From Stappia indica (GTDB lineage Bacteria; Pseudomonadota; Alphaproteobacteria; Rhizobiales; Stappiaceae), in the NCBI RefSeq assembly GCF_009789575.1, contig NZ_CP046908.1, positions 2,459,001 through 2,523,000 on the forward strand: a stretch of DNA of 64,000 bases, in the 5' to 3' direction. Below the pieces are notes generated by a model, which saw only the letters and a program-made list of their open reading frames with translations, did no database searches and was not told the origin of the DNA. The first letter of the stretch is position 1. The number at the start of each line of letters is the position of its first letter. Shown here piece after piece: positions 1-64,000 of the stretch. The translations under genes and the position numbers were made by a program.

Positions 1-987
1 AACGATGCCGTCGTCGTCCGGCCAGCGGGCCAGGCCCTCGTCGCAGAGCCGGAGGGCCGCGGTATGATCGAGGGCGAACCGTTCCAGCTGTATCGCCTGC
101 ACCACGGCCTCGCGGCTGCCCGGCGCCTCCTTCAGGGCCGCCCGCACGGCCTCCAGCGCGGCCCGTATCTCGCCCCTGTCGGTGAGACAGCGCGACGCCT
201 CAACGCGCAATCTCGCCCGCGCCTGCGGCTGGAGAGCGTCCGGCCGTGCCAGGATCCGCTCGATGATGCCGCGCGCGCCCAGCGGATCGCCGGCATGGCG
301 CAGCGCCACCGCATGACGCAGCTGCGCCTGCCACTCGTCCGGATGCCGTTCCGACAGTGCCGCGCCGGCGGCGGCGGCCGCGGCGAAGTCCTTCATCCGC
401 GTCAGGATTTCGACCCGGGCATAGAGCGCCGGCTTGTGCGACGGCGCGGCGACGAGGACCTCCTCGGTCAGCACCAGGCTCTCGGCATGCTCGCCGTTCC
501 AGTGCAGCGACACCGCCAACTCGTGCTTGATCGGAAGGTTGTCCGGATGGCGCCGCAAAGCCTCGGAGAGGTGACGGATGCTCTCGTCCACGCGCCGGCC
601 CTGCCGCAATGCCTCGCCCTTTTTTGCGAGCGCGGCGGGATCGCCGGGAAAGCGCGCCAGCATCTGCCGGGCCGCCTCCAGCGCGGCATCGAAATCCCGC
701 GCCTGCATCAAGGTGTCGACCCTCGCGTAGAGCGCCGGCTTGTGGGCCGGCTCGGCCGCGAGGATCTCCTCCACCAGCGCCAGGCTTTGCGCATGCTCGC
801 CCTGCCAGCGCAGGGACAGCGCCAGCTCGTACCTGATCGCGAGGCCGCCGGGATGGCGCAGCATGGCCTTTGAAAGATACCGGACGCTCTCGTCCACGCG
901 CCGGCCCTGCCGCAGCGCGGCCCCCTGTCTGGCGACCGCCGCCGGATCGTCGGGCTCCGGCCTTGCGGCGTCTGGCATGTCTGACAT
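1..987 (-). CDS. TPR-repeat protein, C-terminus beyond window (partial)
   Basis: An open frame of 329 codons runs from ATG at 987 to the left window edge without a stop. The protein is helical and TPR-like. Two consecutive units of about 100 residues are clearly related: each starts with RQGRRVDES and later carries WxGEHAxSL and HKPALYARV, so the gene has an internal duplication. It begins 30 bases after the carbamoyltransferase stop on the same strand, which suggests it is the last visible gene of the biosynthetic operon. TPR arrays are protein-interaction scaffolds. Some alphaproteobacterial TPR proteins carry a C-terminal sulfotransferase or glycosyltransferase domain, but that part would lie outside the window, so no function is assigned. 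Confidence 0.8.
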   Translation of the reverse strand, partial: MSDMPDAARPEPDDPAAVARQGAALRQGRRVDESVRYLSKAMLRHPGGLAIRYELALSLRWQGEHAQSLALVEEILAAEPAHKPALYARVDTLMQARDFDAALEAARQMLARFPGDPAALAKKGEALRQGRRVDESIRHLSEALRRHPDNLPIKHELAVSLHWNGEHAESLVLTEEVLVAAPSHKPALYARVEILTRMKDFAAAAAAGAALSERHPDEWQAQLRHAVALRHAGDPLGARGIIERILARPDALQPQARARLRVEASRCLTDRGEIRAALEAVRAALKEAPGSREAVVQAIQLERFALDHTAALRLCDEGLARWPDDDGIV

Positions 988-1017
988 GGAACGACTTCTT
1001 GATTGTGCTGCGCCGGC

Positions 1018-2706
1018 TCAGACTGCTGCCGACTTCTCGATCAAGGTGGTCTCGATCACCACCGCGGACAGGCCCGAGGTCATGAACACCGCCAGGGCAT
1101 CCTCGACCGAGTGGACGATGGGCTTGCCCATGATGTTGAAGCTGGTGTTGAGGACGATCGGAACGCCGGTCCGCTCGCCGAAGCGTCGCACCACCCCATG
1201 CATCCAGGGCGCACTGTTTGGTGTGACGGTCTGCAACCGCCCGGTGCCGTCGGCATGGACGACCGCCGGGACCAGCATCTGCCTGTCCTCGCGCCAGCGA
1301 AGTGTCACCGACATGTAGGGCGCGGGCTGCGGGTTGTCGAACCAGTCCGCGACCTCCTCTTCGCAGACCACCGGCGCGAAGGGGCGGTAGGGCTCGCGCC
1401 CCTTTACCAGCCGGTTGATCCGGTCCTTCATGTCGGCCGGGCGCGGATCGGCCAGGATGGAGCGGTTGCCGAGCGCACGCGGACCGAACTCCGCCCGCCC
1501 GCGCATGACACCGACGATCTTTCCCTCCGCCAGCAGTTCGGCAACCCGGTCCTCGCCATCCGCCGAGATATCGCTCACCCGCGCGATGCCGCCGAGAGTG
1601 TCCAGCCTCGACAGCGCAGCCGTGGCGGCGACCGACCCCAGATACGGCGTCGCCGGCAGCAGGGGCACGCAGGTTGTCTTCGCCGTTTCCATCCAGCTCA
1701 GCAGCGCCGCACCGACCGCATTGCCGTCGTCGGCGGGCGCGGGCGGCACGAACAGCCGGTCGTAGCCCATGCGCCCGGCGATGGTGCCGTTATAGGACGA
1801 GTTGAGCGCGCAGCCGCCGCCGAGGATCAGGTTTCCCTCCGCCCCGTCCGCGCTCTCCGACAGGATCCGGTCGGCGAGGATCGCGTAGGCGGCCTGCCCG
1901 CTCGCGGCAAGGTCCGCCGCGCTCATCAAGGGTTCGCCCGCCGGGCGAGCGAAGGTCCTGATCCTCTCCGCAAGGGCCGGAAGCGCGTCCTTGTCGACGA
2001 AGCGCAGGCGCCCGCGATCGACCTCCAGCAGCGACAGGAACGCGTCGCGGATCTCCGGCCTCACCGTCCCGTAGGCGGCAAGCCCCATCACCTTCCACTC
2101 TTCGCCGAGCCGCCAGTCGAACCCGCACAGCTGCGTCAGCCAGGCATACAGCGTGCCGAGGCTCCCGGGCCCCCAGGAGCGCCAGCGGCGCTTGATCCGT
2201 CGCTCGCGCAGGTCGAACATCGACACGGCCCCGGCCTCGCCCTCGCCGTCGATGACCAGGCAGGACGCGGTGTCGACCGGGGCGAAGGCGCAGGCCATCA
2301 CCGCGTGGCACAGGTGATGGTCGTAGCGGCGCACCTCGGGCATCTGCTGCACCAGGCCAAGCCGCAGCAGCGAGGCGCCCGCATGCGTGTTGATCCCTGC
2401 ATGCAGCTCCCGCAGCCACAGGGCATCGGTCACGGGCAGCAGGTCGCCCATCAGCTCGACCGGCAGGTCGGCCTTGGTCTTCTTCCAGCTGGCAGCCACC
2501 GCCAGCGTGTCGGAGCCGGCATCGAAGCCGATCTGGCTCAAGGCGGATTCAAGATGCGGCACATGGTCGGGAGCGATGCCCCAGGCCCTCTTGTCCTGCA
2601 GGAAGCGTTCGGTCGCCTCGGCGAAGACGAGCTGCCCGTCGGCATCGACGATCGCCAGCGCCGGGTCGTGCCCGGACGTCGAAAGCCCGAGGTGAAACAG
2701 TGCCAT
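1018..2706 (-). CDS. NodU/CmcH-family O-carbamoyltransferase
   Basis: The 562-residue protein has the full two-domain layout of the family. The N-terminal part starts LGLSTSGHDPALA, then has the metal/active-site segment DHHLCHAV, VIDGEGEAG and WKVMGLAAYG. GGGCALNS and PPAPADDGNAVG follow. The C-terminal YrdC-like domain has GRAEFGPRALGNRSI and YRPFAP. Family members transfer the carbamoyl group of carbamoyl phosphate, through carbamoyl-AMP, to a hydroxyl of a natural product (NodU on Nod factor, CmcH on cephem). The ATG overlaps the stop of the acyl carrier protein gene (TGATG), implying translational coupling. The likely substrate is a hydroxyl made by the neighbouring P450s on an acyl chain; that is inference. 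Confidence 0.93.
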   Translation of the reverse strand: MALFHLGLSTSGHDPALAIVDADGQLVFAEATERFLQDKRAWGIAPDHVPHLESALSQIGFDAGSDTLAVAASWKKTKADLPVELMGDLLPVTDALWLRELHAGINTHAGASLLRLGLVQQMPEVRRYDHHLCHAVMACAFAPVDTASCLVIDGEGEAGAVSMFDLRERRIKRRWRSWGPGSLGTLYAWLTQLCGFDWRLGEEWKVMGLAAYGTVRPEIRDAFLSLLEVDRGRLRFVDKDALPALAERIRTFARPAGEPLMSAADLAASGQAAYAILADRILSESADGAEGNLILGGGCALNSSYNGTIAGRMGYDRLFVPPAPADDGNAVGAALLSWMETAKTTCVPLLPATPYLGSVAATAALSRLDTLGGIARVSDISADGEDRVAELLAEGKIVGVMRGRAEFGPRALGNRSILADPRPADMKDRINRLVKGREPYRPFAPVVCEEEVADWFDNPQPAPYMSVTLRWREDRQMLVPAVVHADGTGRLQTVTPNSAPWMHGVVRRFGERTGVPIVLNTSFNIMGKPIVHSVEDALAVFMTSGLSAVVIETTLIEKSAAV

Positions 2707-2957
2707 CAGGCTGCCATGCGATCCGCTATCGACCGTGCGAAGTCGCCGAGCGTGTCGTGCTGAAAGATCTCCGCAGGATCGACCTCCACCTCGAAGCGGT
2801 CCTCGACCTCGCCGCAGACGAGAACCGCGTCGATCGACTGCAGGCCGAGATCCGACAGGGACATGTCCATGCGGATCTGGTCGGCCGAGGTCTTGGTCCG
2901 CTGGGCAACCTGTTCGCGAAGGAAGGAGAACAGCTGGGATTCGCTGGCGTCAGTCAT
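2706..2957 (-). CDS. Acyl carrier protein (standalone)
   Basis: 83 residues. The segment DLGLQSIDAV contains the phosphopantetheine attachment serine (Ser41) in the usual D-S-[IL]-[DE] type context, and the size is typical of a discrete carrier protein. An upstream in-frame ATG at 3053 would extend into the P450 coding region; the start at 2957 gives a normal ACP N-terminus and the compact ATGACTGA overlap of 8 bases with the P450 stop. Its position among the fatty acyl-AMP ligase, P450 and carbamoyltransferase genes indicates a dedicated pathway carrier rather than the housekeeping AcpP. It probably holds the acyl substrate during tailoring. Confidence 0.92.
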   Translation of the reverse strand: MTDASESQLFSFLREQVAQRTKTSADQIRMDMSLSDLGLQSIDAVLVCGEVEDRFEVEVDPAEIFQHDTLGDFARSIADRMAA

Positions 2958-5139
2958 TTTCGGGCTCTGTTCTGCTGAAGATGCACGGAAGCGTGCTGAG
3001 GGCGACGGTTTCCGACATGGGGTGATAGCGGTGCGCCTGGACATCGAGCGCAAGGTTGGGGAAGCGACGGAAAATTGCGGGAATGGCCGCCTTGAGGACC
3101 ATCACGGAGAGCGTTGCACCGACACAGCGGTGCAGGCCCTTGCCGAACGATACATGCCCCTTGCCGGCCGGAGACTGCCGGTTCAACACATGCACGTTCA
3201 GCCGCGCCGTGTCACCGGCTTTCATCGCCAGATCCCCGAGGGACAGGTCGGTGCGCGCCACGCGATAGATGAATTTCGGACCGCTGCAGCGCGCGATCAG
3301 CTCGTCGATATTCGCCTCCACCCACGCCTGCCCGCTCGCCGCGCTGCGGTCTTCTGGTGGGCGCGAGAGGATCGACAGCAGCGCGTTCGACAGCGTGTGC
3401 GAAAGGTTGAAGCTGGCCCCATACAGCACCAGCACCACGGCCTTGAGGTCCGCCTCGTCGAAACCCGCCGGCGCATCGGCAACCAGATGCTCCAGCAGCG
3501 ACGGCGGCCCTTCGGAGGCGGCAGGCACCTGCATCAGCGACAGCGCCTCGGTGAAGACCGCCTGGACGCGTCGCAGCTTGCGCATCGAAAGCCAGGGCTC
3601 CAGGACGTCCTGCAGCTGCGGCGCGATGGCGTCGAACCGCGCCTGGTCTCGGCAGGAGATGCCGAGAATGCGCGTCATCACGCTCCGGCGGAGCGGATCG
3701 GAATAGCCCGACACCAGGTCCGGCCGCGCCATTGCCGACAGTTCCTGCAGCGCCTTGTCCAGCGCCGCATCGACGACGCTCCGCCAGGGCTGCAACTGCG
3801 CGGCGCCCAGGAAGCGCATCAGGACCTGCTTCAGCACCTCGTGCCGTGGCCCGTCCATGAAGAACAGGGCGTTGCGCGCGATCCGCGTCGCCTCGTCCAG
3901 GTCCTCGCCGCTCGCCTGCGACAGCAGCGTCAGATGGCTTTCCATCGGCGGGGGCGCGAAGGCGTCGTTGTCCTTCAGGATCCGGTGGGCGCTGCCCATG
4001 TCCCGGATGTCGCAAAGGCGCGCGCTCACCCGCCGCGAGGTCTTGTCGAGGGAGCACGGCAGCGCCGTGGGGGCCTGCATCATGGGCGTGACCACGAACC
4101 GGCATTCGTCGGTCTTGAGGGTGATGTCGGGAAAGGTCCGCGCCAGGATCGGGATCGCCGTCTCGATCAGCATCTCGCTGAGGAACACGCCGGGGCATCT
4201 GTGCGCGCCGCTGCCGAAGCTCATATGGCTCTGGCGCGTCCCCCTGTCCGCGCGCAGGCTGTCCGCGCGCAGGCAGGCGTTCGCCGCCACGATGTCGACC
4301 ACGGCGGACTGCCCCTTGTGATAGGGGCAGCCGGCGACGTCCGTCGCCTCGTTCGCCACCCGGACCAGGGTGCGGGTCGACTGGTAGAGGCCCAGCAGCT
4401 TCTGGGTCTCCTGCGCGCCCCACGCGGGCCCTCCCGCATCGGCCCAAAGCTGCGCCGGCCCGCTGAGCAATCCGTGCAGGGCGAAGGCCAGCGATTGCGT
4501 TGCCGAATTGGAGCCGGCCAGCAGGCCGACGACGAAATACTCCGGCTCCAGCCCGTCCGGCAGGTCGCCCCGGCGGCGACGCAGACAGGCCAGCAGGCTT
4601 TCGGGCGCCGAGCCCTCGCCCGCCCCGGTCTGCGGGCAGGTCGAGACCAGCAGGCGCGCCGCCTGGTTCAGCGCCCTCAGGGTCGGCAGCGACAGATAGG
4701 GTTCCGTCAGGCGCTGCGCGGTTTCAGCGGCTTGAAAATGCTCCGGCGTCGGCGGCAGGTCGAGGCCGAGGATCCGCGGCATGACCTTGAGAAACAGCGG
4801 GATCGTGACATCCCGCACGAGATCCGGGTCGCTCGCGTTTTTCAGCTCCTCGCAGACGCTGCGGCACGCCTCTTCCATCATCGGCCGCCACGGCGCCAGG
4901 CCCGACTGGCTGAAGAACGGGGCGATGACCCGGCGCACCCTGAGATGGGCCTCGCCGCTCATCGCCACCAGCGTGTTGGCCGACAGCCGGCGCAACGCAT
5001 CCAGATCCACGCCGCCGCGCTCGGCGATTTCGTCGAGATAGCGGTCGATGCGCGGCAGCTCCAGGTCGCGCAGCACGGCGACGGCCATCGCCGGCGTCTT
5101 CACGAAGCTGTCGGGATCCGACCAGACATGCCGGCTCAC
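2950..5139 (-). CDS. Tandem fused cytochrome P450 (two P450 domains in one polypeptide)
   Basis: One uninterrupted 729-residue reading frame holds two P450 domains. The first (about 1-368) has a C-helix GEAHLRVRR and heme loop FGSGAHRCPG with ligand Cys315. The second (about 371-729) has GPRHEVLK, heme loop FGKGLHRCVG and ligand Cys672. Each half is short for a P450. The K-helix ExxR motif looks degenerate in both (KLLG near 247-250, ELIA near 613-616), and the I-helix acid-alcohol pair is not canonical (AGSNSAT; YGASFNLS). The GTG start at 5139 is chosen because it overlaps the ligase stop (GTGA) and gives a P450-like N-terminus. It probably oxidises the ACP-bound acyl chain, by analogy with acyl-ACP-acting P450s such as BioI. 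Confidence 0.88.
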   Translation of the reverse strand: MSRHVWSDPDSFVKTPAMAVAVLRDLELPRIDRYLDEIAERGGVDLDALRRLSANTLVAMSGEAHLRVRRVIAPFFSQSGLAPWRPMMEEACRSVCEELKNASDPDLVRDVTIPLFLKVMPRILGLDLPPTPEHFQAAETAQRLTEPYLSLPTLRALNQAARLLVSTCPQTGAGEGSAPESLLACLRRRRGDLPDGLEPEYFVVGLLAGSNSATQSLAFALHGLLSGPAQLWADAGGPAWGAQETQKLLGLYQSTRTLVRVANEATDVAGCPYHKGQSAVVDIVAANACLRADSLRADRGTRQSHMSFGSGAHRCPGVFLSEMLIETAIPILARTFPDITLKTDECRFVVTPMMQAPTALPCSLDKTSRRVSARLCDIRDMGSAHRILKDNDAFAPPPMESHLTLLSQASGEDLDEATRIARNALFFMDGPRHEVLKQVLMRFLGAAQLQPWRSVVDAALDKALQELSAMARPDLVSGYSDPLRRSVMTRILGISCRDQARFDAIAPQLQDVLEPWLSMRKLRRVQAVFTEALSLMQVPAASEGPPSLLEHLVADAPAGFDEADLKAVVLVLYGASFNLSHTLSNALLSILSRPPEDRSAASGQAWVEANIDELIARCSGPKFIYRVARTDLSLGDLAMKAGDTARLNVHVLNRQSPAGKGHVSFGKGLHRCVGATLSVMVLKAAIPAIFRRFPNLALDVQAHRYHPMSETVALSTLPCIFSRTEPEND

Positions 5140-6833
5140 GATGCGGCCCCCGCGACGTGTGCCTTGTCGAGGCAGATGGCTGCGCCGTGCAGGCAGGCGA
5201 GATCGCGCGCCGCCTGCTGACGCCTGATCTTGCCGCTGCTGGTGCGCGGCAGCGTGCCGCGGGGAAGCAGGGCGATGCGCTCCAGCCAGACGCCGGAACT
5301 CGCCGCAACCGACTTGCGGATGCGCGCGGCGAGCAAGGCAGGATCGTCCATCGGCGCGGCCCCGGCCCGCAATTCGATCAGCAGTTCGGCATGGCCGGGC
5401 GCCAGGCCGTCGCTCGCGAACGCCGCCGCCCCGGACGGGCTGAGGTCGCCGTGTTCGCGCGCCGCCAGCCATTCGACTTCCGCCGAGGCGACATTGCGGC
5501 CGTTGACGATGATGACGTCCTTCGCGCGCCCGGTGATGTGGAGATACGCGCCGGAAATGCCGCCGAGGTCTCCCGTCCTCAGCCACCTTGTGCCGTCGGG
5601 GTCCGTGGCGAAATCCTCAGTCTCCTCGGCGTCGCGGCCAAGATACCGCTCGCAGACCGAGGGGCCTTTCAGCCAGATCTCGCCGGTCGCGCCGTCGGGC
5701 AGCGCCCGGCCCGTCTGCGGATCGGCGATCCGGATGTGTTCGCGCGTTGCCTGCGACAGCAGGCAGCCCTCGAACCCGGCCCACGGCTCGGGAACCGTGT
5801 CCTTGTCGCGCAAGGGGCCCGCTTCGCCGGCCGCGAACAGCGTGCATTCCGCCATCCCATAGCAGGCGAACACCGCCTCCCTCGCAAGGCCGCTCGCCGC
5901 AAAGCGCTGGTGAAAGCGGTCCAGCAATCCGCTCGGAACCGGCTCGGCGCCGCAGAACGCCCTCTCCCATGAGCTGAGGTCGAGCCCGCGCGCCTCGTCC
6001 TCGGATATCCGGTTCAGGCATTCGAGAAAGGCGAAGGTCGGACCGCCGCTGAAGGTGCCGTGCCAGGTCGAGATCGCCTCCAGCCAGGCGGCCGGGCGGC
6101 GGATCATGTCGAACGGGCTCATCTGCACCGAATGCGCGCCCGACAGCAGCGGATAGAGGATGCAGCCCATCAGCCCCATGTCGTGATAGTGCGGCAGCCA
6201 GTTGACGATGACGCTGTCGGCGTTCATGCCCCAGAGCGAGCGGATCATCCCGCAATTGGCGCGGATCTGGTCGGCCGTCACCGGCACCGCCTTGGGAAAG
6301 CGGGTCGAGCCGGACGTATGCTGGATCACCGGGAAGGCGCACGGCCCCCCGGCAGCAAAGGCTTGCCGCACTGGAACAGGGTCGTCGACGGCCAGAACCG
6401 GGCAGGCCGGCTCCCCGTCCCGTTCTGCCGACCCGCCGGCCAGCTGCTCCGCCACCATGGCGCGGTTGTTCGTGGTGCAAAGGACTGCCCGCGCGCCGCA
6501 GGTCCGCGCGATGCGCGCCAGCCGGCCCGGCGGATCGGCAGCGCGCGGCGGGGCGATCGGCACCAGGGTTCCGCCGCCGAGCAATGTTGCCACCAGCGTC
6601 AGGAGAAAGTCCTCGCCGGCCGGCAGCGCCGCAATCAGCACATGCGGCCCCTCGCCGAGGCAGCGATCCCAGAGCGCCTGCACGTCCCTCGCGCGCGCCG
6701 CGAGTTGCGCGCCGTCGAACGTCCTGTACTGGCCGCGCCGTCCCAGGACCGTGATCAGCGGCGCGTCATGGCGCTGCTCGAGCACCGCCGCGATCTCGCG
6801 TTGAAGGCTTGTTTCGCTCACGCGCCTGTCCAT
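5136..6833 (-). CDS. Fatty acyl-AMP ligase (FAAL-like)
   Basis: The 565-residue adenylate-forming enzyme has HTSGSTRFPK (about 172-181), then the FAAL hallmark WLPHYHDMGLMG and SGGPTFAF. GAEPV, CYGMAECTL, TGDLGG, GRAKDVIIVNGRN and the catalytic lysine region RTSSGKIRR follow. Family members activate fatty acids as acyl-adenylates and pass them to an acyl carrier protein rather than to CoA. The ACP gene two positions downstream fits this. The ATG at 6833 lies 29 bases after the radical SAM stop, and the stop overlaps the P450 GTG by four bases. Long upstream extensions of this frame run antisense-like through the radical SAM gene and were not accepted. Confidence 0.92.
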   Translation of the reverse strand: MDRRVSETSLQREIAAVLEQRHDAPLITVLGRRGQYRTFDGAQLAARARDVQALWDRCLGEGPHVLIAALPAGEDFLLTLVATLLGGGTLVPIAPPRAADPPGRLARIARTCGARAVLCTTNNRAMVAEQLAGGSAERDGEPACPVLAVDDPVPVRQAFAAGGPCAFPVIQHTSGSTRFPKAVPVTADQIRANCGMIRSLWGMNADSVIVNWLPHYHDMGLMGCILYPLLSGAHSVQMSPFDMIRRPAAWLEAISTWHGTFSGGPTFAFLECLNRISEDEARGLDLSSWERAFCGAEPVPSGLLDRFHQRFAASGLAREAVFACYGMAECTLFAAGEAGPLRDKDTVPEPWAGFEGCLLSQATREHIRIADPQTGRALPDGATGEIWLKGPSVCERYLGRDAEETEDFATDPDGTRWLRTGDLGGISGAYLHITGRAKDVIIVNGRNVASAEVEWLAAREHGDLSPSGAAAFASDGLAPGHAELLIELRAGAAPMDDPALLAARIRKSVAASSGVWLERIALLPRGTLPRTSSGKIRRQQAARDLACLHGAAICLDKAHVAGAAS

Positions 6834-6862
6834 CGGATTGCTTGGTCTTGCCGTCGCGGGCC

Positions 6863-8422
6863 TCAGGCCGGTTGCGCGAGGGCTTGCTCGCTGCCCAGGT
6901 GGACCTGCCTGGTGCCCTGCTGCGACAGCCGGTGAAGCGAGGTGAACGAATTGAGGAAGATGGCGAGTGCGGACGACAGGTCCCGCGCAATTTCGGGACG
7001 CTGGTGCGACAGGTCGTTGACGGCGTCGATGACGCGTCGCCCGCGCCGGTCCCTTGCGGCCTGCCGGAACAGCTTCAGCACTCCGGAAGCGCCCTTGCCG
7101 GGCGTCACCATGTGGTCGCTCGCCCGCAGGTGCTCCGGCGGCGGCGCCAGCAATGCGGCGAGATGCTCGAAACGCTTGATCGCATTGTCGGGATCGTGCA
7201 GCGCCTCGACCAGCCAGATGGCGCCTTCGGCCAGTTGGCGGCGGGTCATCTGCCGCGGCTCGATATTCGTCCACAGATTGCCGCCGGGGAAGCTGCTCTG
7301 CTTGCCGTCCGCAACCAGCCGGCCTTCGGCCGCCATCTGGTCGTAGAGCGGGGTGGCGACCGGCGCGACCAGCACCGACACCCGCAAGTTCACGACCGGC
7401 AAGGCCATGCCGAATTCGAACTGGCGCTCGAAACATCCCAGGTCGTCCTGGTCGAAGCCGACCATCATGCCGCCGGTAATCGTCAGCCCGCCGGCGACGA
7501 TGCGGCTGATCTCGGTCACGAGGTCCCGGCGCATGTTCTGGCGCTTCTTGACCTCCTTGAGGGCGTCCTCGTTGCTGGTCTCGATGCCGACGAAGATGTC
7601 GCGCAATCCCGCCTTGTTGCACAGCTCGATGAGTTCCGCGTCCCGCGACAGGTCGATCGAGGCCTGGGTGGCGAACTGGACCGGCTGGCGGCCGTCGCGC
7701 CCGTTCCAGCCGGCAAGCCCTTCCAGCAGAACGCGGGACTTCTTGCGGTTGACCGTGAAGTTGTCGTCGGAAAGATTGATGCTGCGATAGCCGAGATCGT
7801 AGAGCACCTGCGCTTCCGCGAGCACCTTCTCGATCGGCTTGTGCCGCTGCACGCGCCCCAGATACTGGATCACGTCGCAGAAGCTGCATTCGAACGGACA
7901 GCCGCGGCTCGTCTGGATCACGCCGCTGATCGCGCGGTCGTTGCGGTAGAGATCCCAGCGCGGCACCGGCGAACGCCCCAGATCGGCCTGGCCGCACAGG
8001 TAGCGCGGCTTCAGGGTATCGGCCAGCAGATCGCGGCTCAGCTCGCTCGCCACGGTCTCGAACTCGCCGATGATCAGGCTGTCCGCCTCCCCGTCGAAGT
8101 CGCCGGGCGCCAGCGACACATGCGGGCCGCCCATGACCACGCGCCGTCCCTTGGCGCGGAACCTGCGGGCGATCTCGATGCCGCGGGACGCCTGGGCAAC
8201 GTTCATGCTGATGGCGACGACGTCGGACGGATCGTCGAAATCGACATCCTCGGTCATCTCGTCGCACAGCCGGATGTTGAAATCGCCCTCCAGCAGCGCG
8301 GCGACGGTGGTGATCCCCGCCGAGGCCAGCAGGGCATAGCGTTCGTCGATGTTCAGGACCTTGTCGGCCACGAGCGCTTCATCGCCGAAGCTCGGCAACG
8401 GAGCGATGAGATAAATGTCCAT
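6863..8422 (-). CDS. B12-binding-type radical SAM protein with DUF4070-like C-terminus
   Basis: 519 residues. The N-terminal 140 residues resemble a cobalamin-binding fold (VMGGPHVSLAP, IIGEFE). The radical SAM core starts at SRGCPFECSFC with cluster cysteines 175, 179 and 182. Further on, DDNFTVN, FVGIETSNEDALKEVKKRQN and GGMMVGFDQDD resemble the HpnP/DUF4070 group of class B radical SAM enzymes. Known members of that broad class often methylate unactivated carbons, but related proteins do other chemistry, so methylation is a hypothesis. A Shine-Dalgarno-like CAGGA lies just upstream of the ATG. This is the first gene of the operon, with a candidate promoter at 8464-8493. Confidence 0.9.
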   Translation of the reverse strand: MDIYLIAPLPSFGDEALVADKVLNIDERYALLASAGITTVAALLEGDFNIRLCDEMTEDVDFDDPSDVVAISMNVAQASRGIEIARRFRAKGRRVVMGGPHVSLAPGDFDGEADSLIIGEFETVASELSRDLLADTLKPRYLCGQADLGRSPVPRWDLYRNDRAISGVIQTSRGCPFECSFCDVIQYLGRVQRHKPIEKVLAEAQVLYDLGYRSINLSDDNFTVNRKKSRVLLEGLAGWNGRDGRQPVQFATQASIDLSRDAELIELCNKAGLRDIFVGIETSNEDALKEVKKRQNMRRDLVTEISRIVAGGLTITGGMMVGFDQDDLGCFERQFEFGMALPVVNLRVSVLVAPVATPLYDQMAAEGRLVADGKQSSFPGGNLWTNIEPRQMTRRQLAEGAIWLVEALHDPDNAIKRFEHLAALLAPPPEHLRASDHMVTPGKGASGVLKLFRQAARDRRGRRVIDAVNDLSHQRPEIARDLSSALAIFLNSFTSLHRLSQQGTRQVHLGSEQALAQPA

Positions 8423-8463
8423 CTGTATCCTGATCCTCGCCGCCCCCTTGAGTGGCGCGGCAC

Positions 8464-8493
8464 ACCATACACAACTCGCTCGGGCTTCGTCAG
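8464..8493 (-). promoter_or_regulatory. Candidate sigma70-type promoter of the biosynthetic operon
   Basis: Read on the minus strand, CTGACG and TATGGT are separated by 18 bases, about 40 bases upstream of the radical SAM ATG. This is the only promoter-like pair I saw in the 149-base gap between the radical SAM gene and the EamA permease stop. It is a pattern match only. Confidence 0.35.
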
Positions 8494-8571
8494 GGGGGCG
8501 GCCATGTTTTTCGCGGCCCGTCCCTTCCGTGCGCCGCCCTATCCCGTTGGCCTTGCAGCGCTTCTTCGCCC

Positions 8572-9444
8572 TCACGAGGCCGAGAGCAGGATGACGCCCG
8601 CGATCAGCACCGCGCAGCCGGCGAGCCGCCAGGGGCCGACGCTTTCGCGCAGGATCACCATGCCCATCAGGGCGCCGACCATCATCGACATCTCCCGCAA
8701 GGGCGCGACGAGGCTGAGCGGCGCGCCCTCGCTCAGGGCGGCGAGCACCAGGATATAGGACGCCGGCGCCAGCAGCCCGACCCCGACCGCCGTCCACCAG
8801 TGCCCGCGCATCGCCGCCATCGCCTGGCGCGGGCGCGCCAGCACCACGGGCAGCAGCATCAGGAAGCGCAACAGGTTCGACACCCATTCCAGCACCACCG
8901 GCGCGATGCCGAGCGACTTCACCGCCACCGCGTCGACCACCGTGTAGCCGGCTATGAACCCGCCGGTGACCGTGCCCCAGCGCAGGCCCGCCTGGCCGCC
9001 GGGGCGGGTGAAGGCGGCGATCTTCCCTTGCGTCGAGATCAGCAGGATGCCGGCGACCACCAGCAGCAGACCCGCGACCCCCGTGCCGGTCGGCACCTCG
9101 CCCAGCAGCACGAAGGCCCCGAGGCTGGAGAGCATCGGCCCCGTCCCGCGCGCCACCGGATAGACGACCGACAGGTCGGCCACCTGGTAGCCGCGCTGCA
9201 GGCAGAGGCTATAGGCGAGATGGATCAGGCTGCTCAGCACGATGAAGGCGGCGCCCATCGCCGTCCAGGCGATGCCGCCCTCGATCAGCAGGTAGATCAC
9301 CCAGGGCGCATAGGCGATGCAGGCGACGACGTTATAGGCGAAGACGAAGGCCGCGCCGGCATGGGCCGCCCGTTTCGCCAACAGGTTCCAGGTGGCATGG
9401 ATGAAGGATGCGAGAACGACGAGAAGCAGAGAGGCAAGCGTCAT
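8572..9444 (-). CDS. EamA/DMT-superfamily permease
   Basis: A 290-residue, strongly hydrophobic protein with about ten predicted membrane segments in two repeated halves, the layout of EamA (drug/metabolite transporter) proteins. The first half starts LLLVVLASFIHATWNLLAKRA and has VYPVARGTGP; the second half has a matching SLVAPLREMS. The ATG at 9444 has a strong GGGGGTC-type ribosome site. It is on the same strand as the biosynthetic operon, 149 bases upstream of it, so it might export the product. Separate transcription is equally possible because a promoter-like sequence lies in the gap. The substrate cannot be read from sequence. Confidence 0.88.
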   Translation of the reverse strand: MTLASLLLVVLASFIHATWNLLAKRAAHAGAAFVFAYNVVACIAYAPWVIYLLIEGGIAWTAMGAAFIVLSSLIHLAYSLCLQRGYQVADLSVVYPVARGTGPMLSSLGAFVLLGEVPTGTGVAGLLLVVAGILLISTQGKIAAFTRPGGQAGLRWGTVTGGFIAGYTVVDAVAVKSLGIAPVVLEWVSNLLRFLMLLPVVLARPRQAMAAMRGHWWTAVGVGLLAPASYILVLAALSEGAPLSLVAPLREMSMMVGALMGMVILRESVGPWRLAGCAVLIAGVILLSAS

Positions 9445-9574
9445 TGAGACCCCCTTGCGCGGTGCGCGGTTGATCTCGACGTCTCCTCCCCTGGGCTTTT
9501 GTCCCTTGGGTGCAGCCGGGAAACTCCCCCGGTTTCTGCAACGCTCGGTCCTGCGGCGATCTGCCCGGATCCCG

Positions 9575-9648
9575 GGTGTGGTGGATTTGAAATACGCCTC
9601 ATTCTGGCAGCCCCCTCCAGGGCGTATTTCAAATTCGAAAACCACACC
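9575..9648. repeat. Palindromic element A, copy 1 (nested inverted repeat)
   Basis: A perfect 13-base inverted repeat (tttgaaatacgcc at 586-598 of the 9 kb block, its complement at 621-633) lies inside an outer 8-base stem (9575-9582 with 9641-9648). The right part (9617-9643) reappears on the opposite strand at 31885-31911 with about two mismatches in 27 bases. Together with element B next to it, it forms a composite module in the divergent gap between the EamA permease and the Imm11-like gene. The rest of the gap from 9445 to 9871 shows no gene. Confidence 0.85.
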
Positions 9649-9663
9649 GGAAAACTAAACCTG

Positions 9664-9739
9664 CTCGTCACCCTTTTGAATCTGAAGTTCGTACAGAGCA
9701 TGCCGCGAAATGTGACGAACTTCAGATTCGGGTGACGAG
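9664..9739. repeat. Palindromic element B, copy 1 (long hairpin with conserved loop)
   Basis: A 10-base outer stem (ctcgtcaccc, 9664-9673, with 9730-9739) and a 15-base inner stem (9678-9692 with 9715-9729) are separated by a four-base bulge. They enclose a 22-base loop that contains GCATGCCGCGAAA. A related hairpin with the same loop core lies inverted at 31788-31864. Stem positions differ between the copies in a way that keeps pairing. Confidence 0.9.
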
Positions 9740-9871
9740 TTGCCACTCGGTCGATGGCCCATCCTAGCCGGGGCCTGTCCGCCATCGCAACCCGGCTAAG
9801 CAGTTTGCCACCGGAAGATGCGCAACCCTTGCAGGAAAATTCCGGCTGGCTGCACCGGCGACCTCTCGTAT

Positions 9872-10579
9872 ATGAAGACGGGAAGTCTGGTGGGCAACGG
9901 AAGCGGGAGAGACCTATTGGGCGCGGACGGCGGACACCCAAGTGAGCCGTGCATCTGGTTGGTGCAGGGATCTACCGCGCTGGAAAACATGCGTGGTTGG
10001 CGGTCCCGTGAAACACTCGAAAATGACGGAAGAACGCCGGAGCCGATCCTGAAAGCGATGCGGCAGACCGGTGTCGGCTGGTTCCTGCCGCGGGAGAGCT
10101 TTCCGACAGACAATTATCCGCTCCCGAACAGCCATCCGTCTGCACACGAACAGCCTGTGCCACAGATCTTTTCCAACGGCTTCATTTTCCTGGCAGGCGA
10201 AAGCGCCGAGGTGGTGCGGAGCTTCGACATGGGCAAGGGCGCGCTCTATCCCGCGCGCCTGTGGCATCCGGACGGCAAGACCTTGATGCCGGGGGAATTC
10301 TTCTATCTCAGTCAGGGCAACAAGAAGGACGCCCTCCTGCTGGAGAAGAGCGTGAACCTGCGGCAACAACCTGGCACAGGTCGCTGGCACGTATCGATGG
10401 CACGTCCCCAAAAGCCGCTGGCTGTTTTCTCCGAGGCGGCGCTCGAAGGCCCAGATCTTTGGTGGGACGAGTGCATTGCCAGCGATTTCTTCATCAGCGA
10501 CCGGCTGAAGCGCGCGCTCGACAGTCGCGGCCTGTCGGAAGACTGGCACCTCACGCGCTGCCCGGTCGTCTTCGACTGA
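9872..10579 (+). CDS. Imm11-like immunity family protein (orphan)
   Basis: About 235 residues from the ATG at 9872; in-frame starts at 9818 and 9989 are alternatives and none has a convincing ribosome site. The C-terminal half (GKGALYPARLW, FFYLSQGNKKDALL, LEGPDLWWDE, FFISDRLKRAL) matches the general pattern I know for Imm11-type (DUF1629) immunity proteins of polymorphic toxin systems. No toxin gene, Rhs/YD repeats or secretion genes lie nearby, so it looks orphaned. It sits directly beside the palindromic module, with a minus-strand ABC binding protein downstream. Family assignment is by pattern only. Confidence 0.6.
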   Translation: MKTGSLVGNGSGRDLLGADGGHPSEPCIWLVQGSTALENMRGWRSRETLENDGRTPEPILKAMRQTGVGWFLPRESFPTDNYPLPNSHPSAHEQPVPQIFSNGFIFLAGESAEVVRSFDMGKGALYPARLWHPDGKTLMPGEFFYLSQGNKKDALLLEKSVNLRQQPGTGRWHVSMARPQKPLAVFSEAALEGPDLWWDECIASDFFISDRLKRALDSRGLSEDWHLTRCPVVFD

Positions 10580-10609
10580 GACTGCGCCGCTCGGACGGCG
10601 GTGCCCCCC

Positions 10610-10646
10610 AAAAAAAACGCGCGCGAACCAGACAGCCCGCGCGCGC
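10610..10646 (-). terminator. Rho-independent terminator of the ABC binding-protein gene
   Basis: On the minus strand an 8-base CG-alternating stem (10638-10645 with 10618-10625) and a 12-base loop are followed directly by eight T residues (10617-10610). It starts about 40 bases after the stop of the substrate-binding protein gene. Confidence 0.85.
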
Positions 10647-10684
10647 CAGTCGCCATCCCCGCCGGAAGGGCCGGCGGAAGCTGC

Positions 10685-11866
10685 TTACATCTTGCAGTCC
10701 TGGGCCAGGCTGTCCTTGTAGTCCGAGACGACCTTGCGCACGAAGGACGTGGCGTATTTGCCGTCGTCCCGCTTCACCACCGTCAGCATGTGGAAGTCCT
10801 GGATCGGATAGTGGTTGGTGTTGAAGGAGAACTTGCCGCGCACCGAGGCGAATTCGGCCGCCTCCAGCGCCTTGCGCATGGCCTCCTTGTCGTCCGTGTT
10901 GCCGCCGGTCTTCTCCAGCGCGCTGGCGATCAGCAGCGCCGCGTCATAGGACTGGGCGGCATAGGAGCCCGGCACATAGCCGTATTTCTCCTCGAAGGCG
11001 GCGACGAAGGCCTTGTTGGTCTCGTTGTCGAGATCCGGCGCCCAGGAGCCGGCGGACAGGAAGCCGACCGCCGCGTCCTGCTGGCCCGGCAGCGTGGATT
11101 CGTCCGTGGTGAAGACCGAGAGGAACTTCATCTTGTCGGACAGGCCCGCCGCGTCGAACTGCTTGACCAGCCGCACGCCCATGCCGCCCGGCATGAAGGC
11201 GAACAGCGCGTCGGCGCCCGAGGTGGAGATGCGGGCGATCTCTGCCGAGAAGTCCTGATGGCCGAGCGGGGTATAGACCTCGTCCGCCAGCGTGCCGGCA
11301 AAGCCCTGCTTGAAGCCCGCGACATTGTCCTTGCCGGCCTGGTAGTTCGGCACCATGGCGAAGACGTTCTTGAAGCCTTCCTCCGTCGCGATCATGCCGC
11401 TGACTTCGGCCGGCTGGTTGTTCTGGTAGGAGGTGACGAAGAAATACGGGTTGCAGTTGCGCCCGGCGAAGGTCGACGGGCCGGCATTCGGGCTGATCAG
11501 GAAGGTCTCGGCCTCCACCACCGGCTTGAAGATCGCCTGCAGCATGTTCGAGAACACGGTGCCGACGACGAAGTCGACCTGCTCGCGCTCCAGCAGCGAA
11601 CGCGCCTTGAGCAGCGCCACGTCCGGCTTCAGCTCGTCGTCCTCGACGATCAGGCTGACTGGCTGGCCGCCGAGCTGCCCGCCGTTCTGCTCCAGCGCCA
11701 GCTGGAAGCCGTCGACGATCTGCTGGCCGAGCGCGGCCGGCGGGCCCGACAGCGTCACCACCATGCCGATCTTGATGTCCTCGGCCAGTGCCGCCGAGCT
11801 CATCAACGCGCCCAGCGCGACGCCCGCGGCAAGGCCGGTCAGTTTACGCGTCCACGTGCAAGTCAT
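10685..11866 (-). CDS. ABC transporter substrate-binding protein (LivK/Leu-Ile-Val binding type)
   Basis: A 393-residue protein with a classical signal peptide (positively charged N-terminus, hydrophobic core, SSAALAED cleavage region). The mature part begins IKIGMVVTLSGPPAALG and continues with QLALEQNGGQLGG, typical of periplasmic binding proteins for branched-chain amino acids, amides or aromatic acids. ATG at 11866 has GAGGGGA at good spacing; an in-frame ATG two codons earlier (11872) is an alternative. No permease or ATPase gene is next to it, so it is an orphan. It lies 166 bases after the monooxygenase stop on the same strand and may bind the substrate of that putative catabolic operon. 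Confidence 0.9.
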   Translation of the reverse strand: MTCTWTRKLTGLAAGVALGALMSSAALAEDIKIGMVVTLSGPPAALGQQIVDGFQLALEQNGGQLGGQPVSLIVEDDELKPDVALLKARSLLEREQVDFVVGTVFSNMLQAIFKPVVEAETFLISPNAGPSTFAGRNCNPYFFVTSYQNNQPAEVSGMIATEEGFKNVFAMVPNYQAGKDNVAGFKQGFAGTLADEVYTPLGHQDFSAEIARISTSGADALFAFMPGGMGVRLVKQFDAAGLSDKMKFLSVFTTDESTLPGQQDAAVGFLSAGSWAPDLDNETNKAFVAAFEEKYGYVPGSYAAQSYDAALLIASALEKTGGNTDDKEAMRKALEAAEFASVRGKFSFNTNHYPIQDFHMLTVVKRDDGKYATSFVRKVVSDYKDSLAQDCKM

Positions 11867-12032
11867 GGTCATTCCCCTCTTTTCGCCCCTTTGTCGGGGT
11901 CGATTTGCCTCTGGCGGCATCAAGGCGCGCAGCGCCCCTGCCTGCCGTATCGTCCTGCCGGCCTCCCGTCCGCCGGTCTTCTTCTGTCGTCTCTTCTTGT
12001 CGTGTGTCTTCTTGTCGGTTCTGTCTCGTGCC

Positions 12033-13268
12033 TCAGCCCGCCTTGCGCGCGGCAAAGCCAGCCATCTTGGCATATCCTTCGACGATTGCCTTACGGTCCT
12101 CGTAAGACAGCACATGGTCGATATTGTCGAAGCGGCGCGGGCTCAGCCGCTCCACCTCGTCGATCACCCGCTCCGGTCCGCCGCGCCGGTTGGTGCGCAC
12201 CACCTCCGCCGTCTTCGGCAACCGCTCTTCCTCGTAGCGGTACAGCGCCTCGCGCGGATGCTCGGCCGCCGCCATGTGGTCGGCAAGGCACCGTGCATCG
12301 AGGATCGCCTGCGCCGCCCCGTTGGAGCCGACCGGATACATCGGGTGCGCGGCATCGCCGAGCAGCGTCACCCGGCCATGGGTCCAGCGCGGCAGCGGGT
12401 CGCGGTCCGCCATCGGATATTCGAAGATCGTGCCGCTGGCGCGCACCAGCGCCTCCACGTCGAAACCGGGAACCGTGAAGCGCCGCGCATAAGGCAACAC
12501 CCGCGACAGCGGCGCCTGGCGCGACCAGCTCTCGGGCGGCGGCGGCGACACCGAGCCGTCGGCAACGCGCACATTGACCACCCAGTTCATCAGCTGCCGG
12601 CCGTCCTTCGCCGGGGCGATGGGGTAGAGCACCAGCTTGGCGCCGAGACCGCCGGCGATCGCCATGGTCTCGCCGTCCTCCCAGACCGGCCATTCGGCCG
12701 CCCCGCGCCACATCACGACGCCGGCCCAGCTCGGCGGGCCCTCGTTCGGGTAGAAGCGCTTGCGCCCCACGCTGTGGATGCCGTCGGCGCAGATCAGCAC
12801 CTCGCCGCGCAGCGTGCGCGAGGTCACGCCCTCCGCCGCATCGGTGAAATGCGCCGTGACGCCGGCCTCGTCCTGCACGAAGCCGGACAGCCGCAGCCCG
12901 GTCAGCACCGCATCCTTGCCCATCCGCTCCACGGCCGCATCATAAAGCACCTTCTGCAGCCGGCCGCGATGGATCGAGAATTGCGGGAATGTGTGGCCGG
13001 CATGCAGGCCGCGCAGCTCGCGCCACACTTCCTGCCCCTGCCGGGTCAGGTAGCGCAGCTCGCGCGTCCTCAGGCCCACCTCGTCCAGCCGGTCCAGCAG
13101 TCCCAGCCCTGCCAGCTCGGCGATGGAATGCGGCAGCGTGTTGATGCCGACGCCCACCTCGCGCACCTGCGGCGCCTGCTCCACCACCGTTGCCTTGATG
13201 CCGCGCTCGTGCAGCATCAACGCGGTGGTGAGCCCGCCGATGCCTGCGCCCGCGATGAGGACGGTCAT
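12033..13268 (-). CDS. FAD-dependent monooxygenase (aromatic hydroxylase type)
   Basis: 411 residues of the group A flavoprotein monooxygenase family. The N-terminal dinucleotide fold is AGAGIGGLTTALMLHERG. The conserved ADGIHS (DG motif) lies mid-protein, and LLGDAAHPMYPVGSNGAAQA is the GD motif that contacts FAD. It resembles salicylate and 3-hydroxybenzoate 6-hydroxylase-like enzymes, which use NAD(P)H and oxygen to hydroxylate aromatic or heteroaromatic acids. The ATG overlaps the stop of the hydrolase-cupin gene (ATGA), so it belongs to that operon. The substrate is unknown. Confidence 0.9.
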   Translation of the reverse strand: MTVLIAGAGIGGLTTALMLHERGIKATVVEQAPQVREVGVGINTLPHSIAELAGLGLLDRLDEVGLRTRELRYLTRQGQEVWRELRGLHAGHTFPQFSIHRGRLQKVLYDAAVERMGKDAVLTGLRLSGFVQDEAGVTAHFTDAAEGVTSRTLRGEVLICADGIHSVGRKRFYPNEGPPSWAGVVMWRGAAEWPVWEDGETMAIAGGLGAKLVLYPIAPAKDGRQLMNWVVNVRVADGSVSPPPPESWSRQAPLSRVLPYARRFTVPGFDVEALVRASGTIFEYPMADRDPLPRWTHGRVTLLGDAAHPMYPVGSNGAAQAILDARCLADHMAAAEHPREALYRYEEERLPKTAEVVRTNRRGGPERVIDEVERLSPRRFDNIDHVLSYEDRKAIVEGYAKMAGFAARKAG

Positions 13269-14605
13269 TGTCCCGCCCCGCTGTCTTCCGGCGGCAGGAA
13301 GTCGATGGCATGGGCGGCCGACACCGCGACGATCTCGGCCGGATCGGCACCCGGCCCCATGTTGTGCAGCGCCCAGAACAGGTCGTAGAGCTGCAGGGTC
13401 GGCGTCACCCAGAACAGCGTCTTGATGGTGCTGTCCGACTTGTTGAAGATCCCGTGCGGCACGCCGCGCGGCAGCTTGACCAGATCGCCCGGCTCGCCGA
13501 TCACCTCCTGGCCGTCCAGCAGGAAGCTGAAGCGCCCTTCCAGGATATAGAGGAATTCGTCCTGGTCCGGGTGGATATGCGGCGGCACAAAGGTGCCGGG
13601 CGGCAGCGAGGCGTGCCAGGAAAAGCACTCCTCGGTCATCTGCTTGGGCACGTAGGTCTGGCCGAGGATATTCCAGCGGATCTGGTCCAGGCTCTCGCGG
13701 GACTTGACGATACCGGGCTCCATCGCACTCGTTCTCCGTTCTGTCTTGCGCGCGCCCACAGCTCCCGCCGGGGAGCCGACAAAGGCGTCGGTGATCGGCG
13801 ATGCCGGGTCCTTCAGGGCCTCCAGCACCGTGAAATGATTGTGTTCGCCGTCGACATGGGCACGCGCCGGCACGTCCAGCCCGCCCCAGATGTCGGCAAG
13901 CAGCTTCGCCTGGCGGATGAATTCGGGCCGCTCGCCGCCGCCCACCCAGCAGGTCAGGGGCGCTGCCAGCCCCGGCTCGGCGAGCGCGGCGCTCTCGGCC
14001 CGCGCCTCGGCAAGGTCGAGATGCAGCGTGTCGTTCATGCCCGTGTGCAGCAGCGGACGCAGGTCGTGCAGGCCGCTGATCGACAGCGTGTGCTCGATGC
14101 GGTTGCGCACGCCCGCCTCCAGCGGGCTGTCGGCACAGACCATCCGCGTCACCAGATGGCCGCCGGCCGAGTGGCCCGACAGGCGGATCGGCCCCTCCAC
14201 CCGCGCCGCCGCATGGGCGATCGCCCGGGCGATCTGGCCGGTGATCTGCGAGATGCGGGCCTCGGGTGTCAGCGTGTAGCTCGGCAGGCACACGGCCCAG
14301 CCGCGCGCCCGCGCCCCTTCGGCAAAGTCGGTCCAGTAGGACTTGTCGAGCCGCATCCAGTAGCCGCCATGCACGAAGACGGCGAGGCCGCGCGGCGTGC
14401 CTTGCGGCCAGACGATGTCGTAGGTCTCGCGCGGATGCGCGCCATAGGGGATGTCGAGGTCGAGCCGGTGGCCGGCCGCCTGCATGGCGGCGCGGTAGTC
14501 GGCCGCACGCGCGGACCAGAAGCCGGGCAGCTCGTGCGAGTTCGCCACATGGGCCATGTTGGCGAAGGCGTCGTCCCAGTCTCGGGCGGGGGGCAGCAGG
14601 GGCAT
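13265..14605 (-). CDS. Alpha/beta hydrolase fused to a cupin domain
   Basis: A single 446-residue frame joins two domains. Residues 1 to about 285 are an alpha/beta hydrolase of the arylformamidase-like group, with oxyanion-hole segment HGGYW (79-83), nucleophile SGHSAGGH (Ser146) and a late His257. After a short linker, residues from about 295 form a cupin with the metal-binding pattern PPHIHPDQDE and PHGIFNKS. An internal ATG at 13723 begins exactly at the cupin and is preceded by a GGAG-like ribosome site, so a separate cupin could also be made. The cupin is paralogous to the upstream gene at 14749-15192. Read with the monooxygenase, it suggests breakdown of an aromatic amide or N-formyl compound; that is inference. 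Confidence 0.82.
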   Translation of the reverse strand: MPLLPPARDWDDAFANMAHVANSHELPGFWSARAADYRAAMQAAGHRLDLDIPYGAHPRETYDIVWPQGTPRGLAVFVHGGYWMRLDKSYWTDFAEGARARGWAVCLPSYTLTPEARISQITGQIARAIAHAAARVEGPIRLSGHSAGGHLVTRMVCADSPLEAGVRNRIEHTLSISGLHDLRPLLHTGMNDTLHLDLAEARAESAALAEPGLAAPLTCWVGGGERPEFIRQAKLLADIWGGLDVPARAHVDGEHNHFTVLEALKDPASPITDAFVGSPAGAVGARKTERRTSAMEPGIVKSRESLDQIRWNILGQTYVPKQMTEECFSWHASLPPGTFVPPHIHPDQDEFLYILEGRFSFLLDGQEVIGEPGDLVKLPRGVPHGIFNKSDSTIKTLFWVTPTLQLYDLFWALHNMGPGADPAEIVAVSAAHAIDFLPPEDSGAGQ

Positions 14606-14748
14606 GGGTCTCGCGTCTTGGATCTCGGGTGAAGACTGCGGCGGGCGCGGCGGCACAACCTCAGGCGGACCGCCCGCCACCGGGCCAACCAGCCGGGCGA
14701 TCAGGCGGCGCAGCACGCCGCCCGCTTCCCGGCCCGGCGCGTCTATGG

Positions 14749-15192
14749 TCAGGCGCCCTCCGGCGGCGGCAGGAAGTCGACCTCGTGCAGGGCCGACAGG
14801 CGCACCAGCTCGGCCGGGTCCTTCACCCCGTCCAGCACGGTGAACAGCTCGTAGAGCCTGCGCGCCGGCGACACGCCGAAGACGCAGCGCGCGGTTGCGC
14901 CCGAGCGGTTGAAGATGCCGTGGGCGATGCCCATCGGCATGCGCACCGTGTCGCCCGGCCCGGCACGCACCACGTCGTCGCCGAACTCGACCTCCAGATT
15001 GCCCTCGATCAGGTAGATCCATTCGTCCTGGGTCGTGTGGATATGCGGCGGAACGAAAGTCCCGTCCGGGATCGTCGCATGCCAGATGAAGGCATCGTCG
15101 CTCTTCAGCTTGGGCACATAGGTGTGCCCCACCACGTTCCAGGAATGTCCGTTGAGGCCGGTATCGGCCTTTGTCACGCCAGGTTGCATCAT
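14749..15192 (-). CDS. Cupin-domain protein (paralogue of the fused cupin)
   Basis: 147 residues forming one small beta-barrel cupin with the likely metal ligands PPHIHTTQDEW and MGIAHGIFNRS. It closely resembles the cupin half of the next gene (HTYVPK versus QTYVPK; FVPPHIH in both; C-terminal DFLPP in both), so the two arose by duplication. GGAGCCTCA precedes the ATG at 15192. It is the first gene of the operon that continues with the hydrolase-cupin fusion and the FAD monooxygenase. Small cupins of this kind can be dioxygenases, isomerases or binding proteins; the role is unresolved. Confidence 0.87.
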   Translation of the reverse strand: MMQPGVTKADTGLNGHSWNVVGHTYVPKLKSDDAFIWHATIPDGTFVPPHIHTTQDEWIYLIEGNLEVEFGDDVVRAGPGDTVRMPMGIAHGIFNRSGATARCVFGVSPARRLYELFTVLDGVKDPAELVRLSALHEVDFLPPPEGA

Positions 15193-15291
15193 TGAGGCTC
15201 CGTCTGGACAGGGTTTTTTGCGTTCTTGTTCACCCGAGCCTGCACCGGAACCGCAAAATCCCTTATCCAGAAAACGAACGCGTGTTGCGGC

Positions 15292-15314
15292 GAAATATTT
15301 TAGACTTGAAATAT
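15292..15314 (+). promoter_or_regulatory. Direct repeat in the cupin/AraC divergent promoter region
   Basis: GAAATAT occurs at 15292 and again at 15308, a 16-base period, in an AT-rich part of the 176-base gap between the cupin operon and the AraC-type regulator. Tandem direct sites at this spacing are a possible target for an AraC-family protein. No other support. Confidence 0.25.
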
Positions 15315-15368
15315 CAGAAGGAACTTGCGTTGATCATGTCCTGAGAGGCTAAAGCCCCGGGGAACGCC

Positions 15369-16379
15369 ATGACCGCCGAACGGACACTGCCGCCGAGGGA
15401 GTACTTCGCGAGCCATCCGGTGCTGCGCACCAGCGACCTCGACGAGGCCCGCCACCGGGTCGGCCAGAAATTCTGCGACCACCGGCTGGAGATCGGCAAC
15501 CGCCGCTCCAGCCTTTCCGTCCGCCACAACGCGGTGCGCGGGCTGAACCTGTCGGTCAACTATCTCTCCTACGGCGCCGAGGTCAGCATCGATCCGGGCC
15601 TGCTCGGCTCCTTCTATCTCTTCCACCTTCCGCTTTCGGGCCGCACCCGCGTCCAGCATCGCGGCGAGGAGATGATGGCGACGCCCCAGGCGGCGGCGAT
15701 CCTCAATCCGGACCGCACCGCGCGGCTGGACTGGGGCGAAGGCTGCAGCAAGGTCCTGGTGCAGATCGACCGCACCCATCTGGAGAACGTCGCGCGCGAT
15801 CTCGTCGGCGCGCCGCTGCCCGGCCCCGTCCGCTTCGACATGAAGGTCGACCTGACCTCGCCGCAGGGCCGGCAGCTGCACCGCATGGTCACCGCCTGCG
15901 TCGAGGCGGTGGAGGGCGGCCGCCTGTTCCAGCGCCCGCTCGGCGGCGGCGACCTGCGCGCCGAGCACGATCTCGCCCACGCGCTGTTGATGCTCCAGCG
16001 CAGCAACATCACCCACATCATCGAGCGCGCCGACAGCCAGGCGCGCCCGAGGGCGATCCGGCTGGCGCTCGACTACATCCACGCCAATCTCGCCGAGCCG
16101 ATCACGCTGGCCGACATCGCCCGCGCCGCCGGCATCAATGTCCGCACCCTCCAGAAGGGCTTCCAGCGGGTCTTCGGCCTGTCGCCGATGCAGGTGCTGC
16201 GCAATGCCCGCCTCGACACCGCGCATTACCAGCTGCTCGCCCATCGCGATGCGCCCAGCGTGACCGAGGCGGCCTTCTCCTGCGGCTTCTCCCATCTCGG
16301 GCGCTTCTCGCGCGACTACAAGGAGCGCTTCGGTCACTCGCCGAGCGCGCGGCGGAGCTTGTCCCCGGCCAGCGCCTGA
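15369..16379 (+). CDS. AraC-family transcriptional regulator
   Basis: 336 residues. The N-terminal half resembles the AraC-binding-like domain found in NahR/FeaR-type activators (LSVNYLSYGAEVSIDPG, FYLFHLPLSG). The C-terminal 100 residues hold two helix-turn-helix motifs: ITLADIARAAGINVRTLQKGFQ and VTEAAFSCGFSHLGRFSRDYKERFG. It is divergent from the cupin/hydrolase/monooxygenase operon, with 176 bases between, and is the likely local activator responding to the substrate of that pathway. Confidence 0.92.
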   Translation: MTAERTLPPREYFASHPVLRTSDLDEARHRVGQKFCDHRLEIGNRRSSLSVRHNAVRGLNLSVNYLSYGAEVSIDPGLLGSFYLFHLPLSGRTRVQHRGEEMMATPQAAAILNPDRTARLDWGEGCSKVLVQIDRTHLENVARDLVGAPLPGPVRFDMKVDLTSPQGRQLHRMVTACVEAVEGGRLFQRPLGGGDLRAEHDLAHALLMLQRSNITHIIERADSQARPRAIRLALDYIHANLAEPITLADIARAAGINVRTLQKGFQRVFGLSPMQVLRNARLDTAHYQLLAHRDAPSVTEAAFSCGFSHLGRFSRDYKERFGHSPSARRSLSPASA

Positions 16380-16454
16380 GCGCCGACACGCCAGCCCCGA
16401 CACGGCGCGTGTGCAGGATTGAGAGCGGAAACTCGAAATTTCGCGAGATTGAGA

Positions 16455-16474
16455 CGGAATTTTGCAAAATTCCG
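16455..16474. repeat. Perfect 20-base palindrome downstream of the AraC gene
   Basis: The half-site CGGAATTTTG is followed by its exact complement. A smaller palindrome CGAAATTTCG lies at 16434-16443, and GATTGAGA precedes each. They stand in the 272-base gap between the AraC gene and the tRNA. They may be operator sites or part of a weak bidirectional terminator; there is no T-tract. Confidence 0.6.
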
Positions 16475-16581
16475 CGCAAGATCCCGCAACCGCTTGTCCC
16501 CGTCAGGCCCCCGCGCTCCGCCGCGGCGTTCCGCGGCGGCTGCGCCTTGCGCGCTCTCCCTGTCCCCGCTGCGCAATCAAA

Positions 16582-16609
16582 TTGATTTTTGACGTGAGTT
16601 TGCTATCAA
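16582..16609 (+). promoter_or_regulatory. Candidate promoter of tRNA-Arg
   Basis: TTGATT and TATCAA are separated by 16 bases and end about 42 bases before the tRNA. The segment is notably AT-rich compared with its surroundings. Pattern match only. Confidence 0.4.
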
Positions 16610-16651
16610 GCGCGGCGGGAAACATGGTTTTCCCCGCCGCATCGGCAGCAT

Positions 16652-16728
16652 GGTCCCGTAGCTCAGCAGGATAGAGCATCAGATTCCTAATCTGAGGGTC
16701 ACAGGTTCGAATCCTGTCGGGATCACCA
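16652..16728 (+). tRNA. tRNA-Arg (anticodon CCT)
   Basis: A complete cloverleaf of 77 bases: acceptor stem GGTCCCG with CGGGATC, D-arm starting GCTCAGC, anticodon stem TCAGA/TCTGA with loop TTCCTAA (anticodon CCT), T-arm with GGTTCGAATCC, and an encoded CCA. It reads AGG codons. Its last six bases overlap the stop end of the convergent LysR gene. Confidence 0.97.
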
Positions 16729-17649
16729 CTTGTCCCCGCACGCCGGGGCCAAGGCCGCCTCGGCCGGGCCGACCCGGCGGGCGATCTCCAGAAAGCCTTG
16801 CAGATAGTCGGTCGCAAGCTCCGCCCGGCGCACGCCGATATTGATGCTTTTGCCGAGGCCGTCCCGCCCGATGCCGATCCGGGCAAGGTCCAGCCCCGCC
16901 GCGCTCTCGGCCAGCAGCCAGTCCGGCAGCACCGTTACTCCCCGCCCGGCCATCACCATCTGCAGCGTCAGCTCCACGCTCTCCACCGTCACCCGGCGGC
17001 GCGGCCGGTAGCCGGCCGGAATGAGAAAACGGGTAAACAGATCAAGGCGTTCGGCCGCAACCGGCACGGTCAGGAGGTCCTCGCCCAGAAGGTCTTCCGG
17101 CGTGATGAAGGCGCGCTGCGCCAGCCGGTGATCTGCCCGCACCGCCAGCTTCAGCTCGTAGTCGAAGACCGGCTCGAACTCCAGCTCCGGCACGTTGACC
17201 GGGTCGGGCGTCACCAGCACGTCGATCTCGTGCGCCGCCAGCGCCGCGACGCCGTCGAAGCGGAAGGCGGTGCGGATCTCGATATCGACGTCCGGCCAGG
17301 CCGCCAGGAACGGCCCCGTCGCCCGCATCAGCCATTTTTCGCAAGGATGGCACTCCATTCCGATGCGCATCGCCCCGCGCCGGCCCTGCGCGATGTCGGC
17401 CAGAACCTGCTCCGCATGGTCGAGTTCGGGCACCAGCCGGTCGGCCAGCCGCAGCAGATATTCCCCCGCCTGGGTCAGCTGCAGACTGCGGCCCTTGCGG
17501 TGCCAGACCTTTATTCCGTAACGGCTTTCAAGCTTGGCGACCGCATGGCTGATCGCCGACTGGCTGAGGTTCATCCTCTCCGCCGCGGCGGTGACGCTGC
17601 CCGCCCGCACGACCTCACGGATGAAGACGAGATGCTGCCGGTCGAGCAT
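16723..17649 (-). CDS. LysR-family transcriptional regulator (MetR-like)
   Basis: 308 residues. The N-terminal winged helix is clear (LVFIREVVRAGSVTAAAERM, NLSQSAISHAVAKLESRYG), followed by an effector-binding domain (GAMRIGMECHPCEKWLM). The HPCEKWL segment and overall pattern are like MetR-type regulators, though no methionine genes lie nearby. ATG at 17649 gives the normal LysR N-terminus; a longer frame to 17697 adds 16 unsupported residues. The stop codon overlaps the 3' end of tRNA-Arg on the opposite strand. It is divergent from the MFS transporter gene, its likely target. Confidence 0.92.
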   Translation of the reverse strand: MLDRQHLVFIREVVRAGSVTAAAERMNLSQSAISHAVAKLESRYGIKVWHRKGRSLQLTQAGEYLLRLADRLVPELDHAEQVLADIAQGRRGAMRIGMECHPCEKWLMRATGPFLAAWPDVDIEIRTAFRFDGVAALAAHEIDVLVTPDPVNVPELEFEPVFDYELKLAVRADHRLAQRAFITPEDLLGEDLLTVPVAAERLDLFTRFLIPAGYRPRRRVTVESVELTLQMVMAGRGVTVLPDWLLAESAAGLDLARIGIGRDGLGKSINIGVRRAELATDYLQGFLEIARRVGPAEAALAPACGDKW

Positions 17650-17674
17650 GTATGCAGATCCTTCATGGACGTGT

Positions 17675-17690
17675 GAAATATCATCATTTC
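17675..17690. promoter_or_regulatory. Candidate LysR operator between the regulator and MFS genes
   Basis: The interrupted inverted repeat GAAAT-N6-ATTTC lies 26 bases upstream of the LysR ATG and about 90 bases before the MFS ATG, in an AT-rich patch. This suits a LysR-type autoregulatory and target site. Pattern match only. Confidence 0.4.
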
Positions 17691-17781
17691 TGCTCATATT
17701 CCCGATCTGCTATGCGATGGTCAATGCTTGGCGCGTCGTCTCGCGTGCCGGATTTTGCCCACCAGTCAGGTTCAAGCCCTC

Positions 17782-19005
17782 ATGTCCGACGCCGCGGCGG
17801 CCCAGCCCGCTCCTTCCGAGCACTCGTCCCTCTACCCGTACGCCCGCGGCAATGTCGTCCGCCTCGCCATCGTCCAGGCGCTGGCCGGCGCGAACTCGGT
17901 CGTGGTCTTCGCCACCGGCGCGATCGTCGGGCATACGCTGGCGCCGACCCCGGCGCTGGCGACGCTGCCGATCACCATCTTCGTCGTCGGCATGGCCGCC
18001 TGCACCCTGCCCTCCGGCGCCATCGCCCAGCGCTACGGACGGCGCGCCGCCTTCCTCGCCGGCACGGTCTGCGGCGTGCTGGTCGGCCTGCTCGCGGCGC
18101 TTGCCGTCTTCATCGGCTCGTTCTGGCTGTTCTGCGCGGCGACCTTCTTCGGCGGCGCCTATGCAGCGGTTGTCCTCTCCTTCCGCTTCGCCGCCGCCGA
18201 TTGCGTGCCGGCCGACAAGCGGCCCCGCGCCCTGTCGCTGGTGATGGCCGGCGGCGTCTTTGCCGGCGTCATCGGGCCGCAGCTGGTCACCTACACGATG
18301 TATCTGTGGATGCCCTACATGTTCGCCGCCACCTTCGTGGCGCAGGCGGGCGTGGCGGCGCTGTCCGCCTTTATCCTCGCCGGCATCCGCCTGCCGAAGC
18401 CGACCGCGGCGGAGCGCGCCGGCGGCCGGCCGCTCGGCCTGATCGCCCGCCAGCCGCGCTTCATCGTGGCGGTGGCCTGCGGCGTCGTCTCCTATCTCCT
18501 GATGAATTTCCTGATGACCGCCGCCCCGCTCGCCATGCAGCTGTGCGGCCTGTCGCAGGAATCCGCCAATCTCGGCCTGCAGTGGCACGTCATCGCCATG
18601 TATGCGCCGAGCTTCTTCACCGGCAGCCTGATCGCCCGCTACGGCGCCACCACCATCGTCGTCACCGGCCTTGCGCTGATCGGCGCCTCCGCCGTCGTCG
18701 GCCTGACCGGCATCGAGGTGACCCAGTTCTGGGTGACGCTTGTCCTCCTCGGCGTCGGCTGGAACTTCGGCTTCATCGGCGCCTCCGCCATGGTGCTGGA
18801 GTGCCACCGGCCGGAAGAGAAGACCCGCGTCCAGTCGCTGAACGACTTCGTCGTCTTCGGCACCATGGCCTTCGGCTCGCTGCTCTCCGGCGGCCTGCTC
18901 ACCGCCTATGGCTGGACCACGGTCCTGTGGTTATCCTTCGTGCCGCTGACCCTTGCCTTCATCGCCATCGCCGCCTCGCGCAGCCTGTCTCCCGCGCGGG
19001 GCTGA
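17782..19005 (+). CDS. MFS transporter
   Basis: 407 residues with about twelve hydrophobic segments. The loop between segments 2 and 3 has the MFS signature pattern, AIAQRYGRRAAFLAG. ATG at 17782 is preferred over the upstream in-frame ATG at 17728, which would add a non-membrane extension across the divergent promoter. It is divergent from the LysR gene, so it is probably controlled by it. The transported compound is unknown. Confidence 0.9.
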   Translation: MSDAAAAQPAPSEHSSLYPYARGNVVRLAIVQALAGANSVVVFATGAIVGHTLAPTPALATLPITIFVVGMAACTLPSGAIAQRYGRRAAFLAGTVCGVLVGLLAALAVFIGSFWLFCAATFFGGAYAAVVLSFRFAAADCVPADKRPRALSLVMAGGVFAGVIGPQLVTYTMYLWMPYMFAATFVAQAGVAALSAFILAGIRLPKPTAAERAGGRPLGLIARQPRFIVAVACGVVSYLLMNFLMTAAPLAMQLCGLSQESANLGLQWHVIAMYAPSFFTGSLIARYGATTIVVTGLALIGASAVVGLTGIEVTQFWVTLVLLGVGWNFGFIGASAMVLECHRPEEKTRVQSLNDFVVFGTMAFGSLLSGGLLTAYGWTTVLWLSFVPLTLAFIAIAASRSLSPARG

Positions 19006-19191
19006 CCGGCAGGCAGGCCTGCCAAGGCCCAAGAGGTCTTGCGGTCCGGCCGATCACCGGATCGTGATCCCGCGCCTCGCGCGCGCGGGCTCCCCTTGCG
19101 TCCATACCCTTGCTCCTGCACGCAGACCGCACGGAAAATTAAGCCCCCAGGGCTAGATTTTCGCGGTTGACCCGAGAAGGAGCTCCCGGCG

Positions 19192-20607
19192 TTGCGCCTG
19201 TCGCCAGTGACATGGGCCGAAAGGATCCTGCCCGCCGCCCTTTTCGCGCGCGTGCAGCCTGTGCTTGCCCGCTGCGAGCTTATCCTCAACGGCGAGCCGG
19301 ACGCCTCGCGCGCCCAGCGCATGGCGCTCACCGTGTTCGCGATCCGCGTTCTCGGCGCCGTTCTCGCCTATGTCATGCAGGTTATCCTCGCCCGGCTGAT
19401 GGGCGGCCACGAATACGGAATCTACGTCGTCGTCTGGACCCTGGTGGTGGTGCTGGGCATCTTCGCCCCGCTCGGCTTCTCGTCCTCGGTGCTGCGGCTT
19501 ATCCCCGAATACCGGGCTGAGGGACGGCACGGACGGCTGCGCGCCCTGCTCGTCGGCAGCCGGCTTGCCGGCGGTCTTGCCGCCACCGGCATCGCCCTTG
19601 CCGGCATCCTTGCCGTGTGGCTCGCCGGCGACCTCATCGCCTCCCACTATATCCTCCCCCTCGCCCTCGGCGCCGTCTGCCTGCCGCTCTTCACCATCGG
19701 CAGCATCCAGGACGGCATCGCGCGTGCCCACGACTGGCCGCTTCTGGCCATGTTGCCGACCTTCATCTGGCGCCCGCTGGCGATTCTCGCCGGCATGGCG
19801 GCGGCCGTTTGGACCGGCGTTCCGGCCACGGCGACCAATGCCTGCATCGTCACAATCCTCGCCACATGGGCCGTCGCGCTGGTGCAGATGCTGGTTCTTT
19901 CCCGCTCCCTGCCGCGCGCACCGGCGGGCCGCCCGGCACGCGGCGACTGGACCTTTCGCGACTGGCTGCGGATCTCCCTGCCGATCCTCTTGGTGGAAGG
20001 CTTCTTCCAGCTTATCACCAGCGCTGACGTGGTGATGGTCAGCCTGTGGGAGGACCCGCATCAGGTCGCGATCTACTTCGCCGCATCCAAGACGCCGGCG
20101 CTCGCGCACTTCGTCTATTTCGCGGTGCGCTCGGCCACCGCCCACCGTTATTCCCGTCTCTATCACGCGGGCGAGCACGCCGAACTCCGCGCCTTCGTCG
20201 CCGACACCGCCCGCTGGACCTTCTGGCCGACGCTGGCCATGTGCGCGCTGCTGGTGCCGGCCGGCCCGCTGCTGCTGTCGCTGTTCGGCCCCGGCTTCAC
20301 CAGCGGCTACCCCGCGATGCTGATCCTGCTGGCCGGCGTGCTCGCCCGCGCCTGCGTCGGCCCGGCCGACGCGCTGCTGACCATGGCCGATCAGCAGGGG
20401 CGCTGCGCCCGGATCTACGCCCTCGCCTTCGCCCTCAATCTTGCGCTCAACGTGACCTTGATCCCGCTGCTCGGCATCAACGGCGCGGCGATCGCCACCG
20501 CCGGGGCGATGATCTTCGAGGCCTGCGCCCTGCGCCACCAGGCCCGCCGGCATCTTGGCGTCGACCCGTTCATCCTTGCCCCCCGCGCACCGCAGGCCGC
20601 GCCGTGA
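19192..20607 (+). CDS. Polysaccharide/lipid flippase (MATE/MurJ-like superfamily)
   Basis: 471 residues with about twelve to fourteen membrane spans. The start of the membrane region (RVLGAVLAYVMQVILARLMGG, EYGIYVVVWTLV, GFSSSVLRLIPEY) is typical of the Wzx/polysaccharide biosynthesis protein group. The start is a TTG at 19192, chosen because AGAAGGAG lies at good spacing upstream and the sequence from there is continuous. The following gene is a CelD/FemAB-like acyltransferase on the same strand, so the pair may serve cell-surface glycan production or export. Confidence 0.85.
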   Translation: MRLSPVTWAERILPAALFARVQPVLARCELILNGEPDASRAQRMALTVFAIRVLGAVLAYVMQVILARLMGGHEYGIYVVVWTLVVVLGIFAPLGFSSSVLRLIPEYRAEGRHGRLRALLVGSRLAGGLAATGIALAGILAVWLAGDLIASHYILPLALGAVCLPLFTIGSIQDGIARAHDWPLLAMLPTFIWRPLAILAGMAAAVWTGVPATATNACIVTILATWAVALVQMLVLSRSLPRAPAGRPARGDWTFRDWLRISLPILLVEGFFQLITSADVVMVSLWEDPHQVAIYFAASKTPALAHFVYFAVRSATAHRYSRLYHAGEHAELRAFVADTARWTFWPTLAMCALLVPAGPLLLSLFGPGFTSGYPAMLILLAGVLARACVGPADALLTMADQQGRCARIYALAFALNLALNVTLIPLLGINGAAIATAGAMIFEACALRHQARRHLGVDPFILAPRAPQAAP

Positions 20608-20764
20608 CCCCTCCCCCGATGCAGGCCGGCGCCCTGCAAAGGTTAACCAAATATCAACGAAACACGTTCAATTGCCCGCATGCTGTGGCATCTTCCGTGC
20701 CTGAAACCGACGGTTGCCCCCGACAAGGATCGGGACCGGCAGGCCGGCGGTCGAGGGGGCCGGC

Positions 20765-22048
20765 ATGGCAATCGCCGAAGACATCAGGACGGACGGCACA
20801 GCCGAGACGGGACGTTCGGGCGAGACGGCAGCCCGTCCGCATGAGGCCCGTTCCCGTCGCCGCAAGGCCCCCCGCCAGCCGATCAAGGATGCCCGCCCGT
20901 CCAAGCGAGGGGACAGGGCGATGACCGTCCTCGTCTTCCGGGCCGGCGAGGCCGAGGCGCATCTGCCGCACTGGCGCGCGCTCGCCGAGACGGCGCTGGA
21001 GCCGAACCCCTTCTTCGGCCCCGATTTCCTGCTGTCCTACCTTGCGCACATGCAATCCGGCGAGGTGCATATCCTCGCCGTGCGCGATGCAGGCGACGGC
21101 AGCTTCCTCGCCCTCGTGCCCTTCCTGCGCCGCCGCGCCGGCCTTGCCGTTCCGATCGTTGCCGCCTGCGCCGGCGACTACGGCCCGCTGGGAACGCCGC
21201 TTCTATCCCCGTCCGCCGACAGCGCCGTCCTGTCGCTGCTGCTGGATACAGCGGCGCAAGAGTTCGGCACCCGCACCTTTCTTATCCCCTATCTGCGCAC
21301 CGACGGGCCGGTCAGCGAACTCTTCGACGATCTTGCCGCAGAAACCGGCTGGCACGTCGCGCGCACGGCGAAGGCCCTGCGCGCCGGCCATGCAGCGGGA
21401 CCGACCGGTGAGGAGCAGTTCCGCCTGATCGGCACCCGCCGCCGCAAGGAGCTGGACCGCCAGCTGCGCCGGCTGGAAGAAGCGAACGCCTCGGCCGAGT
21501 TCGGCAGCGTATCCGGCGCAGAAGAGGTGAAGGCCGCTTTCGAGCAATTTCTGGCGCTGGAGGCTGCGGGCTGGAAGGGCCGGCGCGGCACCGCGCTGGC
21601 AAGCACCCCGGAGCGCGCCGCCTTTGCCCGCGCCTTCATCTCCTCGCTCTCCGCCAGGGGACGGGTGCGCATCGACACGCTGGGCGCCGGCGAGGCGCCG
21701 GCTGCCATGCTGGTGACGCTGCGCGACCGCGACCGGGTGTTTTCCTGGAAGATCGCCTATGACGAGCAGCTGGCCCGCTTCTCGCCGGGCGCGCAGGTGG
21801 CCCGCCAGGCGATGCGCCGCAATCTCGACGAAGCGGGCTTTTCCGACGCCGACTCGCTTGCCATTCCCGACCACCCGATGATCGCGCCGCTGTGGCGCGG
21901 TTCGGTGCCCTTTGCCACGCTGGTCGTCTCGAAAGGCGCGGCCGGCGCCGTGCGCGGTGCACTTGCCAGGCTCGACATTGCCGCCGACCGCCGGCTGCGC
22001 AAGCTGGCCCGGACACTGCTCGCACGCCTGCGCAAGGGGCGCGACTGA
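20765..22048 (+). CDS. CelD/BcsL-type GNAT acyltransferase
   Basis: 427 residues. After a charged, low-complexity N-terminus of about 50 residues, the protein has the FemAB/CelD-like acetyltransferase pattern (LEPNPFFGPDFLL, GTRRRKELDRQLRRLEE, LALEAAGWKGRRGTAL, FSWKIAYDEQLARFSPG). These proteins are found with exopolysaccharide and cellulose loci and are thought to acylate sugars. The true start may be the internal ATG at 20921 (MTVLVFRAG), which begins exactly at the domain. It follows the flippase by 157 bases. Confidence 0.85.
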   Translation: MAIAEDIRTDGTAETGRSGETAARPHEARSRRRKAPRQPIKDARPSKRGDRAMTVLVFRAGEAEAHLPHWRALAETALEPNPFFGPDFLLSYLAHMQSGEVHILAVRDAGDGSFLALVPFLRRRAGLAVPIVAACAGDYGPLGTPLLSPSADSAVLSLLLDTAAQEFGTRTFLIPYLRTDGPVSELFDDLAAETGWHVARTAKALRAGHAAGPTGEEQFRLIGTRRRKELDRQLRRLEEANASAEFGSVSGAEEVKAAFEQFLALEAAGWKGRRGTALASTPERAAFARAFISSLSARGRVRIDTLGAGEAPAAMLVTLRDRDRVFSWKIAYDEQLARFSPGAQVARQAMRRNLDEAGFSDADSLAIPDHPMIAPLWRGSVPFATLVVSKGAAGAVRGALARLDIAADRRLRKLARTLLARLRKGRD

Positions 22049-22076
22049 GCGCAGGCAAGGCGAGTTCCGGGGAGGA

Positions 22077-23720
22077 TTACTCCTCGGTCTCCAGACCACC
22101 ATGCAGCGCGTCCTCGCGCAGCAGCCGGCGGATCACCTTGCCCGTGGTCGTCATCGGCAGTTCCTCGACGAAGGCGATTTCCCGCGGATATTCGTGCGCG
22201 GAAAGCCGCGTACGCACATGGTCGCGGATTTCCTCCTCCAGCGCCGCATCGGGCGCAACGCCGCTCGCCGGCACAATGAAGGCCTTGACGATCTCCGTGC
22301 GCAGCGGATCCGGCTTGCCGACGGCGGCGGCCAGCGCCACCGCCGGATGCGACAGCAGGCAATCCTCGATCTCGCCGGGGCCGATGCGATAGCCGGCCGA
22401 GGTGATGATGTCGTCGTCGCGCCCGACGAAATGAACATAGCCGTCCTCGTCGACCACGCCCTGGTCGCCGGTGGTCATCCAGTCGCCGACGAATTTCCCG
22501 ACCGTCGCCTCGTCCTGTTCCCAGTAGCGCAGGAACATCACCGGGTCGGGCCGGCGTACGGCGATCTGCCCCTGCTGCCCCGCAGAGAGAACGCAGCCGT
22601 CCGCATCGATCACCGCCACCTCGTGGCCGGGCACCGGCTTGCCGATGGCGCCCGGACGGCTGACGCCGAGGGCAGCGCAGGATGCCAGGATCGCGTTGCA
22701 CTCGGTCTGGCCGTAGAACTCGTTGACCGTGAGGCCGAGATCCTCTCGCGCCCAGTCGTAGGTCTCCCGGCCCAGCGCCTCGCCGGCCGAACCGACGGTG
22801 CGCAGCGCCAGATCGAAGCGCGCGCGCGGGTTGGCGACCGCGCGCATCATCTTCAGCGCCGTCGGCGGAATGAAGGCATTGCGCACGGCAAAGCGCTCGA
22901 GCAGCGCGAAGGCGCGCTCGGGGTCGAACTTCTCGAAGCGGTAGGAAACGACCGGCACACCGAGCGTCAAGGCCGGCAGCAACGCGTTGAGCAGCCCGCC
23001 CGCCCAGGCCCAGTCGGCCGGGGTCCAGAACAGATCGCCCGGCTGCGGCAGGAACTCGTGCGCCATCTGGATGCCCGGCAGATGGCCGGGGAGCACCCGG
23101 TGGCCGTGCAGCGCGCCCTTGGGCTGGCCCGTGGTGCCGGAGGTGTAGATCATCATCGCCGGATCGTCCGGCCCGGTCGCCGCGGCCTCGAAGGAGGCCG
23201 CCCCTTGCGCCATCAGCGTCTCGAAGCACAGCGCGCCCGGCGCTGCGCCCTCGGTGGAGACGATCAGGCGTAGCATGCCGAGCTCGTCGCGGATCTCCGA
23301 CAGCTTGGAATGCCCGGCCGCATCGGTGACCACGGCCGCCGCGCCGCTGTCGGCGAGCCGGTAACGCAACGCATCGACGCCGAAGAGATTGGCGAGCGGC
23401 ACCGCGACGGCGCCGAGCTTGTAGACGGCAAGGTGGCTGAGAAGGGTCTGCGGCGACTGCGGCAGCAGCAGCGCCACCCGGTCGCCGCGGGCAACGCCCT
23501 GCGCCCTCAGCGCGTTGGCAAGCCGCGAGGAGGCCTCCTCGAGCCGGCCATAGGTCCAGCGCTCGATGCTGCCGTCCTCGCGAAGATGCAGCAGGGCCTC
23601 GCGTTCCGACTCACGGGCGGCGAAGGCGCTGCAGGCGGCGTCGGCGATGTTGTAGCGCGCCGGGATCCGCCAGCGGAATCCGGAAACGAGAGCCTCGTAG
23701 CTGTCGGCGCGCTCCAGCAT
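22077..23720 (-). CDS. Acyl-CoA synthetase (ACSM/medium-chain type, AMP-forming)
   Basis: 547 residues with the adenylate-forming motifs in order: YTSGTTGQPKGALH, WAWAGGL, GSAGEAL, NEFYGQTECN, TGDQGVVDEDGY, GRDDDIITSAGYRIGPGEIE and TTTGKVIRR. The last contains the catalytic lysine. It has the layout of acyl-CoA synthetases that make acyl-CoA from medium-chain, branched or aromatic acids with ATP and CoA. The overlap of only 28 bases of gap with the convergent GNAT gene leaves no room for a terminator. It may feed acyl-CoA degradation connected with the ethylmalonyl-CoA genes downstream. Confidence 0.93.
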   Translation of the reverse strand: MLERADSYEALVSGFRWRIPARYNIADAACSAFAARESEREALLHLREDGSIERWTYGRLEEASSRLANALRAQGVARGDRVALLLPQSPQTLLSHLAVYKLGAVAVPLANLFGVDALRYRLADSGAAAVVTDAAGHSKLSEIRDELGMLRLIVSTEGAAPGALCFETLMAQGAASFEAAATGPDDPAMMIYTSGTTGQPKGALHGHRVLPGHLPGIQMAHEFLPQPGDLFWTPADWAWAGGLLNALLPALTLGVPVVSYRFEKFDPERAFALLERFAVRNAFIPPTALKMMRAVANPRARFDLALRTVGSAGEALGRETYDWAREDLGLTVNEFYGQTECNAILASCAALGVSRPGAIGKPVPGHEVAVIDADGCVLSAGQQGQIAVRRPDPVMFLRYWEQDEATVGKFVGDWMTTGDQGVVDEDGYVHFVGRDDDIITSAGYRIGPGEIEDCLLSHPAVALAAAVGKPDPLRTEIVKAFIVPASGVAPDAALEEEIRDHVRTRLSAHEYPREIAFVEELPMTTTGKVIRRLLREDALHGGLETEE

Positions 23721-23733
23721 CGTTCAAGCCGCC

Positions 23734-24252
23734 TCAGGGCTGCCCGGCCGGCCCGGCAAGCACCAGCGACCAGTACACCTTGTGCCGGGACCCGGGCGCG
23801 TAGGCCGTGGCGATGCCCATGCGGGTCGCCTTGCCGTCGAGCATCACAGCGTTGTGCCTGGGCGAATCGCGCCAGCCGGAAAACGCCTCGGCGATGGTGC
23901 GGTAGCCGGCGCTGACATTCTCCACCGCGTAGGTCTTTTCCTCGCCGGCGGCGGCAAGGCGCACCGCCAGGCTGTTGCCGCGCTGAAGCGAGGCTTGGAT
24001 GTCCTGGGCGCGGGCCATGGCGAGGGCCTGCTTCTGCGCTACCTGCATCAGGGCCGGATCGATGGCGAGCGAGCCGGCGCCGTTGGACTGGCGGTAGCTG
24101 TCGATCATCTGCTGCGCCGAGGCCGCATCGACGGAGGCGTCGACCCGGGCAAGGTCCTTGTAATAGGGCGGAACGACGGTGCGCTCCGGCATGCAGGCGG
24201 CGGCAAGCAGCCCGACAAGGGCGACACAGCCGATACGAAGCCGAAAGGTCAT
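23734..24252 (-). CDS. CAP/SCP-domain lipoprotein
   Basis: 172 residues. The signal sequence ends in lipobox LLAAAC, giving lipidation at Cys20. The rest has the CAP (cysteine-rich secretory protein/PR-1) pattern seen in bacterial SCP proteins: DPALMQVAQKQALAMA, VENVSAGYRTIAEAFSGWRDSPRHNAVMLDG and MGIATAY. The histidine and glutamate positions of the CAP cavity seem partly kept (SPRHN). It is probably outer-membrane or periplasmic. It lies 14 bases upstream-to-downstream from the synthetase start on the same strand, so the two may be co-transcribed. Confidence 0.88.
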   Translation of the reverse strand: MTFRLRIGCVALVGLLAAACMPERTVVPPYYKDLARVDASVDAASAQQMIDSYRQSNGAGSLAIDPALMQVAQKQALAMARAQDIQASLQRGNSLAVRLAAAGEEKTYAVENVSAGYRTIAEAFSGWRDSPRHNAVMLDGKATRMGIATAYAPGSRHKVYWSLVLAGPAGQP

Positions 24253-24466
24253 GGGAATCTCATAGCGTCCCGCGCGGCGCGGGGCGAGGAAAAACGAAGG
24301 AGCGGCGGCCGCGCGGCGCCCCTCAGGCCATGCTGTCCGGCCCTGCCGGCCATGGTCAGGGGCGCAAGGATAGGCCCCTCCTCTTGAGAAAGCGTTGATG
24401 GGCATGACGCCTCGGCCCTGCCGCGAGAAATCCCCGCGGCAGGACCAAAGAGAGGGTTTCTCGCCG

Positions 24467-25771
24467 TCAGCGTTCGCTTGCCGCCAGCACGTCCTCGAAG
24501 GTGCGCAGGCCCGTGGTCGGTGCGCAGACCAGCACCGCCATGTTGCCGGGCGCGTGCTGGTTCTTCCACATCTTGGTATGGGCACGCGGAATGTCTTCCC
24601 ATGGGAAGACCTCGCTCATGCACGGGTCGATCCGCCGGTCGATGACCGCGTTGTTGGCCTCCGAGGCCTGCTTGAGATGGGCGAAATGCGAGCCCTGGAT
24701 GCGCTTCTGCCGCATCCAGACATAGCGGGCGTCGAAGGTCAGGTTGAAGCCGGTCGTGCCGGCGCAGAACACCACCATGCCGCCGCGCTTGACCACCAGG
24801 CAGGAGACCGGGAAGGTCGCCTCGCCGGGATGCTCGAACACCATGTCGACGTCGTTGCCCTTGCCGGTGATCTCCCAGATCGCCTTGCCGAAGCGCCGGG
24901 CTTCCTTCAGCCACTCGTTGTATTCGGGCGAGTTGACCTTGGGCATCTGGCCCCAGCAGTTGAAGTCCTTGCGGTTGATGACGCCCTTGGCGCCGAGCGA
25001 GAGCACGTAGTCGCGCTTGTCCTCGTCGGAGATGACGCCGATGGCATTGGCGCCGGCTGCGGCCGCCAGCTGGATGCCGAAGACGCCGAGCCCCCCCGAG
25101 GCGCCCCAGACCAGCACGTTCTGGCCCGGGCGCAGCTGGTGCGGCGCGTGGCCGAACAGCATGCGATAGGCGGTCGCCAGCGTCAGCGTGTAGCAGGCCG
25201 CCTCTTCCCAGGTCAGGTGCCTGGGACGCGGCATCAGCTGCTGCGACTGCACCCGGCAGAACTGCGAGAACGAACCGTCCGGCGTCTCGTAGCCCCAGAT
25301 CCGCTGGGTCGGCGAGAACATCGGGTCGCCGCCATTGCACTCCTCGTCGTCGCCGTCGTCCTGGTTGCAATGGACGACGACCTCGTCGCCGACCTTCCAG
25401 CGCTTCACCTTGGAGCCGACCGCCCAGACGATGCCCGAGGCATCGGATCCGGCGATGTGATAGGCCTCGTCATGCACCTTGAAGACCGAGATCGGTTCGC
25501 CGAGGCCGGCCCAGATGCCGTTGTAGTTGACGCCGGCGGCCATCACGAGGACCAGCACCTCGTTGCTGTCGAGCTCCCAGGTGGGAACCACTTCCAGCTT
25601 CATCGCATCTTCCGGCGGCCCGTGCCGGTCGGGCCGGATGGTCCAGGCATACATCGACTTCGGCACATGGCCGAGCGGCGGGATCTCGCCGATCTCGTAA
25701 AGGTCCTTCACCAAGCGATCCTCCGCCTCGCGATTGTCGTTTGCCTGCTGAGCATTGCCCATATCGCGCAT
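24467..25771 (-). CDS. ccr: Crotonyl-CoA carboxylase/reductase
   Basis: 434 residues of the medium-chain dehydrogenase/reductase superfamily, with the characteristic Ccr sequence: GVNYNGIWAGLGEP, GSDASGIVWAVG, VVHCNQDDGDDEECNGGDPMF, WGASGGLGVFGIQLA and RKDFNCWGQMP. The enzyme reductively carboxylates crotonyl-CoA to ethylmalonyl-CoA with NADPH and CO2, the key step of the ethylmalonyl-CoA pathway for acetyl-CoA assimilation. It is divergent from ethylmalonyl-CoA mutase, as in other alphaproteobacteria. ATG at 25771 is very close to a GGAGG; the in-frame ATG at 25762 is a good alternative start. Confidence 0.96.
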   Translation of the reverse strand: MRDMGNAQQANDNREAEDRLVKDLYEIGEIPPLGHVPKSMYAWTIRPDRHGPPEDAMKLEVVPTWELDSNEVLVLVMAAGVNYNGIWAGLGEPISVFKVHDEAYHIAGSDASGIVWAVGSKVKRWKVGDEVVVHCNQDDGDDEECNGGDPMFSPTQRIWGYETPDGSFSQFCRVQSQQLMPRPRHLTWEEAACYTLTLATAYRMLFGHAPHQLRPGQNVLVWGASGGLGVFGIQLAAAAGANAIGVISDEDKRDYVLSLGAKGVINRKDFNCWGQMPKVNSPEYNEWLKEARRFGKAIWEITGKGNDVDMVFEHPGEATFPVSCLVVKRGGMVVFCAGTTGFNLTFDARYVWMRQKRIQGSHFAHLKQASEANNAVIDRRIDPCMSEVFPWEDIPRAHTKMWKNQHAPGNMAVLVCAPTTGLRTFEDVLAASER

Positions 25772-26244
25772 GTCCTCCCGTTATGTCGCCGGCCGTTATG
25801 TCGCCGGCAGGTGCAACAGGGACCATCGCCGCCGCCGCACCGCCTTTCTGGTTCCCGCCCCCGCGTCCTCTCCGGCGCCCCGTCCGCCCGTCCCTGCGAA
25901 CCCAAGGCCATGTTGCCGGCGCGAAGGCCGTCGGCCGCCCGTCCCTTGCGGCCGATTGCTGCGACGCATCATTCCGAAAGAGGAAGATACGCCCCACTCG
26001 CGAAACTATCGTACCAAAAACAGGCGTTCCGCTATTGGACTATTGCTTAATTGGCGCGTTTGCCCAAGAGTGTTTTTGCATCGCACCTAGAAATAGTGCG
26101 TTGCGGGCGCGGGAGGCGCGCTTGATTTCGGGAGGACGGCACCCCGCCGCAACGCGGGGAGCTTGAGGAAAATCAGGAAGATGCCCGGTCATGCGGCCCC
26201 TGATGGGCACCGCCGCGGGCACGAAGCTTGCGAGGAGTGTTTCC
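25772..26244. other. ccr/ecm divergent promoter region
   Basis: 473 bases with no gene. TTATGTCGCCGGC occurs twice in tandem (25781 and 25796) directly upstream of ccr. A relatively AT-rich stretch at about 26000-26105 is the likely position of promoter elements, but I cannot assign specific boxes. Confidence 0.5.
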
Positions 26245-28281
26245 ATGGGCGACAGAGCGACCCCCGGCACGGAACCGGCGACGAAGCACGCGGGCGGGGC
26301 GGCAACGGTCCGGCGCGACAAGCCCTGGATCTTCCGCACCTATGCCGGCCATTCGAGCGCGCAGGAGTCCAACGAACTCTACCGGCGCAACCTTGCCAAG
26401 GGTCAGACGGGCCTCTCCGTCGCCTTCGACCTGCCGACCCAGACCGGCTACGACCCGGACCATCCGCTGGCGCGCGGCGAGGTCGGCAAGGTCGGCGTGC
26501 CGATTGCCCATCTCGGCGACATGCGGGCGCTGTTCGACCGCATTCCGCTGGAAAAGATGAACACGTCGATGACGATCAACGCCACGGCTCCCTGGCTGCT
26601 GGCGCTCTATGTCGCGGCCGCCGACGAGCAGGGCGCCGACCGGGCCGAGCTGGCCGGCACGACGCAGAACGACATCATCAAGGAATACCTGTCGCGCGGC
26701 ACCTACGTGTTTCCGCCCGCGCCCTCGCTGCGGCTGACCCGCGACGTCATCGCCTGGACCTACGGCGCCATGCCGAAGTGGAACCCGATGAACGTGTGCT
26801 CGTACCACCTGCAGGAGGCCGGCGCGACGCCGGTGCAGGAGCTGTCCTTCGCGCTGGCGACCGCGATCGCCATTCTCGACGAGGTGAAGGCATCGGGCGC
26901 GATCCCGCCGGGCGACTTCCCGCAGGCGGTCGGCCGCATCTCCTTCTTCGTCAATGCCGGCATGCGCTTCATCACCGAGATCTGCAAGATGCGCGCCTTC
27001 GCCGAGCTGTGGGACGAGATCTGCCAGACCCGCTACGGCGTCGATGACGAGCGCTACCGCCGCTTCCGCTACGGCGTGCAGGTCAACTCGCTCGGGCTCA
27101 CCGAGCAGCAGCCGGAAAACAACGTCTACCGCATCCTCATCGAGGCGCTGGCCGTGGTGCTGTCGAAGAACGCGCGCGCCCGCGCGGTGCAGCTGCCGGC
27201 CTGGAACGAGGCGCTCGGCCTGCCGCGCCCCTTCGACCAGCAATGGTCGCTGCGCGTCCAGCAGATCCTCGCCTACGAGACCGACCTGCTGGAGTTCGAG
27301 GACATTTTCGACGGCTCCTCGGTGATCGGCGAAAGGGTCGAGGCGCTGAAGAGCGAGGCACGCGAGGAACTCGCCCGGATCGAGGAGATGGGCGGCGCCG
27401 TCGCGGCGGTGGAATCGAGCTACATGAAGCAGGCGCTGGTCGCCTCGAACGCCGCCCGTCTTGCCGCCATCGAGGCGGGCGAGCAGGTGGTGGTCGGCGT
27501 CAATCGCTTCACGGAGAGCGAGCCCTCGCCGCTCGCCACCGGCGAGGACGGCGGCATCCTGACCGTGCCCGAGCATGTGGAGGCGGACGCCGTCGCCACG
27601 CTCAAGGCCTGGCGCGAGGCGCGCGACGAAGGCGCCGCGGCGGGCGCCATCGCCGCGCTGAAGCAGGCGGCGAGCGAGGGCACCAACATCATGGAGCCGT
27701 CGATTGCGGCGGCGAAGGCCGGCGTCACCACCGGCGAATGGGGCGCGGCGCTGCGCGAGGTGTTCGGCGAATACCGGGCGCCGACCGGCGTCGGCAAGGC
27801 GGCGCGCGCCGATGCGCAGGACCTTGCCCCGGTGCGGGCAGCGGTGGAGAGCGTGTCGGCGAAGCTCGGCCGCCGGCTGAAGTTCCTGGTCGGCAAGCCC
27901 GGCCTCGACGGCCATTCCAACGGCGCCGAACAGATCGCCGTACGCGCCCGCGACTGCGGCATGGAAGTCGTCTACGAGGGCATCCGCCTGACCCCGGCGC
28001 AGATCGTCAACGCCGCGCTGGAAGAGGACGTCCATGTCATCGGCCTGTCGATCCTGTCCGGCTCGCACCTTGCCCTGGTGCGCGACGTGATGGACCGGCT
28101 GCGCGCGTCCGGCATCGACGATATCCCGGTGGTCGTCGGCGGCATCATTCCCGAGGAAGACGCCGCCAGTCTGCGGGCGATGGGCGTTGCCGCCGTCTAC
28201 ACGCCGAAGAACTTCCAGCTCACCGACATCATGAAGGAAGTGGTGGAGATCGTCGGCTCACGCGCCGAAGCGGCTGCGTGA
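26245..28281 (+). CDS. ecm: Ethylmalonyl-CoA mutase (adenosylcobalamin-dependent)
   Basis: 678 residues. The N-terminal catalytic barrel begins RTYAGHSSAQESNELYRRNL and has GQTGLSVAFDLPTQTGYD and TSMTINATAPWLLALY. The C-terminal cobalamin-binding domain has the DxHxxG motif in GLDGHSNGAEQ, followed by GLSILSGSH and VVGGIIPEED. Its adjacency to ccr identifies it as the (2R)-ethylmalonyl-CoA mutase that makes methylsuccinyl-CoA rather than methylmalonyl-CoA mutase. ATG at 26245 is preferred over 26191 because GAGGAG lies at good spacing. It needs adenosylcobalamin, which the PduO-type enzyme at 60.8 kb could supply. Confidence 0.95.
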   Translation: MGDRATPGTEPATKHAGGAATVRRDKPWIFRTYAGHSSAQESNELYRRNLAKGQTGLSVAFDLPTQTGYDPDHPLARGEVGKVGVPIAHLGDMRALFDRIPLEKMNTSMTINATAPWLLALYVAAADEQGADRAELAGTTQNDIIKEYLSRGTYVFPPAPSLRLTRDVIAWTYGAMPKWNPMNVCSYHLQEAGATPVQELSFALATAIAILDEVKASGAIPPGDFPQAVGRISFFVNAGMRFITEICKMRAFAELWDEICQTRYGVDDERYRRFRYGVQVNSLGLTEQQPENNVYRILIEALAVVLSKNARARAVQLPAWNEALGLPRPFDQQWSLRVQQILAYETDLLEFEDIFDGSSVIGERVEALKSEAREELARIEEMGGAVAAVESSYMKQALVASNAARLAAIEAGEQVVVGVNRFTESEPSPLATGEDGGILTVPEHVEADAVATLKAWREARDEGAAAGAIAALKQAASEGTNIMEPSIAAAKAGVTTGEWGAALREVFGEYRAPTGVGKAARADAQDLAPVRAAVESVSAKLGRRLKFLVGKPGLDGHSNGAEQIAVRARDCGMEVVYEGIRLTPAQIVNAALEEDVHVIGLSILSGSHLALVRDVMDRLRASGIDDIPVVVGGIIPEEDAASLRAMGVAAVYTPKNFQLTDIMKEVVEIVGSRAEAAA

Positions 28282-28423
28282 GGGGTCTGGGACCGGAACG
28301 CCCCTGCGGTTAAGCCTGTCTGCACTATTTGCAACCGCACGCAAGGGGTGTAGCGCTACACGTCTTGCGCGCATCGCTCCGGCACGGCATGAAGGAAGGA
28401 GTTCGCTCCACCATCAGACCGCC

Positions 28424-29629
28424 ATGCCCTTGCGAGACAACCAGAAGACCCGTCGCCCACGCCTCGCTCTGCCGCCCCGCACGGTGGCCGCCCTCAGCCT
28501 TGCCGCCCTGCTGCTGGCAGCGGCATGCGATGATCCGCGATTTCCTGCCTACTTTCGGTATGCGGTGGATGTGAAAGTCGACGGCGCGCCGGTCACTATT
28601 GAGCGGGTGGTGAAATGCGCGGGAACCCGTTCGTGGGGCACGTCTGCAAACCCGGGAGGCTGGACCCACCACAGCTACGTCAATCCTCCTGCAATCGGTG
28701 CCAAGGTTCCCGGCAGTGATGCAGCCGTCTATGTCCGCGTGCCGTTGGCGTGTACCTGGGCAGCCAGTCCTGAAGATGCGCAGCAGCGGCCCCCACCTCT
28801 CGTCCCTGGCGACGTCGTGCCTGTGCTCTGGACCAGCAACTGGCGGCGCCTGGAGCAGATTGAATACTATTCGACCCGTCCAAGTCTTGCGGGACAGGAC
28901 AGTCATGTGGAGTTTGTTCGCGTTCAGCCGCTGGAACGGGCGGACAAAAAGGCATTCGAGATGTCTGAGGTGCGAGCCGCTAGGGAAAGTCCCGATCTGC
29001 GCTCCGTGGCCCGAGTTCGAGCGAAAGGACACGACGAACCCATCTCCGCCCCCTCGTGGCTGGACCCTGATCGACCTAAGACACCCGCACCCGGTATGAC
29101 TTGCTTTGCCGCCCTATCCCTGGACCGTGACAACTGGGACCAATGGCCGGCGTTGAAGCCGTGGGTGGACAGCCTCCCAAATGATGGACGATTTTACGAA
29201 GTCCGCCCCGCATTGGGAGATGTCGCCACCAGTCTGAACTTTGAAGGAGGGTTCTTCGCTGCGCAAAGTTTGCACAGGACATCTTTGAGAGCAGAAGTCA
29301 CCTCGGGAGAAGGCGCGCAACGGGCACTACACCTGTATAATTCCATGCACCCCATAGTTCCTAGCAGGGGCGGTGCATATATCGACAAGTCAAGGAAAGG
29401 GATCTCAAGTTGCTCATTCAATTTATGGCACTATGATAGATCCTACGAATACCATGTGAAACAGCCAGCCGGCAAGCGAGAAAATCACGAGCGCATTGAA
29501 ATATACTCAGACGCGAAGAGATTTGAACTAATGATCGCACCTGATAGAGAGTCAGTAATGCTTATTTTTCAATTTGGGCCAATTTACTCTGATTTGGATG
29601 AGCCTGTTGCCATGGACACCATTGACTGA
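28424..29629 (+). CDS. Unknown lipoprotein, tandem paralogue 1
   Basis: 401 residues, function not recognised. The N-terminus is basic, then hydrophobic, and ends in lipobox LLAAAC with lipidation at Cys35, so a membrane-anchored lipoprotein is expected. The next 190 residues (FRYAVDVKVDG, VVKCAGTRSW, GSDAAVYVR, EQIEYYSTRPSLAG) are closely shared with the next gene. The C-terminal third is much more diverged and encoded by AT-rich DNA, but the last nine residues (EPVAMDTID) are identical again. It lies 142 bases after ecm with its own GGAG site 22 bases upstream of the ATG. Confidence 0.78.
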   Translation: MPLRDNQKTRRPRLALPPRTVAALSLAALLLAAACDDPRFPAYFRYAVDVKVDGAPVTIERVVKCAGTRSWGTSANPGGWTHHSYVNPPAIGAKVPGSDAAVYVRVPLACTWAASPEDAQQRPPPLVPGDVVPVLWTSNWRRLEQIEYYSTRPSLAGQDSHVEFVRVQPLERADKKAFEMSEVRAARESPDLRSVARVRAKGHDEPISAPSWLDPDRPKTPAPGMTCFAALSLDRDNWDQWPALKPWVDSLPNDGRFYEVRPALGDVATSLNFEGGFFAAQSLHRTSLRAEVTSGEGAQRALHLYNSMHPIVPSRGGAYIDKSRKGISSCSFNLWHYDRSYEYHVKQPAGKRENHERIEIYSDAKRFELMIAPDRESVMLIFQFGPIYSDLDEPVAMDTID

Positions 29630-29673
29630 CAGTGCGTCATAAAGACAGGAGTTCGCTCTACCGTCAGGCCGTC

Positions 29674-30900
29674 ATGCCCTTGCGAGACAACCAGAAGACC
29701 CGACGCCCACGCCTCGCTCTGCCGCCCCGCACGGTGGCCGCCCTGAGCCTTGCCGCCGTGCTGCTTGGCACGGCGTGCACGCAAGACGATCCGCGATATC
29801 CTGCCTATTTTCGGTATGCGGTGGATGTGAAAGTCGACGGCGTGCCCGTCACCATCGAGCGAGTGGTGAAATGCACCGGAACCCGTTCGTGGAACACGTC
29901 TGCGGATCCAGGCGGCTGGAGCGGCCAAGTTTACGCCAACCCTCCGGTGATAGGCGCCAAGATTCCCGGCAGCGACGCGGCGGTGTATGTACAGACGCCT
30001 GACGCGTGCCGCTGGGCTGCCGAATACGAAGGCGACGCATGGAAGAACCCACCGCTCCAGCCCGGCGATCTCGTACCCGTGCTGTGGACCGACAACTGGC
30101 AGCGGCTGGAGCAGATCGAGTACTATCTGACCCGCTCAAGTCTTGCCGGTGAAGACAGCCATGTAGAGTTTGTCCGCATTCAGCCGATGACCCGAACGGA
30201 CAAGAAAGCGTTCAAGGCTTCCGAAAAACGGGCAGCGACAGAAAGTCCGGATCTGCGCCCTTTTGCGAGTGTCAAAGCGAAAGGTGTTGAGAGCCGAGTG
30301 ACGGACACTGAACGAACACGGTCGGACCGACCAGAGGAGCCCGCGCGCAAAACCATGTGCCAATCTGCATTGGTGCTTGGTCGCGGCGATTGGGGCCGTT
30401 GGCCCGAACTCGCCCCCTGGGTAGAAGGCTTGCCGGATGATCACAGATTCCATCCAATCAAGCCGGTATTTGGGAATGTGGCCTGGGACGTCTATCGGAA
30501 TGGCGGGTTTAGTGAAGCGGAAAGTTTGATCACCTCGGGAGCGCTCCTCAAGCGAGAACAGACGCGATCGATAACCAATGTCGCCCGGAACCTAGCAATA
30601 CAAATGCACCCGCTGTCTTATGATTCCTCTGGTGTTTTTATAGATAATAAGCGCAAAGGGCTCATGTCCTGCGTCTTCCAGGCGCGGCGCCCTGAAAGGA
30701 CTTATTTCAGTGCGCGAGATAAGAGGCGCAATACCTTGCCAAAAAACACTGATGAAAAGATATATATTGCTGACGATTATGATCATCGTGGAATGAGTGT
30801 AATGAAGAAGGAAGGCGCAATATTTTATATATTGTCATTTAATCCGTTCCTTGGTCAGCCTAATTCAAATGAGCCTGTCGCCATGGACACCATTGACTGA
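29674..30900 (+). CDS. Unknown lipoprotein, tandem paralogue 2
   Basis: 408 residues from the ATG at 29674; an upstream in-frame ATG (29632) would add residues with no counterpart in the paralogue. Lipobox LLGTAC gives lipidation at Cys35. It repeats the architecture of the preceding gene: conserved middle (FRYAVDVKVDG, VVKCTGTRSW, GSDAAVYVQ, EQIEYYLTRSSLAG), diverged AT-rich C-terminal region (about 30560-30870) and the same EPVAMDTID end. The upstream flank and first 110 bases nearly match those of paralogue 1 (from 28397 and 29647), so the pair arose by tandem duplication of about 1.25 kb. Function unknown. Confidence 0.78.
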   Translation: MPLRDNQKTRRPRLALPPRTVAALSLAAVLLGTACTQDDPRYPAYFRYAVDVKVDGVPVTIERVVKCTGTRSWNTSADPGGWSGQVYANPPVIGAKIPGSDAAVYVQTPDACRWAAEYEGDAWKNPPLQPGDLVPVLWTDNWQRLEQIEYYLTRSSLAGEDSHVEFVRIQPMTRTDKKAFKASEKRAATESPDLRPFASVKAKGVESRVTDTERTRSDRPEEPARKTMCQSALVLGRGDWGRWPELAPWVEGLPDDHRFHPIKPVFGNVAWDVYRNGGFSEAESLITSGALLKREQTRSITNVARNLAIQMHPLSYDSSGVFIDNKRKGLMSCVFQARRPERTYFSARDKRRNTLPKNTDEKIYIADDYDHRGMSVMKKEGAIFYILSFNPFLGQPNSNEPVAMDTID

Positions 30901-30956
30901 CAACGCGGGCGGAGCAGCCTCTGTTACCCGCCCCGCGTTAGCGCAATTCCGCACGC

Positions 30957-31676
30957 CTAGCGCGTGCGGTGGCCTTCGAGCCAGCGCTGCCACTGGCGCC
31001 GCGTGCCGTGGAAGGCGTTGCGGTCGACATTGCCCTTGATGCCGTCGACGCGGCCTTCGGCCGTATACTGCCAGAACACCCAGTCGCGGCGGTCTTCGTA
31101 GCGGCGGTCGGGATGTGCGGCGACCGAGCGCAGCCAGAAATCGAAGCCGCGCTTCGCCCCGACCAGCCGGTCGCGGTGGAAGTCGACGGAGGAATAGATC
31201 ACCGGCCGCTTGCCGTAATGGCGCTCCACCGCCTGCAGGAACAGGTTCATGTCGTGCAGGACCTGCTCGCGGCCCGGTCGCTCCCGGCACGACGAATGGC
31301 CGTTCCATTCCATATCGAGCACCGGCGGCAGCGCTTCCGGGTCGACCGGCACGTTGGCGATGAACCAGGCGATCTGATCCTCCACCGGACGGCAGAAGAA
31401 ATAGAAGTGATAGGCGCCGCGCCGCACGCCGGCAGCCTTGGCCTGCACCCAGTTGTCCATGAACTTCGGGTCGAGATAGTCGCCGCCTTCGGTCGCCTTG
31501 ATCCAGGCGAACTCCGTGCCGGCCCGCTTCACCCGGTGCCAGTCGATATCGCCCTGGTAGCGCGCCACGTCGATGCCGTGAATGGGATAGTCCTGCGGCT
31601 TCGGATCTTCGAAATCGAACGCCGCGCAGGAAGCCACAAAAAGGGTACAGAACAGGATCAGCACGCGCGCAATCAT
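30957..31676 (-). CDS. GH25 lysozyme-like lipoprotein
   Basis: 239 residues. A signal sequence ends in lipobox-like VASC (Cys17). The mature part has the glycoside hydrolase family 25 pattern: HGIDVARYQGDIDW with the first catalytic aspartate, EFAWIKATEGGDYLDPKF, GAYHFYFF, and PPVLDMEW with the DxE catalytic pair, then FWQYT near the end. The family cleaves the MurNAc-GlcNAc bond of peptidoglycan. It probably acts on the cell wall in the periplasm. It reads toward the unknown lipoprotein pair. Confidence 0.93.
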   Translation of the reverse strand: MIARVLILFCTLFVASCAAFDFEDPKPQDYPIHGIDVARYQGDIDWHRVKRAGTEFAWIKATEGGDYLDPKFMDNWVQAKAAGVRRGAYHFYFFCRPVEDQIAWFIANVPVDPEALPPVLDMEWNGHSSCRERPGREQVLHDMNLFLQAVERHYGKRPVIYSSVDFHRDRLVGAKRGFDFWLRSVAAHPDRRYEDRRDWVFWQYTAEGRVDGIKGNVDRNAFHGTRRQWQRWLEGHRTR

Positions 31677-31787
31677 CGCTCTCTCTTCGGTCCAAAGCCC
31701 CCTTTCAACCGGGACTGGACACTATGACCAAAGCGTTAAGGAAGCGCTTAGCAATCGAGCGAAGCGAAAATGAGATGAGGCCGAACG

Positions 31788-31864
31788 CCGGTCGCCCGAA
31801 CCTGAAGTTCGCCGCGTTTCGCGGCATGCTTTGAACGAACTTCAGGTTCACCAGAGGCGACCGG
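31788..31864. repeat. Palindromic element B, copy 2 (inverted relative to copy 1)
   Basis: A 9-base outer stem (31788-31796 with 31856-31864) and a 14-base inner stem (31798-31811 with 31836-31849) enclose a 24-base loop. Read on the minus strand the loop contains GCATGCCGCGAAA, identical to copy 1 at 9664-9739. Outer-stem and inner-stem bases differ between copies but still pair. The gap from 31677 to 31996 otherwise shows no gene. Confidence 0.9.
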
Positions 31865-31877
31865 CAAACCTATGTTT

Positions 31878-31911
31878 CCAGAGCGGTTTTCGAATTTGAA
31901 CTACGCTCTGG
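31878..31911. repeat. Palindromic element A, copy 2 (partial, inverted)
   Basis: CCAGAGCG (31878) pairs with CGCTCTGG (31904) around an 18-base loop. The minus strand of 31885-31911 matches 9617-9643 with about two differences, so the A-B module order is preserved on the opposite strand. The left half seen in copy 1 is missing or diverged. Confidence 0.8.
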
Positions 31912-31996
31912 GAGCGCGCCCGAGGTCAGGCTTGTTCACATTCGCCGCTCTGGCGGTCCGGCCTCACAAGATCGTGATCCGGAGGGCCCGAAAGCC

Positions 31997-32434
31997 TCAG
32001 CCGAGCTGAGGAATGCGCAGCACCTGGCCCGGGTAGATCTTGTCCGGGTCCGACAGCATCGGCTTGTTGGCCTCGAAGATCGCGGTGTACTTGGAACCGT
32101 CGCCGTAAGCCTTCTTGGCAACGGCCCACAGCGTGTCGCCCTTCTCCACCGTGTGGAAGCCGGCTTCCGGCGCGCTGTCCGCGACCGCGATCTCCTCTTC
32201 GACCTTGGCGACGCCCAGCACGTTGCCGGCGGCCAGGATCAGCTTCTCGCGCGCCTCCTGCGTGGGAGCTGCGCCGGCGATCTTCACCGTGTCGCCGGAC
32301 ACCTCGACCTTGACGTCGCCGTCGAGACCGAGCGCGGCCACTTCCTTCTCGATCGCCGCGGCCGCATCGGCCTCGGGCTCGTCGCTGCCCCACAGGGACT
32401 TGCCCGCATCCTTCACGAAATCAAAAAAGCCCAT
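31997..32434 (-). CDS. BON-LysM protein (Kbp/YgaU family)
   Basis: 145 residues. A short N-terminal segment MGFFDFVKDAGKSLWG leads into a BON-like domain (about 30-90: VEVSGDTVKIAGAAPTQEAREK) and a C-terminal LysM domain (about 93-142: HTVEKGDTLWAVAKKAYGDGSKY, NKPMLSDPDKIYPGQVLRIP). This is the architecture of E. coli Kbp, a potassium-binding protein. No signal peptide is visible, as for Kbp. AGGGGAG lies eight bases before the ATG. GC-rich hairpin repeats lie just upstream (32461-32538). Confidence 0.93.
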   Translation of the reverse strand: MGFFDFVKDAGKSLWGSDEPEADAAAAIEKEVAALGLDGDVKVEVSGDTVKIAGAAPTQEAREKLILAAGNVLGVAKVEEEIAVADSAPEAGFHTVEKGDTLWAVAKKAYGDGSKYTAIFEANKPMLSDPDKIYPGQVLRIPQLG

Positions 32435-32460
32435 GTGACGGCTCCCCTTGTCCTGCCTCG

Positions 32461-32538
32461 GCGCGGCTCCTGCCGCGCTTTCTCACATGACGCGGCTCCT
32501 GCCGCGCCACTCAAACGACGCGGCCCATGATGCCGCGC
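32461..32538. repeat. Three GC-rich hairpin repeats
   Basis: The unit CGCGGCTCCTGCCGCGC occurs at 32461-32478 and 32490-32507, with a variant at 32518-32538, each about 29 bases apart. Each unit forms a GCGGC/GCCGC hairpin. They lie upstream of both the LysM gene (minus) and exonuclease III (plus). Confidence 0.8.
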
Positions 32539-32715
32539 CTTTCGACACCAGTGTCGGATGCAGTCATTACCGCCCGCAAGCGCCAATTCATGTGACACGC
32601 AGCACAGAAATCCGCCTCGCGCCCGAAAGCCCGGCCTTGCACGCCGGGTCCGCAACTGGCAATCAGGCAGGACGCCTCTCAGGCTCGCCCTTTCCTGCCC
32701 AGATCCGGATCGCCC

Positions 32716-33519
32716 ATGACCGACCGCCTGACCATCGCCACCTGGAACATCAACTCGGTGCGGCTGCGCCTGCCGATCGTCGAGAAGCTGATCCTCGACC
32801 ATGCGCCGGACGTGATCTGCCTGCAGGAAACCAAGTGCGCCGACGGCAACTTCCCGCTCTCCGCCTTCCGCAAGCTCGGCTACGAGCATATCGCGATCAA
32901 GGGCCAGAAGGGCTATCACGGCGTCGCGACGATCTCCCGCCGCCCCTTCCTCGACGAGGAGCGGATCGACTACTGCACCAAGGGCGACAGCCGGCATCTT
33001 GCGACCGGCATCCCCTTTGCCGGCGACCGCTTCACGCTGCAGAATTTCTACGTGCCGGCAGGCGGCGACGAGCCGGACCCGGAGATCAACGACAAGTTCG
33101 CCCACAAGCTCGCCTTCCTCGACGAGATGGCCGACCGCTTCGCCTCGATGGCCGGCAATGCCATGGTCGTCGGCGATCTCAACGTCGCGCCCTACGAGCA
33201 TGACGTGTGGTCGCACAAGCAGCTCTTGAAGATCGTCAGCCACACGCCCATCGAATGCGAAAAGCTGGAGGCGGTGCGCACCGCCGCAGGGCTCACCGAC
33301 GTGATGCGCGCCTTCGTGCCGCTGGAGGAAAAGCTCTACACCTGGTGGAGCTACCGGGCGAAGGACTGGTCGGCCGCCGACAAGGGCCGCCGGCTCGACC
33401 ATGTGTGGGCGAACCCGGCCCTGGCCGGCCAGGCGGTCTCCATGCAGGTGCTGCGCGATGCCCGCGGCTGGCAGCAGCCGTCCGACCACGCGCCGGTGCT
33501 GGTGCGGCTGGAGGCTTGA
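32716..33519 (+). CDS. xth: Exodeoxyribonuclease III / AP endonuclease
   Basis: 267 residues with the exonuclease III/AP endonuclease signature order: ATWNINSVRLRL at the start, ICLQETK with the metal-binding glutamate, GYHGVATISR, VVGDLNVAP, RLDHVWA and SDHAPV with the catalytic histidine near the end. It repairs abasic sites and degrades duplex DNA from 3' ends. It is transcribed alone from the gap shared with the LysM gene. Confidence 0.95.
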   Translation: MTDRLTIATWNINSVRLRLPIVEKLILDHAPDVICLQETKCADGNFPLSAFRKLGYEHIAIKGQKGYHGVATISRRPFLDEERIDYCTKGDSRHLATGIPFAGDRFTLQNFYVPAGGDEPDPEINDKFAHKLAFLDEMADRFASMAGNAMVVGDLNVAPYEHDVWSHKQLLKIVSHTPIECEKLEAVRTAAGLTDVMRAFVPLEEKLYTWWSYRAKDWSAADKGRRLDHVWANPALAGQAVSMQVLRDARGWQQPSDHAPVLVRLEA

Positions 33520-33552
33520 AGCCGCCTCCAGCCTCCTCGGAGCGCCTTGCCC

Positions 33553-34542
33553 TTACGGGCGGATGATCACCTTGCCCTGGACCTTGCGGTCGGCAAGCTC
33601 GCGCAAGGCCTTCGCCGTTTCCTCGATCGGATAGACCGCATGCAGGTGCGGCCTGATCCGCCCCTCGCGCATCCAGGCGAGCAACTGCTCCATATTGTCG
33701 CGATGCGCTTCCGGCTCGCGCACGATGGCATCGCCCCAGAACACGCCGAGCACGTCGCAGCCCTTCAGCATGACCAGGTTGAGCGGCAGCTTCGGGATCT
33801 CGCCTGCAGCAAAGCCGATGACCAGATAGCGGCCGCGCCAGCCGGTGGCCCGCAGCGCAGCCTCCGAAAGATCGCCGCCGACCGGGTCGTAGACCACATC
33901 GACGCCGCAACCGTCGGTCAGCTGCTTCAGCCGCGTCTTCAGGTCTTCTTCCGCGTAGTTGACCAGCACGTCGGCGCCGTGGGCGCGGGCCAGTTCCAGC
34001 TTTTCCGCGCTGGAAGCGCAGGCGATCACCCGCGCGCCCATCGCCTTGGCGATCTCCACCGCGGCAAGGCCGACGCCCCCCGAGGCGCCGAGCACGGCAA
34101 CGGTCTCGCCCGGCTCCAGATGCGCCCGGTCGCGAAAGGCATGCAGCGAGGTGCCGTAGGTGACCGACAGTCCGGCCGCCGCCTCATCAGTGATCTCATC
34201 CGGCAGGGCGACCAGGTCGTCCTCGCTGGTGATCACCGCGCCGCGCACCGCGCCCCAGCGCACATAGCCCATCACCCGGTCGCCCGGCTCGAAGGCCTCG
34301 ATCCCCTCGCCCGTCTCCAGCACCCGGCCGGCGAACTCGGCGCCCGGCGAGAACGGCAGCTCCGGGCGGAACTGGTACTTGCCCTCGATGATCAGCGTAT
34401 CGAAGAAGTTGAGCGCCGCAGCGCTCACCTCCACCAGCACCTCTCCCGGCCCGGGCGATGGCATCTCGATGTCCCGCAGGACAAGGTCCTCGGGCGCGCC
34501 GAGGCGTTCGCACAACACAGCTTTCACACACGTTTCCCCCAA
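33553..34542 (-). CDS. NADPH:quinone oxidoreductase family protein
   Basis: 329 residues of the zinc-less MDR (QOR) family: N-terminal PGPGEVLVEVSAAALNFFDTLIIEG, FSPGAEFAGRVLE, then the cofactor-binding AVLGASGGVGLAAVEIAKAMGARV, and VVYDPVGGDLSEAALR. These enzymes reduce quinones or enoyl compounds with NADPH. The start might be the GTG six codons in (VKAVLCERLG), which is the more usual family beginning. Convergent with xth, monocistronic. Confidence 0.9.
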   Translation of the reverse strand: MGETCVKAVLCERLGAPEDLVLRDIEMPSPGPGEVLVEVSAAALNFFDTLIIEGKYQFRPELPFSPGAEFAGRVLETGEGIEAFEPGDRVMGYVRWGAVRGAVITSEDDLVALPDEITDEAAAGLSVTYGTSLHAFRDRAHLEPGETVAVLGASGGVGLAAVEIAKAMGARVIACASSAEKLELARAHGADVLVNYAEEDLKTRLKQLTDGCGVDVVYDPVGGDLSEAALRATGWRGRYLVIGFAAGEIPKLPLNLVMLKGCDVLGVFWGDAIVREPEAHRDNMEQLLAWMREGRIRPHLHAVYPIEETAKALRELADRKVQGKVIIRP

Positions 34543-34693
34543 TGTTTCCCCAAGGTTCGCCTAGCACGGGATCAAGGTCCGGGAAAGCCGCGAAGCTCGT
34601 CAATCTTGTCAGGGCGCCGCCCAGCCGCTATCTCCGGACACCTGCGGTTGCCCGCAGGGTTGCGGGCACAACGACAAGGAGGTCGCAAGGACC

Positions 34694-35245
34694 ATGCGCG
34701 GTTATTTCGCCGTCGGGGCGGAAGGCATTTCGAAGCAGATGAACCTGGGCAACCTGATGCGCTCGGCGCATGCCTTCGGGGCGAGCTTCTTCTTCACCGT
34801 CGATGCCGACAAGCGGATCCGCAAGGCTCCCGCGTCCGATACCTCCAAGAGCACCGGCCATCTGCCTCTGTTCCACTGGCCCTCGATCGAGGAGATGGAC
34901 CTGCCGCAGGGCTGCCAGCTGGTCGGCGTCGAGCTGACCGACGAGGCGGTCGACCTGCCGAGTTTCATGCACCCGCTGCAGGCGGCCTATATCCTCGGCC
35001 CCGAGCGCGGCTCGCTCTCGCCACAGATGCAGGCGGCCTGCCAGCACATCATCAAGATCCCGACGAAGTTCTGCCTGAACATCGCGATTGCCGGTGCCAT
35101 CGTGCTCTACGACCGCCACCGGGTGCACGGGCAATATGCCGCACGCCCGCTGACCGCCGGCGGCCCGAAAACTCCGCGCCCGGCACACAAGCATGGCGGC
35201 CCGATCATGCGCACGGGGCGCAAGATCCCGGGCCTGCCCGGCTGA
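34694..35245 (+). CDS. TrmH/SpoU-type RNA 2'-O-methyltransferase
   Basis: 183 residues with the three SpoU motifs of the SPOUT fold: NLGNLMRSAHAFG, YILGPERGSLSP and KFCLNIAIAGAIVLYDRHR. A basic C-terminal tail (HKHGGPIMRTGRKIPG) may assist RNA binding. It methylates a ribose 2'-OH of tRNA or rRNA; the exact target cannot be assigned. The gene is short, as for the minimal members of the family. Confidence 0.92.
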   Translation: MRGYFAVGAEGISKQMNLGNLMRSAHAFGASFFFTVDADKRIRKAPASDTSKSTGHLPLFHWPSIEEMDLPQGCQLVGVELTDEAVDLPSFMHPLQAAYILGPERGSLSPQMQAACQHIIKIPTKFCLNIAIAGAIVLYDRHRVHGQYAARPLTAGGPKTPRPAHKHGGPIMRTGRKIPGLPG

Positions 35246-35273
35246 GACGGAAGACAGCAGAAAAGATGAGGGC

Positions 35274-36314
35274 TCAGCGCCGGGCGCGCGAGCGCGCCAC
35301 CCGGCCGAGCGTCAGCAGCACGTCGCCGACCAGCGCCTCGGCCAGCGCCGGCGACTTGCGCGCCGCCGCCACCGCATCCGCCAACCGCTCGCCCGCCTTG
35401 GCAAGGTCCTCTCCCGACCACAGCGACAGCTGGCGCGAGACGAGATCCCGGCGCTTGTAGAAGACCGGCGGGCGCGCCTGCTCGACCACGCGGGCCGGCG
35501 GCACGCCGCGGTCGACCTCCGCCCGTGCCCGGGCGAGAAACTGGAAGTGGCGCAGGGCCGCCGAGGCGATCATGTCCGCGCGCTGGCCGCTGGCCGACAG
35601 GCGCTCCAGCCCGTGGTCGAGCTTGCCGAGATCGCCGAGCGCAGCCGCATCGATCAGCTCGTCGACGGCAAAGGCCGAGGCATCGCCGATCACCGCCTCG
35701 ACATCGGCAAGATCGATCCGCTCGCGGCCATGGGCATAGAGACAGAGCTTGCGCACCTCGCCGCGGCTCGCCAGCCGGTCGGCGCCGAGCAGGCCCATCA
35801 GCGCCTGCCGTGCCTCGCGGCTGATCGCAAGGCGGGCCTCGCGCAATTCGCCGTCGATGACCCGCTCCAGATCGCGCGCCTCGTCGCCGTAGCAGGGGAT
35901 CGCCACCGCCTTGCGGTCGCGCTCGAACTTGCCCCGCAGGCCGGTGCCCTTCTTCAGGTCGCCCGCCTCGATGACCACCAGCGCGCTTTCCGCGCGCTGC
36001 TCGCCGAACAGCGGATCGACGGCCGGCGTCAGGTTCTTGCCCGCCCCGTCGCGCAGCCACACCACCCGGCGGCCGCCGAACAGCGGCACGGTGGAGGCCT
36101 CGTCGATCAGCCGCGCCGGGTCCGAGACCACCTCGCCGGCATCGAGACGAACGAGCGAGAACGGATCATCGACGCCACCGGATGCACGCGTCACCAGCGC
36201 CTGGGCACGCTCCGACACGAGCCCGGTATCGGGCCCGAACACGAGGATCAGGGAGACGTCGGCCGGGGGATCGGCGATGAAACGGTCGATCTCGCCGGCC
36301 TTGAGCGCCACCAT
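35274..36314 (-). CDS. holA: DNA polymerase III subunit delta
   Basis: 346 residues. The N-terminal domain (VALKAGEIDRFI, VFGPDTGLVSERAQAL) and later RRVVWLRDG, ALVVIEAGDL, then the family-typical GLRGKFERDRKAVAIPCY support HolA, the clamp-loader delta subunit. Location right after lptE on the same strand, itself after leuS, is the conserved alphaproteobacterial order and strengthens the call. Confidence 0.93.
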   Translation of the reverse strand: MVALKAGEIDRFIADPPADVSLILVFGPDTGLVSERAQALVTRASGGVDDPFSLVRLDAGEVVSDPARLIDEASTVPLFGGRRVVWLRDGAGKNLTPAVDPLFGEQRAESALVVIEAGDLKKGTGLRGKFERDRKAVAIPCYGDEARDLERVIDGELREARLAISREARQALMGLLGADRLASRGEVRKLCLYAHGRERIDLADVEAVIGDASAFAVDELIDAAALGDLGKLDHGLERLSASGQRADMIASAALRHFQFLARARAEVDRGVPPARVVEQARPPVFYKRRDLVSRQLSLWSGEDLAKAGERLADAVAAARKSPALAEALVGDVLLTLGRVARSRARR

Positions 36315-36320
36315 CGCGGA

Positions 36321-36899
36321 TCAGCCGCGGGACGCGAAGAAGCCGGCAAGCCGCGTCTGGATGTCGCCGGCGACCGTCTTCGCCGCCCGGTCCTCCGCAT
36401 CGCGCTCGGCGCGCAGGTTGGCGAAGCGCTGGCTGGAGAAGTCGAAGGAGGCGGAGCCGAAGGCGCGGCCCGTGGTCACCGTGCGGCCGGTGCCGATCTC
36501 GCTCAGCACATAGGTCGCATTGACCGTCACCGTGTAGGCCGACGGCACGTCGGCGAGCCGCTCGACGCCGACCTCGTTGAGCGGCCGGTCGATCAGGATC
36601 CGCAGCCGGTAGCGCGGCTCGCCGGCCTCGCGGCCGCGGCGGAAGCCGAAGATCAGCTCGTTGCGCAGCACCTGTCCGACCCGGTCGAGATCCTCGCTCG
36701 AGGCGGTCTCCACCGTATCGATGTCGATGGCCGCAAGCTCGGTGGTCACGGCCGGCGTCGATCCGCCCACGCCGCCGATCGTGCCGTAGAGCGGGCGCAC
36801 CTGGCAGGCACCGGCCAACAGCGCCGCCCCCATGACGAGAACGGTCAGCGCCCGCCGGCGGGTGGGTTGCTGCGGTTGCGGATGGTCACACGACGACAT
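36321..36899 (-). CDS. lptE: LPS-assembly lipoprotein LptE
   Basis: 192 residues. Signal sequence with lipobox LLAGAC (lipidation at Cys32), followed by QVRPLYG, the typical start of mature alphaproteobacterial LptE. The middle ([20 protein letters not shown]) and the conserved position between leuS and holA agree. It partners LptD to insert LPS into the outer leaflet of the outer membrane. The ATG lies 14 bases before the leuS stop, an overlap that suggests coupled translation. Confidence 0.92.
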
Positions 36900-39495
36900 T
36901 CACGATCCTCTGCGGAACCACGATGATCTTGCGGGCGGGCTTGCCGTCCAGCGCACGCTGCACGGCGTCGAGCTGCAGGGTAGCCGCTTCGACCTCCTCT
37001 TTGGAAGCCTCGCGTGAGACGACGAGGTCGGCGCGCTTCTTGCCGTTGACCTGCACCGGCAGGGTGACTGTCGCCTCGACCAGGAGGTCGGCCTCGATTT
37101 CCGGCCAGCCGTGCGTCGCCAGCATGCCCTCGCGGCCGAGCGCATTCCAGCATTCCTCGGCCAGATGCGGAGCCATCGGCGCCATCATCTGCACCAGGAA
37201 GCCGGCCGCCTCGCGCTGCGCGAAACGCATGTCGTCGCCCTCGGCCCCGCCCTGCGCGGCGCGCGACAAGGTGTTGACCAGCTCGTAGATGCGGGCGACG
37301 GCCCGGTTGAACGACAGGGCCTCGATATCGGCCGAAACCGCCTGGCAGGCCTTGTGGGTGGCGCGGCGAAGGGCGGTTGCCGCCTCCCCGAACGCCTCCG
37401 GGCGCGCCGTCTGCGGCACGCTCTCGCCGATCTCGCAGATCAGCCGCCACACGCGCTGCATGAAGCGCCAGGCGCCCTGCACCCCGTCCTCGGTCCACTG
37501 CACGTCGCGCTCGGGCGGGCTGTCGGACAGCATGAACCAGCGGGCCGTGTCAGCGCCGTAGGTCTCGATGATGTCGGTCGGGTCGACGGTGTTCTTCTTC
37601 GACTTCGACATCTTCTCGATGGAGCCGATGGCGACCTTCTCGCCGGTCTCCAGCAGGAATGCCTGGCGCTCCTCGCCGTCGCCTTCGATGCGCACCTCGG
37701 CCGGCGAGACCCAGCCGCCACCCGGCGCCTTGTAGGTCTCGTGCGTCACCATGCCCTGCGTGAACAGGCCGCGGAACGGCTCCTTGACGCTGAGGTGACC
37801 GGTCACGCTCATCGCCCGGGCGAAGAAGCGCGAATAGAGCAGGTGCAGGATCGCGTGCTCGATGCCGCCGATATACTGGTCGACCGGCAGCCACGCATCG
37901 GCGACGGCCTTGTCGGTCGGCGTCTTGGCGCGCGGATCGGTGAAGCGGGCGAAATACCACGAGGAATCGACGAACGTGTCCATCGTGTCCGTCTCGCGCC
38001 GCGCCGGCTTGCCGCAGGTCGGGCAGGCAACGTTGCGCCAGGTCGGGTGACGGTCGAGCGGGTTGCCCGGCTTGTCGAAGTCGATGTCGTCGGGCAGCTG
38101 CACCGGCAGGTCGGCGACCGGCACCGGCACCACGCCGCACTCGTCGCAGTGGATGACCGGGATCGGGCAGCCCCAGTAGCGCTGGCGCGAGATGCCCCAG
38201 TCGCGCAGGCGGTAATTGACCTGGCGCTGCGCCTGCGGCGCCCCGTCCAGCGTCTCCGCCTCGAGCCGCGCGGCGACCGCTTCCTTGGCATCCGTGATCG
38301 ACAGGCCGTCCATGAAGGCGGAATTGTAGATCGTGCCGTCGTCGGTATAGGCCTCGTCGCGGATCTCGAACGTCTCCGGGTCCGCCCCGCTCGGCAGCAC
38401 CACCGGGCGCACCGGCAGATGATACTTGCGGGCGAAGTCGAGGTCGCGCTGGTCATGCGCCGGGCAGGCGAAGATCGCGCCGGTGCCGTAGTCCATCAGG
38501 ATGAAGTTGGCGATGTAGACCGGCAGCGTGATCGAGGGATCGAGCGGATGGACGACCGTCAGCCCGGTGTCGACGCCGATCTTCTCCGCCGTCTCGACGG
38601 CCTCTGCCGACGTGCCGATGCGCCGGCACTCCTCGACGAAGGCCGCGATCTTCGGATCGTTCTCGGCGAGCTTGCGCGAGATCGGATGGTCCGGCGACAG
38701 GCCCATGAAGGACGCGCCGAACAGCGTGTCCGGCCGGGTGGTGAAGATCTCCAGCGACGTGTCGCCGGTCGGCGCGGGCGTCGAGAAGGCGAAGCGCACG
38801 CGCAGGCCCTCGGACCGGCCGATCCAGTTCTTCTGCATCAGGCGGACCTTGTCCGGCCAGCGGTCCAGCGTATCGAGCGCCGACAGCAGCTCTTCCGACC
38901 AGTCGGAGATCTTGAAGAACCACTGGGTCAGCTCGCGCTGCTCGACCAGGGCGCCGGAGCGCCAGCCGCGCCCGTCGATCACCTGCTCGTTGGCCAGCAC
39001 GGTCATGTCGACCGGGTCCCAGTTGACCTTGGAATTCTTGCGATAGGCGAGACCCGCCTGCAGGAAGTCCAGGAACAGGTGCTGCTGCTGGGTGTAATAC
39101 TCGACGTCGCAGGTCGCGAACTCGCGCTCCCAGTCGAGCGACAGGCCCATGATCTTCAGCTGGCCGCGCATCGTCGCGATGTTCTGGTAGGTCCAGTCGC
39201 GCGGGTGGACCTTGTTCTGCATGGCGGCGTTTTCGGCCGGCATGCCGAAGGCGTCCCAGCCCATCGGATGCAGCACGTTGAAGCCGCGCGCCCGCTTGTA
39301 GCGGGCCACGACATCGCCCATGGCGTAGTTGCGCACGTGGCCCATGTGGATGCGCCCCGACGGATAGGGGAACATCTCGAGCACGTAATACTTCGGCCGG
39401 GGATCCTCGTTGCGGGTGGCAAAAACCTTCGCCTCGTCCCAGACCTTCTGCCAGCGGCTTTCCGCTTCGCGGGCGTTATAGCGCTCCGTCGCCAT
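36886..39495 (-). CDS. leuS: Leucyl-tRNA synthetase
   Basis: 869 residues, the usual length. It begins [20 protein letters not shown]. The HIGH motif region is [18 protein letters not shown], a zinc-like [11 protein letters not shown] and the editing domain are present, and the KMSKS loop is EKMSKSKKN. The frame is open for a further 174 bases upstream to 39669, but that extension has no family character and would overlap the divergent yggS region; ATG at 39495 is preferred. Confidence 0.97.
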
Positions 39496-39683
39496 GATCT
39501 CGTGTGCTTCGCTCGTTTCAGTGAAAAGAAATGATGTGGCGCGACTGTCACCAGAAATCGCCGGCCCGGTCAACCTGCAAGGGCGGCCCCGCGCGCCTCT
39601 CCCCTCCAGGACTTGCATTCGCGCCGCGCCCGTCGCATGTCCATGGCAGGAACCCGAACGCCAAAGCACGAAGAGGCAGCACG

Positions 39684-40382
39684 ATGTCCCCGCACGCCGC
39701 AGAACCGACCCGAACGGATGCCGCCGGCCGGATCGCCGGGATCCGCGACCGGATCGCGGCCGCCGAGCAGGATGGCGCGCGCGAGGCAGGCTCCGTGACG
39801 CTGATCGCCGTCAGCAAGACCTTCGACGCAGATGCCATCCGCCCGGTGATCGCGGCCGGCCAGCGCGTCTTCGGCGAGAACCGGGTGCAGGAGGCGCAAG
39901 GCAAGTGGCCGGCGCTGCGCGCGGAATTTCCCGATATCGAGCTGCACCTGATCGGGCCGCTCCAGTCGAACAAGGCGAAGGATGCCGTCGCCCTGTTCGA
40001 CGTGATCCACACGCTCGACCGTGAGAAGATCGCCCGCGCGCTGGCCGCCGAGTGCGCCGAGCAGCAGCGGCAGTTGCGGTTCTTCATCCAGGTGAACACC
40101 GGCGAGGAGCCGCAAAAGGCCGGCATCGCCCCTCGCGAGACCGACGATTTCGTCGCCTTCTGCCGGGATGAGCTGCACCTCCCGCTGCTCGGCCTGATGT
40201 GCATTCCCCCGGTCGACGATACGCCGGGACCGCATTTCGCGCTGCTGCGCAAGATCGCGGAGCGCAACGGCCTTTCCGGCCTGTCGATGGGCATGTCCTC
40301 GGACTTCGAAAGCGCCGTGCGCGTCGGCGCCACCCATGTGCGCGTCGGCTCGGCGATCTTCGGCTCGCGCGACTACCCGTGA
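39684..40382 (+). CDS. yggS: YggS-family pyridoxal-phosphate homeostasis protein
   Basis: 232 residues. LIAVSKTF holds the PLP-binding lysine; [32 protein letters not shown] and [28 protein letters not shown] are the family hallmarks. The protein binds PLP without a known catalytic reaction and affects vitamin B6 and amino-acid balance. Divergent from leuS. Two tandem terminator-like hairpins follow. Confidence 0.95.
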
Positions 40383-40390
40383 GCCGGCCT

Positions 40391-40438
40391 GCCGCGCATG
40401 CGGCGTTTTGCGCGGGCATGCCGCGCTTGCGGCGTTTT
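40391..40438 (+). terminator. Tandem terminator-like hairpins after yggS
   Basis: GCCGC-GCAT-GCGGC followed by GTTTT at 40391-40409 is repeated, with one loop change, at 40420-40438 (unit 29 bases). Both copies have the stem plus short T-tract of an intrinsic terminator, and they start eight bases after the yggS stop. Confidence 0.7.
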
Positions 40439-40460
40439 GCAAGGGAATGCGCCAGCTCCC

Positions 40461-40490
40461 TTGACTTTCGGCGGCGTTTGCGCCTATTTC
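40461..40490 (+). promoter_or_regulatory. Candidate promoter of the ffh operon
   Basis: TTGACT and TATTTC are separated by 18 bases, about 200 bases before the ffh ATG. The remaining leader (40491-40688) has no gene that I recognise. The ffh ATG has its own AAGGAG ribosome site. Confidence 0.45.
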
Positions 40491-40688
40491 CCCGTCAACT
40501 CCGAAAGAGTGACGACAGTACGATCCGCCGCCCGGGACCCGCAAAGGTATAAAGAGATCCCGGAGGTTCACACCCGACAGCGCGATGCGCCCTCGGGTGC
40601 CACACCGCTTTGCGGATCGCGCTCCGTCCCGCACGGGGGACACGGAAGCAGCGACAGCCGCTGCCTCGAAAGGGTTTAAGGAGACGGC

Positions 40689-42239
40689 ATGTTCGAAAGT
40701 CTGTCAGATCGCCTCAGTGGCATTCTCGACAAGCTGACGCGGCGCGGTGCGCTGTCGGAGGCCGATGTCTCCGAGGCGCTGCGCGAGGTCCGGCGTGCCC
40801 TGATCGAGGCGGACGTCGCGCTGCCCGTGGTCAAGTCGTTCACCGACAAGGTGCGGGCCCGGGCCATCGGCCAGGAAGTCCTCAAGTCGGTCACGCCGGG
40901 CCAGCAGGTCGTCAAGATCGTCCACGACCAGCTCGTCGAGATGCTGGGCGGCGCCGGCGAGCCGATCGACCTCAACGCGGCCGCGCCTTTCGCCATCATG
41001 ATGGTCGGCCTGCAGGGCTCGGGCAAGACCACCTCGACCGCCAAGATCGCCCTGCGGCTGACGAAGAACGAGCGCCGCAAGGTGTTGATGGCCTCGCTCG
41101 ACACCCGCCGCCCGGCGGCGCAGGAGCAGCTGAAGGTCCTCGGCGAGCAGACCGGCATCGACACGCTGCCGATCGTCGCCGGCCAGACGCCGGTGCAGAT
41201 CGCCTCGCGCGCCATGACCGCGGCGCGGCTCGGCGGCTACGACATCGTCATGCTCGACACCGCCGGCCGCACGCATATCGACGAGCCGCTGATGGTCGAG
41301 ATGGCCGAGATCAAGGCGGCTGCCGATCCGCACGAGATCCTGCTCGTCGCCGACAGCCTGACCGGTCAGGACGCCGTCAATCTCGCGACCTCCTTCGACG
41401 AGCGCGTCGGCATCACCGGCATCGTGCTGACCCGCATGGACGGCGACGGCCGCGGCGGCGCGGCCCTGTCCATGCGCGCGGTCACCGGCAAGCCGGTCAA
41501 GCTGGTCGGCACCGGCGAGAAGTCCGACGCGCTGGAGGAATTCCACCCGGCGCGCATCGCCGACCGCATTCTCGGCATGGGCGACATCGTGTCGCTGGTG
41601 GAGAAGGCGGCCCGCGAGCTCGACCAGGAAAAGGCGGCCAAGATGGCCGCCCGCATGCAGAAGGGCAATTTCGACCTCGAGGACCTTGCCGAGCAGCTTC
41701 GCCAGATGGAGAAGCTCGGCGGCATGTCCGGGATCATGGGCATGATGCCCGGCGTCGGAAAGATGAAGAAGCAGCTCGATGCGGCCAATATCGACGACCG
41801 CGTGATCAAGCGCCAGGTCGCGATCATCCAGTCGATGACCCCGCAGGAGCGCCGCAAGCCCGACCTTCTCAAGGCCAGCCGCAAGAAGCGCATCGCCACC
41901 GGCTCCGGCGTCGACGTCGCCGATGTCAACAAGCTGCTGAAGATGCACCGGCAGATGGCCGACATGATGAAGCAGATGGGCAAGGGCAAGGGGCTGCTCG
42001 GCAAGATGATGGGCGGCATGGGCATGCCCGGCGGCGGCATGCCGAACATCGACCCGAAGGAACTGGAGCGCATGGCCCAGTCCGGTCAGCTGCCCGGACA
42101 GCTTCCGGGTCAGATGCCGAGCCTGCCCGGCGGGCTTGGCGGTTTGGGTGGCCTGGGCGGCCTCGGCGGACTGGGCGGGGCAAAGCTGCCCGGCGGTCTC
42201 GGCGGCCTTCCGGGTCTGGGACGGGGGAAGAAGAAATGA
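40689..42239 (+). CDS. ffh: Signal recognition particle protein Ffh
   Basis: 516 residues with N, G and M domains. G-domain motifs are GLQGSGKTTSTAKIA (P-loop), DTRRPAAQEQL, DTAGRTHIDE and TRMDGDGRGGAAL. The methionine-rich M domain follows (GMSGIMGMMPGVGKMKK, MHRQMADMMKQMGKG). The end is an unusual tail of repeated GGL units. It binds signal peptides and SRP RNA for membrane targeting. The stop overlaps the chorismate mutase start (ATGA). Confidence 0.97.
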   Translation: MFESLSDRLSGILDKLTRRGALSEADVSEALREVRRALIEADVALPVVKSFTDKVRARAIGQEVLKSVTPGQQVVKIVHDQLVEMLGGAGEPIDLNAAAPFAIMMVGLQGSGKTTSTAKIALRLTKNERRKVLMASLDTRRPAAQEQLKVLGEQTGIDTLPIVAGQTPVQIASRAMTAARLGGYDIVMLDTAGRTHIDEPLMVEMAEIKAAADPHEILLVADSLTGQDAVNLATSFDERVGITGIVLTRMDGDGRGGAALSMRAVTGKPVKLVGTGEKSDALEEFHPARIADRILGMGDIVSLVEKAARELDQEKAAKMAARMQKGNFDLEDLAEQLRQMEKLGGMSGIMGMMPGVGKMKKQLDAANIDDRVIKRQVAIIQSMTPQERRKPDLLKASRKKRIATGSGVDVADVNKLLKMHRQMADMMKQMGKGKGLLGKMMGGMGMPGGGMPNIDPKELERMAQSGQLPGQLPGQMPSLPGGLGGLGGLGGLGGLGGAKLPGGLGGLPGLGRGKKK

Positions 42240-42553
42240 CCGACAGCGCCGAGGAGATCCTTGCGCCGGCGTCCGCCGCGATGGACGAGCTGCTGCGCCT
42301 GCGCGGCTCCATCGACAACATCGACGCCGCACTCGTTCACATGCTTGCGGAGCGCTTCAAGTGCACGCAGAAGGTCGGCCTGCTCAAGGCCACCCACAGT
42401 CTTCCGCCCGCCGATCCGGCGCGCGAGGAACGGCAGATCGCGCGGCTGCGCGCGCTTGCCCGGGACGCCAATCTCGATCCCGATTTCGCGGAAAAGTTCC
42501 TGAACTTCATCGTCAAGGAAGTGATCCGTCACCACGAAGCCATTCGCCGCTGA
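42236..42553 (+). CDS. Chorismate mutase (AroQ type)
   Basis: 105 residues, all-helical. LLRLRGSIDNIDAALVHMLAERFKCTQKVG and the later VIRHHEAI match the AroQ chorismate mutase fold that converts chorismate to prephenate for phenylalanine and tyrosine. The four-base ATGA overlap with ffh indicates translational coupling, and rpsP follows 36 bases later; this order is common in alphaproteobacteria. Confidence 0.93.
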   Translation: MTDSAEEILAPASAAMDELLRLRGSIDNIDAALVHMLAERFKCTQKVGLLKATHSLPPADPAREERQIARLRALARDANLDPDFAEKFLNFIVKEVIRHHEAIRR

Positions 42554-42589
42554 TCCCGGCGTCGCACTGAAGTACTAAAGGAGACTACC

Positions 42590-42985
42590 ATGGCCCTGAA
42601 AATTCGTCTTGCCCGCGGCGGCGCCAAGAAGCGTCCGTTCTACCGCATCGTCGTTGCCGACGTCCGCTCGCCGCGCGACGGCCGCTTCATCGAGAAGGTC
42701 GGCCTCTACAACCCGATGCTGCCGAAGGACCATGCCGACCGCATCGTCCTCGACATGGAGCGCATCCAGCACTGGATGAGCCATGGCGCCCTGCCGACCG
42801 ACCGCGTCCTGCGTTTCCTCGACGCGGCCGGCGTGATGAGCCGCGAAGCCCGCAGCAACCCGAAGAAGGCCGAGCCGGGCACCAAGGCCAAGGAGCGCGC
42901 CGAGGCCAAGCGTCAGGCAGCCGAAGAGGCCGCTGCGGCCGCAGCCGAGGCGGCTGGCGGCGGCGAGGAAGCTGCTGCCGAGTAA
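42590..42985 (+). CDS. rpsP: 30S ribosomal protein S16
   Basis: 131 residues. It begins [23 protein letters not shown] and continues [17 protein letters not shown], the S16 signature. The alanine- and glutamate-rich C-terminal extension (about 45 residues) is longer than in E. coli S16 but usual in alphaproteobacteria. AAGGAG lies before the ATG. Confidence 0.97.
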
Positions 42986-43159
42986 TCGGCGCGCTGCCTT
43001 CATGCACCTTCAGGACCCGCGCCGCATCGGTGCGGGTCCGCCGGGCCCTCCGCTAGGGACGGGTTTCGGCACGAGGTCCGCGCACCCTTTCCGGGTCCGG
43101 CCTCGGCGCATACGTATCGGGGACATCCGCCCCGCCTCCCCCGCCAGGAGCACTGCCGC

Positions 43160-43741
43160 GTGAGCGAGGACCGCATTCTCATTGCCCGCATCGGCGCCGC
43201 CCACGGCGTGCGCGGCGAGGTTCGCGTCAAGCCCTTCGGCGACGACCCCCTCTCCTTCTGCGACTACGGCCCGCTGGAAACCGCCGACGGCAAGCGCCGG
43301 CTGGTGGTCAAGTCCGCGCGCCTGCAGAAGGCGATGGTCGTCACCCGTTTCGAAGGCATCGACGACCGCAATGCCGCCGAGGCGCTGAACGGCCTCGACC
43401 TCTACATCCCGCGCGATGCCCTGCCCGAGCTGGATGACGAGGACGAGTTCTACCACACCGATCTTCTCGGCCTCGAAGCCGTCTCGCCGGACGGCGAGAC
43501 CCTCGGCAAGATCGTCGCCCTGCCCGATTTCGGCGCCGGCACGCTGGTGGAAATCCGCCCGGAAGGCGCGGCGTCCTTCTACGTCCCCTTCACCCGCGAG
43601 GCGGTACCGGAGATCGACCTGGCCGCCGGCAAGGTGCTCATCGTCGTGCCCGAAAGCACCGACGCCGAACCTCAGGACGACGAGCCTCAGGACGGCGAGG
43701 AGCGGGACCCGCGCGCGGACGACGACGGCGCGGCCGGCTGA
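43160..43741 (+). CDS. rimM: 16S rRNA processing protein RimM
   Basis: 193 residues starting with GTG at 43160, with AGGAG nine bases upstream. The N-terminal RimM domain ([23 protein letters not shown]) and the PRC-barrel ([34 protein letters not shown]) are clear. It assists 30S maturation. The acidic C-terminus is dispensable-looking, and its last 55 bases overlap the convergent VanZ-like gene on the other strand. Confidence 0.94.
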
Positions 43742-44193
43742 GCCAGCGGCGCATCAGTGGCCTCGTCGTCTTCCCGGACCGGGGGTCCGCCGGACAGGGC
43801 GGCCCGCACCTCGAGGCGCAGCAGCATGATCGCCGCGACCACCAGGGTCACGCCGAGCATGTTGGCCGCGATGTCGCCCAGCGAGAACTCGCGGTGGGGC
43901 ACGAGCGCCTGAACGAGTTCGGCCGTCAGGCCCAGCCCCGCGGCGATGCCGGCGGAGATGCGCAAGCGGCAGCAGAAGAAGGCGTGGATCGACAGCGTCA
44001 GCAGGCCGAAGAAGACAAGATGCTGCAGCTTGTCGAAAGGGTGATCCATCCCCGGATTGTAGATGAAGCCGGCGACGATCCCGTAGGCGACGAGCACGCA
44101 GAGCGGCCAGACGCGGGCCGCCGACAGGTCGAGATAGTGCCGCTGCACCAGGGCGCGGACGAATTCGGCAAGGCGGGCAACCGGCTGCAGCAT
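43687..44193 (-). CDS. VanZ-like membrane protein
   Basis: 168 residues with four predicted membrane spans ([63 protein letters not shown]). [36 protein letters not shown] is the VanZ-family pattern. Function is generally unknown outside teicoplanin resistance. It sits antisense inside the otherwise plus-strand rimM-trmD cluster and overlaps rimM by 55 bases. Confidence 0.85.
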
Positions 44194-44298
44194 GAAGATC
44201 TCCGGGGATCGGCCTTCCTTGCTACACGGGAAAGCCTTAAGCGGGGGTTGCGAGAGACATCCGAAAGGCCGACGGCCTGCCGATCCAGGGAGTATGCG

Positions 44299-44994
44299 AT
44301 GACGTTCCGGGCGTCGATCCTCAGCCTTTATCCGGAAATGTTCCCCGGCCCCCTCGGCACCTCGCTGGCCGGCCGGGCGCTGGAGCGCGGCGATTGGGAT
44401 CTGGAGCTCCACCAGATCCGCGACCATGCCACGGATCGCCACCGTTCTGTCGACGACACGCCCGCCGGGGGCGGCGCCGGCATGGTCCTGCGCGCCGATA
44501 TCCTGGCCCTTGCCATCGATGCGGCAAGCCCCGCCGGCGACACGAGACCGCGCCTCTTGATGAGCCCGCGCGGCCGCCCGCTCGACCAGGCGCGGGTCCG
44601 CGAGCTGGCGCAAGGGCCCGGCGCGGTGATCGTCTGCGGCCGGTTCGAGGGCATCGACCAGCGGGTGATCGAGGCGCGGGACCTCGAGGAAGTCTCGATC
44701 GGCGACTATATCCTGTCCGGCGGAGAGCTGGCCGCCATGGTCCTGCTCGACGCGGTCGTCCGCCTGCTGCCCGGCGTCATGGGCAATGCCGAGAGCGGCG
44801 CCCTGGAAAGCTTCGAGACCGGCTTGCTGGAGCATCCGCACTATACGCGGCCGCGCGAGTTCGAGGGACGCGCCATCCCCGACGTCCTGACCTCCGGCGA
44901 CCATGCCCGCATCGACCGGTGGCGGCGCGAGGAGGCCGAACGGCTGACCCGCGAGCGTCGGCCCGACCTGTGGCAGCGCCTCAACGACGACTAG
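44299..44994 (+). CDS. trmD: tRNA (guanine37-N1)-methyltransferase
   Basis: 231 residues with the TrmD trefoil-knot motifs: [67 protein letters not shown] and [12 protein letters not shown]. It methylates G37 of tRNAs with SAM. ATG at 44299 follows an AGGGAG site. The first half of the frame upstream is shadow sequence of the VanZ-like gene. Confidence 0.97.
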
Positions 44995-45030
44995 GGCGCA
45001 GGTTTCTGCGCCGAACGGGCGCAAAAGGGC

Positions 45031-45059
45031 ATGACAAACGCGGCGAGTTGCGCTAGACA
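45031..45059 (+). promoter_or_regulatory. Candidate promoter of rplS
   Basis: ATGACA and TAGACA are separated by exactly 17 bases, 228 bases before the rplS ATG. The long leader between them has no gene. This would give rplS its own promoter in addition to read-through from trmD. Confidence 0.5.
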
Positions 45060-45286
45060 GCGGCCACTCGGGCGCCTGCCGGCGCGAGCCGTGCCGTTTG
45101 TCGTTTGCCTTTGCCCCGACAGGGCGCAAAGACAGGGATACGAACGGCGGCCGTCTCGCAAGCAGGAAGACTCGAACCGAATTCCGCGGCCGGATGCGTC
45201 CGGCCAGGCCAAAAACGCGGTGAATTCGCCCCTACGGCTCGACCGTCAGCGGACGCTCTGACCGACACGAACCAAAAGGTAGTGCC

Positions 45287-45751
45287 ATGAACATCATCGA
45301 ACAGCTCAACGCCGAGGAAATGGCGAAGGTCGAAGCCCAGCGCAAGCTGCCGAGCTTCTCTCCCGGCGACACGATCCGCGTGAACGTGCGCGTGACGGAA
45401 GGCAACCGGACCCGTACCCAGGCCTATGAGGGCGTGTGCATCGCCCGTTCCGGCGGCGGCATCAACGAGAGCTTCACCGTCCGCAAGATCTCCTACGGCG
45501 AAGGCGTGGAGCGCGTGTTCCCGATCTTCTCGCCGATGCTCGAGGGCGTCGAGGTCGTGCGCCGCGGTAAAGTCCGTCGCGCCAAGCTCTATTACCTGCG
45601 CGGCCGTCGCGGCAAGTCCGCCCGTATCGTCGAGGCGACCAACGTTCGCGCTCGCCGCCTGAACGACGAGATCAAGGCCGACGTCGCCGCCGCCAAGGCC
45701 GCGAAGGAAGCCGAGCAGCAGGCTGCCGCTGCCAGCCAGAGCGCCGAATAA
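45287..45751 (+). CDS. rplS: 50S ribosomal protein L19
   Basis: 154 residues with the L19 hallmarks: [61 protein letters not shown] and [23 protein letters not shown]. The C-terminal alanine/lysine extension is a usual alphaproteobacterial addition. A strong terminator follows at 45812. Confidence 0.97.
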
Positions 45752-45811
45752 GACATCGAATCTGGACAAGGGTCCGGCGCGGCACCGCATGCCCGCCGTT
45801 CCCCCCAAAAG

Positions 45812-45842
45812 AAAAGCCCCGGCCATCTGGCCGGGGCTTTTT
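45812..45842 (+). terminator. Rho-independent terminator after rplS
   Basis: A 13-base stem beginning AAAAGCCCCGGCC with a four-base loop and matching T-rich 3' side. Its A-rich 5' side also makes it usable on the minus strand after ftsX, whose stop is at 45877. Confidence 0.93.
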
Positions 45843-45876
45843 CGTGTCCGGATACGGCTCTTGGCGAGAGCCTGCC

Positions 45877-46923
45877 CTACTCGATCCGCCGCAGATGCGC
45901 GCGCACCGCAAGACGCGAGGTTGCCGCCGTCAGCACCGTGACCAGGAAGATGATGGCCAGCACGCCGAGATAGCCGCCGACGCCCACCGACACCCCGCCG
46001 AACATGTCCATGGAGCGTGCAAGGCCCTGCAGGCCGGTGCGCTCGTCGGCCAGGAAGCCGAGGACGAGGAAGACGAGAATGGCGGCGACCCCGCCCGCGA
46101 GCCCGCCCTGCAGGCCCAGCAGCAGGAAGTGGCGCTGGAATTCGCGGGCGACGAAACTGTCCTCGGCGCCGACGAAATGCAGCACCTCGACCACGTCGCG
46201 ATTGCCGGCCATCGCCGCCCGCGTCGCGAAGACGACGGACAGGACCATCGACCCCAGCACCAGCAGCAGCACGGCGATGCCACCCAGCACCACCGCATTG
46301 GCCATGGCTGCCAGCCGGCTGGTCCACAGGCTGTGATCGTCGACGCTGGCCCGGCTCACCTCGGCGCTGATGACCGCGCGCAAGCCGGGAAGATCGAACG
46401 CGGACGGATCCGACACCTGCACCTGGATCAGGCGCGGCACCGGCAGGCTCTCCAGCTCCAGCCCCGCGCCCAGCCAGGGCTGCAGCAGCTCCCGCGTTTC
46501 CTGGTCGGAGAGAGCCCGGACCGTTCCGACACCGGCCTGCGCCCTGGCCGCCGCCGTTGCCTTCTCGATCTCGCGCAGCATGTCGACCCCTTCCGCCGGG
46601 CGGATCTGGATCGTCACCTCGCGCAGCAGGTCGTTGGACCAGGCGCTTGCCGCCTCGTGGATGATGGTCACCCCGCCCACCGTCAGGCAGGCAAGGAAGC
46701 TCATGATCGCCACCACCAGCGTCAGCGCACGCCCGGCAACCGCCTGCGGCGGGACGATCGGCGCGGAGGGACGCAGCTCGTCCGGCGTGCCGCGCTTGCG
46801 GGTCTTCGCGCCGGCCTTGGGGCGGCGGGAGGCGGCCGGACGGCTGCCGGCCGGGCGGGGACGGCGCCCGTCTCCGGCGCCCGCGCCCTGGCCTGCCGTT
46901 GGTGTCCTGTCGTCGTCAGTCAT
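45877..46923 (-). CDS. ftsX: Cell-division protein FtsX
   Basis: 348 residues. A basic, proline-rich cytoplasmic N-terminus of about 60 residues precedes the first membrane span (ALTLVVAIMSFLACLTVGG), a periplasmic domain, and three further spans near the C-terminus (VVLGGIAVLLLVLGSMVL; GGLAGGVAAILVFLVLGFL; GYLGVLAIIFLVTVLTA). DVVEVLHFVGAEDSFVAREFQ is the conserved FtsX loop. The ATG overlaps the ftsE stop by eight bases. With FtsE it forms the ABC-type divisome complex that controls peptidoglycan hydrolases. Confidence 0.94.
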   Translation of the reverse strand: MTDDDRTPTAGQGAGAGDGRRPRPAGSRPAASRRPKAGAKTRKRGTPDELRPSAPIVPPQAVAGRALTLVVAIMSFLACLTVGGVTIIHEAASAWSNDLLREVTIQIRPAEGVDMLREIEKATAAARAQAGVGTVRALSDQETRELLQPWLGAGLELESLPVPRLIQVQVSDPSAFDLPGLRAVISAEVSRASVDDHSLWTSRLAAMANAVVLGGIAVLLLVLGSMVLSVVFATRAAMAGNRDVVEVLHFVGAEDSFVAREFQRHFLLLGLQGGLAGGVAAILVFLVLGFLADERTGLQGLARSMDMFGGVSVGVGGYLGVLAIIFLVTVLTAATSRLAVRAHLRRIE

Positions 46924-47575
46924 GGATCTGCAACCGCCCCTCGCCCAGTTCCATGCGCCGCGCATCGACCTGCTCCATCAGCGCAAGATCGTGGGTGGCG
47001 ATCACCACGGAGGTGCCGAGCCGGTTCAGCTCGATGAAAAGGCGCAGCAGGCGCCGCGCCAGCGGCGGGTCGACATTGCCCGTCGGCTCGTCCGCCAGAA
47101 GCAGTTCGGGCCGGGTGATCAGCGCCCTTGCAATGGCCGCGCGCTGCTTTTCGCCGCCGGAAAGGACCGGCGGCAGCACATGCATGCGCTCGCCCAGCCC
47201 CACCCATTTCAGCAGTTCCACCACGTCGGAGCGGTACTGGCTCTCCTCCTGGCCGATGACGCGCAGCGGCAGGGCGACATTCTCGTAAGTGGTCAGATGC
47301 TCCAGCAGGCGAAAGTCCTGGAACACGATGCCGATGCGCCGGCGCAGCGCCGGGATCTGGCTCTTCTTCAGCGCCGATGTGTCCTTGCCGAAGGCACGGA
47401 TCAGGCCGCGCGTCGGCGTCAAGGACAGGAACAGCAGGCGCATCAGGCTGGTCTTGCCCGCACCGGACGGCCCGGTGAGGAACTGGAACGACTGCGGCCT
47501 GATCTCGAAGGTCAGGTCGCGCAGGACTTCCGGCCCCATGCCGTAGCGCAGACCGACATTTTCGAATCGGATCAC
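46916..47575 (-). CDS. ftsE: Cell-division ATP-binding protein FtsE
   Basis: 219-residue ABC ATPase. IRFENVGLRYGMGPEVLRDL starts the protein; Walker A is GPSGAGKTSL, the signature is LSGGEKQRAAIARAL, and Walker B is LLLADEPTGNVDP. It is followed by ftsX in an overlapping pair. A perfect TTAA-N7-TTAA site lies about 46 bases upstream of the ATG, which fits CtrA control of division genes. Confidence 0.95.
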   Translation of the reverse strand: MIRFENVGLRYGMGPEVLRDLTFEIRPQSFQFLTGPSGAGKTSLMRLLFLSLTPTRGLIRAFGKDTSALKKSQIPALRRRIGIVFQDFRLLEHLTTYENVALPLRVIGQEESQYRSDVVELLKWVGLGERMHVLPPVLSGGEKQRAAIARALITRPELLLADEPTGNVDPPLARRLLRLFIELNRLGTSVVIATHDLALMEQVDARRMELGEGRLQIHD

Positions 47576-47620
47576 GGAAACCTCTCGTTAACACGTTGGC
47601 CGGACACTATCGCTTTGGCA

Positions 47621-47636
47621 TTAACGCTTCATTAAC
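47621..47636. promoter_or_regulatory. CtrA-type binding site upstream of ftsEX
   Basis: TTAA at 47621-47624 and TTAAC at 47632-47636 with exactly seven bases between match the alphaproteobacterial CtrA consensus. The site lies between ftsE (minus) and the zinc-ribbon gene (plus). Confidence 0.65.
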
Positions 47637-47819
47637 GATATCCGGGCGTCATGGGGTCGAAAACTCCGGCAAGCGTCCGGCGGGGCAAAACATCGTCCCG
47701 CTGTTTGCGGCGTGTTTACGGTCTCGGGCCGACACTGTCCGTCTCGCGAACCGGCTTCACCGGATGTCGACCATGCCTTTCCGGCCGGTATTTGTGGGCA
47801 AGACGAGGCCGCTTCCACA

Positions 47820-48893
47820 ATGAAGATAACCTGTCCGGATTGCGCAACCGCCTATCGGGTCAGCCCTGCGGCTCTCGGGCCGGAAGGCCGCGACGTGAAA
47901 TGCGCGCGCTGCGGCACCCGCTGGCATGCCCTTCCCACCCCGGACACCGCCTCCATCGAGACGGAACTGCCCGACCGTGCCGAGGCGGCGGAGGGCGAGA
48001 CCGTCCGCGCCAAGGCCGCGGCGATGGCCGAAGCCGGCGAGGCAGGCAGCATCGATCCTGCCGACGAATGGGAAGCCGCCCTGTCCGCCGCCGATGAAAA
48101 CGGCGACGACAGCAGCGACGGCGACGAACAGGGCGACGGCGAGGCCGGCACAGCGGAAGAGGACGAGGGCGAGGACGTCTTCTCCTCCATGCTCGATGCG
48201 GACGAGACGTCGACGGATGACGCCGACGGCCTTGCCGACGAGGACGCAGCCGCGGGCAGCGCGCCCTCCTCGCTGCCGGTAGCGGCCGATGCCATGGCTG
48301 CCGGCGAGGCCGAGGCCGCCGCTGCCAAGACGGTCGATATCGAGAGCCTTGCCCGCAAGCCGAAGATCCATGTGAAGCCGCGCTCCAGCGAACCGATCCT
48401 GCGGCGGGTCCTGTCCGCGGCCGGCCAGCAGGCGCGCCGCGTGCGCCCGCGCCGGGTGGTCGGCATGATGATGTTCTTCGGCGCCGTCGCCCTGTGCGCA
48501 CTGGCCGTGACCTTCCGCACGCCCATCGTGGCGCGCATGCCCGATCTTGCGGGCCTGTTCCAGCTGGCGGGTCTTCATGTCAACCTGCGCGGCCTTGAGT
48601 TTCGCGACCTGCGTACCTTCCGGGAGATCGAGGACGGCTCGATCGTGCTGGTGATCGAGGGCACGATCGCCAATGTCGAGAAGCAGCCGATGCCCGTGCC
48701 CGCCATCCGCCTGGCCCTGCGCAGCGAGGATGCGCAGGAAATCTACGCCTGGACCATGGAACCGCGCTTGCGCCGGCTCGATGTCGGTGGCACGACGCGG
48801 TTTCGCACCCGCCTGTCGGCTCCGCCCGACCTGGCGGCGGACATCCAGGTGCGCTTCGTGGAGCGCGAACAACGGCAGGCCAGGCTGAAATGA
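47820..48893 (+). CDS. MJ0042-type zinc-ribbon membrane protein
   Basis: 357 residues. The N-terminal 40 residues are an MJ0042 zinc ribbon (MKITCPDCATAYRVSP, VKCARCGTRWH with two CxxC pairs). A long acidic, low-complexity region (about 45-175) follows. One membrane span lies near 215-240 (VVGMMMFFGAVALCALAV), then a DUF3426-like beta domain (LVIEGTIANVEKQPMPVPAIRLALRS). ATG at 47820 begins exactly at the zinc ribbon. The stop overlaps the hpt start (ATGA). Function is not established; it is often next to ftsEX in this class. Confidence 0.9.
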   Translation: MKITCPDCATAYRVSPAALGPEGRDVKCARCGTRWHALPTPDTASIETELPDRAEAAEGETVRAKAAAMAEAGEAGSIDPADEWEAALSAADENGDDSSDGDEQGDGEAGTAEEDEGEDVFSSMLDADETSTDDADGLADEDAAAGSAPSSLPVAADAMAAGEAEAAAAKTVDIESLARKPKIHVKPRSSEPILRRVLSAAGQQARRVRPRRVVGMMMFFGAVALCALAVTFRTPIVARMPDLAGLFQLAGLHVNLRGLEFRDLRTFREIEDGSIVLVIEGTIANVEKQPMPVPAIRLALRSEDAQEIYAWTMEPRLRRLDVGGTTRFRTRLSAPPDLAADIQVRFVEREQRQARLK

Positions 48894-49432
48894 ACGACAG
48901 CGTCGACATCCGCACCCTTTACGACGAGGCGGCCATCGCGGTCCGTGTCGAGGAGATCGCCCGCGAGATCGCGGCCTCCCGGCCGCAGCGACTGCTGGTC
49001 GTCGCCGTGCTGAAGGGCAGCTTCATGTTCGCCGCCGACCTCGTGCGCGCCATGCACCGGGCAGGTCTTGCCCCGGAGATGGAGTTTATCCATCTGTCCA
49101 GTTATGGCGCGGGCACGGAGTCAAGGGAAATCCGCGTCCTGCGCGATGTGGAGAGCGATGTGGCCGGCCGGGATGTGATTCTCGTGGATGACATACTGGA
49201 AAGCGGGCGCACGCTGGCTTTTGCGCGAGACCGACTCATCGAGCGTGGCGCAGGCTCAGTGCGCATCGCCGCCTTGCTCGACAAGCCGATGCGCCGCAAA
49301 ACCGCCATTTCTGCGGATTATGTCGGGTTCGAGTGTCCCGACAAGTTCGTGGTCGGTTACGGGATGGACATGGGCCACAAGTGGCGCCAGCTCCCGTTCA
49401 TCGGTCACGTCGTCCAGGACGCCCCGGCCTAG
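48890..49432 (+). CDS. hpt: Hypoxanthine phosphoribosyltransferase
   Basis: 180 residues. LLVVAVLKGSFMFAADLVRAM, EFIHLSSYG and the PRPP-binding loop VILVDDILESGRTL are typical of HPRT, followed by FVVGYGMDMGHKWRQLPFIG. It salvages hypoxanthine and guanine. It overlaps the preceding zinc-ribbon gene by four bases and precedes the response regulator gene by 28 bases, so the three may be one operon. Confidence 0.95.
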   Translation: MNDSVDIRTLYDEAAIAVRVEEIAREIAASRPQRLLVVAVLKGSFMFAADLVRAMHRAGLAPEMEFIHLSSYGAGTESREIRVLRDVESDVAGRDVILVDDILESGRTLAFARDRLIERGAGSVRIAALLDKPMRRKTAISADYVGFECPDKFVVGYGMDMGHKWRQLPFIGHVVQDAPA

Positions 49433-49460
49433 CGCCGCTGCTTGAAGAACGGAGAGGGAC

Positions 49461-49856
49461 ATGGCCCGCATTCTGATCGCCGAAGACGACGACGCCGTTC
49501 GCAGCTTCGTCAAGCGCGCGCTGGAGCTCGACGGCCATGCCGTCATCGCCCAGGAAGACGGCGCGGCGGCGGCCGAAACGCTGGCGAAGGAAAAGGGCGC
49601 GTTCGACCTCATCCTGTCGGACATCAAGATGCCGGTGATGGACGGCATCGCCTTCGCCCTGATCGCCGCGCGCGACCACCCCGAAATCCCGATCCTCTTG
49701 ATGACCGGTTTCGCCGACCAGCGCGAGCGCGCCAACGGGCTCGACGCGCTGATCCACGACGTGGTGACCAAGCCGTTCTCGCTCGCCGAGATCCGCCGTG
49801 CGGTCAGCGATGCCCTGCTCGGCATCTGCCGCGAGGAAACCCGCCGCTACGCCTGA
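49461..49856 (+). CDS. Single-domain response regulator (CpdR-like)
   Basis: 131 residues, only a receiver domain: acidic triad EDDD at 8-11, phospho-acceptor Asp54 in LSDIKMPVMDG, conserved threonine in LLMTGFAD, and lysine in TKPF (Lys104). It has no output domain. Its size and end resemble CpdR, which is controlled by CckA-ChpT phosphorelay and directs ClpXP to CtrA and other substrates. That identity is likely but not certain from motifs alone. Next to the CtrA-type site 1.8 kb upstream it is suggestive. Confidence 0.8.
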   Translation: MARILIAEDDDAVRSFVKRALELDGHAVIAQEDGAAAAETLAKEKGAFDLILSDIKMPVMDGIAFALIAARDHPEIPILLMTGFADQRERANGLDALIHDVVTKPFSLAEIRRAVSDALLGICREETRRYA

Positions 49857-49973
49857 CCGCGTGGCGGCCTCGCCTCCCTCCTCCCGAGATCGACAGCCTG
49901 ACATGCAACGGGCCCGCGCCTGTTCCGCGCGAGCCCGAAATCGCATGTGCGCGCCCGGCAGGCGCGGCAAGCA

Positions 49974-52583
49974 TCAATACCGGCGCAGCAGCCGCTCCAG
50001 ATAATCCAGCTCCAGCATCGGCCGGCTCGGGTCCGAGAAGCGTCGGCGCAGCTCTTCCAGGATGCGGCGCGCACGCTGCACGTCGATCTCGTCCGGCACG
50101 CGCACCCGGTCGCCGAAGTCCGGCCCTTCCGTGCGGCGCGGCCTCCCCAGCGGGTCCTCGTCCATCGGGCTGCCCTGGCGGCCGGCCATCCCCGGCCCCT
50201 CGCCCTGCCCCTGTCCCTGGCCGAACATCTGCTCCGCCATGCCCTGCGCACCGCGGCGCAGCGCGTCGAGCGCATTGCCCTGCTGGCCGACGGCATCGCC
50301 CGGCTGGCCCTGGCCGAGGCTGTCGCGGGCATTGCCCATCTCCTCGCCGGCCCGGCCCAGCTCCTCGTTCGACGGCACGCCGTTGCGGGCCATCTGGTCG
50401 AGCAGCTGCTGCAGCCGCTCGCCGAGCTGGCCCTGCCCTTCCTGCAGCTGCCGCAGGGCCTCGGCCAGCTCTTCCGGCGTCATCTGCCCCTGCTGGCCCT
50501 GTTGTCCCTGTTGGCCTTGCTGACCCTGTTGCTGCTGGCCCTGGTCGAATCGGTTGGTCTGGTCCATCAGCTCCTGCTGCCGCTGGATCATCTGGCCGAG
50601 CTCGTTCAGCGCCTGCATCATCTCCTGGGTCATGCCGTCGGGCATCTGCTGCGGGCGGCCCGCCTGCAGGTTCTCCAGCATCCGCTGCATCTGGGCGAGC
50701 AGTTCCCGCGCCGCATCGCGCGAGCCGTTGCGCGCCAGTTCCTCGATCCGCGACAGCATCTCATCGAGGTCCTGCGGCCGCAGGTTCTGCGCGTTCGGGT
50801 CCATCGGCTGCATGGCCTGCGGGTTCTGCCGCATCTGCTCGGCCAGGGCCTGCATGTATTCGTTGAGCGCCTGGCGCAGCTCCTCGGTCAGCCGGGCGAT
50901 CTCCTCGTCGGAGGCCCCATCCTCCAGCGCGCGGCGCAAGGCCTCCTGCGCATCGCGAAGCGCCCGCTCGGCCGCCGACAGGTCGCCGTCCTCGATGTTC
51001 AGCGCCAGCTCCCACAACAGGTCGACCACCTCGCGCAGCTCGTCGTCCGACTGCGCGGCGACAAGCTGTCCGCGGGCGAAGCGCATGCCGAGATAGGTCC
51101 GCACCTTCTCGCCGAACACCTCCGGCGCCAGCATCAGGCCGTCCATCGCATCCAGCACGCGCACCTGGGAATTGGCATCGAGCGCCAGCTCCCGGCGCTG
51201 CTCGACCACGGCCCGGGCCAGCGGCTTGGCGAAGCGGCGCTGCGGCAGGGTGAAGCGATGCGGCTGCGAATAGCCGGTCTGGCCGGCATGATCGGTGGCG
51301 CTCAGCACCAGCTCGACCTCGGATCCCGCCCAGGGGTGGCTCGTCAGGTCGCGGATCGTCTCGCCGGTCCCGGTGCGCCGCTCGCCGCTCGCCGGCGACA
51401 GGGGAAAGCTCGGTGCCTCGACCAGCGGGCGGATCTCAGCGCCGCTGTCCTGGTTGAGGCGCTGCGCCGGGCGGATGTCGGCGCGCGCGCCGACAATGCC
51501 GTAATCGTCCTGCATCAGATAGGTCAGCTTGAGCGCCCCGCTCAGCTGCTCTTCCGGGTCGTCGAGCAGGCGGATGGTCGGAGCCTCGTCCGGCTCCACC
51601 ACCACCTGCCAGGCATGCAGCAGATTGTCTCCGCCGCGGATTTCCAGGGTCGCGGACGCCTCCAGCCGGCTGCGCAGTCCGTCGCCCGCGGTGTTTGCGG
51701 CCACGCGCGGCGCCGCAACTTCGCCCTCGCCGTCCGCCGCCGCAGGCGGGGCGGCCAGGTTCACGGCACCCTCGGGCGAGACCAGCAACACGGCAAGATC
51801 GTCGACGCCCTGTGCGCGGACGATCACCTCGCTGCCCTCCGGCACGCTGATCGCCTTGCCGGGCTCGCGCAGCTCCGCCGTCGCCCCGGTCAGGAACACC
51901 GGCGCGCGGCCCGTATAGACCGGCGGCGTGATCCAGGCATCGATGCGGGCGGGAATTGCGGCGACCTGCGGCCCCGCCCCCGCGACGGGCGACAGGCGCG
52001 ACAAGTGGCTGCCCTCGGCGACGAAATAGCCGACCAGCAGCAGCATCACCGCCAGCACGCGCAAGGCGAAGGGATCGCGGCGGAAGGCCTGCGGGCTCGG
52101 CAGGTCCGTGCGCACGCTGGCAAGCGCCGCGCTGGCGCGCCGGCGATGCACGTCCCACATCGCCCGCGTCTCGGCGCTCTCGCTACCCTCGAACAGCCGG
52201 TCGTCCAGCGTCGCCAGCGGCCGGTGGCTGAGGCCGGACACCCGCTCGATGCGCGACAGCGCCTCCGCCCGGCCGGGCAGGCGCAGACGAAGGAGAGGCA
52301 GCGCCGCCCGCACGGCCAGGGCGAGGAAGCCGAGCGCTGCGATCACCGACAGCCATGTGGGCTGCAGCGACCACAGGCCGAGCCAGGACAGGCCGACATA
52401 AAGGGCAAGGATGATGAGGACGGATTGCAGGAGCGGCCAGGCCTGCTCCCAAAGAAGTGATAGGCGCGTCTGCAGGACCGCGCGCTCCAGGCGCGCCCGC
52501 GCGGCAGCCACGTCGCTGCCCGAGCGGGCAGCGTCTCCCCCGGCGCCTTGTCCGGAGCCGGCAGGTTTCCTCGCGTCTGTCAC
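49974..52583 (-). CDS. TIGR02302-family (DUF4175) membrane protein
   Basis: About 869 residues from a GTG at 52583, chosen because GGAGG lies six bases upstream; a longer frame starts at 52628. Two or three membrane spans lie near the N-terminus (LLQSVLIILALYVGL; WLSVIAALGFLALAV; VLAVMLLLVGYFVAEG). A periplasmic beta region with WITPPVYTGRAPVFL follows, then a very long glutamine/glycine-rich helical region with repeated QQGQ units (near 50500-50560). The architecture matches the alphaproteobacterial TIGR02302 family of unknown function. It lies alone on the minus strand upstream-to-downstream with lysA. Confidence 0.85.
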   Translation of the reverse strand: MTDARKPAGSGQGAGGDAARSGSDVAAARARLERAVLQTRLSLLWEQAWPLLQSVLIILALYVGLSWLGLWSLQPTWLSVIAALGFLALAVRAALPLLRLRLPGRAEALSRIERVSGLSHRPLATLDDRLFEGSESAETRAMWDVHRRRASAALASVRTDLPSPQAFRRDPFALRVLAVMLLLVGYFVAEGSHLSRLSPVAGAGPQVAAIPARIDAWITPPVYTGRAPVFLTGATAELREPGKAISVPEGSEVIVRAQGVDDLAVLLVSPEGAVNLAAPPAAADGEGEVAAPRVAANTAGDGLRSRLEASATLEIRGGDNLLHAWQVVVEPDEAPTIRLLDDPEEQLSGALKLTYLMQDDYGIVGARADIRPAQRLNQDSGAEIRPLVEAPSFPLSPASGERRTGTGETIRDLTSHPWAGSEVELVLSATDHAGQTGYSQPHRFTLPQRRFAKPLARAVVEQRRELALDANSQVRVLDAMDGLMLAPEVFGEKVRTYLGMRFARGQLVAAQSDDELREVVDLLWELALNIEDGDLSAAERALRDAQEALRRALEDGASDEEIARLTEELRQALNEYMQALAEQMRQNPQAMQPMDPNAQNLRPQDLDEMLSRIEELARNGSRDAARELLAQMQRMLENLQAGRPQQMPDGMTQEMMQALNELGQMIQRQQELMDQTNRFDQGQQQQGQQGQQGQQGQQGQMTPEELAEALRQLQEGQGQLGERLQQLLDQMARNGVPSNEELGRAGEEMGNARDSLGQGQPGDAVGQQGNALDALRRGAQGMAEQMFGQGQGQGEGPGMAGRQGSPMDEDPLGRPRRTEGPDFGDRVRVPDEIDVQRARRILEELRRRFSDPSRPMLELDYLERLLRRY

Positions 52584-52723
52584 TGTCTGCCTCCGCGGCC
52601 CGACCCTTGGGTCACACGCCCCCCGCACTCAGGAAGGGTGGGGCGTTTTGCCCGCTTTGGCAAGGCCGGGCCGGGCAAAGGTGTCCGGCCGGCCGTTTCC
52701 TTCGCGCTGGCTATCGCCCCGGC

Positions 52724-53998
52724 TCAGTCCTCGTCGAGCCAGGACGGCAACCGGTCGAGCCCCAGCAGCTCCTCGTAGGTCGGACGCGGACGCACCACCG
52801 CGTGGCGCCCCTCCTTCACCAGCACCTCGGGAACCAGCAGGCGGCTGTTATAGGTGCAGGCCTGCACCGCGCCATAGGCGCCTGCCGAGTGCACGGCGAG
52901 CAGGTCGCCCGGCTCCACCGCCGGCATGTCGCGGTCCTGGCCGAGATAGTCGCCGGTTTCGCAGACCGGGCCGACCACATCCGCCTTGATCCGCGGATGG
53001 TCGGGCGCCGGGCGCACCACCGGCCGGATCTCGTGATACGCCTCGTAGAGCGTCGGGCGGATCAGGTCATTCATCGCCGCATCGACGACGACGAAGGTCT
53101 TCGCCGCGCCCTGCTTCACATAGATGACCCGGGTGACGAGGATGCCGGCATTGCCGGCGATCATCCGCCCCGGCTCGAAGATCACCTTGCAGTCGAGATG
53201 CTCGACATGCCGGCGCACGACCTGGGCATAGGCCTCCGGATGCGGCGGCGGCTCGTTGTTGTCATGATAGGGAATGCCGAGACCGCCGCCGAGATCGACA
53301 TGATCGATGCTGTGGCCGTCGGAGCGCAGGTCCGCGATCAGCCCGCCGAGCCGCGAGAAGGCCGCGTCGAACGGCTCCAGCTCGGTGATCTGCGAGCCGA
53401 TATGCATGTCGATGCCCGAGACCTGGATGCCCGGCAGGGCCGCCGCATGGGCATAGACCTCGCGCGCCCGGCCCCAGGGAATGCCGAACTTGTTTTCGGC
53501 CTTGCCCGTGGCAATCTTGGCGTGGGTGCGCGCGTCGACGTCCGGATTGATGCGGATCGAGACGCGGGCGGTCTTGCCCTTCTGCACGGCGATCTGCGAC
53601 AGCTGCACCAGCTCCGGCTCGCTCTCCACGTTGAAGCACAAGATGTCCTCGTCGAGCGCGTAGGCCTGCTCCTGCGCGGTCTTGCCGACGCCGGAGAACA
53701 TGATGCGCTCGCCGGGCACGCCCGCCGCCCGCGCGCGCCGCAGCTCGCCTTCCGAGACCACGTCCATGCCCGCGCCGAGCCGCGCCAGCGTCGACAGCAC
53801 GGCCTGGTTGGAATTCGCCTTCATCGCGTAGCAGACGAGCGTCGGGATGCCGGCGAAGGCGTCCTTGAACACCTTGTAGTGCCGCTCCAGCGTCGCGGTG
53901 GAATAGCAGTAGAACGGGGTCCCGACCTCGGCGGCGATCGTCTCCAGCGAGACGTCCTCGGCGAAGAGCCGGTCATCGACATAGTGGAAGTGGTGCAA
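52724..53998 (-). CDS. lysA: Diaminopimelate decarboxylase
   Basis: 424 residues of the alanine-racemase-like PLP family. CYAMKANSNQAVL has the PLP lysine; DVVSEGELRRA, HIGSQI, DLGGGLGIPYHD and the C-terminal PVCETGDYLG and HSAGAYG motifs are typical of LysA. It makes L-lysine from meso-diaminopimelate. The small LptM-like gene and argH precede it on the same strand, a conserved order in this class. Confidence 0.96.
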   Translation of the reverse strand: MHHFHYVDDRLFAEDVSLETIAAEVGTPFYCYSTATLERHYKVFKDAFAGIPTLVCYAMKANSNQAVLSTLARLGAGMDVVSEGELRRARAAGVPGERIMFSGVGKTAQEQAYALDEDILCFNVESEPELVQLSQIAVQKGKTARVSIRINPDVDARTHAKIATGKAENKFGIPWGRAREVYAHAAALPGIQVSGIDMHIGSQITELEPFDAAFSRLGGLIADLRSDGHSIDHVDLGGGLGIPYHDNNEPPPHPEAYAQVVRRHVEHLDCKVIFEPGRMIAGNAGILVTRVIYVKQGAAKTFVVVDAAMNDLIRPTLYEAYHEIRPVVRPAPDHPRIKADVVGPVCETGDYLGQDRDMPAVEPGDLLAVHSAGAYGAVQACTYNSRLLVPEVLVKEGRHAVVRPRPTYEELLGLDRLPSWLDED

Positions 53999-54065
53999 GG
54001 CCGTATCCTGACCGTGGGTGCGGGCGGGGGAACCGCCCCTTCAGCCGGCGGAAACCCGCAACGGC

Positions 54066-54278
54066 TCAGATGATGCTGTCGAGAAGGAAGGGCCGGTCCG
54101 GTTTGGCCGGCGCCGGTGCGGCGGCCGGAGCCGGCTCGCCCGGTGCTGCAAGCGCGGGATCGACGTCACCCGGGCGGTCGAGCGCGCCCCGACGGCCGCA
54201 GCCGGCGAGCGTCAGCGCCAGCACGGCCACGATCAGCACGCCGCCATTCAGGACCCGAGACATGCCAGCTTTCGCCAT
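54066..54278 (-). CDS. Small LptM-like lipoprotein
   Basis: 70 residues. A signal sequence ends in lipobox LTLAGC (lipidation at Cys27), followed by GRRGALDRP, the typical start of the LptM (YifL) family; the rest is proline/alanine-rich. LptM assists LptD maturation in E. coli. Position between argH and lysA is the usual one for this short gene. The start may be the internal ATG at 54263 (MSRVLNGG). Confidence 0.87.
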   Translation of the reverse strand: MAKAGMSRVLNGGVLIVAVLALTLAGCGRRGALDRPGDVDPALAAPGEPAPAAAPAPAKPDRPFLLDSII

Positions 54279-54434
54279 TTCTGAGCGCCGCTCCCGTAAA
54301 AAGCCCGTCCGAAGCGGGCCGGCATGGCCGGCCCCTGCCGTTTCCTCGCATGCGGCGGCGTCCGCCGCAAGCCCCTCGCCGGCCCTGCCGGCGGCAAGTC
54401 ACCTGCCCCGCCCTGCCGGCGAGGACAACAAGCG

Positions 54435-55832
54435 TCAGCGCCGCGCCGCCTCGCGCTCCAGCACCTTCAGCCAGCGCTTGGCCTGCTTGCGGACATTGGC
54501 CGGTGCCGTGCCGCCATAGCTGGTGCGCGAGCGCACCGACTTGTCGACCGACAGCACGGTGAAGATGTCCTCGGTGATGCGCGGCTCGATCGCCTGCAGG
54601 TCTTCCAGCGGCAGCCGGTGCAGCTGCACCCCGCGCTCCACGGCAAGGCCCACGGCGCGCCCGGTGACGTGATGCGCCTCGCGGAACGGCATGCCGATCA
54701 CCCGCACCAGCCAGTCGGCGAGATCCGTCGCGGTGGAATAGCCCGAGCCGGCGGCGGCCTTCATCGTCTTGGTGTTGGCGGTCAGGTCGCGCACCATGCC
54801 GGTCATCGCGGCCAGCGCCAGCGACAGGCTCGGCAACCCGTCGAAGGCCTGTTCCTTGTCTTCCTGCATGTCCTTCGAATAGGCCAGCGGCAGGCCCTTC
54901 ATCATCACCAGCAGCGCCGTCAGCGAGCCGTAGATGCGGCCCGTCTTGGCGCGCACCAGCTCGGCCGCGTCGGGGTTCTTCTTCTGCGGCATGATCGAGG
55001 AGCCGGTCGAGAAGCGGTCGGACAGGGTGACGAAGGCGAACTGCGCCGAGCACCAGATCACGATCTCCTCGGCGAGCCGCGACAGGTGCATGGCGCAGAT
55101 CGAGGCCGCACCCAGCGCCTCGATGATGAAGTCGCGGTCGGACACCGCGTCGAGCGAATTGGCCGTCGGCCGGTCGAAGCCGAGCGCTGCCGCCGTCATC
55201 TCCCGGTCGATGGGGAAGGACGTGCCGGCCAGCGCGGCCGAGCCGAGCGGGCACTCGTTCATCCGCTTGCGGGCATCGCGCATGCGCGAGCGGTCGCGGG
55301 CGAACATCTCCACATAGGCCATCAGGTGGTGGCCGAAGGTCACCGGCTGGGCCGACTGCAGGTGGGTGAAGCCCGGCATGACGTCGCCGGCATGGGCGAG
55401 CGCGCGCTCGCTGAGCGCCTGCAGCAGCTCGGTCAGCTGCTCATCGAGCGTATCCAGCGTGTCGCGCACCCAGATGCGGAAGTCGGTGGCGACCTGGTCG
55501 TTGCGCGAGCGCGCCGTGTGCAGGCGGCCGGCGGCCGGGCCGATCAGCTCGGCCAGCCGTGCCTCGATGTTCATGTGGATGTCTTCGAGCGCACGCGAGA
55601 AGGTGAAATCCCCCGCCTCGATCTCTGACTGGATCGTGTCTAGACCGTGAGCGATCTTGTCGGCATCGTCGGCGGCGACAATTTCGCGCGCCGCAAGCAT
55701 GCGGACATGAGCCTTCGAACCCTCTATATCCTGCCGGTAGAGCTTGCGATCGTAGTCGATGGAGGCGTTGATCTCCTCCATGATGGCGTCCGGCCCATCC
55801 GAGAACCGGCCTCCCCACATGCGATTGCTCAT
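54435..55832 (-). CDS. argH: Argininosuccinate lyase
   Basis: 465 residues. It begins [37 protein letters not shown] and the fumarase-superfamily signature [12 protein letters not shown] are present. It makes arginine and fumarate from argininosuccinate. It is divergent from the TlpA-type gene, with only 43 bases between ATGs, so their promoters are compact. Confidence 0.97.
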
Positions 55833-55875
55833 GAACGTGCCTTTCTGGCGCTCCTAAGGAACGGGTAATGGATCG

Positions 55876-56556
55876 ATGACCAACGGAACCAGGCCTCCCC
55901 GGCGCACGCTCCTCGTCGGGATCGCCGCCGTGGCCCTGATGGCAGGACTGGCGGGGATATACGTGATCGGCGGGGCCGATGGCAACCGGCAGCAGGCCGG
56001 CTCCTGCAGCGCCGCAGCCAGCCTTGCCGCTGAGATCGCCCCGCTCGCCCGCGGCGAGGTGGCGGCCTTCCTTCCGGCGAAGGCGCCCTCGCAGCTCTCC
56101 GACCTTGCCTTCAGCAACGATGCCGGCGCACCGCTCACCCTCGCCGACTTCCGCGACAGGGTCGTGCTGGTCAATCTCTGGGCCACCTGGTGCGCGCCCT
56201 GCCGCAAGGAAATGCCGGCGCTCGACCAGCTGCAGGCGGAGCTCGGCAGCGACGATTTCGAGGTGGTCGCCGTCAGCGTCGACCAGACCGGCGAGGAAAA
56301 GCCGCGCGCCTTCCTGAAGGAAATCGGCGTTTCCAATCTCACCTTCTATGCCGATCCCACCATGAAGATCTTTCAGGACGTGCGCGCGCGGGGCCGGGCG
56401 CCGGGCCTGCCGACCACCCTGCTGGTCGACGGCAAGGGCTGCGAGATCGGCGCGCTGATGGGGCCGGCGGAATGGGCCTCGGAAGACGCCAAGGCCCTGG
56501 TGCGCGCGGCGATCGAGGCCCAACGCAAGACCGCGTCAAGCGGTTCGGGCAGCTGA
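55876..56556 (+). CDS. TlpA-family thiol:disulfide oxidoreductase
   Basis: 226 residues. One N-terminal membrane segment (TLLVGIAAVALMAGLAGIYV) anchors a periplasmic thioredoxin domain with the active site WATWCAPCRKEMP, the later cis-proline region GLPTTLLVDGKG and EVVAVSVDQ. Such proteins reduce apocytochrome or copper-site cysteines. It is the usual neighbour of argH in alphaproteobacteria. A terminator-like hairpin follows. Confidence 0.94.
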   Translation: MTNGTRPPRRTLLVGIAAVALMAGLAGIYVIGGADGNRQQAGSCSAAASLAAEIAPLARGEVAAFLPAKAPSQLSDLAFSNDAGAPLTLADFRDRVVLVNLWATWCAPCRKEMPALDQLQAELGSDDFEVVAVSVDQTGEEKPRAFLKEIGVSNLTFYADPTMKIFQDVRARGRAPGLPTTLLVDGKGCEIGALMGPAEWASEDAKALVRAAIEAQRKTASSGSGS

Positions 56557-56585
56557 AGAGCCGGGCCGAGCGAAACAGAACGACA

Positions 56586-56622
56586 AAAGCGCCGGGCGGA
56601 TGCGTCCGGCGCTTTGCGTTTC
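56586..56622 (+). terminator. Terminator-like hairpin after the TlpA gene
   Basis: AAAGCGCCGG (56586-56595) pairs with CCGGCGCTTT (56606-56615) around a ten-base loop, with a short T-rich tail. It lies 30 bases after the stop and may also serve the convergent small gene at 56659. Confidence 0.75.
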
Positions 56623-56658
56623 TCGGCAGGCTTTGAGCGAAAGATCAGGAGCGAAAGA

Positions 56659-56859
56659 TCAGGCGGTGACGTCGAGCTTGCCGCCCACGCCCGCCGGCGT
56701 CGGGGCCTTGGCCGCGGAGGCGGCAAGGTCGGCATTCTGCTCGAGCATGGCCGCGAGAGCGGCCGTGGCATCGGCATTCTGCTTCATGAAGGTCGCGGCA
56801 AGCTGGTTCTGCGTTTGCGCCTGCGACATGCCCACCATGGTGGCGGCAACACTGGACAT
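56659..56859 (-). CDS. Small YjfB-like putative motility protein
   Basis: 66 residues, helical, rich in alanine, glutamine and methionine (MVGMSQAQTQNQLAATFMKQNADATAALAAMLEQNADLA). The pattern resembles YjfB-type putative motility proteins, small proteins of unknown role in flagellated bacteria. A perfect TTAA-N7-TTAA CtrA-type site lies 46 bases upstream of the ATG, consistent with CtrA control of motility genes. GGAG lies just upstream of the ATG. Confidence 0.7.
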   Translation of the reverse strand: MSSVAATMVGMSQAQTQNQLAATFMKQNADATAALAAMLEQNADLAASAAKAPTPAGVGGKLDVTA

Positions 56860-56905
56860 GGGAGCCTCCTGGTTCGAGCCTTCCCCATCCCTCGCACGAT
56901 CAGCG

Positions 56906-56921
56906 TTAACGACAGGTTAAC
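56906..56921 (-). promoter_or_regulatory. CtrA-type binding site upstream of the YjfB-like gene
   Basis: TTAA at 56906-56909 and TTAAC at 56917-56921, seven bases apart, match the CtrA consensus. It is placed for control of the small minus-strand gene starting at 56859. Confidence 0.65.
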
Positions 56922-56962
56922 CCGCCCGTTTCAGGCGCCTGGCGCCGGGTGCCCGCCCGCCT

Positions 56963-57844
56963 TCAGCGGGTGGGAACCGGCACGTCGCCGCGATAGTCGT
57001 AGAAGCCGCGCTGGGTCTTGCGGCCGAGCCAGCCGGCCTCGACATACTTCACCAGCAGCGGGCACGGGCGATACTTGGTGTCGGCAAGGCCCTCGTAAAG
57101 CACCTGCATGATCGACAGGCAGGTGTCGAGACCGATGAAGTCGGCCAGCTGCAGCGGGCCCATCGGATGGTTGGCGCCGAGCTTCATCGCCGTGTCGATG
57201 GCTTCCACCGAGCCGACGCCCTCGTAGAGCGTGTAGATCGCCTCGTTGATCATCGGCAGCAGGATGCGGTTGACCATGAAGGCCGGGAAATCCTCGGCGA
57301 CGGCGATGGTCTTGCCCAGCTTGCGGGTGAACACCCGCGCCGCCTCGAAGGTCTCGTCCTCCGTGGCGATGCCGCGCACCAGCTCCACCAGCTCCATCAG
57401 GGGAACCGGGTTCATGAAGTGGATGCCGATGAAGCGCTCCGGCCGGTCGGTGGTCGCCGCCAGGCGGGTGATCGAGATCGACGAGGTGTTGGTGGCGAGG
57501 ATCGCCTCCGGCTTCACCAGCGGACACAGCTGGCTGAAGATCTTGCGCTTGATCTGCTCGTTCTCGACGGCGGACTCGATGATGAGGTCGACCTCGCCGA
57601 GCTCGTCCATGCTCTCGGCCGCAACGATGCGGGACAGGGCGGCGGTGCGCTCCTCCTCGCTCAGCTGGCCCTTGGAGACCTGACGGGCCATGTTGCCGTT
57701 GATCGAGGCCAGGCCCGACTGGATCCGGTCCCGGGAAATGTCGTTGAGCTGCACGTCAAAGCCGGCCACGGCGCAGACATGGGCAATGCCGCTGCCCATC
57801 TGGCCCGAGCCGATCACGCCGACTTTCTTGATCTCGACCACCAT
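56963..57844 (-). CDS. 3-hydroxybutyryl-CoA dehydrogenase
   Basis: 293 residues. NAD-binding KVGVIGSGQMGSGIAHVCA at the start, ESAVENEQIKRKIFSQL, ATNTSSISITRLA, RFIGIHFMNPVPLMELVE and the C-terminal DFIGLDTCLSIMQ are the short-chain 3-hydroxyacyl-CoA dehydrogenase signature. It oxidises or makes 3-hydroxybutyryl-CoA. Same strand as etfA and etfB upstream, consistent with acyl-CoA metabolism and with the crotonyl-CoA-using pathway at 25 kb. Confidence 0.94.
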   Translation of the reverse strand: MVVEIKKVGVIGSGQMGSGIAHVCAVAGFDVQLNDISRDRIQSGLASINGNMARQVSKGQLSEEERTAALSRIVAAESMDELGEVDLIIESAVENEQIKRKIFSQLCPLVKPEAILATNTSSISITRLAATTDRPERFIGIHFMNPVPLMELVELVRGIATEDETFEAARVFTRKLGKTIAVAEDFPAFMVNRILLPMINEAIYTLYEGVGSVEAIDTAMKLGANHPMGPLQLADFIGLDTCLSIMQVLYEGLADTKYRPCPLLVKYVEAGWLGRKTQRGFYDYRGDVPVPTR

Positions 57845-58104
57845 CGTCCGTTCCGATTTCGTTTCGGTGCTGCCGGTGTCGGCGCACGCCGGGAAAGTGA
57901 GGGGCTATTCATGGCAACTTCGCGAGCCCGCCGCAAGGACCCGCCTGCGCTTTTTCGCAAGGGCGCTGCGGCCTGCATCGGACCACCGCCCGCAACAGCC
58001 CTGCAACGGGCCAGAAACAGGCCAAAACGGGCCAAAACGGGGAAGGGCCCGCGCATGGCGGGCCCTTCGAAGCGTCCGGCGCGCGCCGCAGCGCGCGCGC
58101 AGTC

Positions 58105-59046
58105 TCAGCCCTTGGCGGCCTCGACGGCAGCCTTGAACTGCGGCAGCACCTCGAACAGGTCCGCGACGAGGCCGTAGTCGGCGACCTGGAAGATCGGCGC
58201 TTCCTCGTCCTTGTTGATCGCCACGATCACCTTGCTGTCCTTCATGCCGGCAAGATGCTGGATGGCGCCCGAGATGCCGCAGGCGATGTAGAGGTCCGGC
58301 GCCACGACCTTGCCGGTCTGGCCGACCTGCCAGTCGTTCGGCGCGTAGCCCGCATCGACCGCCGCGCGCGAGGCGCCGACAGCGGCACCCAGGGCATCGG
58401 CAACCGGCAGCATCACCTCCTCGAACTTCTCCTTGGAGCCGAGCGCGCGGCCGCCGGAGATGATCACCTTGGCCGAGGTCAGCTCCGGGCGGTCGGACTT
58501 CGACAACTCCTGGCCGACGAAGCTGGAGAGGTCGGACTGGGTCGCCGAGATTTCCTCGATCGAGGCCGAGCCGGTCTCTTCGGCGGCAGTGAAGCTCGCC
58601 GTCCGCACGGTCACGACCTTCTTGGGATCGGTCGACTTCACCGTCTGGATGGCGTTGCCGGCATAGATCGGGCGTTCGAAGGTCGCCCCGTCGATCACGG
58701 CGGTCACGTCGGACAGCTGCATCACGTCGAGCAGCGCGGCGACGCGCGGCAGGATGTTCTTGCCGTTGGCGGTGGCCGGCGCGACGATGGCGTCATAGCC
58801 GCCGGCCAGCGACACGATCAGCTCCGACATCGGCTCGGCCAGCTGCTGGGCAAGGCCGTCGCCGTCGGCGAGCAGCACCTTGGCGGCACCGGCGATCTTG
58901 GCGGCCTGCTCGGCGGCAGCGCGCGCGCCCTTGCCGGCGACCAGCACATGCACGTCGCCGCCCATGGCGGCAGCGGCGGTCATCGCCTTGTGGGTGGCAT
59001 CGTTCACGGCATCGTTGCTGTGTTCGGCAACAAGAAGGATGGTCAT
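58105..59046 (-). CDS. etfA: Electron transfer flavoprotein alpha subunit
   Basis: 313 residues. The start [23 protein letters not shown] and the C-terminal FAD domain are clear: [64 protein letters not shown]. With EtfB it moves electrons from acyl-CoA dehydrogenases to the quinone pool. The start at 59046 leaves 25 bases after the etfB stop. Confidence 0.96.
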
Positions 59047-59071
59047 CTTCAGTGTCTCCCTGTCGGTCCGA

Positions 59072-59821
59072 TCAAAGCACGCCGGCTTCGTTCTTGAGCT
59101 TGGCGACAAGCTCGGCCACATCGGCCACCTTGACGCCGGCCTGGCGTGCCGGCGGCTCGACGGTCTTCAGCACTTCGAGGCGCGGAGCCACGTCGACGCC
59201 GTAGTCCTCGGGAGACTTCTCGTCGATCGGCTTCTTCTTCGCCTTCATGATGTTCGGCAGCGAGGCGTAGCGCGGCTCGTTGAGGCGCAGGTCCGTCGTG
59301 ACGATGGCCGGCAGCTTCAGCTTTACCGTCTGCAGGCCGCCGTCGACCTCGCGGGTCACGTCGACCGTGCCTTCACCCAGGTCCACCTTCGAGGCGAAGG
59401 TGCCCTGGCTCCAGCCGAGCAGCGCGGCGAGCATCTGTCCGGTCTGGTTGCAGTCGTCATCGATGGCCTGCTTGCCGAGGATGACGAGGCCGGGCTGCTC
59501 CTCCTCGACCACCTTCTTCAGTATCTTGGCGACGGCGAGCGGTTCGGTGGTGGCGTCGGTCTTGACCAGGATGCCGCGGTCGGCGCCCATGGCCAGGCCC
59601 GTGCGCAGCGTCTCCTGCGCCTGCTGCGGACCGACCGAGACCACGATGATCTCCTCGGCCTTGCCGGCCTCGCGCAGACGGATCGCCTCCTCGACGGCGA
59701 TCTCGTCAAACGGGTTCATCGACATCTTCACGTTGGCCAGGTCGACACCCGTGCCATCGGCCTTCACACGCACCTTGACGTTGTAGTCGATCACCCGCTT
59801 CACGGGCACAAGGATTTTCAT
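59072..59821 (-). CDS. etfB: Electron transfer flavoprotein beta subunit
   Basis: 249 residues: [20 protein letters not shown] start, [47 protein letters not shown] and [26 protein letters not shown] are hallmarks. It binds AMP and pairs with EtfA. First gene of the etfB-etfA operon. Confidence 0.97.
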
Positions 59822-60046
59822 GGGTTTTTCAACCTCCCGCTCACGCGACCGCTAGTTTCCGCCGCCGGTCGCCTTTCGTATCCGCAACGTCTCAGGACAC
59901 CCGGGAACCGCAGCTTTCCGCAGGTTCCTTGTCGTCGGGCCGGGACCGTACTGACGCGCTCGGTGGCTGTCAACGCCACGTAAGGGAAGCAGACTGCCGC
60001 AGGACCGGCATGCTCCCTTGCGCTCGCCCCCGGCTACAGGCCCCGG

Positions 60047-60739
60047 CTATATCCCCCTGTCGAACAGCGGCACGCCGCGCCGGCGCATCGGCACAACCAG
60101 CAGCGCCCCGGCGAGCGCGCCGGCGACATGCGCCCACCAGGCCACCTGGTGGTCGCCGAAGCCGAAGGCCATCACCACCTGGAAGCCGATCCACGCGCCC
60201 AGCACCCAGGAGGCCGGCAGGCGCAGCGGCAGCCGGCCGAAGGCCAGCACCCAGACCCGCACCTTGGGATGCAGCACCAGATAGGCGCCGATGACCCCGG
60301 CCACCGCGCCCGAGGCGCCGATCAAGGGCACCACCGATCCCGGCTCCGTCAGCGCATGGCCGTAGCCGGCGGCCGCTGCGCACAGCAGGTAGAAGACGAG
60401 GAAGCGGAAGTGGCCCATCGCATCCTCGACATTGTCGCCGAAGACCCAGAGGAACAGCATGTTGCCGCCCAGATGCATCCAGCTGCCATGCAGGAAGGCA
60501 TAGGTCACCAGCGCTGCCGGCTCCGGAAACACCGCCAGATGCGGGGCGAGGTCGCGCACGTCGAACAGCACCGCCGGGATCAGCCCGTAGGAGAGGCTCG
60601 AGGCCTGCATCGCCGGCTCGGACAGCCCGCCCTGCTGGATCAGGAGGAAGATCGCCACATTGGCGAGGATCAGCCCCCATGTGACAAATTGCCGCCGCAC
60701 ATGCACGAGCGGCTTGTGGTCGTAGAGCGGGATGAACAT
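60047..60739 (-). CDS. Rhomboid-family intramembrane serine protease
   Basis: 230 residues with about six membrane spans. FLHGSWMHLGGNMLFLWVFG, the catalytic serine in IGASGAVAGV and the catalytic histidine in WWAHVAGALAG are the rhomboid motifs. It cleaves within membranes; substrates unknown. Positioned between etfB and the adenosyltransferase gene, all on the minus strand. Confidence 0.94.
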   Translation of the reverse strand: MFIPLYDHKPLVHVRRQFVTWGLILANVAIFLLIQQGGLSEPAMQASSLSYGLIPAVLFDVRDLAPHLAVFPEPAALVTYAFLHGSWMHLGGNMLFLWVFGDNVEDAMGHFRFLVFYLLCAAAAGYGHALTEPGSVVPLIGASGAVAGVIGAYLVLHPKVRVWVLAFGRLPLRLPASWVLGAWIGFQVVMAFGFGDHQVAWWAHVAGALAGALLVVPMRRRGVPLFDRGI

Positions 60740-60816
60740 GGGGCCAGGCGTCCTGTTGTCTGGGGGCAGCTTTCCGGCGGGCCAGGCCCCGCGTCAAGTG
60801 CGGCTAAGCACCGTGC

Positions 60817-61392
60817 CTAGCGGTTCTGCCCCGGCACCCACAGCACGTCGGCCGCGCCCTTGTCGTTCGCCCAGCGCGCGGCGACGAAGAAGAAGTCGGA
60901 CAGCCGATTCATGTAGACCAGCGCCGGCCGGCTGACGGTCTCGCGCGCGGCCAGCTCCGTCATCAGCCGCTCGGCGCGGCGCGACACGGTGCGGGCAAGA
61001 TGCAGATGCGCCGCCGCCGGCGAACCGCCCGGCAGCACGAAGGAACGCAGCGGCGACAGGTCCGCGTTGAACCGGTCGATGGCCGCCTCGATGGCTAAGA
61101 CCTGCGCATCGGTGACGCGCAGCGGCGGATAGGCCGGCGGCTCGTCGCTCTCGGGCGTCGCAAGGTCGGCCCCCAGGTCGAAGAGGTCGTTCTGGATCCG
61201 TGCCAGCACGGCATCCAGCTCGGGATGCGCACCCGCCGTTGCCTGGCGCGCCAGCCCGACCACAGAATTCGTCTCGTCGACCGTGCCGTAGGCCTCGACC
61301 CGGAGATCGTGCTTCGGCCGCCGCTCGCCGGAGGCCAGCGCCGTGGTGCCGGCATCGCCCGTCTTCGTGTAGATCTTGTTCAGCACCACCAT
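60817..61392 (-). CDS. PduO-type cob(I)alamin adenosyltransferase
   Basis: 191 residues. VVLNKIYTKTGDAGTTAL, GTVDETNSVVGLARQ, the ATP-contact region SFVLPGGSPAAAHLHLARTVSRRAER and ALVYMNRLSDFFFVAARW are the PduO-type signature. It makes adenosylcobalamin, the cofactor of the ethylmalonyl-CoA mutase at 26 kb. The HIG1-like gene precedes it by 39 bases and may be co-transcribed. Confidence 0.95.
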   Translation of the reverse strand: MVVLNKIYTKTGDAGTTALASGERRPKHDLRVEAYGTVDETNSVVGLARQATAGAHPELDAVLARIQNDLFDLGADLATPESDEPPAYPPLRVTDAQVLAIEAAIDRFNADLSPLRSFVLPGGSPAAAHLHLARTVSRRAERLMTELAARETVSRPALVYMNRLSDFFFVAARWANDKGAADVLWVPGQNR

Positions 61393-61431
61393 GGGGCGTC
61401 CTTTCTGGAAACGGTCTGTCGGTAAAGCGCC

Positions 61432-61629
61432 TTACGGCCGCGTGCCCGTCAGATAGAGCACCACCATCACGATGACCACGGCAAGGAACTGCAACCCGAC
61501 GCGCCAGCGCATCAAGGTCTGCGAACGCGACGAAGGCCCGCCGCGCATCATGTTCCACAAGCCCAGCAGCAGCACGACCGCCACCGCCCCGACGGCGAAG
61601 GGAATGGTCATGCGCAGGAAGTCGGCCAT
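61432..61629 (-). CDS. HIG1-domain twin-transmembrane protein
   Basis: 65 residues with two membrane spans. LGLWNMMRGGPSSRSQTLMRWRVGLQF between them is the HIG1 signature. In mitochondria the relatives support respiratory supercomplexes; bacterial role is not established. Co-oriented with the adenosyltransferase gene. Confidence 0.88.
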   Translation of the reverse strand: MADFLRMTIPFAVGAVAVVLLLGLWNMMRGGPSSRSQTLMRWRVGLQFLAVVIVMVVLYLTGTRP

Positions 61630-61674
61630 GGGTAGTCCTTTCTCAGCGATGGCTGCGGCTCGTGCCGGCAGCCT

Positions 61675-62553
61675 CTATTCCTCGGATCGCGCGGCGCGCG
61701 ACAGAACCCAGTCGAACCCGCGGGTCGGCAGCAGGCGTTTCAGCCCGGCCATCACGGTGGTCGGCACGGTCACCCGGTAGCGCGCCCGCGGCCGGGGCGC
61801 CTCCACCGCATGCACCAGGCGCTTGACCACCGCCCGCGCCGGCAGCTTGAACAGCGACGGTTCACCGCCCCGCATACGGGCAAGGCGCCGCTCGTAGATC
61901 TCCCGGTGGGGCGAGACGGCCGCCCCCTCCTCGCCGATCACCCTTTCGAAATTCGCCATCGCGTTCTGCGTGAAGCGGGTGGAGATCGGTCCCGGCTCGA
62001 TCAGCGAGACTTGGATGCCGGCGCCGGCGAGTTCCAGCCGCAGCGTGTCGCTATAGCCTTCCAGCGCGAACTTGGAGGCATTGTAGGCCCCGCGATAGGG
62101 CATGCCCATGAAGCCGAGGATCGACGAGCACTGCACGATGCGCCCGTGCCCCTGCCGGCGCATATGCGGCACCACGGCCCGCGTCAGCGTATGCCAGCCG
62201 AAGAAATTCGCCTCGAACAGCCCGCGCAGCGCATCGGAGGGGATGTCCTCCAATGCGCCCGGAATGGCATAGGCCCCGTTGTTGAACAGCGCGTCGAGCC
62301 GGCCCGAGGTCCGCTCGAACAGCTCCGCGGCGGCCTCGCCGATGCTCGCCTCGTCCTGGTAGTCGAGGCGGAAGCTCTCGAAGCCCTCGTCCTTCAGCCG
62401 GTCCACGTCCTCCTGCCGGCGCGCGGTGGCGAAGACGCGCCAGTCGCGGCCGCGCAGCGTATGGGCGGCTGCGGCTCCGATCCCTGAGGAACAGCCGGTG
62501 ATCAGGATGATGCGTTGCGGCCGGACATGTTCGGCTGCCTGTGACCCGGCCAT
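61675..62553 (-). CDS. Short-chain dehydrogenase/reductase
   Basis: 292 residues. NAD(P)-binding ITGCSSGIGAAAAHTLRG, FNNGAYAIPG, catalytic SSILGFMGMPYRGAYNASKFALEGY with the Ser-Tyr-Lys triad. It resembles the oxidoreductase subset used for hydroxysteroid or long-chain substrates, but the substrate is not assignable. Start at 62553 is preferred; a longer frame extends into the UbiH-type gene without support. Confidence 0.93.
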   Translation of the reverse strand: MAGSQAAEHVRPQRIILITGCSSGIGAAAAHTLRGRDWRVFATARRQEDVDRLKDEGFESFRLDYQDEASIGEAAAELFERTSGRLDALFNNGAYAIPGALEDIPSDALRGLFEANFFGWHTLTRAVVPHMRRQGHGRIVQCSSILGFMGMPYRGAYNASKFALEGYSDTLRLELAGAGIQVSLIEPGPISTRFTQNAMANFERVIGEEGAAVSPHREIYERRLARMRGGEPSLFKLPARAVVKRLVHAVEAPRPRARYRVTVPTTVMAGLKRLLPTRGFDWVLSRAARSEE

Positions 62554-62594
62554 GCGTCCGGCCTTCTCCCCGTCCAGTCCCCTGCCCGATACCG

Positions 62595-63824
62595 TCAGAT
62601 CGCCTCGCCGACCAGAAGCCGCGGCGAGGGGCCTTCCAGACCCGCCGCCTGGCGGATGAAGAACCGCTTCAGCGAAGGCATGCGGTCGACAAGGCCGAGG
62701 CCGACGTCGCGGACCGCGCGCACGACATCCATATCGTTCGAAAAGAGCCGGTTCAAGACGTCGGTCACCACCCCCATGCGGAACGTGTCGAAGCGCCGCC
62801 AGCGCTCGTAGCGCTCCAGCACGTCGAGCGCGCCGATGTCCTCGCCGAGCCGGCGTGCCTCCACCAGCACCTCGGCCAGCGCCGCAACGTCCTTGAAACC
62901 GAGATTGAGGCCCTGCCCGGCGATCGGGTGGATGCCGTGGGCGGCATCGCCCGCCAGCGCCAGGCGCGGCTGCACGAAGGCGCGCGCCAGCGTCAGGCCG
63001 AGCGGGAACGCGTATCGCGGCCCGTCGAGCGAAAGCTTGCCGAGATGGTGTCCGAAGCGCCGCTCCAGCTCCAGCTCGAAGGTGAAGTCGTCGCCCTTGA
63101 CCAGCCGCTCGGCATCGTCGCGCCGCTCGGTCCACACCAGCGACGAGCGGTTGCCGGTCAGCGGCAGGATGGCGAAGGGGCCGGAAGGCAGGAAGTGCTC
63201 CTCGGCGCGGCCCTCATGCGGCCGCTCGTGGGCAACGGTGGTGACGATACCCGACTGGTCGTATTCCCAGCGCACCGTGCCGATACCGGCAAGGTCCCGC
63301 AGCTTCGAGCGCACGCCGTCGGCGGCGACCAGCAGCTTCGCCTTGCGCACGGCGCCTGAGGCGAGGCGGATCTCCACCTCCGAGGGCCCGCTGGTGAAGC
63401 CGGAGACCGCATCCGGCGCGATCAGCTCCACGCCGAGCTCCTCGGCCCGGTCGGCGAGCACCGCCACCATGTGCCCGTTCGGCACCATATGGGCGAAGGG
63501 CTCGCCCGGCTCCACCTCGCCGTCGAAGGTCAGGAACACCGGTCGCACCGCATCGCGCAGGCGCGAATCGGTGACGACCATCTCCATCATCGGCTGGGCG
63601 TGCGGCGCGATCTTCGACCATACGCCGAGCCGGTCGAGCATGCGGCTTGCCGCGGCCGCAACCGCCGAGGCGCGCGGATCCTTCGACAGCGCCTCGCGCG
63701 GGCGCATGTCCACGACGGCAACGCGGAGGCCGGGATCGGCCTGCTTCAGCGCCACCGCCAGCGAAAGGCCGACATACCCGCCGCCGCCGACCAGAACGTC
63801 GAGCTCGTCCATCTGGATGCCCAT
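62595..63824 (-). CDS. UbiH/UbiF-type FAD hydroxylase
   Basis: 409 residues of the ubiquinone-biosynthesis monooxygenase family. ELDVLVGGGGYVGLSLAVAL is the FAD fold, DPRASAVAAAASRML and VAADGVRSKLR follow, and LALAGDAAHGIHPIAGQGLNLGFKDVAAL is the GD motif. It hydroxylates the ubiquinone ring, using FAD and NAD(P)H. Exact position on the ring (UbiH, UbiF or UbiI-type) cannot be told from sequence. Confidence 0.93.
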   Translation of the reverse strand: MGIQMDELDVLVGGGGYVGLSLAVALKQADPGLRVAVVDMRPREALSKDPRASAVAAAASRMLDRLGVWSKIAPHAQPMMEMVVTDSRLRDAVRPVFLTFDGEVEPGEPFAHMVPNGHMVAVLADRAEELGVELIAPDAVSGFTSGPSEVEIRLASGAVRKAKLLVAADGVRSKLRDLAGIGTVRWEYDQSGIVTTVAHERPHEGRAEEHFLPSGPFAILPLTGNRSSLVWTERRDDAERLVKGDDFTFELELERRFGHHLGKLSLDGPRYAFPLGLTLARAFVQPRLALAGDAAHGIHPIAGQGLNLGFKDVAALAEVLVEARRLGEDIGALDVLERYERWRRFDTFRMGVVTDVLNRLFSNDMDVVRAVRDVGLGLVDRMPSLKRFFIRQAAGLEGPSPRLLVGEAI

Positions 63825-63949
63825 CCTGTCGCTCCCGTGTTCCTTGCGACCCGCAGGGCATGTGCCCCTGGGTCAGTCTTGACATTGCCGCCCCGCGCCC
63901 CGAAGGCTCTCGCACCCTTTCCGTTCATGCGAACAGGTGCCGGATGCGC

Positions 63950-64000
63950 TCAGCCGTCGACGACCTCCTCTCGATACTCGATCTCGAGCCGCTGGAACAC
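63950..64000 (-). CDS. 3' end of a gene running in from the right edge (partial)
   Basis: A minus-strand frame enters at the right edge and ends at a TGA at 63952-63950; only 16 codons (ending EVVDG) are visible. The codon pattern is consistent with coding, but there is too little to identify the product. It would be the upstream neighbour of the UbiH-type gene, about 125 bases away. Confidence 0.35.
   Translation of the reverse strand: MFQRLEIEYREEVVDG

Follow-up and report, generated by a model that had tools for sequence, protein, structure and literature searches.

The window, the whole 64,000-nucleotide stretch of DNA that was analysed (G000:C1:2459001-2523000), lies on a single 5.1-Mb contig of the marine bacterium Stappia indica. 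On its minus strand six co-directed genes run from position 8422 to beyond the window edge, encoding in this order a radical SAM protein, a FAAL, a double cytochrome P450, an ACP, a carbamoyltransferase and a TPR protein (Table 1). The open reading frame coordinates, together with Pfam, NCBIfam and PDB matches, bear out the enzyme types named in a preliminary description of this DNA. The four genes said there to have overlapping stop and start codons correspond to three overlapping junctions, FAAL/P450 (4 nt, the GTG start of the P450 gene lying over the FAAL stop), P450/ACP (8 nt) and ACP/carbamoyltransferase (1 nt); gaps of 29 and 30 nt separate the radical SAM gene from the FAAL gene and the carbamoyltransferase gene from the TPR gene, respectively. 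The TPR gene had been taken for a plain repeat protein ending at base 1; instead, it continues outside the window and encodes a C-terminal acyltransferase domain. At the Stappia locus no PKS or NRPS was noticed, and no glycan genes were noticed next to the cassette when the translations were inspected by eye rather than by family search. To the extent that this locus was inspected, the reported lack of a thioesterase is borne out, whereas a thioesterase-like hydrolase is present in nine of 40 related loci.

Table 1. Genes of the cassette and its upstream border (window positions unless a locus is named).
Feature	Coordinates	Strand	Remarks
Radical SAM gene	6863..8422	-	ATG start at 8422
FAAL gene	5136..6833	-	ATG start at 6833
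Fused tandem cytochrome P450 gene	2950..5139	-	GTG start at 5139
ACP gene	2706..2957	-	ATG start at 2957
Carbamoyltransferase gene	1018..2706	-	ATG start at 2706
TPR-LPLAT gene, N-terminal part	1..987	-	ATG start at 987; 329 aa, TPR repeats
TPR-LPLAT gene, remainder outside window	L002:18047-19999	-	1953 bases; 979 aa in all
EamA-family transporter, flanking, outside cassette	8572..9447	-	Upstream border; PF00892 52.5 bits

Enzymes predicted to build the acyl-ACP

The radical SAM protein (519 aa) carries a CxxxCxxC motif, an N-terminal B12-binding-like domain and DUF4070. The Pfam scores for Radical_SAM (52.2 bits, cut-off 29.5) and DUF4070 (25.6 bits, cut-off 22) are above threshold; the B12-binding domain (27.4 bits, E 3.2e-6) is below the curated cut-off of 32.1, a qualification of the earlier B12-type assignment. 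PDB matches include AprD4 (E 4.3e-10) and TokK (E 1.2e-4). Among the 40 cassette loci described below, the protein was seen in alphaproteobacterial loci only, and it is predicted to be an optional tailoring enzyme of the cassette.

The ligase (565 aa) matches AMP-binding in Pfam with an E-value of 3.6e-46. Seven of the 15 distinct PDB sequences matched at E<=1e-30 are named FAAL or FadD23/28/32, the other names being polyketide synthase, saframycin synthetase and acyl-CoA synthase. Fatty acyl-AMP ligase models of NCBIfam score 259 and 250 bits, whereas the top CoA-ligase model reaches 227; none of these scores attains its cut-off. By these comparisons the Stappia ligase is closer to FAALs, which are described as having a specific insertion and helix (PMC8460268), than to CoA ligases. 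The ACP (83 aa) has its serine within LGLQSID and a PP-binding score of 51.4 bits (Pfam cut-off 20.8). The carbamoyltransferase (562 aa) is of the NodU/TobZ/GdmN type, with both Pfam domains (PF02543, PF16861) above cut-off (Carbam_trans_C 222 bits, Carbam_trans_N 98.8 bits). Its PDB matches are decarbamoylnovobiocin carbamoyltransferase (E 1.3e-71), GdmN and TobZ, and it falls below the NodU equivalog cut-off of NCBIfam (164 of 1000 bits).

The TPR-LPLAT protein

The product of the last gene begins with TPR repeats and ends in an LPLAT domain of the lipid A/PatA type, an architecture found in VexE. Pfam gave no credible match for the LPLAT domain, nor for the thioesterase-like proteins or SGNH partners of related loci (a few chance-level rows only), and folds or profiles were therefore used for all three. 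The LPLAT fold was taken from a predicted model of relatives, whose moderate confidence weighs somewhat against a glycan-transfer role; an LPLAT profile run against PDB sequences returned nothing credible, the best match being a portal protein (E 0.012). In the eight domains aligned, His94 and Asp156 are invariant (8/8 each), while the acid at +5 of the HX4(D/E) motif of HtrB/LpxL/LpxM is missing from all, with N, N, N, G, L, F, M and S in its place. Asp156 is probably equivalent to E200 of PatA and D532 of VexE, as judged from order along the chain rather than from a superposed active site. Against the VexE equivalog NF011721 (cut-off 1200 bits) the window protein scores 31.2 bits and that of L102 47.2 bits, so the protein is on present evidence a distant VexE homologue, not VexE itself. 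Identity as a classical lipid A late acyltransferase (HtrB/LpxL/LpxM) is unsupported with HX4D/E missing, and a plain TPR scaffold was rejected in view of the VexE-like C-terminal LPLAT domain.

The TPR-LPLAT protein cut by the window edge is very probably the release enzyme that frees the product from its carrier. The preliminary description had left release open and expected a carbamoylated lipid; the candidate releaser can now be named, and comparative evidence favours a sugar or surface glycan as the acceptor that is acylated.

Distribution of the cassette

In tblastn searches of 20-kb loci with the six proteins, the radical SAM, P450, ACP and carbamoyltransferase genes are grouped in all eight other family genomes and the FAAL gene in seven, the exception being L023, a decayed Breoghania MAG. 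EamA and binding-protein genes adjoin the cassette in same-genus loci only. One genome of the same genus, G080, has the EamA gene and lacks both the cassette and any full-length double P450. There, at most 5 nt separate the EamA end (window 8567) from the sequence of window position -2214 (numbering continues downward from 0 to the left of the window); hence 10.8 kb that contain the entire cassette with its TPR gene are missing. G080 thus shows a clean empty site for this 10.8-kb unit.

The cassette is rare and patchy. Near full-length matches to the double P450 occur in 4 of 14 genus genomes, 9 of 87 family genomes, 2 of 297 sampled order genomes and 1 of 385 sampled class genomes, the last being that of the window. 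Copies also reside on plasmid pSC52_1, typed mobilizable, and on a plasmid of Phaeobacter sp. G2, typed non-mobilizable.

Species genomes were scanned with a carbamoyltransferase profile and two peptide patterns, and the best 80 of 262 confirmed relatives were followed, so the resulting set of 40 loci is not exhaustive. It comprises 34 of these 80, the loci L016 (the window's cassette), L018, L020 and L021, and the plasmids L105 and L106; the other 46 showed no P450-ACP-carbamoyltransferase arrangement by tblastn, and L027/L105, L034/L106 and L061/L094 are near-copies. Loci with the builder, at least 40 in number, thus occur in Alpha- and Gammaproteobacteria, Bacteroidota and Verrucomicrobiota, and the genera represented include Stappia, Breoghania, Roseibium, several Rhodobacter relatives, Aurantimonas, Methylorubrum, Brevundimonas, Sphingopyxis and Rhizobium, as well as Pseudomonas, Stutzerimonas, Hahella, Marinomonas, Alteromonas, Idiomarina, Pedobacter, Galbibacter and a Puniceicoccaceae bacterium. 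In 37 of the 40, tblastn or annotation detected the complete set of four core proteins. The exceptions are L035, without a FAAL in the stretch of sequence covered; L045, with no FAAL and a broken carbamoyltransferase copy; and L031, where tblastn gave no P450 or ACP match, a P450 being found later, and which has only distant ligase and P450 homologues. The incomplete cores of L035 and L031 tell against a glycan-transfer reading.

A search of genomes for co-occurrence had been suggested at the outset, and in the eight family genomes and the 40 loci the genes are conserved together: acyl-activating ligase, ACP, P450, radical SAM and O-carbamoylation enzymes form one conserved unit, as had been supposed, and its core is found again in other phyla. 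A chance neighbourhood was rejected because of co-location in the family, recurrence in other phyla and the empty site of G080.

Exchange of the terminal module

Six-frame translations of the loci were searched with profiles of four candidate module families built from members of the set. An MBOAT gene directly followed by an SGNH-like gene was found in 16 of the 40 loci, TPR-LPLAT in 11 and a thioesterase-like alpha/beta hydrolase in nine; no locus had two modules. Four had no recognised module: L030 and L049, which are close to contig ends, and the Rhodovulum loci L061 and L094, which are not, and whose lack of a module speaks against glycan transfer. In L049, scored as none, the contig end probably carries a TPR-LPLAT gene with a weak match (VexE E 2.5e-5, hhalign probability 68). 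The 15 kb surrounding the window's cassette gave no MBOAT or SGNH profile match.

The MBOATs are DltB-like, with a catalytic-type His, a C-terminal acyl-shuttle Tyr (examined in 13 of the 16 loci) and, in predicted models of relatives, an SGNH-fold partner. That of L039, the one scanned, scored 116.6 bits against a cut-off of 375 for the DltB equivalog TIGR04091. The thioesterase-like hydrolases have a Cys nucleophile in 9/9, and their profile matched 9f7b (named hydroxyacyl-ACP dehydratase), NRPS/PKS thioesterases and NocB in the PDB. A hydrolase-like module in nine loci would also fit release of a free acid, a point against transfer to a glycan.

Within the loci examined, the terminal module is exclusive and has been repeatedly exchanged. 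In a carbamoyltransferase tree of 45 rows (six outgroup; broken L045 copy omitted) all 39 rows that come from cassettes fall into a single starred clade, and on this tree the module label needs 6 changes (minimum 2); the starred branches force at least three for MBOAT, at least four for LPLAT and at least three for the thioesterase-like type. The FAAL tree (38 rows) needs 7 changes, with the thioesterase-like label weakly clustered (13/500 shuffles as low), and the double-P450 tree (27 rows) needs 6. In the carbamoyltransferase and P450 trees, the MBOAT type of Fluviibacterium/SC52 is nested in the LPLAT types of Stappia/Pararhodobacter. All are quick trees with flagged long branches, which tempers a glycan-transfer reading. 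Since the recognised modules of Bacteroidota, Verrucomicrobiota and Gammaproteobacteria are all MBOAT-SGNH, save the probable TPR-LPLAT of L049, MBOAT-SGNH may be the ancestral form.

Glycan genes around relatives

Neighbourhoods were scanned for families in Marinomonas, Pedobacter, Galbibacter, Alteromonas and Idiomarina only. The cassette is flanked by Bac_transf, Polysacc_synt_2 and a glycosyltransferase in Marinomonas; by DegT, UDP-glucose dehydrogenase and Polysacc_synt_2 in Pedobacter; by UDP-glucose dehydrogenase and a nucleotidyl transferase in Galbibacter; and by GDP-mannose dehydratase, GT25 and GT1 in Alteromonas. In some alphaproteobacterial loci, inspected by eye as translations or annotation, few or no glycan genes were noticed, which, as at the Stappia locus, counts against a glycan acceptor; sugar-epimerase-like ORFs lie 8-9 kb away from the core in L032, L061 and L094.

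Proposed pathway and alternatives

We propose that the FAAL would adenylate a carboxylic acid and load it onto the dedicated ACP, and that the fused P450s, joined in the Stappia lineage by the radical SAM enzyme, would act on the acyl chain while it is attached to the ACP, either supplying a hydroxyl or using one. Carbamoylation of this hydroxyl, from carbamoyl phosphate and ATP, would fall to the NodU-type enzyme. Like VexE, the TPR-LPLAT protein would then take the completed acyl group off the ACP and attach it to a sugar nucleotide, glycan or glycolipid through a hydroxyl. The builder of some relatives would instead feed a DltB/DltD-like MBOAT-SGNH pair, which would move the group over the membrane and onto an exported polymer, and that of others the Cys-type thioesterase-like hydrolase. 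Loading, tailoring, carbamoylation and transfer make the simplest reading that accounts for a fixed builder with a swappable transferase. Two of the three modules come from families in which some members form esters with hydroxyls of glycans or sugars. A Dlt/VexE-like pathway, making an oxidised, carbamoylated acyl-ACP and then transferring the acyl group to a glycan or sugar-nucleotide hydroxyl, has in our estimate a probability of roughly 0.55; we infer each chemical step, the step order, the acid used and the acceptor.

A wider proposal, to which we give slightly less than even odds, is a previously undescribed carrier-dependent decoration system of at least three phyla. Its fixed builder (FAAL, atypical P450s, ACP, carbamoyltransferase and an optional radical SAM enzyme) would supply an acyl-ACP bearing an O-carbamoyl group. 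Three transferase machines that are unrelated to one another (MBOAT-SGNH, TPR-LPLAT and Cys-type alpha/beta hydrolase) would be exchanged so that the group reaches different glycans or acceptors. If true, the system would represent a Dlt-like MBOAT-SGNH pathway that is fed by a carrier and lies beyond teichoic acids.

The cassette might instead be a small-molecule cluster, in which the LPLAT domain joins a carbamoylated oxy-acyl group to a small amine or alcohol, rather than to a surface glycan, and yields a secreted product. The rarity and patchiness reported above resemble those of specialised metabolism, the best PDB matches of the carbamoyltransferase are antibiotic enzymes (the novobiocin enzyme, GdmN), and the Stappia cassette has no noticed glycan neighbours. 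We nevertheless consider this somewhat unlikely, given that the LPLAT is VexE-like, that the commonest alternative module, MBOAT-SGNH, is a polymer-acylation machine, and that surface-polysaccharide genes flank the cassette in four other loci.

A further question concerns the P450s. The double P450 is a single ORF of 729 aa (p450 37.9 bits, Pfam cut-off 22.8) with both halves matched by PDB P450s. Both domains keep the haem Cys and lack the I-helix acid-alcohol motif and the canonical ExxR, and oxidation by them, assumed in the preliminary description, is therefore plausible but not safe. Across the 70 P450 domains of 39 loci, the haem Cys is present in all, which suggests that selection probably maintains haem binding; no domain has the I-helix pattern AGx[DE][TS], and ExxR stands at the aligned position in seven, neither window domain included. 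The cassette P450s thus lack the full canonical set of haem Cys, ExxR and I-helix AGx[DE]T, and the degenerate motifs weigh against a glycan-transfer reading. The fused form was found in 26 of the 39 loci, each of them in an alphaproteobacterium or on a plasmid from this class; the remaining loci have separate P450s or a single one. The best NCBIfam model for the double P450, below cut-off at 87.7 of 343 bits, is TIGR04515 (P450-derived glycosyltransferase activator). Like such activators, the domains could be structural partners rather than oxygenases, the carbamoylated hydroxyl coming from the loaded acid or the radical SAM enzyme, a view compatible with every other reading. The motif losses agree with it; the invariant haem Cys does not, and three ordinary P450s of the family, which have ExxR, also lack AGx[DE][TS]. 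We judge such a role distinctly unlikely.

That the carrier is simply emptied by hydrolysis to give a free carbamoylated fatty acid, the TPR protein being only a scaffold or regulator, would suit the hydrolase that stands in for the module at nine of the 40 loci, and is quite improbable in view of the invariant Cys nucleophile of that hydrolase, a Stappia locus without a visible hydrolase and a conserved LPLAT dyad. In some NRPS thioesterases (e.g. ObiF1) a Cys nucleophile goes with transfer or ring closure.

Comparison with known systems

VexE is described as an ACP-dependent sugar O-acyltransferase that acylates UDP-GlcNAc from a beta-hydroxyacyl-ACP donor (PMC9597891). The Stappia protein shares with it the TPR repeats and C-terminal LPLAT, a near-identical fold-match profile (PatA about 18, LpxM about 18), the loss of the HX4D/E acid with His and the distal Asp conserved and, presumably, an ACP as acyl donor. 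It differs in being preceded by a dedicated ligase, ACP, P450s, carbamoyltransferase and radical SAM enzyme, and in having no capsule genes noticed next to its cassette. The ligase of the Dlt pathway is DltA. Its other components are described as the carrier DltC, the MBOAT DltB and the SGNH protein DltD (PMC12148441). Sixteen related loci likewise combine an AMP-forming ligase, a dedicated carrier, an MBOAT, an SGNH partner and a shuttle tyrosine (Tyr in the 13 examined). In contrast to Dlt, the Stappia cassette has no MBOAT/SGNH pair and its ligase is a FAAL, the P450s and carbamoyltransferase presumably act between loading and transfer, and the shuttle motif of the related loci forms part of the MBOAT itself, an arrangement shared with PatA, rather than a separate DltX.

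The pairing of a FAAL with a cognate ACP recalls the starter-unit modules of PKS/NRPS clusters, although no PKS or NRPS was noticed here; the available text of a FAAL review mentions no P450, MBOAT or radical SAM enzyme, its only 'carbam' match being carbamidocyclophanes (PMC11837247). The carbamoyltransferase resembles NodU/NolO, NovN, GdmN and TobZ in having both Pfam domains at high score, but misses the NodU equivalog cut-off and would be expected to act on an ACP-borne substrate. No description of the enzyme combination was found among the matches listed in the open-access literature, covered at title and abstract level with most subscription journals outside, in agreement with the earlier failure to recognise a described cluster. 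The parts are known; their assembly does not appear in the literature so covered.

The cassettes offer a natural set of interchangeable acyl-ACP transferases, and their atypical P450s may act on ACP-bound acyl chains. For a cluster of unknown product, carbamoylation provides a clear mass signature of +43.006 Da per carbamoyl group.

Features of the cassette and of related loci. Negative positions lie to the left of base 1 of the window; L-numbers denote genomic stretches carrying relatives' loci, L002 being the sequence left of the window.
Feature	Position	Remarks
Tandem P450 domains	window:2950-5139	haem Cys kept
MITE-like element, 261 bp	L002:17786-18046 (about -2213 to -1953), left of window	terminal inverted repeats
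Cassette with partial duplication	L021:5989-16207	genome G072, genus of Roseibium suaedae
Degraded cassette	L023:8625-16800 / L045	Breoghania MAG
Idiomarina cassette	L054:4870-17877	neighbours: PqqD, sulfotransferase and asparagine-synthase genes

In the tandem P450 domains encoded in the window the haem cysteine is retained, but neither the I-helix motif nor ExxR is present in canonical form; most relatives across phyla share this combination.

At the left end of the cassette, the MITE-like element is bounded by terminal inverted repeats of 27 bp each (89% complementary), and from the sequence its repeat appears to provide the 3'-terminal codons of the gene for the TPR-LPLAT protein, which combines TPR repeats with a VexE-like acyltransferase domain. 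The element has 24 matches (E<=1e-40) in the Stappia indica window genome and 2 to 9 in 5 of 13 other genomes of the genus.

In G072, the radical SAM gene, a short FAAL remnant, the double P450 and an ACP are followed by a thioesterase-like gene and by a second FAAL, a single P450, an ACP and the carbamoyltransferase. Two cassettes were observed in Rhodobacter sp. NTK016B, on separate contigs (L028 and L035); one is of the TPR-LPLAT type with a radical SAM gene and the other of the thioesterase-like type, with no FAAL seen in the latter within the sequence stretch examined. The Breoghania copy carries internal stops and frame changes in its P450, carbamoyltransferase, radical SAM and TPR genes, and FAAL was undetectable in the 20 kb around it (L023).

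In methane-oxidising bacteria (L063, L066, L072, L073, L090 and L093) a radical SAM gene immediately precedes a carbamoyltransferase gene. The radical SAM protein shows 24-27% identity to the window's and the carbamoyltransferase about 40-42% identity, and homology searches of these six loci gave no matches to P450 or FAAL; this is a pairing distinct from the cassette.

The surroundings of the Puniceicoccaceae locus (L050) resemble, as judged by eye only, those of the Idiomarina cassette.
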